NCBI GenBank assembly: GCA_945890715.1
Contig: CAMDCX010000003.1
Coordinates: forward strand, 34,705-98,704
Source of the DNA: PVC group bacterium
GTDB taxonomy: Bacteria > Verrucomicrobiota > Kiritimatiellia > CAIKKV01 > CAITUY01
Length of the DNA stretch: 64,000 bases
Direction: 5' to 3'
Shown: in pieces, positions 1 through 64,000 of the stretch
Numbering within the stretch: position 1 is the stretch's first letter
Layout of the letters: each line of letters opens with the position of its first letter
The notes under the pieces: generated by a model
Seen by the model: only the letters and a program-made list of their open reading frames with translations
Databases searched by the model: none
What the model was told of the DNA's origin: nothing
Program-made: the position numbers and the translations under genes

Positions 1-714
1 TGCCACTACCGCAAAGAGCGCCACCAACAAAATCACGCTAAAGATCGGATTAAACTGGCGAACCCCTTCAACGGCTGTAAACATCTGAATCGCATACGCC
101 ACTGCGGAAGGCAATCGACTTACAATGCCCTCGGTAATGATGAGCGAAATACCATTTCCGATCCCCCGTTGGGTGATTTGTTCCCCAAGCCACATGATAA
201 ACATGGATCCAGCTGTCACGGACACCACCGTCATAAACTTGAATCCAATTCCCGGGTTCAGGACAATCTGGTGGTTAAGCCCCATGCTCCCGGGATTTTC
301 AAGTGTAATGGCAAGGAACCATCCCTGAACAATGCAAAGAAACACGGTGAGGATACGGGAATACTGCGTAATTTTTTGCCGTCCCGAATCACCCTCGCGC
401 GACAATCGCCCCAAGGTTGGCACGACTGCTGTTAAAAGCTGAAGGATAATGGAAGAGCTGATGTAAGGCATAATGCCCAACGCACCCACCGCGCAATTGC
501 TTAGAGCTCCGCCGCTGAACATATCCAGCAATCCCAGCATCCCGCCACCCGAGCTTTTCTCAACATCTGCAATCAGTCGCTGAAGTGCAAGAGGATCCAC
601 CCCGGCAATAGGTACATTGGCTACAATCCGGCAGACAAATATCAAACCCATCGTGAACAAAATTCGCGCACGAAGCTCAGGGATCTTAAAACAATTTGTA
701 AACGCAGATAGCAT
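1..714 (-). CDS. secY: Preprotein translocase subunit SecY (C-terminus outside window)
   Basis: SecY forms the protein-conducting channel of the Sec translocon in the inner membrane, with SecE (encoded near 24.2 kb). I translated the minus strand: the protein starts MLSAFTNCFKIPELRARILF and contains FVCRIVANVPIAGVDP, the plug/TM2 region ALGIMPYISSSIILQLL and the loop EGDSGRQKITQY, all typical of SecY. The frame is open to base 1, giving 238 residues of an expected 430-480. The gene follows rplO by 28 nt, the normal last position of the spc operon. The ATG start has only a weak, distant purine-rich stretch upstream. Confidence 0.95.
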   Translation of the reverse strand, partial: MLSAFTNCFKIPELRARILFTMGLIFVCRIVANVPIAGVDPLALQRLIADVEKSSGGGMLGLLDMFSGGALSNCAVGALGIMPYISSSIILQLLTAVVPTLGRLSREGDSGRQKITQYSRILTVFLCIVQGWFLAITLENPGSMGLNHQIVLNPGIGFKFMTVVSVTAGSMFIMWLGEQITQRGIGNGISLIITEGIVSRLPSAVAYAIQMFTAVEGVRQFNPIFSVILLVALFAVVA

Positions 715-742
715 TTCGCCGTATCTTCTTCCTCTTACTGAC

Positions 743-1183
743 TTAAATAACTTCGCAGGATCCGCCAGCCGCCTCAATCTTGGCCTTTGCGCCGGCGCTG
801 AATGCATGAGCCTTTACCGTCAATTTCTTACTGAGGGTTCCAACACCCAAAATCTTGATCCCGTCAAAGACTCCGTTTGCCAACCCCATTCCCTGAAACA
901 ACTCGGGAGTCACAACCGCACCCGTCTCGAACACGTTGAGGGATGAGATATTCACCGCAAGGAACTCCCTTCGTGAAATATTCTTGAAGCCTCTTTTTGG
1001 GATACGTCGAATCAGCCGCATCTGGCCGCCTTCAAACCCTGGCTTATGCTTATGCCCCGAACGAGCATATTGCCCCTTGTGTCCACGCCCCGAGGTTTTC
1101 CCGAGTCCTGAACCGGTCCCCCGCCCTAAACGTTTACGCGTTTTCCGCGACCCGATTTTATTTTTCAAAGAATGCAAATTCAT
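743..1183 (-). CDS. rplO: 50S ribosomal protein L15 (uL15)
   Basis: Large-subunit protein that binds 23S rRNA late in assembly. The basic glycine-rich N-terminus ([20 protein letters not shown], then [14 protein letters not shown]) is the family signature. The ATG at 1183 gives 146 residues, the usual length; the open frame extends upstream into the rpsE 3' end but that extension does not resemble L15. It lies 37 nt after rpsE. In most bacteria rpmD (uL30) sits between rpsE and rplO; no such gene fits here. Confidence 0.97.
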
Positions 1184-1220
1184 TGTGTGTATCCCGCCTC
1201 TGGAGTCAGTTATTCCTTGA

Positions 1221-1718
1221 TTATCCCTGTCGTGCAGCCATGATCTCCTCGCGAGACCGGAGATTTTCAAGCGCATCAATCGTGGCCTTAACCACATTCA
1301 CTTTATTGCCGCTACCCAGGGATTTCCCGAGCACATCATGCACGCCAGAAAGCTCCAGAACCGCGCGCATACCGCCACCGGCAATCACGCCGGTACCTGC
1401 CGACGCGGGCTTTAACATCACATAACCACCGTCACACTGCCCCGTCACCTCGTGAGGAATCGTTCGATCTTTAAGGGTTACCTGGAACATGTTTCTCCGC
1501 GCGATTTCCCCGCCCTTTCGAATGGCGTCCGCCACCTCATTGGCCTTGCCAAATCCGTAACCCACCATCCCATTCCGATTGCCCACGACGACAATCGCGC
1601 TGAAGCTAAAACGTCGCCCGCCCTTCACCACTTTCGCGCAGCGGTTGACAAACACCACGCGCTCCTCGACCTCAGAAGAGGATGTCGAATTTCTATCCGC
1701 TGTTGATCGTTCTTTCAC
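1221..1718 (-). CDS. rpsE: 30S ribosomal protein S5 (uS5)
   Basis: Small-subunit protein important for decoding fidelity and mRNA unwinding at the entry channel. It shows the S5 double-stranded RNA-binding core ([20 protein letters not shown]) and the C-terminal half with [20 protein letters not shown]. The predicted start is a GTG, giving 165 residues with a short hydrophilic N-terminal extension before the conserved EERVVFVNR. Part of the spc operon, downstream of rplR. Confidence 0.96.
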
Positions 1719-1744
1719 GTTCTTCTCTTTCCTGGCTATCGGGG

Positions 1745-2098
1745 CTAAAATTTAAATCCCGCTTCACGCACGGCATCAGCAATCGCTTTGACTCGGCCGT
1801 GATACTTGTACCCGCCGCGGTCAAACACAATATCCTTGACGCCAACTTTTTTGGCAATTTCAGCCAACCGCTGACCAATCATTCTGGCACCCTCGGCGTT
1901 CTTCTTCCCCACACCGTCCTTGCCGGATGAGGAAACCGAAGCCAAAGTTGCCGCCTTTTCATCATCTACCAGCTGTGCATAGATATGCTTATTCGACACC
2001 ATGACACACAACCGAGCACGATCCGCTGTCCCGGAAATTTGCTTCCGAACACGGGCGTGCCGGCGCACACGACTTTCTTTTCTATCCACAATTTTCAT
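1745..2098 (-). CDS. rplR: 50S ribosomal protein L18 (uL18)
   Basis: Binds 5S rRNA and helps attach it to the large subunit. The 117-residue protein ends in [20 protein letters not shown], the highly conserved uL18 C-terminus, and has the usual basic N-terminus ([19 protein letters not shown]). Start ATG. It lies between rplF and rpsE in standard spc order, 3 nt after the rplF stop. Confidence 0.97.
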
Positions 2099-2101
2099 AG
2101 G

Positions 2102-2635
2102 TTAAGCCACCGTCTTTCCGGCCTTACGCCGGACATGTTCGCCTTTATAACGGACGCCCTTGCCCTTATAAGGCTCAGGCGGATAGAACGACCGGATTCG
2201 GGCGGCGACATCGCCGACCATCTGCTTATCCGAACCGCTCACCGTAATGACACTTTCCTTAACCGACACCGTGATTCCCTTGGGGGTCTCGAACACCACG
2301 GGGCTCGAATATCCAAGATTCATCGTCAGCTTGCTACCCTGCACGGCGGCACGAAACCCAACGCCTTGCAGTTCAAGTTCAATCACATATCCCTTGTCGA
2401 CTCCCATCACCATATTAGCAATGAGACTTCGAATCAAACCATGCCGACTCCGTCCCGTCGCAGTATCCTCGGTGCAGGTTATGAGTACCGTACCATCCTT
2501 GACATCCGCCTTAATAGACGGCATGAGTACAACGGATAGCTCTCCTTTGGGTCCCTTGGCCGACACCGTTGTGCCGCTCACCTGAACCGTCACACCGCTC
2601 GGGATGGCCACCGGTTTTTTGCCGATTCTTGACAT
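2102..2635 (-). CDS. rplF: 50S ribosomal protein L6 (uL6)
   Basis: Large-subunit protein near the factor-binding site. It starts MSRIGKKPVAIPSGV and ends with FYPPEPYKGKGVRYKGEHVR, both diagnostic, and at 177 residues is full length with two repeated alpha/beta domains. ATG start. Follows rpsH after 77 nt, the longest gap inside the spc segment. Confidence 0.98.
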   Translation of the reverse strand: MSRIGKKPVAIPSGVTVQVSGTTVSAKGPKGELSVVLMPSIKADVKDGTVLITCTEDTATGRSRHGLIRSLIANMVMGVDKGYVIELELQGVGFRAAVQGSKLTMNLGYSSPVVFETPKGITVSVKESVITVSGSDKQMVGDVAARIRSFYPPEPYKGKGVRYKGEHVRRKAGKTVA

Positions 2636-2712
2636 TCTTTATCCCCTCTTTAAATCTGATTACCCGCGCCCTCCCAGGCAACGGAGCCGATCCATTCGCC
2701 GACTAAGGCGGT

Positions 2713-3111
2713 TTACCAAATCTGGCAGAGCAACTCGCCTCCAACACGTTTTTGACGCGCCTCACTATCCGTCATGATTCCCGCGGGTGTGCTAATAATC
2801 GAGACACCCATGCCGCCCAGCACCAGCGGGATCTGATCGAACCCAACATAGCGCCGAAGTCCCGGTTTACTGACCCGACGCAATCCTCGGATCGTGGGCT
2901 TCCGGTTGGCATCATATTTTAGCACCACCCTCAAGGTCTTCTCCCGACCGATGCCCTCGACAGAAATATCGCGGACATAGCCTTCCTTTTTCAAAATAAC
3001 TGCAATCGCACCTTTCATCATTGAATGGCCGATGTCAGTTGTTTTCAAGCCCGCTTCGGATGCATTCCGTATGCGGTTCAACATGTCACTGATTGGATCC
3101 GACAAACTCAT
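2713..3111 (-). CDS. rpsH: 30S ribosomal protein S8 (uS8)
   Basis: Primary 16S rRNA-binding protein and, in Escherichia coli, the translational repressor of the spc operon. The ATG at 3111 ([17 protein letters not shown]) matches the family start and gives 132 residues; the frame upstream is read-through into rpsN. The C-terminus carries the conserved [21 protein letters not shown]. Whether this organism also uses S8 for autoregulation cannot be judged from the sequence. Confidence 0.97.
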
Positions 3112-3122
3112 AGGCTCTCCTT

Positions 3123-3308
3123 TTACCAGCTCGCCTTTATCACGCCGGGGATCAATCCCACGGACGCTAGTTCCCGGAAGCAAATACGACATACCTGGAA
3201 CTTACGCATATACGCATGGCGTCGCCCGCAGCGCTTACAACGGTTATAGCGACGCGTGCTAAATTTCGGCTTGCGGCTCGCCTTTATTTCTTGTGATTTC
3301 TTAGCCAA
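3123..3308 (-). CDS. rpsN: 30S ribosomal protein S14, zinc-binding (type Z)
   Basis: Small-subunit head protein. The 61-residue length and the two CxxC pairs (CKRCGRRH and CRICFRELA) identify the zinc-containing short form, not the longer zinc-free form. The start appears to be TTG at 3308, with a GGAGG eight nucleotides upstream and the usual MAKKS beginning. Lies between rplE and rpsH as expected. Confidence 0.96.
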
Positions 3309-3329
3309 AAGAACGTCCTCCCTGCCGCG

Positions 3330-3872
3330 CTACTTGTGCGCCTTCGCGAATGGAATTCCGGTCAGCGTGAGCAGTTCACGCGCCCGTGCGTCCGTTGACG
3401 CCGATGTGACAATCGTCACGTTCATACCCTGTACCTTCTTGACATCGTCTGGATCAATTTCTGGAAAAATCGTCTGCTCCTGAAGCCCAAAGGTGTAACT
3501 TCCTCGTCCATCAAAACCCCGTACCGGCAAACCCCGAAAATCCCGAATTCGAGGTAGCGCAGCGTGAATCAGGCGCTCCAGAAAATCATACATCCGCTCG
3601 CCGCGAAGAGTAACTTTTGCCCCCACCGGCATCCCCTGCCGAAGTTTGAAATTTGAGATACTCTTGCGCGCCTTGGTAATCACAGCCTTCTGACCTGTGA
3701 TGCGTCCCAAATCATCCGCAATAGTTTTGATCTGATCCTTGTCCATGGATGCATTAAAGCCCATGTTTAGATTGACCTTTAGAATGCGCGGAACGTCCAT
3801 CACGTTCTTGCATCCCAGCGCTTTCATCAGCGCAGGTACAATCTCCGTCTTATATTTTGCCTTAAGTCCCAT
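3330..3872 (-). CDS. rplE: 50S ribosomal protein L5 (uL5)
   Basis: Binds 5S rRNA and contacts the small-subunit head. The 180-residue protein contains the conserved MDVPRILKVNLNMG, ITGQKAVITKARKSI and YTFGLQEQTIFPEID segments. ATG start, 8 nt downstream of rplX. Ordinary in length and context. Confidence 0.98.
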   Translation of the reverse strand: MGLKAKYKTEIVPALMKALGCKNVMDVPRILKVNLNMGFNASMDKDQIKTIADDLGRITGQKAVITKARKSISNFKLRQGMPVGAKVTLRGERMYDFLERLIHAALPRIRDFRGLPVRGFDGRGSYTFGLQEQTIFPEIDPDDVKKVQGMNVTIVTSASTDARARELLTLTGIPFAKAHK

Positions 3873-3880
3873 AATCCACC

Positions 3881-4192
3881 TTACGTATCAAGCGCCTGGG
3901 CGCATTTTTTACACTTTCGAACGCGCTTATCACCTTCAGTCACGCGTTTCACCCTCACCGCCTTTTTGCAGTGCTGGCAATAGAGCATAAGATTCGACAA
4001 CTCAATAGAGGCTTCCTTCCGGGTAATCCCGCCCTTTGGATTGTCTTGCGACTTCCGAAGGTGTTTTGTCACCAGATTGAGTCCCTCCACAATGGCTCGG
4101 TTCTTGCCCAGAAGCATCTGAAGCACTTTTCCCTGCTTGCCCTTTTCGCGACCGCGAATTTTTACAACGATATCGTTTCGCCGAATATTCAT
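3881..4192 (-). CDS. rplX: 50S ribosomal protein L24 (uL24), zinc-ribbon variant
   Basis: Assembly-initiator protein of the large subunit. The KOW motif is near the N-terminus (NDIVVKIRGREKGKQGKVLQ). The C-terminus has two CxxC pairs (MLYCQHCKKAV and RVRKCKKCAQ) and so probably binds zinc; many uL24 proteins carry such a ribbon and others have lost it. 103 residues, ATG start, between rplN and rplE. Confidence 0.97.
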   Translation of the reverse strand: MNIRRNDIVVKIRGREKGKQGKVLQMLLGKNRAIVEGLNLVTKHLRKSQDNPKGGITRKEASIELSNLMLYCQHCKKAVRVKRVTEGDKRVRKCKKCAQALDT

Positions 4193-4204
4193 GCATTCCT
4201 CTTC

Positions 4205-4570
4205 CTACAACACTTCGGGTGCCAATGAGACGATCTTCATGTAGTTTTTCTCGCGAAGCTCTCGAGCAACCGGGCCAAAAATACGGGTTCCCAAAGGGTT
4301 CAACTTTTCATCCACAAGAACCACCGCGTTGGTATCAAACCGCACCGCCGAACCGTCCGAACGACGGATCGGTTGCTTGGTGCGGACAATAATCGCGCGA
4401 CAGACCTGTCCCTTCTTCACCATCCCCGTGGGTTGGGCTTCCTTTACCGCAACCCGAATCAAATCTCCAATGTGGGCATACATCTTCCGCTGCCCGATCA
4501 GGCGAAAACAACGAACGCTCCGCGCGCCGGTATTATCTGCCACATCAAGGTTTGTTTCTTCTTGAATCAT
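4205..4570 (-). CDS. rplN: 50S ribosomal protein L14 (uL14)
   Basis: Interface protein of the large subunit, contacting uL19 and inter-subunit bridges. The 121-residue sequence begins [19 protein letters not shown] and includes [17 protein letters not shown] and [20 protein letters not shown], the classical uL14 signatures. ATG start, 14 nt after the rpsQ stop. Confidence 0.98.
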
Positions 4571-4584
4571 GGTCGTTTATCCAG

Positions 4585-4860
4585 TTACTGGCGTTTCCCT
4601 ATTTCCAAGACTTCGACCAGTCGCCACCGCTTAAGCTTGCTCAGCGGACGCGTTTCGACAATCGTGACATGATCGCCTACTTTGGCCTTGCCTTCCTCGT
4701 CATGAGCATAGAACTTCTTGGACTGACGCATTTCCTTGCCATACAAGGGATGCCTCGTCTTGCGCTCCACGCTTACCACTATGGTCTTCTGCATTGAAGC
4801 GCTGACTACCACACCTGCCCGCTCCTTGCGAAGGCCCCTATCGGTTTCCGTTTCTGCCAT
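4585..4860 (-). CDS. rpsQ: 30S ribosomal protein S17 (uS17)
   Basis: Primary 16S rRNA-binding protein with an OB fold. Key segments are [19 protein letters not shown] and [20 protein letters not shown] choose the ATG at 4860 (MAETETDRG), preceded by GAGG, over a TTG three codons further up; this gives 91 residues and a 5-nt gap from rpmC. Confidence 0.97.
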
Positions 4861-4865
4861 AATCC

Positions 4866-5063
4866 TCAACCTTGCTGGCGACGCCGCTCGATCATCACCG
4901 TCTTCGCACGGGCAATATCCCGGCGAAGGCTGCGAATCCGTGACGGCTGTTCAATCTGGCTCGCCGATTTTCGAATTTTCAACGTACGCAACTCTTTCTC
5001 CATGTCGGAGTTTTGTTGCGCAAGTTCCTCTTTATTAAACTCTCTCAGTTTCGCGGCCTTCAT
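4866..5063 (-). CDS. rpmC: 50S ribosomal protein L29 (uL29)
   Basis: Small helical protein at the polypeptide exit, near the SRP and trigger-factor docking site. The 65-residue helical hairpin ([20 protein letters not shown], then [20 protein letters not shown]) matches the family in length and pattern. ATG start; sits between rplP and rpsQ. Confidence 0.96.
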
Positions 5064-5094
5064 GGCGTCCGCACCCCTGTCCTGTTTGGCCCGG

Positions 5095-5508
5095 TTACCC
5101 GTGCCGTTTCACAAACATCGTCCGGATCGGCAACTTTGCCGCCGCCAGACGCAACGATTCCCTTGCCAACTGTTCGGTCACGCCGTCAACTTCAAACAAC
5201 ATGGCCCCTGGAAGAATAACCGAAACCCAGCAGTCCAGAGGGCCCTTACCCTTACCCGACCGCGTTTCAAGAGGTTTCTTACTGACCGGCTTATCCGGAA
5301 AAATCCGCAACCAGACCTTGCCCCGGCGCTTCATATTTCGGTTCATCGCCACGCGACAAGCCTCAATCTGAGTCGCCTTGACCCACGCCCGATCCAACGC
5401 TTTCAGCCCGTACTCTCCGAAAGCCAGGGTGTTCCCTGAATGCGCAGTTCCCTTCCGGGAACCCCGCTGCACCATACGGTGCTTCACACGTTTAGGCATA
5501 AGCGGCAT
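5095..5508 (-). CDS. rplP: 50S ribosomal protein L16 (uL16)
   Basis: Large-subunit protein next to the A-site tRNA elbow. [30 protein letters not shown] and [19 protein letters not shown] are characteristic. Two in-frame ATGs exist (5508 and 5499); either start overlaps the rpsC 3' end (by 17 or 8 nt), implying translational coupling. About 137 residues. Confidence 0.97.
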
Positions 5509-6160
5509 TAGATCGTCCCCTTACTGCCTTCTCAGGCTCTTCCTTTTCTTTACAAATCCAGACTTTGACACCAATTTTACCGGCCGTGGTATTTGCCTCG
5601 GCAAATCCGTAGTCAATGTTCGCGCGAAGCGTATGCAGAGGAATCGTCCCCTCCTTGTACCACTCCACACGGGCCAGTTCGGATCCCCCAAGCCGCCCGG
5701 CGCACTTGATGCGGATTCCCTTGACACCCAATTCCATGGCCATTTTGATCGCCCGCTTCATCGCCCGGCGAAATGACACCCGTCGCTCCATCTGCAACGC
5801 CACGCTCTCGGCGACCAATTGCGCATTCGTGTCCGGACTCCGGATCTCACGAATCTCCAAATAGATCTCCTTGCTTGTTATCTTCGCGATTTCATCGCGT
5901 ATTCGATCCAGATCCTGGCCCTTTCGGCCGATCACGATGCCAGGACGCGCGGTACATATGGTGGCGCGAACACGGTTCGCATACCGCTCAATAATGATCT
6001 CCGCCACAGCAGCCGCATCCAAACGCTTTTTCACGAGGTCACGGATCTTCAGGTCTTCCATCAGCAGGGTACCGCAGGTTTTCTTATCAGCAAACCAGCG
6101 GGACTTCCACGCCTTAGTGACGGCAATCCTGAGTCCAATCGGATTGATTTTCTGTCCCAA
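5492..6160 (-). CDS. rpsC: 30S ribosomal protein S3 (uS3)
   Basis: Head protein of the small subunit with mRNA-helicase function together with uS4 and uS5. It begins [11 protein letters not shown] after a TTG start (SD GGAG seven nucleotides upstream), has the KH-domain motif [11 protein letters not shown] around residue 75, and the C-terminal [20 protein letters not shown]. 222 residues, ordinary length. Confidence 0.97.
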
Positions 6161-6196
6161 AACGAATCTCCTTTCACATCTCCCGGCATCCGCCGG

Positions 6197-6532
6197 TCAC
6201 TTCCCGTCTGACAACACAATCGTAATGTGGCTGGTCCGTTTCCGGATCCGACTCACCATACCACGCGAACGCGCCCAAAAACGCTTCATCGCCGGTCCTT
6301 CGCCGATCGTGGCCTCTTTCACTCGCAGATCATCCGCAGAAAGCTTTGCGTTATTTTCCGCATTAGCCACCGCCGAACGAATCGTCTTCTCCAACTGCCG
6401 CGCGGCCTTGCGCTCACTAAATTCAACCGTCTTGATTGCATCGGCCACCGGCAGACCTTGAATAGCCCTCGCCATATCCCGCGCCTTACGCGGAGACAGA
6501 CGCACATACTTGGTCACTGCTTTGACTTCCAT
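6197..6532 (-). CDS. rplV: 50S ribosomal protein L22 (uL22)
   Basis: Lines the peptide exit tunnel. KYVRLSPRKARDMARAIQG at the start and SRIRKRTSHITIVLSDGK at the end are family signatures; the latter includes the beta-hairpin that reaches into the tunnel. ATG at 6532, 111 residues. The SD (TAGGAG) overlaps the stop codon of the upstream orf164, so rplV translation is probably coupled to that unusual gene instead of to rpsS. Confidence 0.97.
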   Translation of the reverse strand: MEVKAVTKYVRLSPRKARDMARAIQGLPVADAIKTVEFSERKAARQLEKTIRSAVANAENNAKLSADDLRVKEATIGEGPAMKRFWARSRGMVSRIRKRTSHITIVLSDGK

Positions 6533-6542
6533 TGCCTTACTC

Positions 6543-7037
6543 CTAGTTCCCGAAACCGGTAACAACAACTGCCCGGTCCTGAACCCTGGGAAATGCCCGA
6601 TTCGTCTTCTGGATAACAGCTCCGGCAACCGCCGCCCGAACATCCACAACCCGCATCGTGGCCACAGCCCGATCCTCTTGCATCACCGCGAACTGCAGAC
6701 CCGGCTTTACACCGTCCTGTCGCCCGCCGTCAAGGATCACCATGCCCAGCTCTTTGTTTACGTCTAAAATTCTAAACTCTTTTTTCCTCATTTCGGCTGG
6801 GGCAACGGGCCTTCCGCCCCTCCCCCCCGCCGTTTCATAGTCCCGGCTATCCTCCCGGGCTCTCAAAACATCCACTTCCGCCTTCGTCATGGCCAGCGCC
6901 TCGGTCAAGTATTTAACCTGACGCCGGAGACATTCGTCTTGGCCTCCGTCAACTCCCGCCTTTAAACTGTACCCCACCAGCAGGCACACAATAGCGAGAG
7001 TCAATCCAAACCGCCGCGCCTTATTTCCCGCACGCAT
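6543..7037 (-). CDS. Unrecognised membrane-anchored protein inside the S10 operon (orf164)
   Basis: I do not recognise a named family. The 164-residue protein has a basic N-terminus (MRAGNKARRFG) followed by a hydrophobic helix (residues about 10-26, LTLAIVCLLVGYSLKAG), so it is probably anchored in or exported across the inner membrane. A charged, coiled-coil-like stretch follows (about 36-65), and then a beta-rich C-terminal domain (about 85-160: FRILDVNKELGMVILDGG, QDGVKPGLQFAVMQ). Short beta domains of this look, with G-x-D-G-V-K-x-G, occur in periplasmic proteins such as the FlgT C-terminus, but that resemblance is only by eye. It starts 4 nt after rpsS and ends 10 nt before rplV, on the same strand, so it is co-transcribed with ribosomal proteins. 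A membrane protein at this otherwise invariant junction is unusual. Confidence 0.85.
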   Translation of the reverse strand: MRAGNKARRFGLTLAIVCLLVGYSLKAGVDGGQDECLRRQVKYLTEALAMTKAEVDVLRAREDSRDYETAGGRGGRPVAPAEMRKKEFRILDVNKELGMVILDGGRQDGVKPGLQFAVMQEDRAVATMRVVDVRAAVAGAVIQKTNRAFPRVQDRAVVVTGFGN

Positions 7038-7041
7038 ACGA

Positions 7042-7326
7042 CTACTTCAACGCCACCGTCTTATCGGTATGCGTGCCGTGCTTTCGGAAAATGCGTGTTG
7101 GTGCAAATTCACCCAAACGATGACTCACCATATGCTCCGTGATGTACACGGGAACATGCTGCTTGCCATTGTGTACGGCTAGCGTATGCCCGACAAACTC
7201 AGGAACAATCATGGAACGACGGGACCACGTCTTGACCACGCGCTTTTCGCCAACGCGATTCATTTTCTCGACGCGCTCCAGAAGCTTCTCATCAACAAAC
7301 GGCCCCTTTTTTAATGAACGGCCCAT
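7042..7326 (-). CDS. rpsS: 30S ribosomal protein S19 (uS19)
   Basis: Head protein forming a complex with uS13 close to the A-site t[41 protein letters not shown] and [16 protein letters not shown] identify it. 94 residues, ATG start, 3 nt after rplB. The next gene downstream is orf164 and not rplV. Confidence 0.98.
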
Positions 7327-7329
7327 GGC

Positions 7330-8154
7330 TTACTTTCTCCGCCTGACAATAAATTTGCTCGACGTCTTCCGTCCCGCACGGGTCTTCTTGCCCTTCGTGA
7401 GCTGACCCCACGGCGTCACCGGGTGACCACCGCCGGACGTACGACCTTCACCGCCACCCATCGGATGGTCAACCGGGTTCATCGCCACACCACGTACAGT
7501 GGGCCGAATCCCCTTCCAACGCTTACGCCCGGCCTTGCCCAGGCAAATTCCATCATGATCCAAATTACCAACCTGGCCAATCGTCGCCTGACACTCCACA
7601 TTGATTTGCCGAATTTCACCTGACGGCAACTTCACCTGAGCGTACCCCCCCTCACGCGACATCAACTGTGCGGTCTGACCAGCACTGCGAACCAATTGCG
7701 CTCCGCATCCCGCCGTCAACTCGATATTGTGAATCGGCAAACCAAGCGGAATTTTCGCAAGGGGCAAGGCATTTCCATTAATCGGTTCGGCATCCGGACC
7801 TGACATCACCGTTGTGCCAACCTCCAACCCAACCGGGGCCAGAATATAACGTTTTTCCCCGTCCTTGTAGGCGAGAAGGGCAATGCGAGCCGTTCGGTTC
7901 GGATCATATTCAATCGCTTGAACCTTAGCGGGAATACCAACTTTATTCCGCTTGAAATCAATAATTCGGTAGTGATGCCGGTGCCCACCGCCACGATGAC
8001 GAACGGTGATTCGTCCCGCAGAATTGCGTCCCGCTTTCGACTTCTGTGATTTCGTGAGCGACCGCTCTGGCTTGCTCCGGGTTATTTCATCAAACGTCGA
8101 GAGCTGCGTGTGTCGCATACTCGGCGTCGTCGGTTTGTAGGTTTTCAGCGCCAT
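7330..8154 (-). CDS. rplB: 50S ribosomal protein L2 (uL2)
   Basis: Core large-subunit protein needed for subunit association and peptidyl transfer. It begins [14 protein letters not shown], carries [16 protein letters not shown] and the conserved C-terminal [20 protein letters not shown] with the functionally important histidine. 274 residues, full length, ATG start. Confidence 0.98.
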
Positions 8155-8164
8155 GTCGTGCTTC

Positions 8165-8446
8165 CTATTCCAAATCTATCTTATCGCCTTCTCTCAAAGT
8201 CACCACCGCGCGCTTCCAGGCCGGCTTCTTACCGGAATGAACCGTGCGTTCACGACAAGCCTTACCATCGTAATTCATGGTATTGACCTTCATGACCTTG
8301 ACCTTGAAAAAATCCTCAATCGCCTTTTTAATCTCAAGCTTGTTAGCCGAGGGATCAACCTTAAATAAATATTTGTTTTGCCCAGCAAGTAACGACCCCT
8401 TCTCCGTGATATGCAGACCACGAACTGCGGAAAGTGAATTTTTCAT
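8165..8446 (-). CDS. rplW: 50S ribosomal protein L23 (uL23)
   Basis: Exit-tunnel protein and docking site for trigger factor and SRP. The N-terminal [20 protein letters not shown] and the central [14 protein letters not shown] match the family. 93 residues; overlaps rplD by 4 nt, indicating translational coupling. Confidence 0.96.
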
Positions 8447-9084
8447 GATTTCCTCCCCGGCTCGCCCTCAAGCCGCGCCTTCAACTGATCCATCGCGGCA
8501 CGCGTTACCACGGTCACGGGAAAACGAACCAGTTGAAACGTGCTAACATCCCGGGCCGTTGTCGCCTCCACCTGAGGCAGATTTCGGAACGCGCAAAGCA
8601 GATTTTTATCCAGCTTGTCAACCACGATCAGAACGCCCTGCTTAAGCCCTAACGATTTCAACAACGCGACTGCGGTCTTCGTCTTAGGCTCCGTCACCGT
8701 CAGCTTTTCCAGAACCCGTATACGATCTTCCCGGATCAGATCGCTTAAGGCGCTACGAAATGCCAGACGTGCGACTTTCACCGGAATGCGCTTCGCGTAA
8801 CTCCGCGGATGGGGACCATGAGCCACACCACCGCCCCGCCACACAGGAGATTGCCGGAAACCAGCCCGGGCACGCCCGGTTCCTTTTTGTTTCCACGGCT
8901 TCTTGTTGCTACCCGCCACGGCACCCTTTCCAAGAGTGGAGGCCGACCCCGCGCGTAATCCTGCCTGATAGGCCACGATAACATCACGAACAGCCTGCTG
9001 ACCCTTGCTCGTCATCAGCTCGTCCGGGAAGTCAACCTTCGCCAACGAGGATCCTTTCATGTCATAGACAGAAAGCTTGCTCAT
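8443..9084 (-). CDS. rplD: 50S ribosomal protein L4 (uL4)
   Basis: Tunnel-constriction protein and, in E. coli, the repressor of the S10 operon. The extended loop is visible as KKPWKQKGTGRARAGFRQSP followed by WRGGGVAHGPHPRSYA. 213 residues with ATG start, overlapping rplC by 4 nt. Autoregulation of this fused operon by L4 cannot be deduced here. Confidence 0.97.
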   Translation of the reverse strand: MSKLSVYDMKGSSLAKVDFPDELMTSKGQQAVRDVIVAYQAGLRAGSASTLGKGAVAGSNKKPWKQKGTGRARAGFRQSPVWRGGGVAHGPHPRSYAKRIPVKVARLAFRSALSDLIREDRIRVLEKLTVTEPKTKTAVALLKSLGLKQGVLIVVDKLDKNLLCAFRNLPQVEATTARDVSTFQLVRFPVTVVTRAAMDQLKARLEGEPGRKS

Positions 9085-9728
9085 TTACCCTGCCCCGCCT
9101 TCGTCTTCTTCAATGCTTTTCGTATTTCAACCAGAGCTCCAGCCGGCCCGGGAACTGCCCCTTTAACCAGGATCAGATTCTCGCTCGCCCGCAACTGAAC
9201 CACTTTCAAATTTTGCGTTGTAACCCGCACATTACCCATGTGTCCCGGCATGCGCTTACCCTTGTGAACGCGTCCAGGAAAGGAACGACATCCAATCGAG
9301 CCTACGCGCCGCTTGGAATGGCCACCATGCGTCATCGGACCGCCCGCCATCTTGAAGCGACGGACAACACCTTGAAACCCGCGGCCCTTGGTAATCCCAA
9401 TAATGTCGACGTAATCCGCTCCATCCAGAACAGAAGCCGTCACGGTATCTCCCGCCTTGACTTCATCACCGGAATCAACCTCAAATTCACGCAGAAAGCG
9501 CTTCGGCGTCGTGTTGACCGCCTTAAACTGTCCCGCATGCGCCTTGTTCGCTCGCGAGGCCTTAACCTCTACGAACCCGAGTTTCAGCGCCTCATAGCCA
9601 TCCTGGCTCTTCGTCTTGCGCTGGACCACAACACATGGCCCGATTTCAATGACCGTGACGGGAGTCTGTTGACCTTCGTCGCCGAAAACCCGCGTCATTC
9701 CGATTTTTTTTCCGAGTATCCCTTGCAT
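9081..9728 (-). CDS. rplC: 50S ribosomal protein L3 (uL3)
   Basis: Early-assembly protein reaching toward the peptidyl transferase centre. MQGILGKKIGMTRVF at the start and the extended loop GPMTHGGHSKRRVGSIG, including the glutamine-methylation-site region PGRVHKGKRMPGHMG, are typical. 215 residues, ATG start, 10 nt after rpsJ. Confidence 0.98.
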   Translation of the reverse strand: MQGILGKKIGMTRVFGDEGQQTPVTVIEIGPCVVVQRKTKSQDGYEALKLGFVEVKASRANKAHAGQFKAVNTTPKRFLREFEVDSGDEVKAGDTVTASVLDGADYVDIIGITKGRGFQGVVRRFKMAGGPMTHGGHSKRRVGSIGCRSFPGRVHKGKRMPGHMGNVRVTTQNLKVVQLRASENLILVKGAVPGPAGALVEIRKALKKTKAGQGK

Positions 9729-9738
9729 GGCTACCTGC

Positions 9739-10050
9739 TTAAATCTTGATCGTTATATCCACACCGGCGGGCATATTGAGTTTCTTCAACTCATCCACCG
9801 TCCTTGCCGTCGGCTCCACAATGTCCAAAACCCGCTTATGGGTCCGGACCTCAAATTGCTCCATCGATTTCTTATCGGCATGCACACTGCGATTAACACT
9901 GTAACTCTCAATGCGCGTTGGCATCGGAATGGGCCCCACCACCCGGGCTCCTGTTCTCTTTGCCGTTTCCACAATATCGGACACAGACTGATCCAGCACC
10001 CGATAATCGTAGGCTTTCAAACGTATACGTATGCGTTGCTTTTCCATCAT
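9739..10050 (-). CDS. rpsJ: 30S ribosomal protein S10 (uS10, NusE)
   Basis: Small-subunit head protein that also acts as NusE in antitermination, bridging NusG (encoded upstream in the same cluster) and NusB. The sequence [19 protein letters not shown] and [17 protein letters not shown] is diagnostic. 102-103 residues (two adjacent ATGs, 10050 and 10047). It directly follows fusA; no second tuf gene intervenes. Confidence 0.97.
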
Positions 10051-10054
10051 TCAC

Positions 10055-12247
10055 TCACCGTTCCAGAAGTTGCTGTTGTATCGCCTCCGGCACTACATCA
10101 AAACACGCCGGCTCCATCGTGTAACTCGCCCGCCCCCGCGTCAGAGACCGGACGGCCGTCGAATATCCAAAAAGTTCCGCCAGCGGAACTCGCGCATGGA
10201 TCACCTGCACGGTTTCCTTACCAACCATGTCCTGAACATGTCCGCGTCGGGCGCTCACATCGTTCAACACATCCCCCAAATGATCTGCCGGAAGAATAAT
10301 CTCAAGCGACATGATGGGCTCCAGAATCGCCGGCCTTGACGCCTTCGCCGCCACTCTCAGGGCCATCACTCCTGCCGTCCGGAAGGACACCTCCGTGGAT
10401 TCCTGATCATGAAACTCGCCGCCCACCACCCTGACCCTAACGTCTACCATTGGATAGTTCGCCAGAATTCCAGTCGTAAGTCCATCCCGAACCCCCTCCT
10501 CCACAGCGCCGCGGAATTCAGCCGGGATTCGAGTGTTCGACACATCAAATTCGACTGAAACTCCTGAGCCGCGTTCAGAGGGCTCGACATTCAGAACGAC
10601 CACGGCAAATTGAGGTTGCCCGGCAATGTCACGCTCAAAGCGATATTCACCCCGACCTGAAGCCAGAACGGTCTCCCGGTACGCCACCATCGGCCTCCCC
10701 GCATTCGCCTGCACCTTGTACTCACGAAACATCCGGTCTTTCAAAATCTCAAGATGCAACTCGCCCATGCCACTCAAAAGAGTCTGGCCGGTATCAGGAT
10801 CCACCGACACGATACAGGTCGGATCCTCCGCTGCAAGTGCACTCATGGCCTCGCCCAACTTCTCGCGATCAGCCTGCGATTTTGGCTCGATCGCCATGGA
10901 AATAACCGGCTCCGGAAAACGGATACGCTCCAGCTCGACGGGCATATTCTCGACACACAGAGTATCGCCTGTCGTGATCTGCTTCAATCCAACCACCGCA
11001 CCGATTTCCCCGGCATGCAAAACGTCCACCTCCTGGCGATCATCCGCATGCAGGAGCACCAATTTCATCACACGTTCACGTTTCCGGGTACGGGCATTAA
11101 ACACATTTTGCCCCTTCCGGATCTGTCCGGAATAGACACGAACAAAGGCGAGTCGCCCCATATAGGCATCGCTCATCAACTTAAAAACCAACGCACTCTG
11201 AGGAGCGAAATCATCCGCTTCACGAGACACAACTTCACGGGTCTTGGGATGTTCGCCTCGAACCGGAGGAACATCTATCGGAGCCGGAAGAAAATCCACG
11301 ACGGCGTCCAACAACTGCTGAACCCCCTTATTACGAAGTGACGATCCACACAAAACCGGCGTCAGGGTCTGTGCGAGCGTCGCACGTCGCAACCCATCCC
11401 GTAGAACCTGCGCAGGAACATCGGCACAGTCCAGATAGGATTCAAGAACTTTTTCATCCCGTTCAGTTAAAATCTCGATGAGCTGAGCACGAGCCTTCTC
11501 AGCCTCCACGGCCAGCTCAGCAGGAATCGAAACCGCCTGAACCTTGCTCCCGAAGGAAGTGTCGTCATAAACAATGGCTTCCATGGCCAGCAGATCAATG
11601 ACCCCGCGGAATCGATCTTCAGAACCCCACGGGATCTGAATGGGCACCGGAACTGCTCCCAAACGGGTTCGTATCTGAGCAACCACCGAATTGAAGTCAG
11701 CGCCAATACGATCCATTTTATTCACAAATGCAATGCGGGGAACATGATAGCGATCCGCCTGATGCCAGACTGTTTCAGACTGCGGCTGCACGCCGCCCAC
11801 ACCACAAAACACCACAACCGCACCATCCAGAACACGCAACGACCGCTCGACTTCAACTGTAAAATCAACATGCCCGGGAGTGTCGATGAGATTGATCTGG
11901 TGATCCCGCCAGAAACAAGTCGTCGCGGCGCTCGTAATGGTGATGCCGCGTTCCTTTTCCTGCGGCATCCAGTCCATTGTGGCGGTTCCCTCATGGACTT
12001 CACCCATACGATGCACTCGACCGGCATAAAACAGAATACGCTCGCTCGTCGTGGTCTTACCCGCATCGATGTGGGCAATGATCCCGATATTGCGAACGGC
12101 GGACAGAGGACGTACACGATCCGCCGCTTCACGCTGGCGCGCGTCCCCTGTGGCTCCACCTTGTTTATTCTGTTCCAAAACTGTTTCCATTTGATTCACT
12201 AAACAAACAACACCCGCCGCCCGATCGTCGGACGACGGGATATTCAT
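10055..12247 (-). CDS. fusA: Elongation factor G
   Basis: Translocase GTPase that moves tRNAs and mRNA after peptide transfer. G motifs are visible: [19 protein letters not shown] (P loop), the switch-[22 protein letters not shown] and [10 protein letters not shown]. The C-terminal domains IV-V are complete. The 730-residue frame from ATG 12247 leaves a 9-nt gap to rpsG; an alternative ATG at 12190 gives 711 residues. Neither has a strong SD, so the start is uncertain. Either form has an N-terminal extension before the GTPase core compared with the usual 690-700 residues. Lies in the str portion of the cluster. Confidence 0.95.
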
Positions 12248-12256
12248 AAGCTCAAC

Positions 12257-12730
12257 TTACCATCGATAATGGGCAAACGCCTTGTTTGCCTGGGCCATCT
12301 TATGCGTGTCGTCGCGCTTTTTAATGGCATTGCCCTGCTCGGCATAGGCATCCAGAATTTCCTGAGCCAGCGCACGCCGCATCGGCACACCCTTCCGGGT
12401 CTTCGCGTACTGGATCAACCAGCGCATTGCCAAGGCACCCTGTCGATCCGGAGTCACTTCAACCGGCACTTGATAGGTCGCACCACCGACACGGCGCGAT
12501 TTCACTTCGACTTTCGGCTTCACGTTGTCAATCGCGCGAAGAATCACTTCCAGCGGATCGCCATCAGGATGCTTCTCTTGAATCACCTTCAGGGCATCGT
12601 AAACAATGTTTACCGATACCGATTTTTTCCCAACCTTCATCAGGTGGTTCACCAGACGACCGACCAACTCGCTGTTGTACTTCGGATCCGATTGAACCGC
12701 TCGCCGCACTGCTCTACGTCTTCGTCCCAT
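12257..12730 (-). CDS. rpsG: 30S ribosomal protein S7 (uS7)
   Basis: Initiates assembly of the small-subunit head and represses the str operon in E. coli. MGRRRRAVRRAVQSDPKYNS and VKSRRVGGATYQVPVEV are signatures; 157 residues, ATG start. Follows rpsL by 14 nt and precedes fusA. Confidence 0.98.
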   Translation of the reverse strand: MGRRRRAVRRAVQSDPKYNSELVGRLVNHLMKVGKKSVSVNIVYDALKVIQEKHPDGDPLEVILRAIDNVKPKVEVKSRRVGGATYQVPVEVTPDRQGALAMRWLIQYAKTRKGVPMRRALAQEILDAYAEQGNAIKKRDDTHKMAQANKAFAHYRW

Positions 12731-12744
12731 GATCTTGCGCCGTC

Positions 12745-13122
12745 CTACGCCTGCTTCGGTGTTTTGACGCCATACTTGGAACGGCCCCGGTGCCGTCCCT
12801 CTACGCCCAGTGTATCCAAAGTACCACGAACAATGTGATACCGCACACCAGGCAAGTCCTTTACGCGACCGCCCCGCACAAGCACAACACTGTGCTCTTG
12901 AAGATTGTGCCCTTCGCCCGGAATATAAGCGGTCACTTCCTCGCCATTGGTCAGACGAACACGCGCCACTTTACGCAGCGCCGAGTTCGGCTTTTTGGGT
13001 GTCTGTGTTTTCACGGACAGACACACGCCGCGACGCTGAGGACAATTCTTCAGCGCGGGCGATTTGCTTTTATTACGGATTTTCTTTCGTCCGTTTTTAA
13101 CCAGTTGATTAATCGTCGGCAT
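12745..13122 (-). CDS. rpsL: 30S ribosomal protein S12 (uS12)
   Basis: Decoding-centre protein and classic streptomycin-resistance target. ATG at 13122 gives [27 protein letters not shown] carries the conserved lysine, and the second resistance loop is [14 protein letters not shown]. 125 residues. The open frame extends 11 codons upstream without family similarity. Located 65 nt after the rpoC stop, with no convincing terminator between them. Confidence 0.97.
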
Positions 13123-13187
13123 AGTTACATTCCCTTCCAAACGCAAAGCGCGCAAAAGTGCCAGAAGTGATAGGTCCTTGTCAAGCT

Positions 13188-16100
13188 TTATCCCAAAAGC
13201 TCCTGAGCTTTCTTCAGCGCTTCGCTTTCCTGACGCAAGTCTTCCTCAGGAATCGGCTCCGCAAGAGGCACTAATTTGATGTTCCGGAACATTGGGAAAC
13301 CGGTTCCGCCCGGAATCAAATGGCCCATGATAACATTCTCCTTGAAGCCATACAGCGTATCCACACGCCCCAGCGTGGCAGCCTCGGTCAGCACTCGGGT
13401 GGTATCTTGGAACGACGCCGCCGAAATAAAACTCTCGGTCTCGAGCGCCGCCTTGGTGATCCCAAGAAGAGCCGGAGACGCTTCCGCCGGACGTTTGCCC
13501 TCGGCCTGTGCCTTGGTGTTCATCTCCTGGAATAACCGTTTTTCCACCTGCTCGCCCCAAAGAAAATCAGTATCGCCCGCATCCGTGATCCGGACTTTGC
13601 GCAGCATTTGACGGACAATGATCTCGATGTGCTTGTCGTTGATTTCAACACCCTGCAACCGGTAGACTTCCTGAACCTGATTGACTAGGTATTCCTGCAA
13701 CTCCTGAGGGCCACAAATCTCCAGGATTTCCTGAGGAACCACGGGGCCTTCCGTGAGCTGTTGCCCCTTCTGAACATAATCGCCCTTATACACAACGATA
13801 TGCTTGCCCATCGGGATCAAATGCTGCTCCTCGTCACCCGTAACCGCATCACGGATCAACAAGCATCGACGTCCACGCTGATTCGCTCCAAAATCCACCA
13901 TACCATCGATCTTCGCAATCTCGGCAGCATCCTTCGGCCTGCGAGCCTCAAACAGTTCCGCCACACGCGGCAGACCTCCAGTGATGTCCTTGGTCTTGGA
14001 CTCCTTACGAGGCGTCTTCGCGATCACCTCACCAGCCATGACCTTCTTCCCGTCCTTGATCATAACATGAGCGCCAGCCGGAATATTATACGCCATGGGC
14101 GGCTCGTTATGACCGAAGGTAATCACGATCTGGGGATGCAAATCCTCCTTGTGCTCAAGAACGACGGTACCCATCAGACCGGTGGACTGATCCACCTCCT
14201 TCTTGACCGTTACATTCTCAATAAACCCCTGGAAGTGAACCGTACCGGGCTTCTCCGCAAGAATAGGCACACTGTAGGGATCCCATTCGATGAAGCTTTG
14301 CCCCTTCTTTACCCTACCCCCATCCGCCTCGGCAATGATCGCGCCAATGGCGATCGAATGTCGCTCAACCTCACGGCCGGTATCATCAAAAACAGCCACA
14401 GAACCATTCTTATTAAGCACCACAAATTTGCCCTGCTCATTCACTACCGTACGCATATTGGTATACTGAATGATACCGTCGTGCTTGGAGATCACATGGG
14501 GCTGTTTAAAGACCGAGCTCGCGGTACCACCAATATGGAACGTCCGCATGGTCAACTGGGTACCCGGCTCACCAATGGATTGCGCCGCAATAATTCCGAC
14601 AGCCGCACCCATTTCCACGGGGCGCCCATTCGAGAGATCGCGTCCATAGCACTTAGCACATATTCCTCGACGGGATTCGCATGTCAAAACACTGCGGATA
14701 CGAACCTTCTCAATATCCGCGTTCATAACCGCCTCGGCCAGCGCCTCATCAATGAGCCCACCAGCGGGAACAACCAGTTGACGCGTCACGGGATTAACAA
14801 TGTCGTTCAACGCCGTACGACCCTTGATGCGATCAGCCAACGAAACCACATTCTCATCGCCCTCACCGATGGCTTTAACCTCGATACCATTAAGGGTGTT
14901 GCAGTCTTGTTCGATGATCCGGACATCCTGGGCCACATCGACCAGTTTACGGGTTAAATACCCGGCATCAGCGGTCTTCAGGGCGGTATCAGCCAGACCT
15001 TTTCGGGCACCATGGGTACTGATGAAATACTCCAGAACACTCAGACCCTCTCGAAAATTCGACACAATGGGTCGCTCAATGATTTCCCCGGACGGCTTGG
15101 CCATCAAGCCTCGCATACCCGCCAGCTGACGAATTTGCTGGCGACTACCACGAGCCTTGGAGTCCACCATCATAAAGATCGGGTTGGCTTCCTCGCTCCC
15201 CGCATTCTCCTCGATCGCACGATACATGGCGTTCGAAGTTTCATCCGTCGCCTGGGTCCAAATATCGACGATCTTGTTGTAACGCTCTCCGTCCGTAATG
15301 ATACCGCGTCGATACTGGCTTTCCACCTCGCCCACAGCCTTATGCGCCTTGGCAATGATGTCTTCCTTCTCGGCCGGAATAATCATGTCCGACAAACCAA
15401 TCGAGATGCCCGCCAGCGTCGCGTTCTCAAAGCCAATGTTCTTGAGGCTTTCCAAAACTTTCACGGTCTCGGTATGGCCGCTGACACGATAACACTGCCA
15501 AATCAACTTCCCGAGAAATGACTTATCGCAACAACGATTAATAAACCCAAGCGTCAAAGGAAGGATTTCGTTGAAGAAAACGCGACCAACGGTGGTGATC
15601 AACATCTTTGAATGATTGTCGCCAAAAACCGTCTTGCGTCCAAAATCGGGATTCCTGAACCGGATGCGGTTGTGGATCTTAAGTGCGCCGTCATCATACG
15701 CCAGACGAACCTGGGACGCCTCATCAAAAATAGGAAGCCGTTCCTGCTCCTGACCCTGACCGGATGCTTTGCGTCGCACCTCCTTGATTCGATCCTTTTG
15801 GGCCGATGAAGTGAGGTAATAGATACCTAACGCAATATCCTGAGTAGGCGTCATAACCGGCTTGCCACTCGAGGGGGAGAACACATTGTTTGTTGAAAGC
15901 ATCAGAAGGCGAGACTCGATCTGGGCCTCGATAGACAACGGCACGTGCACCGCCATCTGATCCCCGTCGAAGTCGGCATTATATGCTGTACACACCAACG
16001 GATGCACTTGGATCGCTTCTCCCTCCACCAGGATGGGCTCAAACGACTGAATGCTTAAACGGTGAAGCGTCGGCGCGCGGTTCAGCATGACGGTCTTGTC

Positions 16101-17369
16101 GCGCGTGATCTCCTCGAGAATTGCCCACACCTCGTCCGACTGCTTATCGATCAGTTTCTTCGCACTACGAACCGTGTGCGCTACACCCATTTCCTTCAGG
16201 CGACGAATGATGAAGGGCTCAAACAAAACCAGAGCCATCTTTTTAGGCAGTCCGCACTGATTCAGTTTAAGTTCGGGACCAACGACGATCACAGAGCGTC
16301 CGGAATAGTCGACCCGCTTTCCGAGCAGGTTCTGACGGAACCGTCCCCCCTTGCCCTTAAGCATATCGCTCAGGGATTTCAGCGGGCGATTCCCGGCTCC
16401 GGTAACGGCTCTTCCATGGCGCCCGTTATCAATGACGGCATCCACCGCCTCTTGAAGCATACGCTTCTCGTTTCGAATGATTACATCGGGCGTCTTGAGT
16501 TGGAGAAGATTCTTCAACCGGTTATTCCGATTGATGACCCGTCGATAAAGATCGTTCAGATCCGATGTCGCAAACCGCCCCCCCTCAAGAGGGACAAGCG
16601 GACGCAAGTCAGGCGGAATCACCGGCAAGACTTCCATAATCATCCACTCCGGGCGGGTATTGCTAGTCAGGAATCCTTCCAGGACTTTCATGCGTTTGGA
16701 GTATTTTTTGCGATTTTGCTTGCTGCGCGTGGTCTCCATCTGCGCATCAAGCTCCGCAAGACACTTTTCCAAGTCGATTTTCTTCATCAGGTCGCGAACC
16801 GCTTCAGCGCCAATACGGGCCACAAATGCGTCGCCGTACTTCTCCTGAGCTTCTCGATATTCCATTTCGCTGAGAAGTTGCTTTTCCTGAAGCGGCGTAT
16901 CGCCCGGCTCCACCACAACATAATCCTCATAGTAAAGAATGCGCTCCAAAGATCGGGCCGTCATATCGAGAACCAGACCCAAACGACTCGGAGTACATTT
17001 AAAAAACCAAATATGGGATACAGGAACCGCTAAATCAATATGCCCCATGCGTTCACGCCTCACGCGTGACTGCGTAATTTCTACGCCACACCGGTCGCAA
17101 ATCACACCCTTGTGCTTGATGCGCTTGTATTTCCCGCAACTGCACTCCCAGTCCCTCGTCGGGCCGAAGATGCGCTCGCAAAACAAACCGCCCTTCTCGG
17201 GCTTATAGGTACGATAGTTGATCGTTTCCGGGTTCTTCACCTCACCATGGCTCCACGACCGGATTGTTTCCGGTGAAGCCAGAGTGATGTTCACAGAATC
17301 AAACCCCTCCATCAGGGGCATTCCAAGCCGCTCACGGGCGGCAGAATTTGTCAAGGTACGTTCCGACAT
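13188..17369 (-). CDS. rpoC: DNA-directed RNA polymerase subunit beta-prime
   Basis: Largest RNA polymerase subunit, forming the clamp and active site. The Mg-binding motif [16 protein letters not shown] is present, as are the N-terminal zinc ribbon ([19 protein letters not shown]) and the second zinc site ([14 protein letters not shown]). The trigger-loop region near [12 protein letters not shown] is intact. ATG at 17369 gives 1393 residues; a GGAGG lies about 20 nt upstream, overlapping the rpoB end, so the spacing is long. No unusual inserts were noted. Confidence 0.97.
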
Positions 17370-17397
17370 AGGTGACTCAGCGTTACCGCCGCCTCCG

Positions 17398-20300
17398 TTA
17401 AACTCGTTTTTCCTTCGCTTCAGCCCGCACGTCCAACCCAATGGCCCTCAACTCGTTAATCAGCACGTTGAATGACTCGGGGCGATCCGCCTCAAGCACA
17501 TTCTCGCCTTTCACGATGGACTCATAAATCCGGGTGCGCCCATTGGTGTCGTCGCTCTTGACGGTCAACAACTCCTGTAGCGCGAATGCCGCTCCATAAG
17601 CCTCAAGCGCCCACACTTCCATCTCCCCCAAGCGCTGTCCGCCATACTGCGCCTTGCCCCCCAGCGGCTGCTGGGTGACGAGCGAGTACGGCCCTACCGC
17701 ACGGGCATGGATCTTGTCACTGACCAAATGGTGAAGCTTTAGCATATAGATATAACCCACCACCACCCGCTGATCAAATGATTCACCGGTACGTCCGTCA
17801 AAAAGTTGCGTCTTCCCATCGGACGGAAGTTTTGCATCCTTCATCAGATCGTGAATTCGCTTTTCAGAAATACCGTCAAAGACCGGTGTGCTGGCATACA
17901 ACCCAAGGATCTTACAGGCCCACCCCAAGTGCGTTTCAAGAACCTGCCCCACGTTCATACGTGACGGCACGCCGAGCGGATTAAGCACAATGTCAACGGG
18001 AGTCCCATCAGGCAGGAACGGCATATCCGCTTCCGGCAGAATTCGAGCCACAACGCCCTTGTTTCCATGGCGTCCAGCCATCTTGTCACCAACCGATAGC
18101 TTTTTCTTGCTGGCGATGTAAACACGAACCTGCTTGATAATTCCCTGATCCACTTCATCGCCGCTCTCTAGGCGATCCATGGCGTTTTCGTATTCATGCT
18201 CAAGCTCAATGAACTTCTGCTGATATTCGCCAATGATTTCCTGTATCTTGATCTGAATAGGACTGCTTTCGATCGCAATATGAGCGCTCTCATTTGCCAG
18301 CTTGCGCAACAGCGTCTTGGTAATCTTCCGGTTGGCGGGAATAATAATCTCACTGGAATCAATATTCACAACATCCAGCGGAATTTTTTCACCCAACAGG
18401 ATGTTGCTCAGCGCTTCTGTAAGCTGATCCACCAATTCCTGCTTTTTGGATTGCTGCTCCTGAGTCACATTTTTGGCTTGGCGCTTCCGTTCCGCAGGTG
18501 TCATCTTTTCCCGGGCAATGTCCTTGTGAGCCGAGACCTTGACATCCATCACGATTCCATAGGTTCCGCTCGGAACTGTCAGGGACGTGTCGCGAACATC
18601 CGCTGCCTTTTCACCGAAAATCGCACGCAACAAGCGTTCCTCCGGAGCCAGTTCGGTTTCGCTTTTGGGCGTGATCTTTCCGACAAGAATATCATCGGGC
18701 TTGACCTCCGCACCAATTCGAATCACCCCGTCTGAACCCAGATTACGAAGAGCCTCTTCTCCGACATTTGGAATATCCCGCGTGATTTCCTCCGGCCCAA
18801 GCTTGGTATCACGGGCGCCTGCCTCAAATTCCTGAATATGAATTGAGGTGAACACATCGTCCCGAACCACCCGCTCACTGATTAGAATGGCATCTTCGAA
18901 GTTGTAGCCGCACCACGGCATGAACGCCACGAGTACATTGCGTCCGATCGCCAATTCGCCACCCGCAGTGGCCGGACCGTCAGCCAAGACATCGCCCGTC
19001 CTGATCTTCTGACCAACTCGCACAACTGGTTTTTGATTGACGCAGGTTCCGGCATTCGAACGCATAAACTTGTTCAGGCTATACGTCCGCTCACTATCCT
19101 TCTTCTTACCTGCCGCCTTATCATTCGTCACAACGACTTTATTGGCCGAAACATAGGTCACCACGCCGGGCTCCACGGCAAGCATCAGTACACCCGAATC
19201 ATGCGCAATTCGCCCCTCGAGGCCGGTTGCCACAAACGGACGCTCCGTCTCCAGAAGAGGGACGGCCTGACGCATCATGTTCGATCCCATCAAGGCACGA
19301 TTCGCATCATCGTGCTCCAGGAAAGGAATCAATCCGGCCGCCACCGACACAACCTGCTTGGGCGACACATCCATGTAGTCCACCTTCTCCTTCGGGACCT
19401 CCATAAACTCGCCACGATGCCGAACGGCAATCGCTTCACGCGACATGCGGCTACGGGCATCCAGCGGCGTATTGGCCTGGGCAATGACGAATTTCTCCTC
19501 GCGATCGGCACTGAGATATTCAACAGAATCCGAGACCGTCCCGTTATTCACCTTGCGGTAGGGCGTCTCAATAAATCCGTACTCATTGACGCGGGCATAA
19601 ATGCCCAGCGAGGAAATCAGGCCGATGTTCGGCCCTTCCGGTGTTTCAATGGGACAAATCCGACCATAATGACTGCTGTGAACGTCACGAACCTCAAATC
19701 CCGCACGTTCTCGGCTCAACCCGCCCGGACCCAGCGCGCTGAGACGTCGCTTATGCGCCAACTCGGACAACGGATTGGTCTGATCCATAAACTGGCTCAA
19801 CTGACTGCGTCCGAAGAAATCCTTCACAACGGCAGACAATGTTTTGGGATTAACCAGGCGTTGCGGGGTTAGAGTCCCCGTGTTTGGATCAAACAAGGTC
19901 ATTCGCTCACGCACCAGTCGCTCCGCACGAGCCAAGCCCACCCGGCACTGGTTTTCAATCAGTTCACCGATCGTACGCAATCGGCGGCTTCCAAGATGAT
20001 CAATGTCATCAATGGTTCCCTGCCCGCTTCGAATGCTGATCAGATAGCGAATGGCCGCAATCAGGTCGCTTCCATCCGGGCTCAATGTACGCAGGCGCTC
20101 CTCTTCCGTGACGGTGATGAAGGCATCCTTTTCTTTCGTGTCCTTCTTCCCCATAATCACGGAAATCAAGTCCATGGAATCCTTGATTTCCGAGTCCAAT
20201 TTCTGGCTGATCTTGTACCGACCAACCCGACCCAGATCATAACGCCGCACATCAAAAAACAGCCGTTTGAGCAACTGGCGGGCATTTGACACCGTGGCGG

Positions 20301-21228
20301 GATCTCCCGGCCGTAATCGGAGATAAATGTCTTTCAGGGCGTCATCCATCGAATGCGTAGGATCTTCCTTGATGCTCTTCAACATCACCCCGGAGTCCCA
20401 GGAAACATCAACTACCTCGACATCCTTAAACCCTGCAGCCTTCATCTGAGACAGCACGTTTTCGGAAAGAGGTTCATAACGGCGAGCCAGCACGGTTTGG
20501 GAATCGACATCAATGACATCATCCCGGAAAACCAAGGTCGCAAGCTTCTCCGCGCTGACTGACTCAGACATCTTCATCTTTCGGAAGGTGTAGAATAAGC
20601 CAAGCAGATCGGCATCAGTTCCATAACCTAATGCGCGAAGAAAAGTTGTCGCTAAAAATTTCCGGCGCCGGTGGCGACGATCCATGTAGATCCACAACAG
20701 ATCTGAGGCATCAAACTGAACCTCCACCCACGATCCCCGATCGGGAATAATGCGGAAGGAATACAGCATATTGCCGCTGGAATGAACGGACTGCTCGAAA
20801 CAGATCCCGGGCGACCGGTGCAACTGACTGACAATAACCCTCTCGGCACCGTTGATCACGAAGGAACCCTGCGGCGTCATGAGCGGAATTTCGCCCATAT
20901 ACACGGTTTCCTCGCGAACCTCTTCCCCGTCCTTGAGCCGGAACGTTACATGCAGGGTTCCGGCATAAGTCTGCCCTTCCCGAAGAACCTCAAAAGGATC
21001 TGCCTTGGGGAGAGTAAACTCATACTTCACAAAATCCAACACGTACCGCCCATCGTAGCTCTCGATGGGGAAAACTTCCTTGAAGACCGCCTGCAGTCCC
21101 ATGTTATGGCGACCACCGGGGGCGATATCGAGTTGGAGGAAATCTTTGTAAGACGCCGTCTGAATTTCAATCAGATTGGGCGGCTCGATTACCTCGACCA
21201 GTTTTCCGAAGTTCGTTCTCTCAACCAT
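17398..21228 (-). CDS. rpoB: DNA-directed RNA polymerase subunit beta
   Basis: Second-largest RNA polymerase subunit. The rifampicin-binding segment [20 protein letters not shown], then [19 protein letters not shown], is typical of a sensitive enzyme: the D-Q and H-K-R-R positions are unchanged. The C-terminal [20 protein letters not shown] is present. 1276 residues, ATG start. Transcribed with rplL upstream and rpoC downstream. Confidence 0.98.
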
Positions 21229-21315
21229 TCAAGCACCTGCTGAACCGGGTTTTCCAGGACACCACCACCGCGACCCCATGGCCGCCCGTCGCAAACCACA
21301 ACCTCAGAAGGGGGC

Positions 21316-21714
21316 TTACTTGATCTCGACGGTTGCGCCAGCCTTCTCCAAGACTTCCTTGAGCTTGGCGGCTTCGTCCTTGGAAACACCTTCCTTGACG
21401 GTCTTCGGGGCACCTTCGACCAGATCCTTCGATTCTTTGAGACCCAGACCGGTAATGCTACGGATTTCCTTGATGACGCCGATCTTGTTGCCACCCGCAC
21501 TGGCGAGCACAACCGTGAACTCCGTCTTCTCAACCGCTGCTGCCGCCGCCGCACCCGCCGGGGCTGCCGCCGCCATGGCCATCGGCGCCGAGGCGCTGAC
21601 TCCCAGGCGCTGCTCCAGGCCCTTCACCAGCTGTGAGAGCTCCAGCACGCTCATGCTCTCGATCGCTTTGACAATCTCTTCCATCTTGCCTTCCAACTTG
21701 ATTTCCTCAGACAT
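21316..21714 (-). CDS. rplL: 50S ribosomal protein L7/L12 (bL12)
   Basis: Stalk protein that recruits and activates translational GTPases. N-terminal dimerisation helices ([20 protein letters not shown]), an alanine-rich hinge (about residues 45-60), and the C-terminal domain with [20 protein letters not shown]. 132 residues, ATG start with GGGAGAA upstream. The 87-nt gap to rpoB would be the usual place for attenuation or processing, but no clear hairpin stands out. Confidence 0.97.
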
Positions 21715-21757
21715 GGTATTCTCCCTTTTCTTAACTCTAACACTAAAACAAACGTCA

Positions 21758-22273
21758 CTACGCCGCGTTCTTCTTGTCCTCGACAGCCTTCAATACGTAA
21801 ACAATAGTCGACACCTTCTGTTTCAACACGCCTACCAGACGCGACAGAGGAGCCGCCACGGTGCCCACCACCTGGCCCAACAACACTTCCCGGGGAGGCA
21901 GTTCCGCCAAGACATCAATCTGTTCCGAAGTAAGGATCAGGTTCCCCATGACCCCCGCCTTCATGGTTGGCAACCCGCCTGTACGACTGAATTGCTTGAT
22001 CGTCTTGGCCGCCTGAACCACATCCGTACCGGTTATGATCGCGGACTGCCCCTTGAAGGACGTCTCCAGACCCGACCAGCCCTTATCCCGCATGATCAAG
22101 CGCAGAAAACGATTTTTAACAACCTGCATCCGGGCGCCCGTCTTGCGAAGCTGACGGCGCAACTCGGAGAACTGATCCACCTTCATACCGCGGTATTCCG
22201 CCACCAGCACAAAAGATGACCCGTTAATCCGGGCGGTTATTTCCTCATAAATCGATTGTTTTTCCGGTCTCAT
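21758..22273 (-). CDS. rplJ: 50S ribosomal protein L10 (uL10)
   Basis: Stalk base that anchors L12 dimers to 23S r[23 protein letters not shown] and [16 protein letters not shown] are family-typical, as is the helical C-terminus that binds L12. 171 residues, ATG start, 17 nt after rplA. Confidence 0.96.
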
Positions 22274-22290
22274 AGCACCGAGCCTTTTTA

Positions 22291-22974
22291 TTAATCCCTC
22301 ACATCCACACGGAGACCTACTCCCATCGTGGAACTGAGCGTACAGCGTTTGATAAATGCACCCTTGGCCGCAGCCGGGCGTGCCGCCCGAACCGCCACGA
22401 TCAGGGCGTTAACATTCTCCAGAAGCTTGGACTCATCGAACGATAGCTTCCCGAAGGGAACCTGGACATTGCCGCTGCGATCCATGCGGTATTCCACGCG
22501 CCCCGCCTTGCTATCACGCACTGCTGAAGCGGTATCATCCGTGACCGTCCCGGTCTTCGGGTTCGGCATCAAGCCACGAGGACCCAACACTTTTCCCAGT
22601 TTGCGGACTTCCTTCATGGCATCCGGCGTCGCGATAGCGACATCGAATTCCGTCCACCCTCCCTTGACCTTTTCGATTAAATCTTCGTTCCCGACGACAT
22701 CGGCACCCGCAGCCCGGGCCGCATCAGCCGCAGCCCCGGCAGCAAACACCGCGATGCGGATTTTCTTACCCGTCCCGTGAGGAAGCCCGACCGTGCCGCG
22801 CACCGTCTGATCCGTCTTCTTCGTATCCACTCCAAGCCGAATCGCAATCTCTGCGGTTTCGTCAAACTTGGAAACCTTGTTCGCTTTCAGGAAGCGAATC
22901 GCCTCAGCCAGGTCATAGACCTTGTTCTCGACGCCGGCCTTCACCTTGTTATATTTTTTTCCGTGAGTTGCCAT
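22291..22974 (-). CDS. rplA: 50S ribosomal protein L1 (uL1)
   Basis: Mobile L1-stalk protein guiding deacylated tRNA out of the E site. Conserved segments are [38 protein letters not shown] and [11 protein letters not shown]. 227 residues, ATG start, separated from rplK by 2 nt. Confidence 0.98.
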
Positions 22975-22976
22975 GG

Positions 22977-23402
22977 TTAACGAACCACCTCGATTCCCAT
23001 GCTACGCGCCGTTCCCTCGATCATGCGGGCGGCGTGATTTTCATCGGTTGCATTCAGATCATTCATTTTGGTGCGCACGATCGCAAGCACCTGCTGGGCC
23101 GTCACCTTGCCAACCTTGTCGCGGTTAGGCTGCGCGGATCCCTTGGCCAGACCGGCCTCACGCTTCAACAGCGAGGAAGCGGGCGGGCTTTTGGTGATGA
23201 ACGTGAACGAGCGATCCTGGTAGACTGTGATGACCACGGGGATCACCAAGCCAGCCATGCTCTGCGTCGTCGCGTTGAATTCCTTGCAGAACTGCATGAT
23301 ATTCACACCGTGCTGACCCAGCGCCGGCCCCACGGGGGGCGCCGGATTCGCCTGCCCGGCGGGAATCTGCAACTTGATTTTTCCTGTTACTTTCTTTGCC
23401 AT
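22977..23402 (-). CDS. rplK: 50S ribosomal protein L11 (uL11)
   Basis: GTPase-centre protein, the thiostrepton and stringent-response sensor site. The N-terminal [20 protein letters not shown] and [13 protein letters not shown] are diagnostic. 141 residues, ATG start, 30 nt after nusG. Confidence 0.98.
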
Positions 23403-23432
23403 ATCTTTCCCCTGCCTCGCCGTCGCGAAGGC

Positions 23433-23984
23433 TTACTGCCGTTCCACCTGCCAGCACTCCAGTTCCACCGGAGCCGAGCGGCCGAAAATGGCCACCGACA
23501 CCTTTAGTTTGCCTCGATCCGCATCCACTTCGTCCACGGTGCCGGTAAAATTCATGAAGGGACCATCCGTGATTTTGACCGTCTCTCCGGCCTCGTAAAT
23601 CACCTTCGGCTTGACCTTCTCCTTCTTCTCTTCCACCTGGAACAGAAGCTGCTCAACTTCATCGGGTCTGAGAGGCGCAGGCCGTTCTCCACCCACAAAC
23701 CCGATCACACCGGGCGTCTCGCGAATAAAATACCAGACCGTGTCGACGACTTTCTTGTCATCGCCGTAAAGTCGCATGTTCACCAGGACGTACCCCGGGA
23801 AAAATTTACGCGTGATGACGCTCTTGACCCCTTTTTTCGTTTCGGAGACTTTTTCCGTGGGAATCAGGATCGGCCCGACATAGTCCCGCATCTCCTCCTT
23901 GTCGAGGCGGCGCTCAATGCTTTCCTTGACCTTCGCCTCCTGGCCGGTCAACGTATGCAGCACAAACCACTGTTTTTCACTCAT
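23433..23984 (-). CDS. nusG: Transcription termination/antitermination protein NusG
   Basis: Couples RNA polymerase to the ribosome or Rho. The NGN domain begins [20 protein letters not shown] and includes FPGYVLVNM and [10 protein letters not shown]; the C-terminal KOW domain is [20 protein letters not shown]. 183 residues, ATG start. Placed between secE and rplK, the standard arrangement. Confidence 0.97.
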
Positions 23985-24008
23985 GAAAACCCCGGTCCTG
24001 AATGCCCG

Positions 24009-24215
24009 TTAATGACGCGCAAGAAAACCCATACACTTTCGCAACACGGTGTCGCAGAGTCCGATATAAATCGCGAACAAGATCACCGACACGATCACCA
24101 CCACCGTGGACTCGATCAATTCCCCCCGTGTCGGCCAGGTGGACTTGCGCAGCTCGTTCTGGACATCTGCCAGAAAAAACCGGACTTTTCTAAAAGTTTC
24201 CGTTACCGTGCTCAC
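24009..24215 (-). CDS. secE: Preprotein translocase subunit SecE
   Basis: Clamps the SecY channel. One transmembrane helix (STVVVIVSVILFAIYIGL) follows the conserved amphipathic segment FLADVQNELRKSTWPTRGEL. I prefer the GTG at 24215 because a GGAG lies seven nucleotides upstream; a GTG at 24230 would add five residues. 68 or 73 residues. Sits between tRNA-Trp and nusG. Confidence 0.93.
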   Translation of the reverse strand: MSTVTETFRKVRFFLADVQNELRKSTWPTRGELIESTVVVIVSVILFAIYIGLCDTVLRKCMGFLARH

Positions 24216-24242
24216 CAATTTACTCCACACTCATGTCTCATT

Positions 24243-24318
24243 TGGCAGGCCAGGAGGGCATCGAACCCGCAACCTCCGGTTTTGGAGACCGGCGCTCTGC
24301 CAATTGAGCTACTGGCCT
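24243..24318 (-). tRNA. trnW: tRNA-Trp (CCA anticodon)
   Basis: A full cloverleaf can be drawn: seven-pair acceptor stem (AGGCCAG with CTGGCCT), D arm with AGCTCAATTGGCAGAGC, anticodon loop CTCCAAA giving CCA, T arm with GGGTTCGATGCCC, discriminator G and an encoded CCA end. It lies between rpmG and secE, a placement seen in many bacteria. Confidence 0.97.
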
Positions 24319-24334
24319 ATATCAAGTCAACCCC

Positions 24335-24487
24335 TTACCGGGTCTCCTTGTGAATCGTATGCTTCTTCTCGAATCGGCAGTACTTCTTAAGTTCCATCCG
24401 ATCCGGTGTCAGCCGTTTGTTTTTCGTAGTCGTGTAATTCCGACGCTTGCAATCCGTGCAGGCGAGCGTGACCAATTCCCTTGCCAT
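24335..24487 (-). CDS. rpmG: 50S ribosomal protein L33 (bL33)
   Basis: Large-subunit E-site protein. ATG at 24487 gives [20 protein letters not shown] and [18 protein letters not shown], 50 residues. The first zinc pair (CTDC) is kept but the second is reduced to one cysteine: YCRFEKK where C+ paralogs have two cysteines three residues apart. Zinc binding is therefore probably lost or altered. Located between tuf and tRNA-Trp. Confidence 0.95.
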
Positions 24488-24575
24488 GGTGTTCCATCCT
24501 TCATCAGAGCAACGGGCGGCGTCCCTGCGGCGCACCGCCCGCGCATATTATCCCGACCCACGGCCGGATGATTGG

Positions 24576-25784
24576 TTATTGCAAAATTTCCGTCACCGTA
24601 CCGGCGCCCACCGTGCGTCCACCCTCACGAATGGCGAACCGCATGGATTTCTCCATGGCGATCGGAGCGATCAGGGTCACTTCCATCGAAATATTGTCAC
24701 CGGGCATCACCATTTCGACGCCTTCAGGCAACGTGACGTCACCCGTCACATCCGTCGTGCGGAAATAGAACTGCGGGCGATACCCCTTGAAGAACGGGGT
24801 ATGACGTCCACCCTCATCCTTGCTCAGAACATACACTTCGCACTTGAACTTCGCGTGCGGCAGGATCGAACCCGGCTTCGCCAGAACCTGACCCCGCTCC
24901 ACATCTTCCTTCTTCGTGCTGCGCAACAGGCAACCCACATTGTCACCCGCCTGGCCCTGATCCAACAGCTTACGGAACATTTCCACGCCCGTGACTGTCG
25001 TCTTGACTGTCGGCTTCAAGCCCACGATTTCAACTTCCTCGCCAACCTTGATGATCCCGCGCTCGATACGGCCCGTCACCACGGTTCCACGTCCTTCAAT
25101 CGAGAACACATCTTCGATCGAAAGCAGAAACGCCTGATCAATTACGCGAACCGGCTCAGGAATAAAGGTATCCAGGGCTTCCATCAGCTCCTTGATGCAT
25201 TTCGTGCCGGGATCATCAGGAGACGTGGCCGAAATGGCCGCCAACGCGCTGCCGCGGATGATCGGGGTCGTATCCCCGGGGTAATCATACTTGCTCAGCA
25301 ATTCGCGGATTTCCAGCTCGACAAGATCCAGCAACTCGGGATCATCCACCGTGTCCACCTTGTTCAGGAACACGACCACCTTGGGCACACCGACCTGGCG
25401 AGCCAACAGGATGTGCTCGCGAGTCTGGGGCATCGGACCGTCCGAGGCGCTGACCACAAGAATCGCGCCGTCCATCTGGGCCGCACCCGTGATCATGTTC
25501 TTGACATAGTCCGCATGGCCGGGACAGTCGACATGCGCATAATGACGCTTCTCGGAGCTGTACTCCACATGCGAGGTCGCAATGGTCAGAATCTTGGTGG
25601 GATCACGGCGACCCTGCGATTCCGAGGCCTTCGCAACCTGATCATACTTGACATAGGTGCTCAAGCCACGCAATGACTGCACATAGGTAATGGCCGCCGT
25701 CAAGGTGGTCTTACCATGGTCAACATGCCCGATTGTACCCACATTCACATGAGGCTTGGTTCTGTTAAATGATTCCTTCGCCAT
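24576..25784 (-). CDS. tuf: Elongation factor Tu
   Basis: GTPase that delivers aminoacyl-tRNA to the ribosome. [19 protein letters not shown] (P loop), [20 protein letters not shown] (switch II) and [10 protein letters not shown] (guanine specificity) are intact; domains II and III are complete ([20 protein letters not shown]). 402 residues, ATG start. This is the only tuf in the window: the usual position after fusA is empty, so the gene corresponds to the tufB position, preceded by tRNA-Thr. Confidence 0.98.
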
Positions 25785-25861
25785 TGTCGTACTCCTTACT
25801 TTTTCCCTGCTTCAGTCGTTTTTTTTACCGTTCCGGCCAGCCGGATATTCCCAATCAAATC

Positions 25862-25937
25862 TGGAGCCCACGAGCGGGATCGAACCGCTGACCTCGTCCT
25901 TACCAAGGACGTGCTCTACCAACTGAGCTACGGGGGC
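25862..25937 (-). tRNA. trnT: tRNA-Thr (GGT anticodon)
   Basis: Cloverleaf with D arm TAGCTCAGTTGGTAGAGC, anticodon loop CTTGGTAA (GGT), T arm AGCGGTTCGATCCCGCT, discriminator T and encoded CCA. The acceptor stem GCCCCCG pairs with CGTGGGC except for one C-T opposition at positions 5:68. Located just upstream of tuf, as in the E. coli thrT-tufB arrangement. Confidence 0.95.
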
Positions 25938-25982
25938 TTCGCGTTCAATCCTTGCCAAAAACAAACACAAAAGAACGAATTC

Positions 25983-26010
25983 CTGTTGCTTTCATCAAAT
26001 CCGGCAACAG
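25983..26010 (-). repeat. Hairpin in the tRNA-Thr-tuf leader
   Basis: A seven-pair perfect stem (CTGTTGC and GCAACAG) with a 14-nt loop lies between the promoter and tRNA-Thr. It has no U-tract, so it is not a terminator. It may be a processing or structural element, or chance. Confidence 0.35.
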
Positions 26011-26074
26011 AAAACTTCGCTCTCTATTATTTATCCCACAAAAAAAGGCCTACCAACTAAAAATCAGATCGAAG

Positions 26075-26102
26075 AAAGTACCACAGTCCGATTTGATGTC
26101 AA
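26075..26102 (-). promoter_or_regulatory. Probable sigma-70-type promoter for the tRNA-Thr-tuf-rpl-rpo supercluster
   Basis: On the minus strand a perfect -35 TTGACA (26097-26102) is followed after 16 nt by TACTTT (26075-26080) as -10. It lies 137 nt upstream of tRNA-Thr and just beyond the rng stop. It is the only strong promoter-like match upstream of the long ribosomal cluster. AT-rich DNA upstream of the -35 could act as an UP element. Confidence 0.6.
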
Positions 26103-26148
26103 CCACTTTGTCTCTTTTTTGTAATTTTTTTTCATCCCCCGCTTCACC

Positions 26149-27744
26149 TTAGACTCGGGGTTCTCCCGGTTTCGGCGCCGTGTTGAAAAAACTCTCCCCC
26201 GTCTCAGCGTTTCGGATTTCAAAATCCTCAACATGCCGCCCGGGGTCCGCCCGGAAACTGAGATATCCCGAAAATTTACTCTCCAGATCCATCAGAATCA
26301 TTTCGTCTTCCTTGCGTAGACGCTCCAGCACCGTTGGATTGACTACGACCTGAAGCTTTCGCTGTCCTGCGTCCTTGAACCGTCGCATCAACGCCGAAAC
26401 CTGCCGCTGGATCTCTACGCTCATTGAAAGCGAGGACTTCACACTGCCCTTGCCCTTGCAGTACGGACAATCGACATACATCGATGAAAGCACGCCCTCA
26501 TCCACGCGTTGCCGGGTCATCTCCAGTAACCCCAGGTTCGAAATCGGAAGCACGTTCGTCTTCGCCTTGTCTCGATGCAGGGCGTCTTTGATCGTTTTAA
26601 AGACCGCGTTGCGATTCTTTTTCTGCTTCATGTCGATGAAATCGACCACGATCAACCCACCCACGTTGCGAAGTCGCAACTGACGGGCCACTTCCTCAGC
26701 CGCCTCTGTATTCACTTCAAATATCACATCCTCCTGGGTCTGGCCCCCTTTGTGTCGGCCCGTGTTCACATCCACCGAGATCAGCGCTTCGGTCTCCTCA
26801 AAGATGATGTAGCCACCGGACTTGAGCATCACTTTCCGGGCAAAGGCATTTTCAAGTTGCCGCTCCAGATTGAAATGCTCAAAAATCGGCACCGATCCCT
26901 CGTACTGCTGAATTCGGGAGCGAACCCGTCTGGAAATCCGGGAGGCCAGATCCTTAATGCTTTCAAACTTGGCCGGGTCATCAACCACAATGCGATCAAT
27001 ATCTTCAGTCAGCCAGTCGCGCACCACCCGTTCCACCAGGTCGAGCTCCTCATAAAGACAGCATGGCGCGGGCGTTTCGCGGATTCGCCGGGTAATTTCG
27101 GTCCACCCATCCACCAGCCCGCGCATGTCACGGACAAAGCTTCTCTGCTTGGCGCCCATCCCCGCCGTGCGAATGATCAGCCCCACTCCCTCCGGCATCG
27201 GCAGACGGGCCAGGACCTTCTTAAGGCGCATACGCTCTTTCTCGTCCTCAATCTTACGGGAAACCCCCTTCAGATTACTCCCCGGCATCATCACGAGATA
27301 ACGACCCGGAATGCTCAGGTTTGCCGTCACGCGGGGGCCTTTTGTACTGATGGGCCCCTTAGTCACCTGCACGACGATTTCGGAGCCGATCGGAAACATT
27401 CGCGCGATTTCTTCGCTCGAATACCGCTTCTTTTTAGCCATCGTCCGGATCGTGATATCTTCGGCCGCCTCCAATCGCGCCGCATCCTCCGGAATCATAT
27501 CCCAGTAATGCAGAAACGCATTTTTTTTAAGGCCAATATCCACAAAGGCCGCCTGCAACCCATCCTCAAGGTTCTTGACCACCCCTTTGTAAATGCCCCC
27601 CACAATCCGCTCCTCGGTGGGATGTTCCACCTGAAACTCCTCAAGCTTGCCATTCTCGAGCACCGCCACACGCGTCTCGAGGCTTTCGACATTGATGACA
27701 ATCTCACGCTTAAAACTCTTCCGCCCAAACCGGAATCCAAACAT
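26149..27744 (-). CDS. rng: Ribonuclease G / RNase E family endoribonuclease
   Basis: Single-strand-specific endoribonuclease for rRNA 5' maturation and mRNA decay. In order: S1-like domain (KGVVKNLEDGLQAAFVDIG, about residues 45-130), 5'-sensor and RNase H-like regions, the DNase I-like catalytic part with SVDVNTGRHKGG and VDFIDMKQKKNR carrying the metal-binding aspartates, and the zinc-link CPYCKGKGSV. 531 residues, close to RNase G and lacking the long scaffold tail of RNase E. ATG start; 24 nt after rodA, continuing the mre operon, a common pairing. Confidence 0.95.
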   Translation of the reverse strand: MFGFRFGRKSFKREIVINVESLETRVAVLENGKLEEFQVEHPTEERIVGGIYKGVVKNLEDGLQAAFVDIGLKKNAFLHYWDMIPEDAARLEAAEDITIRTMAKKKRYSSEEIARMFPIGSEIVVQVTKGPISTKGPRVTANLSIPGRYLVMMPGSNLKGVSRKIEDEKERMRLKKVLARLPMPEGVGLIIRTAGMGAKQRSFVRDMRGLVDGWTEITRRIRETPAPCCLYEELDLVERVVRDWLTEDIDRIVVDDPAKFESIKDLASRISRRVRSRIQQYEGSVPIFEHFNLERQLENAFARKVMLKSGGYIIFEETEALISVDVNTGRHKGGQTQEDVIFEVNTEAAEEVARQLRLRNVGGLIVVDFIDMKQKKNRNAVFKTIKDALHRDKAKTNVLPISNLGLLEMTRQRVDEGVLSSMYVDCPYCKGKGSVKSSLSMSVEIQRQVSALMRRFKDAGQRKLQVVVNPTVLERLRKEDEMILMDLESKFSGYLSFRADPGRHVEDFEIRNAETGESFFNTAPKPGEPRV

Positions 27745-27768
27745 ACTTGCCTTCCTTTCTTTACGGCC

Positions 27769-28947
27769 TCACAAACCCGGACGCCGCACATATACACTCT
27801 GAATCAAACCTAAAGTAAACAGGGTGATCACCATGAACGTTCCGCCGTAACTCACCAGAGGCAGGGGGATCCCCACCACCGGAAGCACGCCGATCGTCAT
27901 CGCTACATTCACGAACGCATGCGTAAAAAACATCGTCACGATGCCCACACATAACACCCGCCCCATCTTGTCGCGCGCCACCATGGCCGCGTATAACCCG
28001 CAAACCGTCAGAATCCCATACAGCGCCAGCACCAGTAACGCCCCCGCAAATCCCGTCTCCTCCGCAATAACGGAAAAGATAAAATCGGTAGGGGCCACTG
28101 TTCGCGGAAGGAAGCCCAGAATATTCTGGGTTCCATTCAGGAATCCTTTTCCCGTGAGTCCACCCGAACCCACGGCTATCTCAGACTGACGCTTGTTCCA
28201 CCCCGTCCCCATCGGATCCTTCCCGGGGTGCAAAAACACCGCAATCCGGTCGCGCTGGTAATCGCTTAACCGGATCGTTTGAAAAAACTTCTCCTGGTGC
28301 TCGGGCGTCATGCCCAGCCGTTCAGGCAGGGCCACCGCCGCCAGCACCAACAGCACAACCAACGCCCCGCCAGCCATCAGCGTCACCAACGGCCGCACCG
28401 GGGTTCCCGCCGCAAACAGCATGGCCGTCACAATCGGAAGAAACACCAGCGCACTCCCCAGATCGGGCTCCTTCATCACCAAAAGCATCGGCACCCCGGC
28501 TAGGGCGAACAGCTTCCACAAGGACGGCAACCGGGCATACTTTTCCACCAGCGGGCTCAACAGGCAGGCTCCAAGGATAATCACCGCCAGCTTCCCGATC
28601 TCAGACGGCTGCACCCCGACACCCAGAAACATCAGCCAGCGCTTCGCCCCATAGATCCGGGTTCCAAAAAACAACACCGCCACCAGCAGGATCACCCCCA
28701 TGGCATAAAGCCCCCAGGAGACATCCCGGAGTCGGCGATAATCCGTCATCGCCGTCATCAGATAACATCCCAACCCCGCCGCCGCCCACACCATCTGCTT
28801 CCGGAAAAGATCCGCCGTGGAATCCTCCCGCATCGATGTGGCGCTATAAATAAAAAATACGCCGATCACAATCAGTCCCAGGATCGCCGCCAGCATCAGC
28901 CAGTTCATTCGCTTAAGCAGGCGCAGACTGGAGAGAAATTCACTCAT
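27769..28947 (-). CDS. rodA: Peptidoglycan glycosyltransferase RodA (SEDS family)
   Basis: Polymerises lipid II during lateral wall growth, working with PBP2. About ten transmembrane helices; conserved SEDS segments include GTRIYGAKRWLMFLGVGVQP, KEPDLGSALVFLPI and the C-terminal PLVSYGGTFMVI. 392 residues, ATG start overlapping the mrdA stop by 4 nt (ATGA), so synthesis of the pair is coupled. Confidence 0.96.
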   Translation of the reverse strand: MSEFLSSLRLLKRMNWLMLAAILGLIVIGVFFIYSATSMREDSTADLFRKQMVWAAAGLGCYLMTAMTDYRRLRDVSWGLYAMGVILLVAVLFFGTRIYGAKRWLMFLGVGVQPSEIGKLAVIILGACLLSPLVEKYARLPSLWKLFALAGVPMLLVMKEPDLGSALVFLPIVTAMLFAAGTPVRPLVTLMAGGALVVLLVLAAVALPERLGMTPEHQEKFFQTIRLSDYQRDRIAVFLHPGKDPMGTGWNKRQSEIAVGSGGLTGKGFLNGTQNILGFLPRTVAPTDFIFSVIAEETGFAGALLVLALYGILTVCGLYAAMVARDKMGRVLCVGIVTMFFTHAFVNVAMTIGVLPVVGIPLPLVSYGGTFMVITLFTLGLIQSVYVRRPGL

Positions 28948-30776
28948 CCCCCCGCCCCCGTTTCCGTCGCCGGAGTACCGCCGAAAATCCCCAGCATCAG
29001 CTCATGCACCCGAGGCCCCACGGTCAGCCCGCCCGATACCGCATCATCCACCACCATGGCTACCGCATAACGGGGCTTGTCATACGGCGCGAACACGATC
29101 ATCCAGCCGTGTTTCTTGCGATCTTCCTTTTGTCCGTATTCCGCCGTCCCGGTCTTGCCGGCCATTTCAACACCGGGAATCCCGGCCCGTCTTCCGGTAC
29201 CCGTAGGCGCCATTACCACATCATGCATCCCCTGGCGCACCGCCTCCATCACCGCCGGGGCCACGGGAAGCTGCCTCACTTTGACGGATGGAAAATTCGT
29301 CAGGATCGTTCCCTGCCAGTCCCGCAGGGCTGTCACCAGACGCGGCCGGTATACCGCTCCCCCATTCGCCAACGCGGCGGCCATCAATGCCATTTGCAGC
29401 GGCGTCACCGCCAACGCCCCCTGCCCGATCGAAAAATTACAGGTATCCCCGACACGCCAGTCATCACGCCAGGCATTCTTCTTCCACTCCGGAGTCGGCA
29501 CCAACCCCGGCGCCTCCCGATCCAGCTCAATTTCCGTTTTTGCCCCCATCCCGAATAGCAGAGCAAGGTCGGAGATGGCATCGTTACCACACTTGACGCC
29601 AATCGTTGCAAAATACACATTGCAGGACTGCTCGATGGCGCGTCGCAGATCGACCCGTCCGTGCCCGTTCGGATTCCAGCACTTCATCGCTTTTTTCCCG
29701 ATCATGTAATAGCCCGGACAATCCACCGTCATCCCGACTGATACGGCTCCGTTGTTAAGAGCCGCCAGCGCCGTTACTGGCTTGAAAATGCTTCCCGGCG
29801 CGTACACCTCCGCCACGGCCTTGTTCAGCATGGGACGATTCGGATCCGCGTTTAACTGTTCCCAGAGAACCTTGGGGACAATCGGCACGAACTGACTGGG
29901 ATTGAAAGTCGGCGAACTGGCCAGCGCGAGGACATCACCGTTTCGGGGATCAAGGACCACCACGGCGCCGGGCACATCCCGGATCGCGGATTCGGCCAGC
30001 GCCTGGATTCGGCTGTCGAGCGCCAGAATCACCGAGTCCCCGGCTCGCGGCTCCTGCTCAACCTGCTCCGCATGCTTGAATCCCGACGCATCAATACGAA
30101 CCAGCCGTCCGCCCGCCTCTCCGGCCATTACCTTATCGAACTTGCGCTCCAATCCCATCTTTCCTTCCATCTCAGGCAAGGTGTACTGGTAGCCGGCAAT
30201 ATCCGCATCGGATAACTCCGCCTTGCCTACATACCCGAGCAGGTGCGCCGCAAGCTCGTTTCGCGGATAGATCCGCGCCGGCTCGACATAAATGTCAACC
30301 CCGGTCATGTCGCAGGAAGCCTCGGTCAGGCGCGCCAATGCAGCGGGATCCAGGCTCCGCCAGGCCACAAGCGGCAGGGGAAGCCGCCGCCGGATGTGAA
30401 GCCAGATATCATCTTCGGTAATCACCGGCTTGCGACCAATGAGCACGGCAAGCTCCGTAATCCGCCGTTGAATTTCCGCCACAGTATATTTCCATTTCCC
30501 GGGCTTCCTTATCTCCTCGAGGTATAAGGCCAGGCAGTAACAGGGCTGATTGTCGGCCAGAGCGACCCCGTTACGATCCAAAATAAGACCCCGGGGGGCA
30601 GGCAGGCGGATCCGGCGCATGCTTTGCCGATGCAGGCTTTCCTCAAACTCGCCCTCGCGGGATACCTGAAGACTGAACAGCATTCCCCCAAGCAGAGCCA
30701 GAAGAACAAGCATAATGATCAGAATCAGTCGGATCCTGCCCAGCTCAGAATTGATCGTGTTGTTCGCTGCCGGCAT
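28944..30776 (-). CDS. mrdA: Penicillin-binding protein 2 (elongasome transpeptidase)
   Basis: Class B PBP that cross-links peptidoglycan for rod shape. One N-terminal membrane helix (IRLILIIMLVLLALLGGMLF), a pedestal domain, then the transpeptidase domain with YAPGSIFKPVTALAA (SxxK serine), IEQSCNVYF (SxN) and AGKTGTAEYG (KTG). 610 residues, ATG start, one nucleotide after mreD. Operon mreB-mreC-mreD-mrdA-rodA is the canonical elongasome set. Confidence 0.97.
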   Translation of the reverse strand: MPAANNTINSELGRIRLILIIMLVLLALLGGMLFSLQVSREGEFEESLHRQSMRRIRLPAPRGLILDRNGVALADNQPCYCLALYLEEIRKPGKWKYTVAEIQRRITELAVLIGRKPVITEDDIWLHIRRRLPLPLVAWRSLDPAALARLTEASCDMTGVDIYVEPARIYPRNELAAHLLGYVGKAELSDADIAGYQYTLPEMEGKMGLERKFDKVMAGEAGGRLVRIDASGFKHAEQVEQEPRAGDSVILALDSRIQALAESAIRDVPGAVVVLDPRNGDVLALASSPTFNPSQFVPIVPKVLWEQLNADPNRPMLNKAVAEVYAPGSIFKPVTALAALNNGAVSVGMTVDCPGYYMIGKKAMKCWNPNGHGRVDLRRAIEQSCNVYFATIGVKCGNDAISDLALLFGMGAKTEIELDREAPGLVPTPEWKKNAWRDDWRVGDTCNFSIGQGALAVTPLQMALMAAALANGGAVYRPRLVTALRDWQGTILTNFPSVKVRQLPVAPAVMEAVRQGMHDVVMAPTGTGRRAGIPGVEMAGKTGTAEYGQKEDRKKHGWMIVFAPYDKPRYAVAMVVDDAVSGGLTVGPRVHELMLGIFGGTPATETGAGG

Positions 30777-30777
30777 G

Positions 30778-31284
30778 CTATCTTTCTTCCGCCCTTGTTA
30801 ATCCCACATGACGCTCAAGCGTGTCCGCCATCCACCATACCAGCGGCGCCACCATCAGACCCAGAAGCGCATTACCGCCTGCTTTCAGCGCCACCCACCA
30901 CAGAGGCATGTCGGCCGCAAGAGAATTCAGGGAGAGCATTCCATACAGGCCGAACGTGGTGAAAGCGGCCATCGACGCCCCCAGCACCGCCACCGTGAGA
31001 AAACTGTCCCGGAACATCGTCTCACGGGTCTGCACCACAAATAACGCAAAAACAACAAGACAAAGTGATGACGTTCCCACTGGAAACAGGCTCATGGTAT
31101 CCTGGATCACGCCCGCCAGAATGGCCGCCGTCACAGCCATTCCCCTCGGATAAATCAGAGCGTAATACAACGCCACAGCCTGCAGAATCGGCGGCTTGGA
31201 AAGCCCCAACCACGCCGCCGCCGGAATCAGACCCTGAATGAGCGCGCCCACCAGTAATAAAAAGATCATGATTGCCGCAGTCAT
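30778..31284 (-). CDS. mreD: Rod shape-determining protein MreD
   Basis: Small integral membrane partner of MreC. Five or so hydrophobic helices across 168 residues (IMIFLLLVGALIQGLIPAAA, AVTAAILAGVIQDTMSL). Sequence conservation in this family is low; identity rests on length, topology and position. Its ATG overlaps the mreC stop (ATGA). Confidence 0.92.
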   Translation of the reverse strand: MTAAIMIFLLLVGALIQGLIPAAAWLGLSKPPILQAVALYYALIYPRGMAVTAAILAGVIQDTMSLFPVGTSSLCLVVFALFVVQTRETMFRDSFLTVAVLGASMAAFTTFGLYGMLSLNSLAADMPLWWVALKAGGNALLGLMVAPLVWWMADTLERHVGLTRAEER

Positions 31285-32132
31285 TGGTTCTCACCCTGTT
31301 TCCCGGTCACCACCAGAACACTCCTGAGTCGACCCAGATCGGCCACCGGTTCAACATCCCCATGCTGATACAGCCCGGTCTCGTCAAGGGTCACCCGAAC
31401 CACTCGTCCCACGGCCAAGCCGGGCGGGAAAATTCCGCCCAACCCCGAGGTCATCACCCGTTCCCCGGCCTGAATTGCCAGATCCTTGCGCAAATAGTCC
31501 ACCCGGAAGGGACCGGGGACACACAACACCCCCGTGCTGTGGACACCCCTCAGCGAAACTCCACCGCCATGCAGAATCCCGAATGAACCCTCCTGGTCGA
31601 ATCGGACGGATACCTTGAAGGATCGGTCTGAAATCAGCAGGACATCGCACGTCTGATCCGACACCTCGGTCGTTCGGCCCACCACCCCGTCGGGTGTAAT
31701 CACCGGCATGTTGGCGGCAAGGCCGTGTTTTCGCCCCTTGTCCAATCGGAGAGTCTGCCACCAGCCATACCCGTCATCACGGGCAATCACCTCACAGGCA
31801 ACGGTTTTCAGGGATACTCGCCGCTGGTAGTCAAGCTGCGCGCGTAACTCCTGGTTTTCACGAGCCAGGGGCTCCAGATTCCGAAGTCTGGTGCGGAGCC
31901 CCATGGCCTCGCGGTCAAGCCGGTCACGCTCCTGGATCACCTCCGTGATATTCCCCACTGCCGAGGACGTCTTTTGAACACCGGACATCAAGCGGGTGAC
32001 GCCACCCTGATAGGTGGCCATGCTTTCGCGAAAGAATTCCCGCAGGGAGGACGACACGGTGGGGGGCAGGTTCAGGAGAACCAGGAAAAAGGTCGCCAAT
32101 ATCACCCAGAAAAGAAAATTTTTATCCCTCAC
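31281..32132 (-). CDS. mreC: Rod shape-determining protein MreC
   Basis: Periplasmic scaffold linking MreB, MreD and PBP2. Membrane helix at residues 7-25 (LFWVILATFFLVLLNLPPT), coiled coil about 60-105 (RDRLDREAMGLRTRLRNLEP), then the beta-barrel domain with TPDGVVGRTTEVSDQTCDVL and VMTSGLGGIFPPGLAVGRV. 283 residues from a GTG start. Follows mreB after 70 nt. Confidence 0.95.
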   Translation of the reverse strand: MRDKNFLFWVILATFFLVLLNLPPTVSSSLREFFRESMATYQGGVTRLMSGVQKTSSAVGNITEVIQERDRLDREAMGLRTRLRNLEPLARENQELRAQLDYQRRVSLKTVACEVIARDDGYGWWQTLRLDKGRKHGLAANMPVITPDGVVGRTTEVSDQTCDVLLISDRSFKVSVRFDQEGSFGILHGGGVSLRGVHSTGVLCVPGPFRVDYLRKDLAIQAGERVMTSGLGGIFPPGLAVGRVVRVTLDETGLYQHGDVEPVADLGRLRSVLVVTGKQGENQ

Positions 32133-32202
32133 GTCAAAAGTCCTTTAAATCAAACAAAACCCACTTGGACGTGGAGAGGACGGACTTTGAGGATGGTGAT
32201 GA

Positions 32203-33328
<1,126 letters not shown>

Positions 33329-33350
33329 GCCCCAAATCCATCGGATAGTC

Positions 33351-33379
33351 TGGACAGAACAGGGGAATGGGTTGATAAT
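33351..33379 (+). promoter_or_regulatory. Probable promoter of msrBA-NYN
   Basis: Plus-strand TGGACA (33351-33356) and GATAAT (33374-33379) are separated by exactly 17 nt, each one base from consensus. The expected transcription start, near 33386, leaves a short leader before the SD at 33394. Confidence 0.6.
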
Positions 33380-33405
33380 TGCGTCCTATTTCCAAGGAGG
33401 GTGTT

Positions 33406-34365
33406 GTGCATCGAGCGAGTCTGACCGTCCTGCTGGGCTTCATAGCCCTGGCCCAAACAGGTTTCACCCTGCCCCAAAAGGAGGCAACAATGAATGAATG
33501 GCGCAAACTCACCCCGAAGGAAGAACAGGTTATTGTTCAAAAAGGAACTGAAGCCCCTTTCAGCGGACGATTCGACAAATTCAAGGCCGAGGGCCTCTAC
33601 ACCTGCAGGCGATGCGGAGCCGCCCTCTACCGGTCGGAAGACAAATTTGACTCAGGTTGCGGCTGGCCCAGCTTCGATGCCGAGATCCCGGGCGCAGTGA
33701 AGCGACTAAAAGATCCCGATGGACGACGTATTGAAATCGAGTGCGCCCATTGCAACGCCCATCTGGGACATGTCTTCACAGGCGAAAAGATGACCGCACG
33801 GAACACTCGACACTGCGTGAACTCGATTTCCATGGACTTCATCCCCCAGGCGGACATCGCCAGGCATTTTGAGCGGGCAATTTTTGCCGGAGGGTGTTTC
33901 TGGGGCGTGGAATATTATCTACAGAAGGCACCCGGCGTGTTAAGCACCACGATAGGCTACACGGGCGGCAAAACCATCAAACCCACCTATCAGCAAGTCT
34001 GCGCTCACGGAAGCGGCCATGCGGAAGCCGTCGAAGTGGTGTATGACCCGCGCCAAACCACATTTGAAAAAATGGCCCGTCTCTTTTTTGAGATTCATGA
34101 CCCCACGGAACTTAACCGCCAGGGCCCGGACGTCGGTGACCAGTACCGTTCGGAAATCTTCTATCTGACATCGGAACAAAAGGAAATTTCAGAAAAGCTC
34201 ATTAAAGCACTCAAGAACAAGGGCTGGGCAGTCGTCACCCGCCTCACCCACGCCGTTGCCTTTTGGCCTGGTGAGGAGTACCACCGTGATTATTACCTGC
34301 GAAACGGGAAGACCCCCTACTGCCACCGCCCTGTTCCAAGATTTGAAAAAGGAGAAACCTTATGA
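33406..34365 (+). CDS. msrBA: MsrB-MsrA fusion, peptide methionine sulfoxide reductase, with two candidate starts
   Basis: Repairs both stereoisomers of oxidised methionine. The MsrB domain comes first, with zinc pairs CRRCGAALY and CAHCNAHLG and the catalytic cysteine in RNTRHCVNSISMDF. The MsrA domain follows (IFAGGCFWGVEYYLQKAPGV with its catalytic cysteine). Two in-frame starts each have a near-perfect SD with a 5-nt spacer. GTG 33406 (SD 33394-33400) gives 319 residues with a hydrophobic export-like N-terminus (SLTVLLGFIALAQTGFTL). ATG 33490 (SD 33476-33484) gives 291 residues without it. The long form would be exported, the short form cytoplasmic. Overlaps the next gene by 4 nt. Confidence 0.93.
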   Translation: MHRASLTVLLGFIALAQTGFTLPQKEATMNEWRKLTPKEEQVIVQKGTEAPFSGRFDKFKAEGLYTCRRCGAALYRSEDKFDSGCGWPSFDAEIPGAVKRLKDPDGRRIEIECAHCNAHLGHVFTGEKMTARNTRHCVNSISMDFIPQADIARHFERAIFAGGCFWGVEYYLQKAPGVLSTTIGYTGGKTIKPTYQQVCAHGSGHAEAVEVVYDPRQTTFEKMARLFFEIHDPTELNRQGPDVGDQYRSEIFYLTSEQKEISEKLIKALKNKGWAVVTRLTHAVAFWPGEEYHRDYYLRNGKTPYCHRPVPRFEKGETL

Positions 34366-35213
34366 CCCATCAGGCTGAAACTAAAAATATGGCTCTGTTC
34401 TGCGATTTCGAGAATGTCGCCCTCGGCGTTCGCGACGCCAACTATGCCCAATTCGACATCAGCAAGGTGATCGAGCGACTTTTGCTTAAGGGAAACATCG
34501 TCGTCAAAAAGGCCTACTGTGACTGGGGTCGCTACAAGGAGTTCAAGGCGACCATGCATGAGGCGTCTTTCGAACTCATCGAAATTCCGCATGTACGGCA
34601 GTCGGGCAAGAACTCGGCAGATATCCGGATGGTGGTGGATGCGCTCGACCTCTGCTACACGAAGTCCCATGTGGACACCTTTGTCATCATCAGTGGCGAT
34701 TCGGATTTCTCACCTCTGGTCAGCAAGCTCCGGGAAAACAATAAAATTGTAATCGGGGTCGGCGTCAAGAACTCGACCTCTGATCTTCTGATCGCCAACT
34801 GCGATGAGTTCATCTACTACGATGATCTGGTACGGCGCCAGGCGCCTCGTCCGCCCCCTCCCCCGCGCCCCAGCATCCCTGCCGGACGTAAACCCGTGCG
34901 TCAGACGCCCCCGCCGCCTGCGCCTTCTTCGCCCCCCAACGACAAAAAGAGGGAAGCCTTTGAGCTGATTGTCTCCACGGTTGAGGCGCTGATCCAGGAA
35001 CGGGGCGAAGGCGACAAAATCTGGGGCTCCATGATCAAACAGACGCTTAAACGGCAAAAACCGGGATTCAACGAATCCTATTATGGCTTCCGAACTTTCA
35101 GCCAGCTCCTCGATGAGGCCGCCGCGAGCGGTGTTCTGGAACTGGAACATGACGAAAAATCCGGCGGTGTCATCATCAAGAACTGCCACGCCCGCGATCC
35201 GCTTCCTTTTTAA
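34362..35213 (+). CDS. NYN-domain (LabA/DUF88-type) protein with C-terminal LOTUS/OST-HTH domain
   Basis: Predicted RNA-processing protein. The N-terminal NYN/PIN-like fold (about residues 8-160) keeps the acidic metal-site positions: ALFCDFENVALG, NSADIRMVVDALDL and FVIISGDSDFSPLVSKL. A proline-rich linker follows (about 163-200), and then a winged-helix-like LOTUS/OST-HTH domain (KREAFELIVSTVEALI to ELEHDEKSGGVIIKN), which in other proteins binds RNA or G-quadruplexes. 283 residues; ATG overlaps the msrBA stop (ATGA), so the two are translationally coupled. The substrate is unknown. Confidence 0.9.
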   Translation: MTHQAETKNMALFCDFENVALGVRDANYAQFDISKVIERLLLKGNIVVKKAYCDWGRYKEFKATMHEASFELIEIPHVRQSGKNSADIRMVVDALDLCYTKSHVDTFVIISGDSDFSPLVSKLRENNKIVIGVGVKNSTSDLLIANCDEFIYYDDLVRRQAPRPPPPPRPSIPAGRKPVRQTPPPPAPSSPPNDKKREAFELIVSTVEALIQERGEGDKIWGSMIKQTLKRQKPGFNESYYGFRTFSQLLDEAAASGVLELEHDEKSGGVIIKNCHARDPLPF

Positions 35214-35216
35214 CTG

Positions 35217-35292
35217 GTAGGGCGGCCAGGCTCTGGCCGCCGCGGCGCGCAAGGGCCCTTCGGCAAGCTCAGGGGAGCCCTGCGCGCCCTAC
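35217..35292. repeat. Palindromic repeat between convergent genes, possible bidirectional terminator
   Basis: Contains a perfect nine-pair stem with 3-nt loop (35221-35229 with 35233-35241: GGCGGCCAG and CTGGCCGCC) inside an outer pair GTAGGGCG...CGCCCTAC. The internal segment CCCTTCGGCAAGCTCAGGGG resembles a repeat core widespread in environmental genomes. It fills the whole space between the NYN gene and the convergent deacetylase-like gene. Confidence 0.7.
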
Positions 35293-36482
35293 CTGACATA
35301 ACAGGGCGGAGGAGAGATAGGGGTATCGCGGTATTGGCCGGGAGAGCCGGGAAGATTCGACTCGGCGGCTTTCACCAGATTGTGCATTTCGCGGGCGGTC
35401 ACATAGTGAAGCTGCCAGTGATGTCCGTCATTAAACTCCCGCTGTAAGGTTTCGTGCATAGCCCGCATCGGGGAGCCCAGAAGCACCCTGGTATTACCCG
35501 GCACACAACCATGAGTGTGAAGCTTTACAAACACCCAGTCAGGTCGTCCCTTCACCCCGATCTGCTGACGTGCCCACAACCGGACCCGATCCGCTGTCGG
35601 CAAATTCGCCCCTGAAATATCGGCATTTTCCAGTCGCGGCAAAATCCCCCATTTGCGACGCCGCCAGTTAAGGGCCAAAGGGCCGGTGATGAGCATCAAT
35701 GGAACAGTTGTTGAGCTGCCCCGTTGTTGGGTTGTTGAGCAAGAACTCAGAGAGTCCTGCGAACTTTCATTTAACAACCCAGCAACCCGACAACTTGACA
35801 ACTTTCCTTTATCTGCCCCGCGCGGCTGGCCGGGCACATCTTTTGCATAGTAAATCGCATTCACCATCTTCGGCTGTGTTGGCGACGGAGCAGACGGAAA
35901 GGTGAAATCCGCATAGCAACCTGTTTCCGCGAGGATTCCGAGTTCCTCATTCACTCCGCACCAGTCCCCATCCGGCCGCGAGTTGCACAACGACCAGTTG
36001 CCATGGATAAAGGCGTAGCGAATAGAGGGGTCACCCTGAACCCTGAACCCTGCCCCCCTTTTCTCTTCCCCCAACAGCCCGTGTTTTTCATGTAATAGAT
36101 CGCGGAACGCTACCAGCTTTCCCTGAAACCCCTCGGCGGTATCGTGTCGGTGATGGAGGTGAATTTCGACCTCACCAAACCCGCGCCGACAAAAGGCGGC
36201 GAGGGAGTCGAGAATAGTCGCATCATACTCCTCCTGCGGATAAAAAAAGGTGTGGCGCGGGGGAAGACCTTCGGAATCACGATAAGAGTCAACCGATCCC
36301 GGATAAGCCGCGAGCCAATCGTGCACCGTCTGGCGGGCGGCAGCCACATCGACGCCATCACGAAACGGCTCGTAATGGTCGCACACACAGACGACTAGGT
36401 GGCGGATACCAGTGACCGGGCCAGGGCGAGCCAAAAGTGACCGAAGGTAACCCGGAAACCACTTATCGATGGCTTTAAACAT
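35289..36482 (-). CDS. Polysaccharide-deacetylase-like protein carrying an in-frame palindromic repeat
   Basis: I recognise a conserved but poorly named family found in exopolysaccharide loci, resembling NodB-type carbohydrate deacetylases. Metal-ligand-like motifs VCVCDHYEPF and EVEIHLHHRHDT stand near the N-terminus; FIHGNWSLCNSRPDGDWCGV, ETGCYADFTFPSAPS and FVKLHTHGCVPGN follow. Residues about 227-259 (SSCRVAGLLNESSQDSLSSC and neighbours) do not look like the family; they are encoded by an imperfect inverted repeat at 35707-35802 that keeps the frame. The normal sequence resumes at PLMLITGPLALNWRRRKWG. 397 residues, ATG start. Catalysis is inferred from motifs only. Confidence 0.75.
   Translation of the reverse strand: MFKAIDKWFPGYLRSLLARPGPVTGIRHLVVCVCDHYEPFRDGVDVAAARQTVHDWLAAYPGSVDSYRDSEGLPPRHTFFYPQEEYDATILDSLAAFCRRGFGEVEIHLHHRHDTAEGFQGKLVAFRDLLHEKHGLLGEEKRGAGFRVQGDPSIRYAFIHGNWSLCNSRPDGDWCGVNEELGILAETGCYADFTFPSAPSPTQPKMVNAIYYAKDVPGQPRGADKGKLSSCRVAGLLNESSQDSLSSCSTTQQRGSSTTVPLMLITGPLALNWRRRKWGILPRLENADISGANLPTADRVRLWARQQIGVKGRPDWVFVKLHTHGCVPGNTRVLLGSPMRAMHETLQREFNDGHHWQLHYVTAREMHNLVKAAESNLPGSPGQYRDTPISPPPCYVR
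35707..35802. repeat. Imperfect palindrome of AACAACCC type inside a coding sequence
   Basis: Arms 35707-35736 and 35773-35802 match as inverted repeats at 23 of 30 positions, built from GTTGTTGGGTTGTT-like units. The element contributes about 32 residues to the deacetylase-like protein with no stop or frameshift. Confidence 0.8.
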
Positions 36483-36494
36483 GGAGGGAGAGCC

Positions 36495-38876
36495 CTATCG
36501 CGTTTTCTTCCTTGCACGAATCACCATCCACAACCATGCGCCCAGCAGCACACTCAATGTGGTGAGCGAAATGGTGAGTCCAATCCAAAGAACCCGTGGC
36601 GAGAATTTAACGGTAATCACGCCGCTACCGGCTTCAGGGATCACAATGCCCTTGAAAGCACCAAAGGCATGAATGATCGGGTATTGGCCAGCATTGGCCT
36701 CCCAGCCCGGATAGAAGCTTTCCGAAATGAAAATCACTCCCGGCGCCGTAGTCTGATAGGAAATCTGATACTGATCAGAATTAATAGGCGTGAAATGAAT
36801 CTTGGCCTCCGCCCCAGCAGGCGGCGCAGACGTCGAAACCCCATATTTCACACACTCCTCACGCAAAACCCCAAGGGTTCGATAATAATCCAGTCGGCCT
36901 GCACCCAGTTCCTCATACAATCCCTTGGCATCCGCATACGCCCTGACATCATGATAGAACTTAGCGCGCGGCAAAGAATTGGTATACCGCATTAGCCCAA
37001 CTTGACGCGTCCTCGAGTCCAGATTGGCAATGACTCCCACATTCTGAATATCGAGCCGAATCCGTTCATTGGTGATGGCGTTGAAGGCACTCCAATCTTT
37101 AAGATCAAAAAGAATATACCCTTCCCACGCCTCATAGTCCGAGTGCAGATATCCTGTGTTGCGAGGAAAAATAACTTCCTCGGAAAGCTTTCCATCCCGC
37201 AGTTGAGCAAAACGGAAGGGCCCATTCTGTTCTTTCATTTTCGTCATTTGACCAATTAGCCCATTGCGATCCGCATAGTATTCATCAGGGTTGCCTTTAC
37301 CCCCATGAAAATGTTGAAACGCAAGATAGAGATCACCAAAAGTGAGTGCTGCCAACAATCCGACCCCAATGAGTCCACCTCGCATGGATTTCGCACGCGC
37401 CATGAACCAGAATACGGCTACGAGCAACCCGAAAAACAAAACACTCTGCAGCGACTGCCGGACAGAATATCCCCAAAGGGCGGCATTCTTCAATTCAGGG
37501 AAACACGACGCCCCAAAAACAAGAATCCAGACAATAAAGAGGCCGTAGAAAATCATCAGAACAAAAAGAGGACGACGCAAATTCAGTTCCTCTTTTTTCT
37601 CCATAACAACATTCACAATAAACGCCACATTGACTGCCAGGCAAAAATCCAAAAGACACCCGATACGAGCGGGCGCACGGAACAAGGAAAATCCAGGAAC
37701 CCAATGATAAAAGGCTGAAAAAAGGAAACCGTACCGTCCCGTCATCAAAACAAGCACAGGAAACAACGCGAGAAAGAAAAACAACTTTTCGCGTTGCGAA
37801 CTCCATAACCGACGGAAGTTAAACGCCACGACCACAGCGGCAATCAATGCGATTTGCCCCGCGTAAAAGCCAAATTCCCAGTATTGCCATGCCCCTGCAT
37901 GCCAAATCGAGTATCCATACGATTCCTTATCAACACCCCAGAACGGCACTCCATTCCCAGCCCCATTGGAAACCCCGAAAAAGTTTGGAACGAGGCCGTG
38001 GATGAGGTAGTACCAGGGGAGAGAATCATTCGCGATTTCGAGATAAGCGTACTTTTGACGGGCACTCAACATCCAGTTTTCCGCAACGGGAAAGAATTGC
38101 GCCGCGCCCGCAAGAATCACACACAGAAAAACAAAGCCAGTTTTTACCCCTTCGAATAGAACACCCCGAACCTTCTGAATCACCGAGGACTTAGGCTCTA
38201 CGTTTTGCCTTAGGAAATACAGAAACAGCCAATAGGTTCCCACAAGGTAAGAATTATACATGACAACCTGAGGGAAGCCCGCCAGGAACGACATCAGCGT
38301 CGCGCCCATCAACCCGAGGTAATGTCCCGCCTTGAACGGTCTACCCACAATCCTGTTGACGAACAGAAACTGAAGCGGAAGCCACAGAAAAGCCGTAATG
38401 ACATTCGCATGAATAATATGCAGTGACATGAACGAGGAAAACACAAACACAATCATACCCACAACCGCCGCACCAACCTGCAGTCTCAAATCGCGCAGGA
38501 ACCAATAGGCAAGCAATCCGCCGACGACCAATTGCAAAACCAGGTAGACTTGATAGGCGACAACCGAGACATGCCCGCCCGGAGCAATCATGGCCAATAG
38601 CCAGAGCGGCGGATAGAAGGCCGTCAGATTCAGGTTAGTATAGAACGGCAACCCATTTCTCATTCCGCTAATCCAGAGAGGAAAGCGACCGGAATGAAGC
38701 GCGTCAGAAAAATAACTGGCGCTTGGATAGGAATAAAAGAGGAGATCTTCCCAGAGAAAGGACTCTCCAACAATAAATGCGTAATAGATAACCCCAAGGC
38801 ACAAAAGCAAAATCGTCAGAGCAAAGAAGACGTCATAATGACTAAACCGCCAAATATTTCGAGTCAAACTTTTCAT
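36495..38876 (-). CDS. YfhO-family multi-pass membrane protein
   Basis: Large membrane protein of the YfhO type, thought to be a GT-C-fold glycosyltransferase that modifies cell-envelope polymers. The first extracytoplasmic loop has the family pattern EDLLFYSYPSASYFSDALHSGRFPLW with acidic residues; about 12-13 helices follow, then a soluble C-terminal domain (PGVIFISESFYPGWEANAG) and a last helix near residue 765. 793 residues, ATG start. It follows the GT2 gene by 35 nt. The sugar substrate is unknown. Confidence 0.85.
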   Translation of the reverse strand: MKSLTRNIWRFSHYDVFFALTILLLCLGVIYYAFIVGESFLWEDLLFYSYPSASYFSDALHSGRFPLWISGMRNGLPFYTNLNLTAFYPPLWLLAMIAPGGHVSVVAYQVYLVLQLVVGGLLAYWFLRDLRLQVGAAVVGMIVFVFSSFMSLHIIHANVITAFLWLPLQFLFVNRIVGRPFKAGHYLGLMGATLMSFLAGFPQVVMYNSYLVGTYWLFLYFLRQNVEPKSSVIQKVRGVLFEGVKTGFVFLCVILAGAAQFFPVAENWMLSARQKYAYLEIANDSLPWYYLIHGLVPNFFGVSNGAGNGVPFWGVDKESYGYSIWHAGAWQYWEFGFYAGQIALIAAVVVAFNFRRLWSSQREKLFFFLALFPVLVLMTGRYGFLFSAFYHWVPGFSLFRAPARIGCLLDFCLAVNVAFIVNVVMEKKEELNLRRPLFVLMIFYGLFIVWILVFGASCFPELKNAALWGYSVRQSLQSVLFFGLLVAVFWFMARAKSMRGGLIGVGLLAALTFGDLYLAFQHFHGGKGNPDEYYADRNGLIGQMTKMKEQNGPFRFAQLRDGKLSEEVIFPRNTGYLHSDYEAWEGYILFDLKDWSAFNAITNERIRLDIQNVGVIANLDSRTRQVGLMRYTNSLPRAKFYHDVRAYADAKGLYEELGAGRLDYYRTLGVLREECVKYGVSTSAPPAGAEAKIHFTPINSDQYQISYQTTAPGVIFISESFYPGWEANAGQYPIIHAFGAFKGIVIPEAGSGVITVKFSPRVLWIGLTISLTTLSVLLGAWLWMVIRARKKTR

Positions 38877-38911
38877 TTATCTCTTCGTAATCGCGCTACT
38901 ATGAAAATTCA

Positions 38912-39670
38912 TCAAACGAGTTTTTGGCCATTTTCAGAAAGAATCGGACATCGAATGATCCCGCGTCGGTGCAGAAAAACCCTGACGGCGGTCAACATAC
39001 AGCCAGTCCCATACACAACACTCTGAGAAAAGTTAGCCGATCCTGCTTCGGAAAAATACTTTGCCGGACAACTAATTTCGCCGATTTTGTAGTTAAAATG
39101 AATTATTTGACTTAGCATTTGGTTGTCAAAAACATAGTTATTAGAGTTTTCGCCCAATGGAAGTTTTTCCAAGATTTCCCGCCGAAACGCCCGAAAACCC
39201 GTATGATACTCTGATATTCTTTTTCCATAGAGCAAGTTTTGTGCTCCAGTTAAAAAACGATTTGAAATAAACTTCCACATTGGCATTCCCCCTTTGAGCG
39301 GACTATCGACCAGCACTCTCGATCCTAAAACACAATCATAGACACCAGAAGCAATCATTGCAGCCATTGTTGTGGCAAGTTTTGGGTTATACTGATAGTC
39401 AGGATGAACCATCACAATAATGTCGGCTCCGTGGTTCAATGCCTGTCGATATAGTGTTTTTTGATTTCCGCCATATCCCATATTTTTATCATGCCGAAAA
39501 ACCGTGATGCCAAGCTTATTCGCCATTTCAACCGTTCTGTCTTGTGATGCATTATCAGAAAGCAGAACCTCATCAATAATGTCATGATCAAGATCTTTAA
39601 AAGTCTTTTCCAGTGTTTGTTCGACGTTATACGCAGGCATCACGACAACAATCTTTTTTCCATTAATCAT
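38912..39670 (-). CDS. Family 2 glycosyltransferase (dolichyl-phosphate sugar transferase-like)
   Basis: Cytoplasmic GT-A-fold transferase. KIVVVMPAYNVEQTLEKTF is the GT2 start, SDNASQDRT the first nucleotide-binding aspartate motif, and IIVMVHPDYQYNPKL replaces the usual DxD with H-P-D. YHTGFRAFRREILEKL resembles polyprenyl-phosphate sugar synthases. ATG at 39670 is preceded by AAGGAAAAC; the upstream open frame overlaps the neighbour and is not used. 252 residues. AT-rich like the next gene. Confidence 0.87.
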   Translation of the reverse strand: MINGKKIVVVMPAYNVEQTLEKTFKDLDHDIIDEVLLSDNASQDRTVEMANKLGITVFRHDKNMGYGGNQKTLYRQALNHGADIIVMVHPDYQYNPKLATTMAAMIASGVYDCVLGSRVLVDSPLKGGMPMWKFISNRFLTGAQNLLYGKRISEYHTGFRAFRREILEKLPLGENSNNYVFDNQMLSQIIHFNYKIGEISCPAKYFSEAGSANFSQSVVYGTGCMLTAVRVFLHRRGIIRCPILSENGQKLV

Positions 39671-39677
39671 GTTTTCC

Positions 39678-41066
39678 TTATTTTTTTCCAGATAATGTCT
39701 GCCTAACATCACGACAAGATCGATACCCATTTTCGCTCGCACCCTCCGCTGATCGAGAACGCAGAATTTCAAGCATCATCAAAAATCCAAAAAGGAAAAC
39801 AAAGGGGAATTTATTAGCCGCCCAAGAATGCCTAGCAAATCCGCCGCTTTTGGCAATACAGGCCATGATTAGGAATTGAAGAAAAAGAAATACAAGTGCT
39901 TTCGAGTCGGCACTATTCGCATACTGATATGCCCATCGAATCGCAAATACCGAAAAAGGACCCGCCAAAAGAATGAGCTTATAATCATTGCTACAGTTCG
40001 GAACAAGCATCATAACAGGTATTGAAACCGCAAATAGTAATAAGGCATTCGAAGCGGAATACCCACGCCGCCAGAGAACCAGCGCACAACAGGCCCACTG
40101 ACTTAAAACGGCCGCTATGAGCAACCCTTCGCCAGCCTGGATCGATAATCCATATGACCTTAACGTGGTGTAGGCAAATGAAAATGCAGAGTGATCCCCC
40201 CACCATCCATCAGGTGTCGCTTTAAGTCTTGCAACTCCCTTTAAAAAAATCAGTGCATTTTCGCGTCCCCACACCATCATCAAGGCTGAATTGATTACTG
40301 TCATCGGAATTATTACGCGCCACCTATGCTTCCAGAGGATCAGAACACTAAATATTACAGGAGTTAGTTTTATATTAATAGCGCAGGACAGAAGCAATGC
40401 CTGCATCCACATCCGATCAGGATGACGAATCAAGGCATATAAAAATAACCAGGAAAATAACATGGCAAAAACATCCGAACTGCCACGCTCTACGCTAAAG
40501 AGAAAGCCATAACTCGAAATCGTGATAAACGCAATGGCCGCAATCACCGCGTATGTTATGGCAGAAGAAATTGAGATATCGTCTCCTGCATGAAGTAGAA
40601 ATTTCCTCGCCATCATCGAGGCCAGAAAAATAACCGCCATATTCGACAAAAGAATAAGAAACATCTGAATTGAATAGGCATCGGAATACGATATGAAAGA
40701 GTAGGGAATATAGACAAAAAAAGCAAACGGCGGGTAAACCAAGATGCCGCGAGCTCCCTCAAACAAGCCTCGCCGACTGACTGGAATGCTTTCGGGCAAG
40801 CTATTAATATTATGCCCGCTTAGAAGTACTTTCGAATAGGTATAGGTTACCCAGAAATCATGTCCGGCTAAAACCCCGGACGGAAATGGGGTTCCCCAAT
40901 AATATCCCGACTCATCGCCGCCTTGAGGAAAAACTCGCGCAACAATATTGATCCATAAGTATATTACACAGGCCGCAATACAGAAGGCATATATTAAAAA
41001 GTTTACACGCTTTCCGGATCCTTCACCACTCGCGTAAAGCCATCTTTTTTGTTGAAAATACTTCAT
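39678..41066 (-). CDS. GT87-like (DUF2029) membrane mannosyltransferase-type protein
   Basis: About ten to twelve hydrophobic helices with the first periplasmic loop typical of polyprenol-phosphate-dependent GT-C enzymes: VFPQGGDESGYYWGTPFPSG and ARGILVYPPFAFFVYIPYSF, followed by SAINIKLTPVIF. 462 residues from ATG 41066. Together with the GT2 gene 7 nt downstream it suggests a polyprenyl-phosphate sugar made inside and used on the outer face. Sugar identity is not determinable. Confidence 0.8.
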   Translation of the reverse strand: MKYFQQKRWLYASGEGSGKRVNFLIYAFCIAACVIYLWINIVARVFPQGGDESGYYWGTPFPSGVLAGHDFWVTYTYSKVLLSGHNINSLPESIPVSRRGLFEGARGILVYPPFAFFVYIPYSFISYSDAYSIQMFLILLSNMAVIFLASMMARKFLLHAGDDISISSAITYAVIAAIAFITISSYGFLFSVERGSSDVFAMLFSWLFLYALIRHPDRMWMQALLLSCAINIKLTPVIFSVLILWKHRWRVIIPMTVINSALMMVWGRENALIFLKGVARLKATPDGWWGDHSAFSFAYTTLRSYGLSIQAGEGLLIAAVLSQWACCALVLWRRGYSASNALLLFAVSIPVMMLVPNCSNDYKLILLAGPFSVFAIRWAYQYANSADSKALVFLFLQFLIMACIAKSGGFARHSWAANKFPFVFLFGFLMMLEILRSRSAEGASENGYRSCRDVRQTLSGKK

Positions 41067-41375
41067 CAATATTTTTTCGTTTTTTTGATGTATGTTACAG
41101 ACACACTAAAGAATAATCATCTATATCCACGCAACTCTAATAGTATTTTTCTTAAAAAAAGAGCACCCATGTGCAAGCCCACGAGGGATATAAAGCAAGC
41201 CTCAAAACTTTATCCTCAATTCCTCCCGAAAGGGCCTTTCACGATTTTTACTGGATCCCGCCTTGACGGGATGCAGCAAAAATCGTGAAACAGTCTCTTG
41301 CATGCCATGAGCTTGTCGAATGGTCTTCATTAGTGCGAATCAGTTCAGATTAGTTGAAGTCTTCCTCTTCACCTC
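41067..41375. other. AT-rich intergenic region with a long palindrome
   Basis: This 309-bp stretch separates the GT87-like gene from the aspartic protease gene. It holds upstream sequence of the GT87-like gene (no clear -35/-10) and the palindrome at 41237-41290. No open reading frame here looks coding. Confidence 0.6.
41237..41290. repeat. Perfect 13-bp inverted repeat with nested stem
   Basis: TTTCACGATTTTT (41237-41249) and AAAAATCGTGAAA (41278-41290) are exact inverted repeats; inside, ATCCCG and CGGGAT form a second stem around CTTGA. On either strand the A/T arms could terminate transcription. The CTTGA loop recurs in the palindromes at 41804-41941. Confidence 0.75.
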
Positions 41376-41744
41376 TTACGCAACAGGCAGGGGGCCTGAG
41401 GCGACCAGCCTCTTCTTGGATGAATCAACCATGAAATTCAATCCTTCAAGAGTTCGCGCGCCGAGCAGAATCAGATCTCCAGGTTCCGCAAAGACTACTT
41501 CGTCAATAGTAAACGCCGCCCCAATACGCAGAATTGCGAACCCCACATTACGAGTAATGAGCTGTCCGTTGGCCATGACAAATTGAATGTCCTTCTTTTC
41601 TCTCGCCACACCAATAGTCTCTAATTTGGATGAGGGAGCCCAAGTGTATTCACTCCCCGTATCCACCAGCATCTTGGGAACGATTACTGATTGAGTGCGG
41701 CGAACGTGATTCTCAACTTTGCAGCCTATGTAAAATGTACCCAT
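41376..41744 (-). CDS. Clan AA retropepsin-like aspartic protease
   Basis: Small one-domain aspartic protease-like protein. The catalytic motif is PKMLVDTGSEYTWAPSS, and the flap and second-strand segments are IQFVMANGQLITRNVG and LLGARTLEGLNFMVDSS. The ATG at 41744 (MGTFYIGCKVENH) gives 122 residues; the frame upstream is read through the 41804-41941 palindrome and should not be used. Homodimerisation would be needed for activity, as in retropepsins. Role and substrate unknown. Confidence 0.8.
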   Translation of the reverse strand: MGTFYIGCKVENHVRRTQSVIVPKMLVDTGSEYTWAPSSKLETIGVAREKKDIQFVMANGQLITRNVGFAILRIGAAFTIDEVVFAEPGDLILLGARTLEGLNFMVDSSKKRLVASGPLPVA

Positions 41745-41755
41745 AACGATAAATG

Positions 41756-42493
41756 CTACGCTTTTCCCAAATTTCCACAATTTCTTTCCGCAGTCGAATC
41801 CAATTTGGAGTGCGGCGGCTTGACGCCGCTTTGTTCTTGCGCGGCTTGACGCGCTGGGTTGAAGGGGGACAAAAGCCCGCAAGGAACAGAGCCCGTCAAG
41901 CCGGGCTCTTGGAAAGCGGCGTCAAGCCGCCGCACTCCAAAACGCGGGGAGACACACTCCGGTTGAGTTTCTGAGAAATAGTGTGCCTGAAAAGCAGGAA
42001 CATTTCCTGCTTGCTCCTCAATTTTCTCCCTCCCCAGCAACAACCCAGGCCTACGGGCACCATAAAGCAATACAACCTTATTAGGGTGCTGGGGGGTTAA
42101 TCCCTCTATGAACGCCTGAAAGGCGGTAATCCTGGTTCCCCCGGCAATCAGGACAGCATCTGTCCCACCATCAACCACAAACTCACCATAAGGAAGCTTG
42201 ACCCACACTGATTTACCAACGCACAATTCCGCCTCCATGCGAGCGGTATACTTTCCTTTCACTGAGTAAATAAGGGTGAGAGCACTTCGATCCGCAGGAG
42301 AGGACGCAATCGAAAACACCCGGGACTCCGGCCAGAACCCCGAGGGATCATACTCGTCCAGCGTCAAGTGTAGGAATTGCCCGGGGAGGAAAGCAGGAAC
42401 AGCCCGCTCGGGCTTGAGCGCAACCGTATAAACCCGGTCACCGTGATTTGCGACTTGCTCAACAATACATCTGATTTTCCTGGGTGTGCTCAT
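41756..42493 (-). pseudogene. Ferredoxin-NAD(P)H reductase-like gene with repeat-derived C-terminus
   Basis: The N-terminal FAD domain (residues about 1-100: PGQFLHLTLDEYDPSGFWPE then SRVFSIASSPADRSALTLIY) and the start of the nucleotide-binding domain (GTDAVLIAGGTRITAFQAFI, KVVLLYGARRPGLLLGREKI) are normal. After residue about 180 (FSETQPE) the protein is translated from the palindrome at 41804-41941, so the expected C-terminal CGPxxM and aromatic end are missing. Either a broken gene or one with a replaced tail. 245 residues as read; ATG 42493 is preceded by CTGGA. It lies downstream of rfbH across the group II intron and could have been the RfbH electron donor. Confidence 0.7.
41804..41941. 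repeat. Four-hairpin palindromic element with CTTGA/TCAAG cores
   Basis: Outer arms 41804-41832 and 41913-41941 are exact 29-bp inverted repeats. Between them are two more GC-rich hairpins, one with GCTTGA and one with TCAAGC at its centre, so the element reads as four similar small palindromes. It supplies the last part of the reductase-like frame and the read-through upstream of the protease gene. Confidence 0.85.
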
Positions 42494-42507
42494 TCCAGAT
42501 TTTCACG

Positions 42508-44391
42508 GTAGAGTAGAGATGCCCGCTTGCGCGGGCATCCCCCTCGTCAAACCGGACGTGCAGATTTCCCGCATCCGGCTTTCCATAAGAAAATTTTGTT
42601 TCACAAGAGGCGTTCACAAGACAGTCAATCCCAGTTTGATGAGTTGCTGATGGTAGCCCAGACCTCCGGGCAGTTTATATTTCCGCTGGCTTCGACGATT
42701 GAGATGCCGGATTAGGCGTTCTTTGACATAGCAATTTATGTTCCGAAACGCCTGCCGGGGATACCCGTGCCCGTAATAGTTCGACCATCCTCGCAGTTGG
42801 CGATTGATCCTTTCTATTAGTTCCGGAATCGGTGTACAGCACTGCCGTTTATCCGTCATGGCTTTCAGCTTTACCCTTTCGCGTTTGATCGCTTTGGGCG
42901 AAGGTGAGACATTCAGATATTTCCAAGGCCGCCCTTGCAGGTCCCGGTAATACCTGAGTCCATACCCCAGAAAGTCGAGCCTTTGCCCTTCTTCCTTGAG
43001 GTTCACACAGCGCGTTTTCTCCCTGTTTATCCTCAGCCCCATCCATCCTTCCAGCTTTTCCTCGATGAACGCTTTGAGCGTATCAGGAAGTTCTCTAGTC
43101 AGGATGACAAAGTCGTCCGCGTACCTGACAATGCCGGCTGCTAGGTGTCCTCGTTTGAGTTCCTTTAGCAGCACCACCTCAAACCAATGCAGGTAGAGGT
43201 TGGCCAATAGTGGCGAAATCACGCCACCTTGCGGGGTTCCCTTGTCGTTCCGCGTCACTTTCGGGGGCTTCCCTTTCTCCGTCGCGTCTACCACCGGAGC
43301 TTTCAGCCACTGACGAATTAGCCGCAGCACACTCCCATCCACGATCCTCATCCGCAGACACTCTATGAGCTTGTCGTGCGGAATTGAATCGAAGTAGCCA
43401 GAGAGGTCTGCGTCATAGATTTCGTTCTTCCCGTCTTTCAGATGCCCTTGAATGGATCGTATCGCGTCCTGTGCCGACCGCCCTGGCCGATAACCATAGG
43501 AACAGTCGTTGAAGTCTGCCTCAAATATCGGCTCGATAATGAGTTTGACCGCCATTTGCACAACCCGATCTTTAATGGTCGGGATGCCTAATGGCCGCAA
43601 CTTTCCATTCTCTTTCTCAATGTACACCCTACGAACAGGCTTGGCTCTATAGGTCTTCTCCTTCAGCTCCTTTTCCAGCTCGCCAAGAAAGCGTTCAACC
43701 CCGCCTTCCTGCTGTTCAATCTGTTCGAATGTCACTCGATCCACACCGGGCGCACCTTTATTCCGGCGAACCAGTTTCCAGGCCCACTTCAATGTATCCG
43801 GATGAGTGACCAGACTGTACAGGCTGTAAAACCGATACTTCTTCTCCTGCTTTGCCTTTTCGCTTAGCGTCTGTCTCCACGCAACGAGTTTCAGGGGCAT
43901 TCCGGGCTCCGTTATTATCGGCTCCCAGTCATCCCAATATTCTGTCGTAGATGTTTCCATCCATCAGCCCTTTGCGTCTTCTGACTTAGCTTTTCTTATG
44001 CAGAGGCCCTTCGCTCCACGGTCGTTACCCGCTTCATCACTACTACGGCCTCCTCCGCATCCGCCGTTGTTGTCCGGCGGGTTTTCCCAAGTTCCTGGCA
44101 GAACTGTCCGGGCGCGCTATCCTTCTCTACCCCGTCGTGTGCCGTCCGGCTCATTCCCGTTCTTTGTTGGACAGCTTCTGGTTTCAGACTCTTCGACATC
44201 CTGACCACACGAAATTGGCGTCACGAGGCTTAAACAAAGGTTCACTTGCGTTATGGCTCACCCGTTTGCAGACATGAAGCTTCATCCGGTTAGTTGCCCT
44301 TCCAAATGTCCATGCTGCTACTCATCTACGGTCATTTCATGAGACAAACACCTTTCAGTTTGTTAGTTCTGCCAAGCTTTGCTTGGCGCAC
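42508..44391 (-). mobile_element. Group II intron, complete
   Basis: The 5' end GTGCGCC at 44391 fits the group II consensus. It is followed by domain I-type sequence (CTAACCGGATGAAGCTTCAT, GGGTGAGCCATAACGCAAG), the maturase ORF in domain IV, domain V at about 42549-42581 (AAAGCCGGATGCGG stem with the AGC triad), domain VI hairpin 42518-42539 and the 3' end CTACTCTAC at 42508. Length 1884 bp. Inserted in the arm of a palindromic repeat between rfbH and the reductase-like gene; it looks recent because all RNA domains and the ORF are intact. Confidence 0.87.
42614..43960 (-). CDS. ltrA: Group II intron reverse transcriptase/maturase
   Basis: Assists splicing and retromobility of its host intron. 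RT domains: [86 protein letters not shown] and the catalytic RYADDFVIL. The maturase X domain ends in [20 protein letters not shown]. 448 residues; no HNH endonuclease domain follows, so mobility probably targets structured or replicating DNA. ATG start within domain IV. Confidence 0.96.
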
Positions 44392-44478
44392 CGAAGCCGC
44401 GAAAGGGATTATTTCTATTGTTCTCTACCATGACTATTCCCCGGTTTTCATCTTCGTGTCTTCGCGCCTTCGCGTGAA
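44392..44478. repeat. Palindromic repeat of TTCACGCGAAG type split by the group II intron
   Basis: The outer arm at 44460-44478 reads (minus strand) TTCACGCGAAGGCGCGAAG. The other arm is CTTTCGCGGCTTCG at 44392-44405, completed across the intron by CGTGAA at 42502-42507. Joined, the arms match at 17 of 18 positions. The repeat lies just after the rfbH stop. Confidence 0.75.
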
Positions 44479-44507
44479 CCAATCTTCATTTTCATTTCCC
44501 GAATGCC

Positions 44508-45821
44508 TTATCGGCCCTTCACAAAATCACCAAAACTCCCGGCCATGTATTGGAGATGAGCGTCGGTCAACCCAGGATACACACCGATGAAAAAGGTGTT
44601 CGTCGTAATAAGATCCGTATTCAAAAGGTCACCGACAATCCGGCACGGAATTCCCTCGAACGCCGGATGACGCAACAGATTGCCGCTAAACAGATTTCGC
44701 GTCTCAATCTTCCGGCTCTCCAGGAATTGCGTCAGGTCATTCCGGGTAAACCCGGCTTCCTCCCGAACTGTGATCGGAAAAGCAAACCAGGCGGGATCCG
44801 ATTTCGGTGTCGCTTTGGGTAAAATTAACTGCCCCTCAAAAGGCTTGAGCATGCTGGTCAATTGAGTGAAGTTCTCCTTGCGACGCGCCACAAATCCATC
44901 CAGCTTTTTCAACTGCGCACACCCAATGGCCGCCTGCATATCCGTCACCTTGAGATTGTAGCCAATATGACTGTACACATACTTGTGGTCATATCCGGCA
45001 GGCAGGGTTCCAAACTGCTGACTGAACCGCTTTCCACAGGTATTGTTCTCACCCCCCGCGCAGTAACAATCACGTCCCCAATCTCTGAATGAGCGCGCGA
45101 TACGAGCCAGTTCGTCATCGTTTGTCACCACACAACCGCCCTCGCCCATCGTAATATGGTGAGCTGGATAGAACGAATGAGAGGCAAGATGACCGAACGA
45201 GCCCGTCAACTTTTCCCGGTAAAGAGAGCCCAGAGCATCACAGTTGTCCTCAATCACCCAGAGATCATGCTTTTTCGCCAACTCCAAAACACAGTCCAGA
45301 TCAAAGGGAACTCCCAGCGTATGCGCCATCATGATCGCGCGTGTTTTCGGCCCGATGGCCGCAGCAATTCGCTCCGGAATGGCGGTGTAGTCACCCAGAT
45401 TGACATCAATAAAAACGGGCACCAAATTATTCTGAAGAATCGGCGCCAGAGTCGTGGGAAAGCCCGCCGCCACCGTCAACACTTCATCGCCCGGCTTAAG
45501 CCTGCGCGCCCCCAACTTGGGCGACGTCAGAGTCGTCAGCGCAATGAGGTTTGCAGAGGATCCTGAATTGACCAGCAGAGCATTAGAAACCCCCAACTTA
45601 TCCGCAAAATCTGCCTCAAATTCTTCGGAATACCGCCCGGCTGTCAGAAAAAAATCTAAACTGGAATCGATCAAGTTGTGCAATTCATCGGCATCAAATA
45701 CGCGACCGGCGTAGTGAACAAGGTCGTTCCCGGGCGAAAAGGGCGCCTTCGTGAACTTCTCGGAACAATACACTTCAACTAATTTTAAGATCTCTGCGCG
45801 CAACTCATTCGGATTAGCCAT
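44508..45821 (-). CDS. rfbH: RfbH-type CDP-4-dehydro-6-deoxyglucose 3-dehydrase (E1)
   Basis: PMP- and [2Fe-2S]-dependent DegT-fold enzyme that removes the 3-hydroxyl in 3,6-dideoxyhexose synthesis for O-antigen-type glycans. The catalytic lysine of aminotransferases is replaced by histidine (SHSFYPAHHITMGEGG), and the cluster cysteines are seen as EDNCDALGS plus DCYCAGGENNTCGK, with the C-x-C-x7-C spacing known for E1. 437 residues, ATG start. The enzyme needs a reductase; the nearby reductase-like gene is damaged and lacks a ferredoxin domain. No rfbF or rfbG homologues are in the window. Confidence 0.93.
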   Translation of the reverse strand: MANPNELRAEILKLVEVYCSEKFTKAPFSPGNDLVHYAGRVFDADELHNLIDSSLDFFLTAGRYSEEFEADFADKLGVSNALLVNSGSSANLIALTTLTSPKLGARRLKPGDEVLTVAAGFPTTLAPILQNNLVPVFIDVNLGDYTAIPERIAAAIGPKTRAIMMAHTLGVPFDLDCVLELAKKHDLWVIEDNCDALGSLYREKLTGSFGHLASHSFYPAHHITMGEGGCVVTNDDELARIARSFRDWGRDCYCAGGENNTCGKRFSQQFGTLPAGYDHKYVYSHIGYNLKVTDMQAAIGCAQLKKLDGFVARRKENFTQLTSMLKPFEGQLILPKATPKSDPAWFAFPITVREEAGFTRNDLTQFLESRKIETRNLFSGNLLRHPAFEGIPCRIVGDLLNTDLITTNTFFIGVYPGLTDAHLQYMAGSFGDFVKGR

Positions 45822-45856
45822 AATTTGAGCTTCCCTTGAATTTAAACCTGCGCATA

Positions 45857-45949
45857 ACCCCCTCTCCCTTTAGGAGAGAGGGTTGGGGTGAGGGTGTTCA
45901 GATCCTGGATAATACCCTCACCCTTTCCCTCTCCCCCAAGGGGAGAGAG
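45857..45949. repeat. CCCTCTCCC/GGGAGAGGG palindromic repeat
   Basis: CCCTCTCCCTTTAGGAGAGA and, inverted, CCCTCTCCCCCAAGGGGAGA flank GGGTGAGGG/CCCTCACCC units, giving a nested palindrome that fills the gap between the GT2-flippase gene and rfbH. A shorter relative lies at 54388-54426. Confidence 0.75.
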
Positions 45950-45970
45950 AAAAGAGCACTACACAATAAT

Positions 45971-48067
45971 TTATTTTCCGCGTCCCCGCACAGTCAGCAG
46001 ACCGCCCAACAACGCAACCACTGACATCCCGCCCAGCACGCCAACCACTTGGAAAAGCGTCTCGTGCCAGCGCATCACGCCCAACACATAACCGCCCGCA
46101 CATAAATACAACGGAATCATGATCCTGAACCGCCGCTGGGCGAGTTCATAATTCATCAGCACCGTCAAGAGCGTCAGGGGTGCCAGAGCAAGCGCCATGC
46201 ACCTTAGGATATTGGCCTGGCCGGGATGAATTTCCTTGGACAAAATCCCCAGCAAAAATTCCGGAAATGCCAGACAAACCAACCCGATGCCGCCTCCGAG
46301 CAAAGCGGTCAGAATCATGGCCTTGATCAAGGTCCGGTGATTGGCACGGGAGGATTCGCCCACGGATGTCACCTTGGGAAACATAGCGGAACAAACAGGG
46401 CCGGGCAGGAAAAAGGCCATTCGTGCCCACATCGTTGCCTTCGAAAAAGCACCCGCTTCCTCAGGCGTGAAGTAGTATTTCACCAGCAGAACATCCGCAC
46501 TCGTCAGGACACCAAACGCCGTGACCGTCATCATGTACCCCCCCATATAGGAATACAAACCTGCCGGACGCTCCACTGTCTTCCAATGCCGACCCAGAAG
46601 CGAGAGGCAGACGGCTAAGGACAACACTACCGAGATCAGGATCCCGACCATATTGGCTGCCAACCCGCCCATTGCACCCAGTCCCAGCAGAGCCAGAATA
46701 ATCCCCAGCACCAGCCGCAGCAAAGTCCACCCATTCCCGATCAACGCAACCCACTCAAAGGCCTGCATCCCCGACAATACCCCTGAAGCCACCGATCCCA
46801 GCATCATCAGCACAATGGTTCCCGCGGCCAGATAAACCGGTCCTGGCGAATCCAGCTTGAACGCTCCCATCACGTCATGACGCCACAACACGACCATCAG
46901 CACAATCAGCACCGCAGGCAGCAGCAAATCCCGAAACAGCCCCACCATCATGGCAATAATTTTTTCCTGCTTTTCTTGCGCCGTGAAAAGCGCCGTGAAA
47001 TGGGTCACCGCCCCACTCAACGCACTGAGCGGCATGCTCAACATCATCAGGGCGCTTAAGGTCGCAAATAGCACCCCGTATTCCGCATTACCCAGCATTC
47101 GCGCCATGATAATCTGGAAGAGCATATTGCAAATATTGCCGAACTGGGCTCCTATAAACAAAACCAGACTGTGGGTAATCAGATGATCCCGCGCTTCCCC
47201 CACAGGATGAATCCAGGGACCCACAAATCCATACAGCTTCACCACCCAGCTAAACGGCGAATAGATCAGCCGCAACCGGACAAGCGCCATCATCATCTCC
47301 GTCGAAGCTTTTCCGACCTGAATCTTGGAGCCCTCAACATCATGCCAGGTTGTGGGGATTTCCTTGATGGCATACCCCGCCCGCCGCAATTGAAAAAGCA
47401 AATCGACATCAAAGGCCCACCGGGTAATCCCCAGATGCGGCAAAATGGCCTGAATCGCCTCTCGTCGCATTAATTTGGCGCCGCATTGGGTATCGGTGAG
47501 CCGTAACCCGAACAGGGTACGGGTCATCAGATTGAAAATCCGAGAGGCCAGTCGGCGGTCAAAGGATTGGCGGGGACTAACCTGAGACCCTCTGGCCCAG
47601 CGGGAGGCAATAATCCCCCCCGCCTCACCGATATTCTCGACCAAGTCATGAAAGGCTTCCGGCGGTGTGGAGCCATCGGCATCCACAAAGCCAATCAGAT
47701 CCCCCTTTGCCTGGCGGAACCCGACCATCAACGCCCCCCCCTTGCCGATGGGCTCGGGTTCGACGATAGTCCGGACAACTCCTTGAAAAGCACCTGCGGC
47801 CGCCGAGGCCGGCGGCCCTCCCTCAAGAACCGTTCCCATTGAATTCGGGAGGGCCAGCGGCCTCGCTGGCCGCCCTTTTGGATCGCAGGAATACTTAGCC
47901 GCAAAATCCGCCACAACCGCTTCGGTCTTATCCGTTGAACCGTTGATCACGATCAAAAATTCAACATCCGAGCCGTATCGGGAGGTGAAATAGGGAAGGT
48001 AGGCCTCCAACATGGGCCCTATCCGGTGCTCTTCATTATGGGCAGGAACAACTATCGAAAGCCGCAT
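45971..48067 (-). CDS. GT2 glycosyltransferase fused to Wzx/MATE-like flippase
   Basis: Two-part protein. Residues 1-about 280 form a GT2 domain of the ALG5/dolichyl-phosphate glucosyltransferase type (MRLSIVVPAHNEEHRIGPML, LIGFVDADGSTPPEAF, DTQCGAKLMRR, TWHDVEGSKIQV). From about 305 to the end there are some 12 hydrophobic helices like polysaccharide exporters of the MVF/Wzx group. Residues about 61-97 come from an in-frame palindrome (47797-47872); without it AKYS would run into VRTIVEPEPIGKGGA as in relatives. Start ATG 48067 (or 48076); the open frame above it runs through a repeat. About 698 residues. The fusion suggests synthesis and export of one lipid-linked glycan. Confidence 0.85.
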   Translation of the reverse strand: MRLSIVVPAHNEEHRIGPMLEAYLPYFTSRYGSDVEFLIVINGSTDKTEAVVADFAAKYSCDPKGRPARPLALPNSMGTVLEGGPPASAAAGAFQGVVRTIVEPEPIGKGGALMVGFRQAKGDLIGFVDADGSTPPEAFHDLVENIGEAGGIIASRWARGSQVSPRQSFDRRLASRIFNLMTRTLFGLRLTDTQCGAKLMRREAIQAILPHLGITRWAFDVDLLFQLRRAGYAIKEIPTTWHDVEGSKIQVGKASTEMMMALVRLRLIYSPFSWVVKLYGFVGPWIHPVGEARDHLITHSLVLFIGAQFGNICNMLFQIIMARMLGNAEYGVLFATLSALMMLSMPLSALSGAVTHFTALFTAQEKQEKIIAMMVGLFRDLLLPAVLIVLMVVLWRHDVMGAFKLDSPGPVYLAAGTIVLMMLGSVASGVLSGMQAFEWVALIGNGWTLLRLVLGIILALLGLGAMGGLAANMVGILISVVLSLAVCLSLLGRHWKTVERPAGLYSYMGGYMMTVTAFGVLTSADVLLVKYYFTPEEAGAFSKATMWARMAFFLPGPVCSAMFPKVTSVGESSRANHRTLIKAMILTALLGGGIGLVCLAFPEFLLGILSKEIHPGQANILRCMALALAPLTLLTVLMNYELAQRRFRIMIPLYLCAGGYVLGVMRWHETLFQVVGVLGGMSVVALLGGLLTVRGRGK
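47797..47872. repeat. GC-rich palindrome inserted in frame in the GT2-flippase gene
   Basis: Arms 47797-47822 and 47847-47872 match as inverted repeats at 22 of 26 positions, with GAGGCC/GGCCTC near the centre of each. The insert adds about 36 residues between the GT2 first helix region and the VRTIVEPEP strand. Confidence 0.8.
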
Positions 48068-48116
48068 GCGAAGCATGATGCCAGAAGGACCCCAACAGGA
48101 ACAGGAAGAAGTTTTA

Positions 48117-48401
48117 AGATTTACCACGGAGTCGACGGAGGGCTGAGAGAGAGGAAAACGAAAAGAAGAAAATGTTGCGGCATTTGTATGCGGCGAGTAC
48201 ACCGCATAAAAATGCCGCAACACCGTTCCTGGAGAAGAGGAGAGGGTTTCAATAGTGCGAAGCACTTTTATTAATGCTTCTCGAATTTTCCTTCCAGAGA
48301 GGCGTTGCGCGATTTTTTCAAATGGAGTACTCACCATTTGAAAAAATCGTGCAACATTTCTTTCTCTCTCCCATTCCCCTCCGAGTCTCCGTGGTAAATC
48401 T
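48117..48401. repeat. Composite double-hairpin element, copy A
   Basis: Ends in terminal inverted repeats GATTTACCACGGAG and CTCCGTGGTAAATC. Inside are hairpin 1 (48173-48222, 20 of 21 pairs, loop CGAGTACA) and hairpin 2 (48304-48355, 21 of 22 pairs, loop AGTACTCA). With its flanks it fills the 345 bp between the GT2-flippase and Dpm1-like genes and contains no credible gene. Confidence 0.88.
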
Positions 48402-48412
48402 TCTCTTTCAGG

Positions 48413-49135
48413 CTAGTTTTTTCGCCAGGTCAGTCTCAGGGATGTCAGGTAGAGGAGATGACGGAGGCCGTTGAAGATTTCGAAGGGGGGGATTTTGGAG
48501 GCGCCCGCCCTCCGGTCGGCAAAACAAATCGGCACTTCGGCCATGCGGGCTCCCACACGGGAAAGCCGGAACACAATTTCCATGAAAAAACTGTAGCCAT
48601 TGGATTTGATCTTCCCCAAATCCACCCGACGCAGGAACTCAACGTCAAATGCCCGGAACGATGTCGTCATCTCGTGAAGAGGGATGCCCAGCAACCGCCG
48701 CGCCCACCAATTGGCCCAGATACTGATCACGCGCCGATACCCCGTATAGTTGCAGGAGCCACCCTTCATGTAGCGGGAGCCTGTCACAAAATCCACACCC
48801 TCAAGGGCTTTCAGGAGTCTCGGGATATCGTTCGGATCATGCGAAAAATCAGCATCCATGGTCACCAACGCCGCGTAATGCTGCTGTTCGGCATATGCCA
48901 TGGCCAACTCGTGGGCGCTGCCCAAACCCATTTTCCCGGGCCTGTGAATAACCTTGAGCCGGGAATGGGTAGTCGCCAACTCATCCAGACGCCGCCCCGT
49001 TCCATCCGGTGAGTTATCGTCCACCACCAGCATTTCATACCCGGGATCCAGCCCCAGAATCGCCGTGCATAACGGAACGATGTTCTCGCCCTCGTTATAC
49101 GTCGCCGTAAATATGAGCGTCTTCTTCCCCATCAT
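48413..49135 (-). CDS. Dpm1-like polyprenol monophosphomannose/glucose synthase (GT2)
   Basis: Transfers a sugar from a nucleotide donor to polyprenyl phosphate. LIFTATYNEGENIVPLCTAI, VVDDNSPDGTG, VTMDADFSHDPNDIPRLL (DxD-like) and FVTGSRYMKGGS are classic Dpm1 motifs; there is no C-terminal membrane domain. 240 residues; ATG 49135 has AGGAG five nucleotides upstream. The gene is bracketed by direct copies A and B of the composite element, so it may have moved or duplicated with them. Confidence 0.93.
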   Translation of the reverse strand: MMGKKTLIFTATYNEGENIVPLCTAILGLDPGYEMLVVDDNSPDGTGRRLDELATTHSRLKVIHRPGKMGLGSAHELAMAYAEQQHYAALVTMDADFSHDPNDIPRLLKALEGVDFVTGSRYMKGGSCNYTGYRRVISIWANWWARRLLGIPLHEMTTSFRAFDVEFLRRVDLGKIKSNGYSFFMEIVFRLSRVGARMAEVPICFADRRAGASKIPPFEIFNGLRHLLYLTSLRLTWRKN

Positions 49136-49155
49136 TAAACTCCTAAGAGAAGAGA

Positions 49156-49434
49156 AGATTTACCACGGAGAGGCGGAGGGTTGCGAGAGAGAAAGACGAA
49201 AAAAGAAAATGTTGCGGCATTTGTATGCGGTGAGTACTCCGCATACAAATGCCGCAACACCATTCTGGAGAAGAGGAGAGGGTTTTAATAGTGCGAGACA
49301 ATACTTATGCTCTTCGGATTTTCCTTCCGGAGAGGTGTTGCGCGATTTTTTCAAATGGAGTACTCACCATTTGAAAAAATCGCACAACATTTTCTTCTCT
49401 CCCTCATCCCCCTCCGCCTCTCCGTGGTATAATC
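49156..49434. repeat. Composite double-hairpin element, copy B
   Basis: Same orientation as copy A. Terminal repeats at 49156-49170 and 49420-49434; hairpin 1 at 49210-49259 is a perfect 21-bp stem with loop TGAGTACT; hairpin 2 at 49336-49389 has 22 of 23 pairs with loop AGTACTCA. The two loops are exact reverse complements. It ends 6 bp from the pckG stop codon and holds no gene. Confidence 0.9.
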
Positions 49435-49440
49435 TTTTCT

Positions 49441-51246
49441 TTACACGCCCAGGCGCTGCTTCAGGCCTTCCAGCTCCTTTTTCAGAGCGGCAGGAAGTTT
49501 ATCACCAAATTTATCGTAGTTGGCGCTGATGTCGGCGATCTCTGCCTTCCATCCCTCGGGATCAACGGCCAGCAACTGCTTCATGTCCTCAGGCGTGGTC
49601 TTCAGGCCGGACAAATCGAGCCCGTCCGCCGTCGGCAGATTGCCGATCGCCGTCTTGACCGCCTTGCCGGTGCCCTCAATGCGCTCGCAAATCCACTTCA
49701 GGACGCGACTGTTGTCACCGTACCCCGGCCACAACCACTTGCCTTCAGGACTCTTGCGGAACCAATTGACAAAGAAGACTTTCGGCAACTTGCTCCGATC
49801 GGTGCGACCCGCCATAGACAACCAGTGTGCAAAGTAATCACCCATGTGGTAGCCACAGAACGGCAACATGGCAAACGGATCACGCCGCAACACGCCAGCC
49901 TTGCCCAACGCCGCCGCCGTGGTCTCGGACCCCGTGGAGGACCCCATGAACACCCCATGCTCCCAGCTGAACGCCTCATTCACCAGAGGAATCGTCGAAG
50001 GACGCCGTCCCCCAAACAGGAACGCCGAGATCGGCACGCCGGCCGGATTCTGCCAGTCCTCATCAATCACCGGGCACTGGGCCGCAGGCGCCGTGAAACG
50101 GGCATTCGCATGCGCCGCCTTGCGACCACAATCCGGAGTCCACTCCTTGCCTTCCCAGTCAATCGCCTTCGCCGGCGCGGGAATTCCCATATCTTCCCAC
50201 CAGATATCGCCTTCGGGCGTCAGGGCCACATTCGTGAAAATGGTGTCCTTAACAATTGTCTTCATCGCATTGGGATTCGACTGGTCCGAGGTGCCCGGCG
50301 CCACGCCAAAGAAACCGGACTCGGGATTCATCGCATACAACCGGCCATCCTCACCCACACGAATCCAGGCAATATCATCACCCAGGCACTTGACCGACCA
50401 GCCCGGCAGGCTCGGCTGCATCATGGCCAGATTCGTCTTGCCGCACGCGCTCGGGAAGGCGGCGCAGACATAATGCTTCTTGCCCGCTGGCGAAGTCAGA
50501 GCCAGGATCACCATATGTTCAGCCATCCAGCCCTCTTTGCGGGCAATGGACGACGCAATGCGAAGCGCCAGGCATTTCTTGCCGAGCAGAGCGTTTCCAC
50601 CATACCCCGAACCATAGGACATGATCGACTGCTCTTCGGGAAAATGAACGATATACTTCTTTGCGGGATCCGGCTCGCAGGGCCAGGCCACATCCGCTTG
50701 ACCGGGCTTCAGCGGCGCGCCAACCGAGTGCATACACTCCACGAAACTACCCGTAGCGCCCAGCTTGTCGAGCACGGCCTTGCCCATACGGGTCATGATC
50801 CGCATATTAACCACAACATAAGCCGAATCGGTAAGTTCAATACCGATCTTGGCGATGGGAGAGTCCAGAGGCCCCATCGAGAACGGAATCACATACATCG
50901 TGCGACCCTGCATACAACCGGCATACAATCCGGACATCATCGTCTTCATTTCATCGGGATTCGCCCAGTTGTTGGTCGGACCCGCATCATCCTTCGACTT
51001 GGAGCAGATATAGGTGCGATCCTCCACGCGAGCCACATCGCTGACATGGGAACGGGCAAGAAAACAGCCGGGCCGCAACTTTGGGTTGAGGGGCGTGAAT
51101 GTACCCGCCTTCACCATGTCCTGGCAAAGTCGGTCATACTCGGCCTGGGAGCCATCGCACCAATACACATTGGCCGCCTGGGTCAGCTTGGCCACTTCAT
51201 TCACCCAATCCATCAGCTTACGGTTCGTGGTCGGTACAGTTGACAT
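49441..51246 (-). CDS. pckG: Phosphoenolpyruvate carboxykinase (GTP)
   Basis: Interconverts oxaloacetate and PEP with GTP/GDP. The GTP-type sequence is clear: [55 protein letters not shown], the kinase loop [13 protein letters not shown] with its reactive cysteine, and EDNA-like [12 protein letters not shown] 51246, with AAGGAG six nucleotides upstream, gives 601 residues; the longer frame antisense to maf is not used. Divergent from maf. Confidence 0.96.
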
Positions 51247-51359
51247 CATTTTCTCCTTAGGTTTATCGAATTTGGCGGCGCAGTCTAACAGGGAAGACCC
51301 CAAAAACAAGCCTAATTTGAGGTCGCTTTCCAGAAAAACAATCGGTAGTAAAAGGAGCC

Positions 51360-51947
51360 ATGCAACTGATTTTGGCTTCACAATCCAAGGGACGGGCGGC
51401 CTTGTTAAAGGCGGCAGGCTACCGATTCCGGCAAATTCCATCCCGAATCGAGGAACCGCCACCACCTGAAGGAGCTCCTCTGGAACAATATGTTCTGGAG
51501 CTCGCCATTCTGAAGGCCAAGGCCATTGCTGAAAAGCATCCCAACGCCATCGTCATCGGGGCCGATACCGCCCTGATACTTGGCCGGAATGTAATCGGGA
51601 AACCCGGCACTCTGGCCGCCGCCCGCCGGATGCTCGCCTTACTGGGCGGACGGAAACACCTCATCAGCAGCGCAGTATGCATCATTTTCCCGAAACGTAC
51701 CCCGGGCGGGAAAAGCCGGATTCTGAAAGTCGTGGATACCGCCCAGGTCACTTTGCGAAAATGGTCCCCCGCCCGCATCCAGATGCATGTGGCCTTAACC
51801 CGCCCGCTCTCCTGGGCTGGCGCCTACGCCGTTCAGGATCCCTTCTCCGCCGCAATTGTTGAGCGGATTGATGGAGACCTCGCCACTGTTATAGGACTAC
51901 CGTGGGCAAAGTTGGAGAAAGTACTCAGAAGTCAGTATTCAGAATAA
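51360..51947 (+). CDS. maf: Maf-family nucleoside triphosphate pyrophosphatase
   Basis: House-cleaning pyrophosphatase for modified or canonical pyrimidine NTPs. [18 protein letters not shown] (P-loop-like SxxR), [19 protein letters not shown] with the catalytic aspartate, and [11 protein letters not shown] are characteristic. 195 residues, ATG with GGAG SD. The last six residues (RSQYSE) are translated from the TCAGAATTC-type repeat that starts at 51924, so the native C-terminus was probably replaced. Confidence 0.92.
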
Positions 51948-52018
51948 AGCAAAAAGGCATGAAGCGTTGCCACTCCATGCCCTCCATTCTGAATTCTGGA
52001 TTCTGACTCCTGAATTCT
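51924..52018. repeat. TCAGAATTC-type palindromic repeat flanking a terminator
   Basis: Left part reads ACTCAGAAGTCAGTATTCAG, right part ATTCTGAATTCTGGATTCTG, an inverted arrangement between the convergent maf and fabF genes. It encodes the last residues and stop of maf. Related repeats are at 55383-55449 and 58162-58294. Confidence 0.8.
51946..51981 (-). terminator. Rho-independent terminator of the fab operon
   Basis: Reading leftward, GGCATGGAG, loop TGGCAACG and CTTCATGCC form a nine-pair stem (one G-T) followed by TTTTTGCTTT. It lies 45 nt after the fabF stop and inside the TCAGAATTC-type repeat. Confidence 0.7.
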
Positions 52019-52025
52019 CCCCTCC

Positions 52026-53264
52026 TTACACCCTCTTCAGCAACAGCGACGCATTATGTCCGCCGAAGCCGAGGGAGTTGTTCAGACAGGCGCGAATCTG
52101 GAACTGGCGGGTCTGGTTCGGCACATAATCCAGATCGCACTCGGGATCCGGCGTCGTATAGTTCCATGTTCCAGGCACCACGCCCGTATGAATCGCCATC
52201 GCGCAAACCACGGTCTCCAACCCGCCCGCCGCACCCAGAAGGTGGCCGGTCACCGACTTGGTGGAGCTGACCATGACCTTCTTCGACTGTTCGCCGAGTG
52301 CCAGTTTCACGGCAGCCGTCTCGTTCTTGTCGTTAAGCGGGGTGCTGGTGCCGTGGGCATTGACATAATCAATCTGGTCCGGCGTCAGTTTCGCATCCGC
52401 AATCGCCTTGGACATGGCGCGCGCCGCGCCCTCGCCACCGGGTGCCGGGGCCGTAATATGGCTGGCATCGCAAGTGGCTCCATAGCCACTGACTTCGGCG
52501 TAAATCCTGGCCCCGCGTTTGACCGCGTGCTCATATTCCTCAAGAACGACAATGCCAGCGCCTTCGCCCATGATAAACCCGTCGCGATCCAGGTCAAACG
52601 GCCGGCTGGCATGCGTCGGGTCGTCATTCCGGGTGCTCATCGCCTTCATCGCCGAAAATCCGGCAATCCCCAGTGGACAGACAACAGCCTCGGTTCCGCC
52701 CGCCACCATGATGTCGGCATCACCATACTGGATCTGGCGTGTCGCGTCACCAATCGCATGGGTTCCGCTCGCACAGGCCGTCACCACACAGGTATTGGGG
52801 CCTTTCAGACCGTGCTCAATGGCCACCATACCGGAGGCCATATTGACAATCATCATCGGAATCATGAACGGGGAGTTGCGATCCGGACCGCGGTTCAACA
52901 GAACCGAGTGCTGATCCTCCATCGTGATCAATCCGCCGACACCCGACCCGATCATGCAACCCGCGCGGTTCGCATCCTCATTGGCAAATTGAATGCCAGA
53001 ATCCTGAACAGCCAGCTTGGACGCTGCCACAGCATAGTGACAGAACGGATCCATCCGGCGCTGTTCTTTTTTAGGAATATACTTGTCGATCTCAAATTCA
53101 ATCACTTCGCCGGCAATCTGAGTGGCCATGGCGGAAGCGTCGAATCGTGTGATGCGGCGAATGCCGGACGTCCCGCTCAGGAGCCTCTGCCAGAAGACAG
53201 TGAGATCACATCCCAGCGGCGACACCACACCCAAACCCGTAATAACAACTCTGCGTTTTTCCAT
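52026..53264 (-). CDS. fabF: 3-oxoacyl-[acyl-carrier-protein] synthase II
   Basis: Elongating condensing enzyme of type II fatty acid synthesis. Catalytic residues are in VVTACASGTHAIGDATRQI (Cys), DYVNAHGTSTPLND (His) and STKSVTGHLLGAAGG (Lys, His). The ATG at 53264 is preferred because GAGGG is six nucleotides upstream; an ATG two codons earlier touches the SD. 412 residues. Last gene of the fab operon. Confidence 0.97.
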   Translation of the reverse strand: MEKRRVVITGLGVVSPLGCDLTVFWQRLLSGTSGIRRITRFDASAMATQIAGEVIEFEIDKYIPKKEQRRMDPFCHYAVAASKLAVQDSGIQFANEDANRAGCMIGSGVGGLITMEDQHSVLLNRGPDRNSPFMIPMMIVNMASGMVAIEHGLKGPNTCVVTACASGTHAIGDATRQIQYGDADIMVAGGTEAVVCPLGIAGFSAMKAMSTRNDDPTHASRPFDLDRDGFIMGEGAGIVVLEEYEHAVKRGARIYAEVSGYGATCDASHITAPAPGGEGAARAMSKAIADAKLTPDQIDYVNAHGTSTPLNDKNETAAVKLALGEQSKKVMVSSTKSVTGHLLGAAGGLETVVCAMAIHTGVVPGTWNYTTPDPECDLDYVPNQTRQFQIRACLNNSLGFGGHNASLLLKRV

Positions 53265-53354
53265 AGCCATTCCCTCAAAATTACGTTTCGTGCCAAATGA
53301 AAGCAGAGCCGGGGAGATGTTGCCATCTCCCCGGTTCCACAAGCCGTTCAGAAC

Positions 53355-53594
53355 TTAGGCGCCGATGCCCTTGCTCTTCAAATACTCGATGACGCCGCCG
53401 ACCGTGGTCAGCTTCTCGGCATCCTCATCCGGAATCTCAGCGCCGAATTCCTCTTCGAACGCCATGACGAGTTCCACCGTATCCAACGAATCCGCGCCCA
53501 AATCCTCGATGAAAGAAGCCTCGGGGGTGACCTGTTCGGCATTCACGCCCAGCTGTTCGACGATGATATCCCTGACTTTATCTTCCAATGCCAT
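53355..53594 (-). CDS. acpP: Acyl carrier protein
   Basis: Carries growing acyl chains on phosphopantetheine attached to the serine in [20 protein letters not shown]. 79 residues, strongly acidic, ATG start; between fabG and fabF as in most fab clusters. Confidence 0.98.
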
Positions 53595-53626
53595 GTTCCT
53601 ACTCCTTCTTTATGTTTCTCTCAGCC

Positions 53627-54373
53627 TTATTGCATCACCATTCCACCGCAAACCGGGAGAACCTGACCTGTCATGTATGACGAGTTTTCACCCGCCAGAA
53701 ACAGCACCACGTTCGCCACGTCATCCGGCTGGCCAAACCGGCCCATCGGAATGATATCCAACATCTTCTTGCGCACCTCTTCGGGAAGTACATCCGTCAT
53801 CCGGGTCTGGATAAACCCCGGGGCGACAGCGTTCACCCTGATGTTGCGCGGGGCCAGCTCCTTCGCCGCCGACTTCGTCAACGCGATGACTCCAGCCTTT
53901 GAGGCGGCGTAATTACACTGTCCCGCATTGCCAATCAAGCCAATAATTGAAGCCACATTGACGATGGCGCCGGTGCGCTGCTTCATCATCGGGCGAGCCA
54001 CCGCCTTGGTGAACAGGAAAGTCCCCTTCAGGTTCACTGAAATCACGGCATCCCAGTCCTCCTCAGACATCCGGATCATGAGGGTATCCTTCGTGATTCC
54101 GGCGTTATTGATCAAAATATCGATCTTTCCAAACTCTTTGATGACCCCGCCGACAACGGCATCCACGGCGGCAGATTGGCTCACATCAGCCTCATAACAC
54201 TTCACCTTCCGCCCGGCCGCCTCAATCAGGCCCACCGTTTCGGTCAGCCATTCGGCCTTCAGGTCGCACAGGGCAATGTCGCATCCCTCAACCGCCAGCT
54301 TTTTCGCAATCGCCTGCCCGATACCCCGGGCCGCCCCCGTCACTAAAGCAATTTTACCTGTCATTGTACTCAT
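53627..54373 (-). CDS. fabG: 3-oxoacyl-[acyl-carrier-protein] reductase
   Basis: NADPH-dependent SDR. Cofactor motif [32 protein letters not shown], catalytic Ser in NVASIIG and Tyr/Lys in [18 protein letters not shown] 54373 (GGAAG seven nucleotides upstream) gives 248 residues; the frame continues upstream into the CCCTCTCCC-type repeat at 54388-54426 and that part is not native. Confidence 0.96.
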
Positions 54374-54387
54374 TAGTTGCTTCCTTT

Positions 54388-54426
54388 CACCCTCACCCCA
54401 CCCCTCTCCCCTCAAGGGAGAGGGAG
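54388..54426. repeat. CCCTCTCCC-type palindrome between fabD and fabG
   Basis: CCCTCACCCCACCCCTCTCC and CAAGGGAGAGGG form a short palindrome, similar to 45857-45949. It occupies the fabD-fabG gap and encodes the spurious N-terminal extension of fabG. Confidence 0.65.
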
Positions 54427-54430
54427 ACTC

Positions 54431-55360
54431 CTACGCCTTCAACGCCGCGACCGCTTTGTCCAGCGAAGGCCCATCCTGAATGCTCATCGACGAGGCATCC
54501 TTGTCGATCCGCTTGATCAAGCCCGCCAGAACCTTGCCCGGCCCGCATTCAATGTATTCGGCCACACCCGCCTGCTTGAACCCCTCGATCGTCGACACCC
54601 ACTGCACCGAAGAGGTCACCTGCTTCACCATTTGAGCCTTGATGTCCGCCGGTTCCCCGTGCGGCTTGGCCGTCACATTCGACACCACCGGAACGGCGGG
54701 CTTCTGAAACGTCATCCCAGCCAGAATCTGCTCCAACTTCGCCGCCGCAGGCGCCATGAGGGACGAATGAAACGCCCCCGCCACCGGCAAGACCACGGTT
54801 TTCTTGGCACCGGCCGCCTGGGCCAGTTTCTCGGCCACGGCAATCTTGTCCTTGTCGCCGGACAACACAATCTGCTCGGTTGAATTGATATTGGCCATCT
54901 GGACGCCCGCCTCAGCACAGACTTTCTCCAGGGCGGGAAGCGCAAGCCCCATCACGCTGACCATGCCGCCCGGCTGCTCCGTACAGGCTTCCTGCATGGC
55001 TTTTCCGCGGGCCTGAAGCACTTTCACCGTGTCTTCAAACGACAACACCCCGGCCGCCCACAGCGCCGTCCACTCTCCCAGACTCAGACCGGCAAACCCG
55101 GAAACCTGAAGTTCGGGAACCAGCTTCTTCAGAGCGGTAAAACACGCCGCACTGGTCACAAAAATAGCAGGCTGACACTTGTCGGACTTGGTGATTTCCT
55201 CGATCGGCCCCTCTGCACACAGCGCGGCAAGATCATAGCCGAGCACCGCACTGGCCCGGTCAAACAAATCCTTGCACTCAGGATACGCCGCCGCCAAATC
55301 CTTGCCCATGCCCACAAACTGAGCACCCTGCCCCGCAAAAACTATTACTTTTGTTTTCAT
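54431..55360 (-). CDS. fabD: Malonyl-CoA-ACP transacylase
   Basis: Loads malonyl groups onto ACP. FAGQGAQFVGMGKDLA at the N-terminus, the nucleophile in GFAGLSLGEWTAL (GxSxG) and the histidine in AGAFHSSLMAPA. 309 residues, ATG start. The upstream gap to fabH holds a palindromic repeat. Confidence 0.96.
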   Translation of the reverse strand: MKTKVIVFAGQGAQFVGMGKDLAAAYPECKDLFDRASAVLGYDLAALCAEGPIEEITKSDKCQPAIFVTSAACFTALKKLVPELQVSGFAGLSLGEWTALWAAGVLSFEDTVKVLQARGKAMQEACTEQPGGMVSVMGLALPALEKVCAEAGVQMANINSTEQIVLSGDKDKIAVAEKLAQAAGAKKTVVLPVAGAFHSSLMAPAAAKLEQILAGMTFQKPAVPVVSNVTAKPHGEPADIKAQMVKQVTSSVQWVSTIEGFKQAGVAEYIECGPGKVLAGLIKRIDKDASSMSIQDGPSLDKAVAALKA

Positions 55361-55382
55361 GATATCAGCTCCTTATTTCGAA

Positions 55383-55449
55383 GTCCGAATTCAGAAGTCA
55401 GGAGTCAGAATGAGAAATTCTGAATTCTGTCTCCTGACTTCTGACTCCT
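55383..55449. repeat. TCAGAATTC-type palindrome between fabH and fabD
   Basis: Left arm AATTCAGAAGTCAGGAGTCA and right arm ATTCTGTCTCCTGACTTCTG are inverted copies. It begins at the fabH stop codon and fills almost the whole fabH-fabD spacer, so it is transcribed within the fab operon. Confidence 0.8.
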
Positions 55450-56446
55450 ATAGTCTCACCACCATCGCACCCCAGGTGAATCCGCCCCCAAAGGCAACCA
55501 GAACAATGTTGTCACCCTTCTTGACCCGCCCCTGCTGAATGGCTTCATCCAACGCAACGGGAATCGAGGCGGCGGACATGTTTCCATACTTATCGAGATT
55601 GATGAAAAACTTTTCCGGCCCCACGCCCAACCGATCCCGAATGGCTTCAACAATCCGCATATTCGCCTGATGTGGCACCACGCAGGCCACATCGGCAATG
55701 GTCAGCCCGGCCTTCTCCAGAGCCTTCCTGGCCGCCTCGCCCATGGCACGAACGGCATGCTTGAACACTTCCTTGCCCTCCATTTTCATGAAGTGCATGC
55801 GCTTCTCGATCGTCTGTGCAGACACCGGATGCCGACTCCCGCCACCGGGAATGTTCAACAGGGCATTCAACGTTCCATCCGAACCCGTCACGGTCGAGAG
55901 AATGCCCTCGCCCGAGTCGCGAGCCTGCAACACCACCGCGCCGGCGCCATCCCCGAACAGAACACAGGTTGTGCGATCCTGCCAGTCGGTCACCGTGCTC
56001 AATTTTTCCGCCCCGATCACCAGCGCCGTCTTGAAACGCCCGGTCAACAGGTACTGATTGGCGGCATCCACGGCAAATAGGAACCCCGCGCAGGCCGCTT
56101 CAAGCCCGATACAGGTCGCGTTTTTGGCGCCAATCAATTTCTGAACAAAACAGGCCGTGTTGGGAAACGGCATATCGGGGCTTAACGTGGCCACAATGAT
56201 CAAATCCACGTCCTCGGGCTTGAGTGCGGCCTTGGCCAGAGCCCGTTTCGCCGCCTCGGCACCCAGATCGGAGGTCGCTTGATCCTCGCGGGCAATGCGC
56301 CGTTCCCGGATTCCGCTCCGGCTGACAATCCATTCATCGGTGGTATCCACCATCTTTTCAAGTTCGGCATTGGTCAGAATCCGCTCCGGGAGATAGGATC
56401 CGATTCCCACAATGGCCACGTGTCGATTCGGTTGGGTTGTACTCAT
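55448..56446 (-). CDS. fabH: 3-oxoacyl-[acyl-carrier-protein] synthase III
   Basis: Starts fatty acid synthesis from acyl-CoA and malonyl-ACP. Catalytic Cys in GLEAACAGFLFAVD, His in CVVPHQANMRIVEA, Asn in NLDKYGNMSAASIP. 332 residues, ATG start; overlaps plsX by 4 nt. Confidence 0.97.
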   Translation of the reverse strand: MSTTQPNRHVAIVGIGSYLPERILTNAELEKMVDTTDEWIVSRSGIRERRIAREDQATSDLGAEAAKRALAKAALKPEDVDLIIVATLSPDMPFPNTACFVQKLIGAKNATCIGLEAACAGFLFAVDAANQYLLTGRFKTALVIGAEKLSTVTDWQDRTTCVLFGDGAGAVVLQARDSGEGILSTVTGSDGTLNALLNIPGGGSRHPVSAQTIEKRMHFMKMEGKEVFKHAVRAMGEAARKALEKAGLTIADVACVVPHQANMRIVEAIRDRLGVGPEKFFINLDKYGNMSAASIPVALDEAIQQGRVKKGDNIVLVAFGGGFTWGAMVVRL

Positions 56447-57450
56447 GGTGTTTTCTTCAGTTTGCTGACTTCTTCAATAATATGGTCATTCACATGATGG
56501 CCCACCGATTCGCAGGCCACCCGAACCGCATGAAAAATCGCGGTGCGCGAGGAGGATCCGTGCGTAATAATGCACACCCCCTTCACGCCCAACAAAGGCG
56601 CGCCCCCGAATAGTTCCGGATCCATTCTTTTCTTGATCGTCTTCAGGGCACCCCGAAGCAGCAAGGCTCCCAGAATCCGGATCGGATTCGCCTTGAACTC
56701 CTTCTTCAGCCACGAACCGATGGCATGGGCGGCACTCTCGCTCGTTTTCAAAACCACGTTCCCGACAAATCCGTCGCACACCACCACATCGGTTTCGCCC
56801 AGGAACAAGTCATGCCCCTCGACATTACCGCGAAAATTCAGGGGAGCCTCACTCAGGAGGCGAAACGCCTCCTTGGTGGTCTCGTTCCCCTTGGACTCCT
56901 CGCCGCCAATACTCATCAGGCCGACAACCGGTTTCGCCTGACCCAGAATCTCGCGGGAATAGACGCTTCCCATGATGCCGAATTCCGCGAGCATCTCCGG
57001 TGTACAATCCGTATTCGCGCCGGCATCAATCACGACGATCGGACGGCCTGATGTCGGCATCACCGTGGCAATCGCCGGCCGCTGAATCCCCTCTAGGGTC
57101 CTCAGCTTCAATGTCGCCGCCACCACCATCGCGCCTGTGTTTCCGGCGGAAACTGCAGCATCCGCCTCACCGGCCGTGATCATATCCATCATCCGACTGA
57201 TGGAATTGTCTTTCTTTTTGCGGATCGCCAAAGCGGGAGACTCCTCCATGCCAATCACTTCGGAGGCATGGCGAATAACCAGCTTTGCAGGAATAGTCCC
57301 GTATTGCTTGAGTTCCTGACGAAGCACCTCTTCCGGACCAACCAGAATAAGAGTCGTCAGATCCTTCAAGCCCCGGGCGGCATCAACCGCCCCGGCTACA
57401 ATTTCCCGGGGAGCATGGTCGCCCCCCATCGCATCAACGGCGATACGCAT
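56443..57450 (-). CDS. plsX: Phosphate acyltransferase PlsX
   Basis: Makes acyl-phosphate from acyl-ACP for phospholipid synthesis. MRIAVDAMGGDHAPREIVAG, DAAVSAGNTGAMVVAATLKL and VCDGFVGNVVLKTSES are signatures. 335 residues, ATG start. The rpmF-plsX-fabH order is widely conserved. Confidence 0.97.
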   Translation of the reverse strand: MRIAVDAMGGDHAPREIVAGAVDAARGLKDLTTLILVGPEEVLRQELKQYGTIPAKLVIRHASEVIGMEESPALAIRKKKDNSISRMMDMITAGEADAAVSAGNTGAMVVAATLKLRTLEGIQRPAIATVMPTSGRPIVVIDAGANTDCTPEMLAEFGIMGSVYSREILGQAKPVVGLMSIGGEESKGNETTKEAFRLLSEAPLNFRGNVEGHDLFLGETDVVVCDGFVGNVVLKTSESAAHAIGSWLKKEFKANPIRILGALLLRGALKTIKKRMDPELFGGAPLLGVKGVCIITHGSSSRTAIFHAVRVACESVGHHVNDHIIEEVSKLKKTP

Positions 57451-57454
57451 AGGC

Positions 57455-57637
57455 TTAGTCAGCCTTGACGCTCACCACCTGCCGCCCGCGGTAATAGCCG
57501 CAGGACCGACAGACCCGGTGCGGCTCCTGGGGAGCACCACACTGCGGGCAATTTTTGATGGTCATCACACGGGCTTTGATGCAGGCGCGACGCGTGCGGA
57601 TCTTAGCCTTCGATTTCTTCCGTTTAGGTACTGCCAT
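57455..57637 (-). CDS. rpmF: 50S ribosomal protein L32 (bL32), zinc form
   Basis: MAVPKRKKSKAKIRTRRAC with two CxxC pairs (NCPQCGAPQ and VCRSCGYY). 60 residues, ATG start overlapping the upstream yceD-like gene by 14 nt and 4 nt before plsX. Confidence 0.97.
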   Translation of the reverse strand: MAVPKRKKSKAKIRTRRACIKARVMTIKNCPQCGAPQEPHRVCRSCGYYRGRQVVSVKAD

Positions 57638-58112
57638 TTTTCACCTCAATCTTGTCCAACCCACTCAACGCCGACCACCGTTCTGTCTCCAGCGGCTTAC
57701 AGCCACACTGTTCCCGGTTCAAATTTACCCCGCACCGGGGACATAGCCCCCGACACGATTCCTGACACAGCGGATAATTTGAAAAGCCGAGGATAATAGT
57801 TTCGCGGACTTCATTCGTCAAGTCCAGGGTCTCATGAAGATTGGGAACCTCTTTTTCACAAAAAAACGAATGATCCCGGACGTCCTTCTGAAATGGTTCC
57901 GCACACCTCGAGCAGGTGAACTGAACCTCCGCTTCCACCATTCCCGTCACAATCAATTCATGCTGAAGGCACTGCGCATGCAGGTTGTAGCGTATAGGCC
58001 CCACAGCCTTCGCTCCCGCATCCTTCTCCAACGCAAGGAGTTCCGGCAACTCTTCACCCTCAATATCCTTGCCGTCCTCAGGAATTCTCCAAGGTTCTAT
58101 AATGATTGCCAT
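57624..58112 (-). CDS. YceD/DUF177-family protein
   Basis: Family linked to 23S rRNA accumulation and almost always next to rpmF. Two metal-binding-like pairs: FTCSRCAEPF and ESCRGLCPRCGVNLNREQCG. 162 residues from ATG 58112, which has AAGGAGG six nucleotides upstream. Upstream sequence to coaD is entirely repetitive. Confidence 0.9.
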   Translation of the reverse strand: MAIIIEPWRIPEDGKDIEGEELPELLALEKDAGAKAVGPIRYNLHAQCLQHELIVTGMVEAEVQFTCSRCAEPFQKDVRDHSFFCEKEVPNLHETLDLTNEVRETIILGFSNYPLCQESCRGLCPRCGVNLNREQCGCKPLETERWSALSGLDKIEVKNGST

Positions 58113-58132
58113 AATCAACCTCCTTATTGACG

Positions 58133-58160
58133 CCTTGGCGCCTTGGCGCCTAGGCGCCTA
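58133..58160. repeat. GGCGCC tandem palindrome
   Basis: Four spaced GGCGCC units (TTGGCGCCTTGGCGCCTAGG and onward), directly beside the TCAGAATTC-type repeat. No coding content. Confidence 0.65.
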
Positions 58161-58161
58161 G

Positions 58162-58294
58162 TATTCAGAAGTCAGAATTCAGAAGTCAGAATTCAGAATT
58201 CAGGAGTCAGGAGTCAGAATAAGAAAAACGACTCTATTCTGAATTCTTACTCCTGAATTCTGACTCCTGAATTCTGACTCCTGACTCCTGAATA
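58162..58294. repeat. TCAGAATTC-type repeat block, largest copy
   Basis: Tandem units of ATTCAGAAGTCAGA on the left and TCTGACTCCTGAATTC on the right form a large inverted structure around AAGAAAAACGACTC. It supplies the last 15 residues and stop of coaD. Confidence 0.85.
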
Positions 58295-58765
58295 CTTCTT
58301 TTCAATGAACTTCTTCACCGACGGCGGCACGAATTGGCTGATATCCCCGCCCCGGTCGGAAATTTCGCGGACTGTGCTGGAACTGATATAACTGTGCGTT
58401 TCCTTGGGCATCAGGAAAATCATCTCGATTTCCGGCGCCAGCTTCCGGTTTGCCAGCGCCATCTGAAACTCATATTCGAAGTCCGAAAACGCCCGAAGCC
58501 CGCGCAGCAGGACATGAATTTTCTTTGATCGGGCATAATTCACCAGAAGCCCATTGAAGGAATCCACTTTGACGTTCTTCAGGGACTTCACGGAGGATTT
58601 GACCATTTCAATCCGCTCTTCCGCGCTGAAAAAGGTTTTTTTCCGGGAGTTCACCCCCACCGCCACCACCACATGATCAAATATATGCGAGGCCCGCTCG
58701 ATCAGATCAAGATGCCCCGAAGTCAAGGGATCAAAGGATCCGGGATATATCGCCGAATGTCTCAT
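58247..58765 (-). CDS. coaD: Phosphopantetheine adenylyltransferase, with repeat-derived tail
   Basis: Penultimate step of coenzyme A synthesis. AIYPGSFDPLTSGHLDLIER carries the nucleotidyltransferase GH motif; SYISSSTVREI is the conserved C-terminal signature. ATG 58765 gives 172 residues. An upstream in-frame ATG (58852) would add a KKK-DYDYDY stretch translated from the AATCGT repeat and is rejected. The last residues, SGVRSQNSGVRIQE, come from the TCAGAATTC-type repeat, beyond the normal family end. Confidence 0.93.
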   Translation of the reverse strand: MRHSAIYPGSFDPLTSGHLDLIERASHIFDHVVVAVGVNSRKKTFFSAEERIEMVKSSVKSLKNVKVDSFNGLLVNYARSKKIHVLLRGLRAFSDFEYEFQMALANRKLAPEIEMIFLMPKETHSYISSSTVREISDRGGDISQFVPPSVKKFIEKKYSGVRSQNSGVRIQE

Positions 58766-58800
58766 GCTGTCTTCTCCTAACCCGGCATCGCCGGAACAAA

Positions 58801-58896
58801 AATCATAATCGTAATCGTAATCATAATCGTAATCCTTTTTCTTCAGCCCCATGCAAGCCAGAGGAGATTACGATTACGATTATGATTACGATTATG
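58801..58896. repeat. AATCGT/AATCAT hexamer inverted repeat
   Basis: Left array 58801-58834 of AATCRT-like units and its inverted copy 58866-58896 surround a 31-nt spacer containing a spurious ATG. Lies between rsmD and coaD. Confidence 0.85.
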
Positions 58897-58905
58897 AGAA
58901 ATTTC

Positions 58906-59508
58906 CTACCTAAACTCGATTGATTCAATTCGTAAGGGTCTATAGATCGTCAACCGCGTGCCCCCATACTCCTTCATCGTCACCACATCCCAGGCCGGAT
59001 GGGCGGCCTCCGCCTCCTCGCGCGCCTGCTCCATCACAAAGAATCCATCCCCCGCCAGAACCGGGGTTGTAGCCAGTTCATCCAGTAACCGAACCGCCCA
59101 CCGTTCCACCCCCGCGCGGTCATAGGGCGGATCCGCAAAAACGATGTCATACGGCTCGACCTCCCGAAACCCGCTCAAAAAGCGAAACACCTCGCTCCGG
59201 ATCATCCGCCAGTCCTGATTCCCGGTCTGTCCCGCCTCGGAACCGCATAACGTCTGGATATTCCCCTGAAGCACCCGAAAGGCCTTGGCATCCCCTTCGA
59301 CCCAGCAGATCCGCCCGGCACCCCGGCTCCAGGCTTCCAGTCCGACCGCCCCTGATCCGGCAAACAAATCGAGAAACCGACATCCCGGAATCCGCGACGC
59401 CAGAGATGAAAACAAAGCCTGCCTCACCATGTCCTGAGTAGGCCGCACCGCATCGCCCTTGGGCACTTTCAGGATTCGCCCCCGTAATACTCCTCCGGTT
59501 ACTCTCAT
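58906..59508 (-). CDS. rsmD: 16S rRNA (guanine-N2)-methyltransferase RsmD
   Basis: Methylates G966-equivalent of 16S rRNA with SAM. MRVTGGVLRGRILKVP, RPTQDMVRQALFSSL, the SAM motif FLDLFAGSGAVGLEAWSRGA and catalytic VFADPPYDR. 200 residues, ATG start. Next to coaD, a very common pairing. Confidence 0.95.
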   Translation of the reverse strand: MRVTGGVLRGRILKVPKGDAVRPTQDMVRQALFSSLASRIPGCRFLDLFAGSGAVGLEAWSRGAGRICWVEGDAKAFRVLQGNIQTLCGSEAGQTGNQDWRMIRSEVFRFLSGFREVEPYDIVFADPPYDRAGVERWAVRLLDELATTPVLAGDGFFVMEQAREEAEAAHPAWDVVTMKEYGGTRLTIYRPLRIESIEFR

Positions 59509-59629
59509 AGAGGGAGGAACTATACCCGTTCGCGGGGGGACAATTCAATGTCCAACAACAAACCCCATCACTGAGGGAGCGCATGTCATTGCAGCAGGGC
59601 TTATTCACAGACACACAGCAGAACGGAAA

Positions 59630-59911
59630 AGATTTACCACGGAGAGAAGAAAAGAGAGAATGTTGCGGGTATTTAAGCTGCGGAGTACCGCACCTGAAAT
59701 TCCCGCAACCCTTTCTGGAGTAATTCGCTGAGCCCATCGACATGCTCAGGGCAAGCGAGAAGAGACTCATCAGCACACAACACATCTCATCCCTCTCTGG
59801 TCTTCCTCCAAGAGGGATGGCGTTTATTTTGGCCACGGTATTCCCGTGGACGAAATAAACGCCACATTGCATCTTCTCTCTCTGAAGTCTCCGTATCTCC
59901 GTGGTAAATCT
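59630..59911. repeat. Composite double-hairpin element, copy C (diverged stems)
   Basis: Same terminal repeats (GATTTACCACGGAG and CTCCGTGGTAAATC) and size as copies A and B, but the hairpins differ. Hairpin 1 (59662-59709) has 19 of 22 pairs, loop AGTA; hairpin 2 (59818-59864) has 19 of 21 pairs with wholly different stem sequence and loop TATTC. Between them is a CTGAGC...GCTCAGGG palindrome. Fills the 416-bp gap between rsmD and the PilZ gene; no gene seen. Confidence 0.82.
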
Positions 59912-59924
59912 ATTATCTTCGCCA

Positions 59925-60311
59925 TCACAGGGGCTGGCTGAACGCAAGCCCGCAGGTCAAGCCGGAGGCATTCGCATGAAGAACTGTTGCAGCGGTCATG
60001 ATCTCAACGGCGCGACTCGCACCCGGAAACCATTCCGGCATTTGGAAGGAAACATGACACCGGGTAAAGGACTCGAGAACAGTGGAACATTTCAGAAGCA
60101 TTCCGCCGGAAGAAATATTCTTCGCCTCTGCCATAATGACCTCAACCTGCCCGGGAGTATCCACATGAATTTCAACCGGAAACAGACAATCATACCGCGT
60201 GAAACGCCGCTTATTTCGGGTCTGAAGACCCATGGAATTCAATCCCCGCTTCATCATTCTCCCCCATGAAGAAGCCGCCCGTTTAGCCTGATGCTGGACT
60301 CTTGTACTCAT
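59925..60311 (-). CDS. PilZ-domain protein (probable cyclic di-GMP receptor)
   Basis: Single-domain PilZ protein. The c-di-GMP motifs are KRRFTRYDC (RxxxR) and AKNISSGGMLL (N/DxSxxG), followed by the expected beta-barrel pattern. 128 residues, ATG start. No adjacent cyclase or phosphodiesterase, so its output process is unknown. Confidence 0.85.
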   Translation of the reverse strand: MSTRVQHQAKRAASSWGRMMKRGLNSMGLQTRNKRRFTRYDCLFPVEIHVDTPGQVEVIMAEAKNISSGGMLLKCSTVLESFTRCHVSFQMPEWFPGASRAVEIMTAATVLHANASGLTCGLAFSQPL

Positions 60312-60400
60312 TCACCACCCCCGATGTAACAAAATACTAACCGATTCGTCCGAAAAGTGCCAGAATTTCCAAAATTTTCAGAGTTTACTAACGTTCTCCT

Positions 60401-60495
60401 AATAATCCAGACATCCACTGGTGGACGCCGACCTCCGGGCGGCGTCAAACCGCGCCCGGAGGTCGCGGTCCACCTTCGAGGATGTTTAGATTATT
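60401..60495. repeat. Palindrome between tex and the PilZ gene, possible tex terminator
   Basis: Outer arms AATAATCCAGACATCC (60401-60416) and GGATGTTTAGATTATT (60480-60495) match at 14 of 16; inner arms around 60421-60441 and 60453-60473 match nearly perfectly (GACCTCCGGGCG core). It sits 17 nt after the tex stop. Confidence 0.75.
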
Positions 60496-60511
60496 CCATG
60501 AATGTCATCAA

Positions 60512-62812
60512 CTACGCCCCCAATGACGCAAAGGGATTTGAATTGAATGCCGGGCGGGCTGCAGGACGTGGACCGGCTGAAGGGCCACGCCGTTCACCGG
60601 GTTTTCCGCCACCCCCACCCCCGCCGCCAGGCCGCCCCGGCCCTTTGGCACTCAGGGCAATCCGCTTGCGGGGAATGTCCACATCTATCACCCAGACCTT
60701 GACGCGATCCCCCGTCTGAACCACTTCCGCAGGGTCGGTGATATATTTTTCCGACAGCGCGGAGACGTGCACCAATCCGTCCTGATGCACCCCGATATCC
60801 ACAAACGCGCCAAAAGCCGTCACATTGGTGACAATCCCCATCAGTTCCATACCGGGCTTCAAATCCTCCATCGTGTTGACATCATCCCGGAAACACGGCG
60901 CTTCAAATGTCTCGCGGGGATCCCTGCCCGGCTTTTTCAACTCGGCAATAATGTCCTTGAGCGTAGGCTCTCCCACTTCGGCACTGACATATTTCCGGAT
61001 GTCAATTTTGTCGGCCAGTTCCTTGCTCCCGACAAGATCCTTCAGATCAACCCCCACATCCTTTGCCATCTTCTCAACCAGGGCGTACCGCTCCGGGTGT
61101 ACCGCCGAAGCATCCAGGGGATGATCCCCGCTACGAAGCCTCAGGAAACCCGCCGCCTGCTCAAAGGCCTTTGGACCAAGACTGGACACCTTGAGCAGGC
61201 CCGCCCGACTCGTGAACGCCCCCGTCTTGTCACGGTGCGAAACGATTTTCTTGGCCAGACTGTTGCCAATCCCGGACACCCGCGCCAGCAGGAAGGCGCT
61301 AGCCGTGTTGAGTTCCACGCCCACATGGTTCACGCAACTGACCACCACATCCTCCAGCTTCTGGGCCAACAGGGGCTGGTGCACATCATGCTGGTACTGC
61401 CCCACCCCAATGGACTTGGGATCAAGTTTCACCAGTTCAGCCAGCGGATCCTGAAGACGACGTCCGATTGAAATCGCGCCGCGTACTGTCAGATCCAAAT
61501 CCGGAAATTCATCGCGAGCCACTTCGGAAGCACTATAGATGCTGGCGCCGGATTCGTTGACCTGGATCACCATGACGTTCTTGATGTTGGCCTTCTTCAG
61601 GGTGTCCCGGATAAACCCCTCTGTCTCCCGTCCGCCGGTCCCATTTCCAACCGCAATTGCGGCGGGCTGGCACTTGGCAATCAGTTTGGCAAGGTCAATG
61701 CGCGCTTCCATTTCAGAGCGGTCACCCTGGCTGAGGTACAATGTTGTATTGGCCAGAAACTTGCCCGTCGCATCCAGCGCCGCCACCTTGCAGCCGGTAC
61801 GGATTCCGGGATCCACCGCAATCACCGCCCGTCCACCCAACGGCGCCGCCAGCAGAAGACTGCGCAGGTTCTTGGCAAAGATTTCCACCGCCGCCCGGTC
61901 GGCCTTCATCTTCAGGTCGACGGACACATCGGTCTCGACGCTCGGCGCAATCAGCCGCTTATAGCTGTCCTCGAGCGCCGTGCGCAGATGAATGGCGAAC
62001 GGGGACCGATCGTTGACCTTCATCAGCTCACACATCCGCTTGAGAATGGGATCGACGTCAACCGTGAAGGAGCGCTTCAGGACTCCTTCGTTTTCCCCAC
62101 GGCGGATAGCCAGATAGCGATGCGAGGGAATATCAACCGCCTTCTCCTTGAAATCATAATACTGCTCGAACTTGGTCGGTTCCTTTGTGGCGTCCTTGAC
62201 CGCCTCGGATACCACGACGCCGTTGGCGGCGAAATACTGGCGAGCAAAAGCCCGGATTTCGGCATTTTCAGACGCCAGTTCGGCCACGATATCACGGGCA
62301 CCTGACAGGGCATCCTCAACCGATTCCACTTTCTTCTCTGCATCGACAAACGCCTTCGCCGCCTCGTCAGGATGTCCCGACACTGGCTGCTGAAGAATCA
62401 TAGCCGCCAGCGGTTCCAGCCCCTTCTCCCGGGCGATCATGGCGCGCGTCCGGCGCTTCGGCTTGAACGGCAAATACAAATCTTCCAGCGCATTTTTTGT
62501 AGTGCAGGCCAGAATCTTCGCCTTGAGGTCATCGGTCAGTTTCCCCTGCTCCCCGATGGAGGCCAGGATGGTGGTTCGCCGCTCCTCAAGATCCTTGTAG
62601 TATTCGAGACGCTCCTGAATCTTCCCGATTTGAACTTCGTCCAGATTCTCAGTCACTTCCTTGCGGTACCGGGCGATAAAGGGAATGGTACTCCCCTCAA
62701 AAAGCAATTTGGCCACCGCCAGAACCTGACGGGGCGCAATATTCAATTCGGCGGCAAGGCGCGGAATGGACGAGGCATCAAGCGATTCATTTTGATCAAT
62801 CTCAGCAACCAT
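60512..62812 (-). CDS. tex: Tex-family RNA-binding transcription accessory protein
   Basis: Nucleic-acid-binding protein linked to RNA processing and stress tolerance. N-terminal helical part (QVLAVAKLLFEGSTIPFIAR), YqgF/RNase H-like domain (RAVIAVDPGIRTGCKVAALD), helix-hairpin-helix (ARVSGIGNSLAKKIVSHRDK) and C-terminal S1 domain (GIVTNVTAFGAFVDIGVHQD). ATG 62812 with GGGAG nine nucleotides upstream gives 766 residues. The tail after the S1 domain is rich in Gly and Pro, probably disordered RNA-binding. Confidence 0.95.
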   Translation of the reverse strand: MVAEIDQNESLDASSIPRLAAELNIAPRQVLAVAKLLFEGSTIPFIARYRKEVTENLDEVQIGKIQERLEYYKDLEERRTTILASIGEQGKLTDDLKAKILACTTKNALEDLYLPFKPKRRTRAMIAREKGLEPLAAMILQQPVSGHPDEAAKAFVDAEKKVESVEDALSGARDIVAELASENAEIRAFARQYFAANGVVVSEAVKDATKEPTKFEQYYDFKEKAVDIPSHRYLAIRRGENEGVLKRSFTVDVDPILKRMCELMKVNDRSPFAIHLRTALEDSYKRLIAPSVETDVSVDLKMKADRAAVEIFAKNLRSLLLAAPLGGRAVIAVDPGIRTGCKVAALDATGKFLANTTLYLSQGDRSEMEARIDLAKLIAKCQPAAIAVGNGTGGRETEGFIRDTLKKANIKNVMVIQVNESGASIYSASEVARDEFPDLDLTVRGAISIGRRLQDPLAELVKLDPKSIGVGQYQHDVHQPLLAQKLEDVVVSCVNHVGVELNTASAFLLARVSGIGNSLAKKIVSHRDKTGAFTSRAGLLKVSSLGPKAFEQAAGFLRLRSGDHPLDASAVHPERYALVEKMAKDVGVDLKDLVGSKELADKIDIRKYVSAEVGEPTLKDIIAELKKPGRDPRETFEAPCFRDDVNTMEDLKPGMELMGIVTNVTAFGAFVDIGVHQDGLVHVSALSEKYITDPAEVVQTGDRVKVWVIDVDIPRKRIALSAKGPGRPGGGGGGGGKPGERRGPSAGPRPAARPAFNSNPFASLGA

Positions 62813-62875
62813 GAAGTGTCTCCCGAAAAAGGGGGGCATTTTACAGATTTGTGGCAGGAAGAAAGGAAAAAGTAA

Positions 62876-64000
62876 TCACCGCAACGACAAGGATGCCATC
62901 GTCGTGGCATAAATGCGGCCGCCAGCGGAACCCCAGCGGTCGTCGGGTTTCCAGCTTCCGGTGTCGGCTCCGTGCTTATCCTGCCGGGAAAGGAGATCGT
63001 GGCGAAGTGCGACCAAGCCCCGGCGCGCAGACTCCTCATCTATTTTCTTAAGGGCCGAAGCCAGGAAATACCGACGGTAATAATCCATATCGGCACCGGG
63101 ATTGGTGGCCAAACCCTGCATCCGGGCCTTAATGGCCTGACGCCGTCCAGGCGAGACAAGTCCACTATGGGCGAGATCCAGAAAGCTCATGGCGCCCATA
63201 GCCGAGAGAGTTTGCGAGGTGCCGCCAGATGTGTCGCCTCTCGCCTGGTAGCCAAATGAACCGTCATCCGACGCCACACCCGCCATCCAACGGAAGCCGC
63301 GCTCCAGGTTCGGCCGAACTTGCGGCCAACCCTGGGCTGCGGCGAGGCGCAACGCCTCAAGCTGCCATAAGGTGACGGAGAGGTTTGAGGCGGGACGCGC
63401 TTCCTGATGATACCCCCAGCCACCATCGGCATATTGGCGAGAACAGATTGCTGACACCGCCCGATCGAGGGCAAGCCGCAGCGTTTCGTCCTGACGCATC
63501 TCATACGCTTTCGCCAGCGCCAGAGTGGCAATGCCGTGGTTATAGGGTGCACCGGAGAAGGATTCACCGAACTGGCCATCTTTCTGCTGACACCGGATCA
63601 GATAAGCAATCGCCTTGTCGATGGACGGCTTTGCAGAAGACTGGCTCGACTCTACAATCGTCAGCAAGGAAAGCCCGGTCAGCGCCACTTCAAAATGCTT
63701 GTCGCCACCCCACCGCACGGTACTCCAGGACCCATCCGGCTCCTGGGTATGACAGAGCCACGCGATCGCCTGCTGGCCAGGATCAGCAGCTGTTATTCTC
63801 ATCATCCACAAACCGCCCAGCAATAACGTCACGGCCGCCGCCAAGGGAATTACAAGACGCCAGACTGAACGATTCCCCTGTAGTAACCGGCGTGTCGCCG
63901 GTATACGCACAGGAAAGATGCCGCCGACACGGCGGCTACTACAGGAAGTCAACAGGGTTTCCGTCCTCACCCTCGCCAGAATTTCCGGCGCCAGATCATG
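62876..64000 (-). CDS. Terpene-cyclase-repeat (prenyltransferase/squalene oxidase-like) membrane protein, N-terminus outside window
   Basis: After a membrane helix (about residues 50-68, LVIPLAAAVTLLLGGLWMM) come at least four QxDGS/GxW-type repeats (CHTQEPDGSWS, CQQKDGQFGES, RQYADGGWGYH, ASDDGSFGYQ), making an alpha-alpha barrel as in squalene-hopene cyclase or complement-like folds. No DxDD catalytic motif was seen, so enzymatic activity is doubtful. The frame is open to the window edge (HDLAPEILARVR...), recalling an anti-sigma-like N-terminus. Residues about 19-41 before the helix are translated from a palindrome (63877-63945). Confidence 0.8.
   Translation of the reverse strand, partial: HDLAPEILARVRTETLLTSCSSRRVGGIFPVRIPATRRLLQGNRSVWRLVIPLAAAVTLLLGGLWMMRITAADPGQQAIAWLCHTQEPDGSWSTVRWGGDKHFEVALTGLSLLTIVESSQSSAKPSIDKAIAYLIRCQQKDGQFGESFSGAPYNHGIATLALAKAYEMRQDETLRLALDRAVSAICSRQYADGGWGYHQEARPASNLSVTLWQLEALRLAAAQGWPQVRPNLERGFRWMAGVASDDGSFGYQARGDTSGGTSQTLSAMGAMSFLDLAHSGLVSPGRRQAIKARMQGLATNPGADMDYYRRYFLASALKKIDEESARRGLVALRHDLLSRQDKHGADTGSWKPDDRWGSAGGRIYATTMASLSLR
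63877..63945. repeat. CCTGTAGTA-type palindrome inside a coding sequence
   Basis: Arms 63877-63904 and 63918-63945 match as inverted repeats at 24 of 28 positions, with a CGTGTCG centre in each. The reading frame of the terpene-cyclase-like protein passes through without a stop. Confidence 0.8.

Follow-up and report, generated by a model that had tools for sequence, protein, structure and literature searches.

The secY gene, which belongs to the export machinery, is encoded inside a ribosomal protein operon, the spc operon. A different arrangement is found for SecM, an exported protein encoded directly before the gene that it regulates, secA, and whose stalling depends on ribosomal protein L22, which lines the exit tunnel (PMC3022528). 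Among envelope proteins, FlgT is a likely component of the H ring in the Vibrio flagellar basal body (PMC3872333), MreC combines an N-terminal hydrophobic helix, a coiled coil and a beta-barrel in that order, and TsaP is a pilus secretin-associated protein with an N-terminal LysM domain. Here we describe a gene, placed directly before rplV (the gene for L22), whose product appears to be exported. As with secY, an export-related gene is found in a ribosomal protein operon, although secY is near-universal and encodes an unrelated protein, whereas the gene described here was found in one phylum, the Verrucomicrobiota, which is the one surveyed. Its product, like the CT421.2-type PVC signature protein that serves as a PVC marker, is a small conserved hypothetical protein, but the CT421.2-type protein is set apart by its description as a protein of about 53 to over 80 amino acids shared with Chlamydiae and Planctomycetes (PMC3444138). 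No earlier description of the rplV-linked gene was found in the open-licence literature.

The junction of the gene with rpsS and rplV

Within the window, by which we mean the whole stretch of 64,000 nucleotides that was analysed, an open reading frame (ORF) of 164 amino acids with an ATG start and a TAG stop (6543..7037, minus strand) lies between rpsS, encoding ribosomal protein S19 (7042..7326, minus strand), and rplV (6197..6532, minus strand). The real start of rplV is at 6532, and the listed 150-amino-acid rplV ORF reaching 6649 is an upstream extension of this gene. A sequence-only reading of the window had placed the ORF at this junction, with gaps of 4 nt to rpsS and 10 nt to rplV and with its stop overlapped by the rplV Shine-Dalgarno sequence, and the coordinates agree on both points: the letters preceding rplV are AACTAGGAGTAAGGCAATG, so that the Shine-Dalgarno AGGAG (6540..6544, minus strand) shares two bases with the TAG stop of the ORF (6543-6545). 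The sequence holds no clear Shine-Dalgarno for the ORF's own start, near which only the rpsS stop is found, suggesting that translation of the ORF probably depends on translation of rpsS. Elsewhere in the window, rpsJ follows the end of fusA after 4 nt, and no tuf lies between the two (10050-10055).

The TAGGAG junction with rplV is kept in all nine searched genomes of the window's family, and in the same nine the frame is open, with 40-84% identity to the window protein and none of the frameshifts that would have spoken against the gene. Coupling to rplV, as had been proposed, therefore holds in its geometry within the family, but tight spacing is not universal, since the distance from the ORF to rplV (median 10-12 nt) is at most 16 nt at 46 of 67 loci and reaches 165 nt in a clade with a split operon. 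These data confirm that the ORF is real and has a conserved place at the rpsS-rplV junction. The expectation that it would be expressed at ribosomal protein levels had been inference only and found no backing: in a comparison confined to genes of the window, codon adaptation was an ordinary 0.66 for the ORF, 0.71-0.78 for the nearby ribosomal genes and 0.68 (median) for the other window genes, which does not suggest very high expression.

Predicted architecture and nearest folds

The protein has three parts. A hydrophobic N-terminal segment seen in the sequence (residues 10-27; 6957..7010, minus strand), which may be a signal peptide or an anchor, is followed by a predicted, fast-evolving helix or coiled coil (residues 33-70; 6828..6941, minus strand) and by a predicted six-stranded beta domain of about 75 amino acids (residues 86-160; 6558..6782, minus strand), in which N94, L97, G105, G109, G113, R134, D154 and R155 are conserved. 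The AlphaFold model of the window protein places helices at residues 4-27 and 33-70 and six beta strands at 87-160, and the model of a homologue from a Methylacidiphilum-labelled genome (L071) has the same architecture; in these models confidence is confined to the barrel (pLDDT about 80-90, and about 82-90 for the window's beta domain), and the N-terminal helix is weakly modelled. The coiled-coil-like stretch and beta-rich C-terminal domain of the sequence-only reading are thus matched by structure prediction. Among homologues the length of the coil is highly variable, and short forms have none.

A hydrophobic N-terminus was found in 63 of 67 homologues by a hydrophobicity heuristic that is unable to tell cleaved signals from anchors. 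By the same heuristic, many homologues carry an A-x-A-like site after the hydrophobic segment, some look uncleaved and one is lipoprotein-like. Start codons are uncertain for some homologues, and for two of the four that lack a hydrophobic N-terminus, one is encoded further upstream or in a different frame. In one locus (L017 of genome G027), the hydrophobic N-terminal part is out of frame with the remainder of the homologue close to a stretch of eight A (1260-1500), which may reflect an error in sequencing, a mutation or frameshifting. From these sequences, the N-terminal signal probably directs export of the protein out of the cytoplasm; the earlier term "membrane-anchored" captures the hydrophobic N-terminus, but an anchor is one option and a signal peptide fits at least as often.

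A further suggestion had been that translation is tethered to the membrane; in such a scheme, the nascent ORF product would bring the S10 polysome or new ribosomes there. The hydrophobic N-terminus and the operon position are what this idea draws on, and we found nothing else in its favour; in many homologues the signal could plausibly be cleaved, the gene is missing from many relatives, and the few residues before the hydrophobic segment leave no cytoplasmic part able to hold a ribosome. We consider such a tether very improbable.

Pfam and NCBIfam scans of diverse members yielded nothing above the cut-offs, so membership in a named family was ruled out. By fold, the beta domain came closest to the C-terminal domain of FlgT (PF16538; PDB 3w1e and 8z5n), to which it also shows sub-threshold sequence similarity near the glycine motif (13.5 bits for the window protein and 15.9 for the domain alone, below the cut-off of 27; best single-member E-value 0.0016, which also falls short of the Pfam cut-off). 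FlgT ranked first by Foldseek in both models, with E-values of 4e-4 and 8e-4 for the window model, in which MreC followed at 1.3e-3, and 2.7e-5 for the L071 model, although the TM-scores reach only 0.25-0.39 when normalised to the whole query, and further small barrels match too. MreC and F1-ATPase barrels ranked next, and since the latter match, the fold alone is no proof of an envelope role. FlgT acts outside the cytoplasm, as is predicted for the ORF product, but its other domains are missing from the ORF protein. A further difference from FlgT is that a homologue of the ORF also occurs in the gut bacterium Akkermansia muciniphila, which is not known to have flagella.

MreC (PF04085; PDB 9dvb and 2j5u) shares the order of parts with the ORF protein but has a larger core, whereas the ORF protein has one small barrel. 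An MreC profile match (E-value 9.5e-4) covers the coil and the first barrel motif, and the Pfam MreC model, with no match reaching its cut-off of 28 bits, matches only one of 25 members (E-value 0.046) and one of 19 domains (E-value 0.0077). The ORF was ruled out as mreC itself because a genuine mreC (window 31281-32132) adjoins mreB (32203-33240) at a separate locus, and the ORF does not lie beside mreB. This mreC is flanked by mreB and by genes resembling mreD and those for PBP2 and RodA (27769-31284, by eye), and it lies about 25 kb from the S10 operon, a distance that is similar in two other genomes (G003 and G004). An ORF at 33379-34365 of the window resembles, by eye, methionine sulfoxide reductases B and A fused in that order, and its N-terminus has a hydrophobic stretch. 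TsaP (PDB 3jc8) gave a profile match (E-value 0.003) in the same barrel motif, but the scanned members have no LysM in the Pfam results, and no pilus genes were seen near the ORF. The nearest folds and profiles, found in the envelope proteins FlgT, MreC and TsaP, are consistent with a role in the envelope.

The position before rplV also invites comparison with SecM: because L22 lines the exit tunnel (PMC3022528), a SecM-like role in cis is attractive. Translation and export of the ORF would gate the rplV block as SecM gates secA, and the export status of the protein would match ribosomal protein synthesis to export capacity. This idea can point to an apparently exported protein encoded directly upstream of the gene for the tunnel protein, to the overlap with the rplV Shine-Dalgarno within its own family, and to the precedent of SecM, whose stalling is L22-dependent (PMC3022528). 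However, unlike SecM, the ORF protein has no arrest motif and carries a folded domain that is conserved and under selection, and in some lineages its spacing to rplV extends to 165 nt. No conserved C-terminal arrest motif was found in the homologues, in which conservation is among the lowest at the final four residues, and an arrest-peptide leader was rejected for lack of such a motif. On balance, a secretion monitor of this kind seems unlikely.

Distribution, descent and selection

A search of related genomes gave matches to the ORF in 29 of 58, including every genome of the same order, and most of these lie between rpsS and rplV; genomes of the class that lack a match have a shorter rpsS-rplV gap with no ORF, except for three in which rplV is elsewhere. 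The first survey of the class suggested a lineage-specific insertion, which was dropped after a homologue in two Methylacidiphilum-labelled metagenome-assembled genomes led to a survey of the phylum. This survey, anchored on rpsS or rplV and not on the ORF, located a homologue immediately before rplV in 65 of the 117 genomes sampled, which belong to 36 of 59 families (14 of 34 in the window's class and 22 of 25 in other classes), shares that are not phylum frequencies, the genomes having been picked partly by relatedness to the window and partly for family spread. Conservation at the same spot is therefore clear, and the gene is neither confined to one genome nor matched by any mobile gene that we found. 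Since it was not found in 20 of the 34 families of its own class and 3 of the 25 others, it appears dispensable in many backgrounds. In genomes without the gene, no degenerate remnants were detected in longer rpsS-rplV gaps; five such loci (L035, L040-L042 and L046) have gaps of 181-260 nt with no ORF and no detectable remnant.

At 67 loci a homologue immediately precedes rplV and shares its strand, and these homologues vary in length. Many families of other classes have a longer protein of 235-321 amino acids between rpsS and rplV, and five further families have a short form of 112-130 amino acids with the signal and the barrel and no coil. Carriers include A. muciniphila (identified by an M60 peptidase free of mismatches to the whole chain of PDB 7sci, a protein of that species), with a homologue of 236 amino acids (L170). 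In one large clade the S10 operon ends at rpsS, and a homologue of 240-402 amino acids stands directly before rplV-rpsC-rplP; at these loci (L134-L156 and L179), varying other genes follow rpsS. The operon is also broken in G027, where rplB and rpsS are 0.57 Mb away and the homologue still precedes rplV. The two breaks are independent, and after each the gene has kept its place before rplV.

Profiles were built separately for four groups, namely the window's class, the long forms from other classes, the clade with the split operon and the short forms. By hhalign these profiles matched one another in all six comparisons, with E-values of 9.6e-24 to 8.1e-9. On an L22+S3 tree of 116 loci, presence and absence of the gene required 14 changes, at least eight of them forced by well-supported branches, versus 38 in shuffles. 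The gene is present on both sides of the root, which was placed by midpoint only, and the most parsimonious account is one early origin in the phylum followed by losses in several lineages, rather than a gene "inserted" as had first been said. Domain distances followed L22+S3 distances (Mantel r 0.73, 0 of 2000 permutations), which fits vertical descent. Among three close genomes, dN/dS was 0.16-0.22 for the beta domain, 0.27-0.84 for signal plus coil (coil, 0.27-0.74) and 0.00-0.05 for neighbouring genes, indicating that the beta domain is under purifying selection and that the protein is real but fast-evolving, unlike its ribosomal neighbours. A chance ORF or annotation artefact is already refuted by this domain dN/dS well below 1, by the open frame in every close relative and by the homologues across the phylum.

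Most of the genomes searched also encode barrel-domain paralogues with an N-terminal transmembrane helix and a long coiled coil that are not linked to ribosomal genes, and these occur in some genomes without an rplV-linked copy as well; examples are L199 (G000:C58:8440-8646), L201 and L195 (G150:C1:1478526-1478744 and 1479377-1479592), L026-L028 and L030. A tandem pair of such unlinked paralogues is seen in A. muciniphila.

The link to rplV and what it may mean

Our best reading is that the gene encodes an envelope protein whose synthesis keeps pace with that of the L22-S3-L16 block. The N-terminal signal would export the protein and then be either removed or retained as an anchor; once outside the cytoplasm, the protein may multimerise through its coiled coil, and the FlgT_C/MreC-like beta-barrel would bind an envelope partner, such as a wall- or outer-membrane-linked complex. 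Placed directly before rplV, the gene would be expressed whenever the L22-S3-L16 block is made, so that this envelope component would scale with ribosome production, as secY does for the translocon. Taken as a whole, with export, a bound partner and synthesis tied to ribosome production by the position at rplV, this proposal is put forward tentatively, its probability falling a little short of even.

The main rival is that a useful envelope protein settled early in the operon and stayed there by inertia and promoter sharing, the coupling itself not being selected. It has this standing because codon usage is ordinary (below that of the ribosomal genes) and the evidence from operon breaks is weak: there are only about two independent breaks, and staying twice with rplV could be chance. 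A median spacing this short makes separation rare, the rplV-linked gene has been lost many times, and the unlinked paralogues carry the same domain away from ribosomal genes. Against such hitchhiking, no relocated copy of the rplV-linked type was found in five gene-lacking genomes searched whole, the gene being kept at rplV or lost, and the overlap of the rplV Shine-Dalgarno with the stop is retained in the whole family. We regard hitchhiking as less likely than not, though not far behind the main reading.

The rpsS-rplV junction is among the steadiest bacterial gene neighbourhoods, and the gene for an apparently exported protein has occupied it from an early stage of the phylum onwards, Akkermansia included. 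The rplV-linked gene may serve as a phylogenetic marker and accounts for differences at this junction among relatives, and an unnamed family of more than 60 members gains a testable role. In an improbable but far-reaching case, export of a small envelope protein would act as a phylum-wide feedback that senses secretion or envelope capacity and sets L22-S3-L16 synthesis; if true, such a device would match ribosome production to envelope growth. Through this gene one can ask directly whether ribosome production and envelope growth are linked in these bacteria, and by what means.
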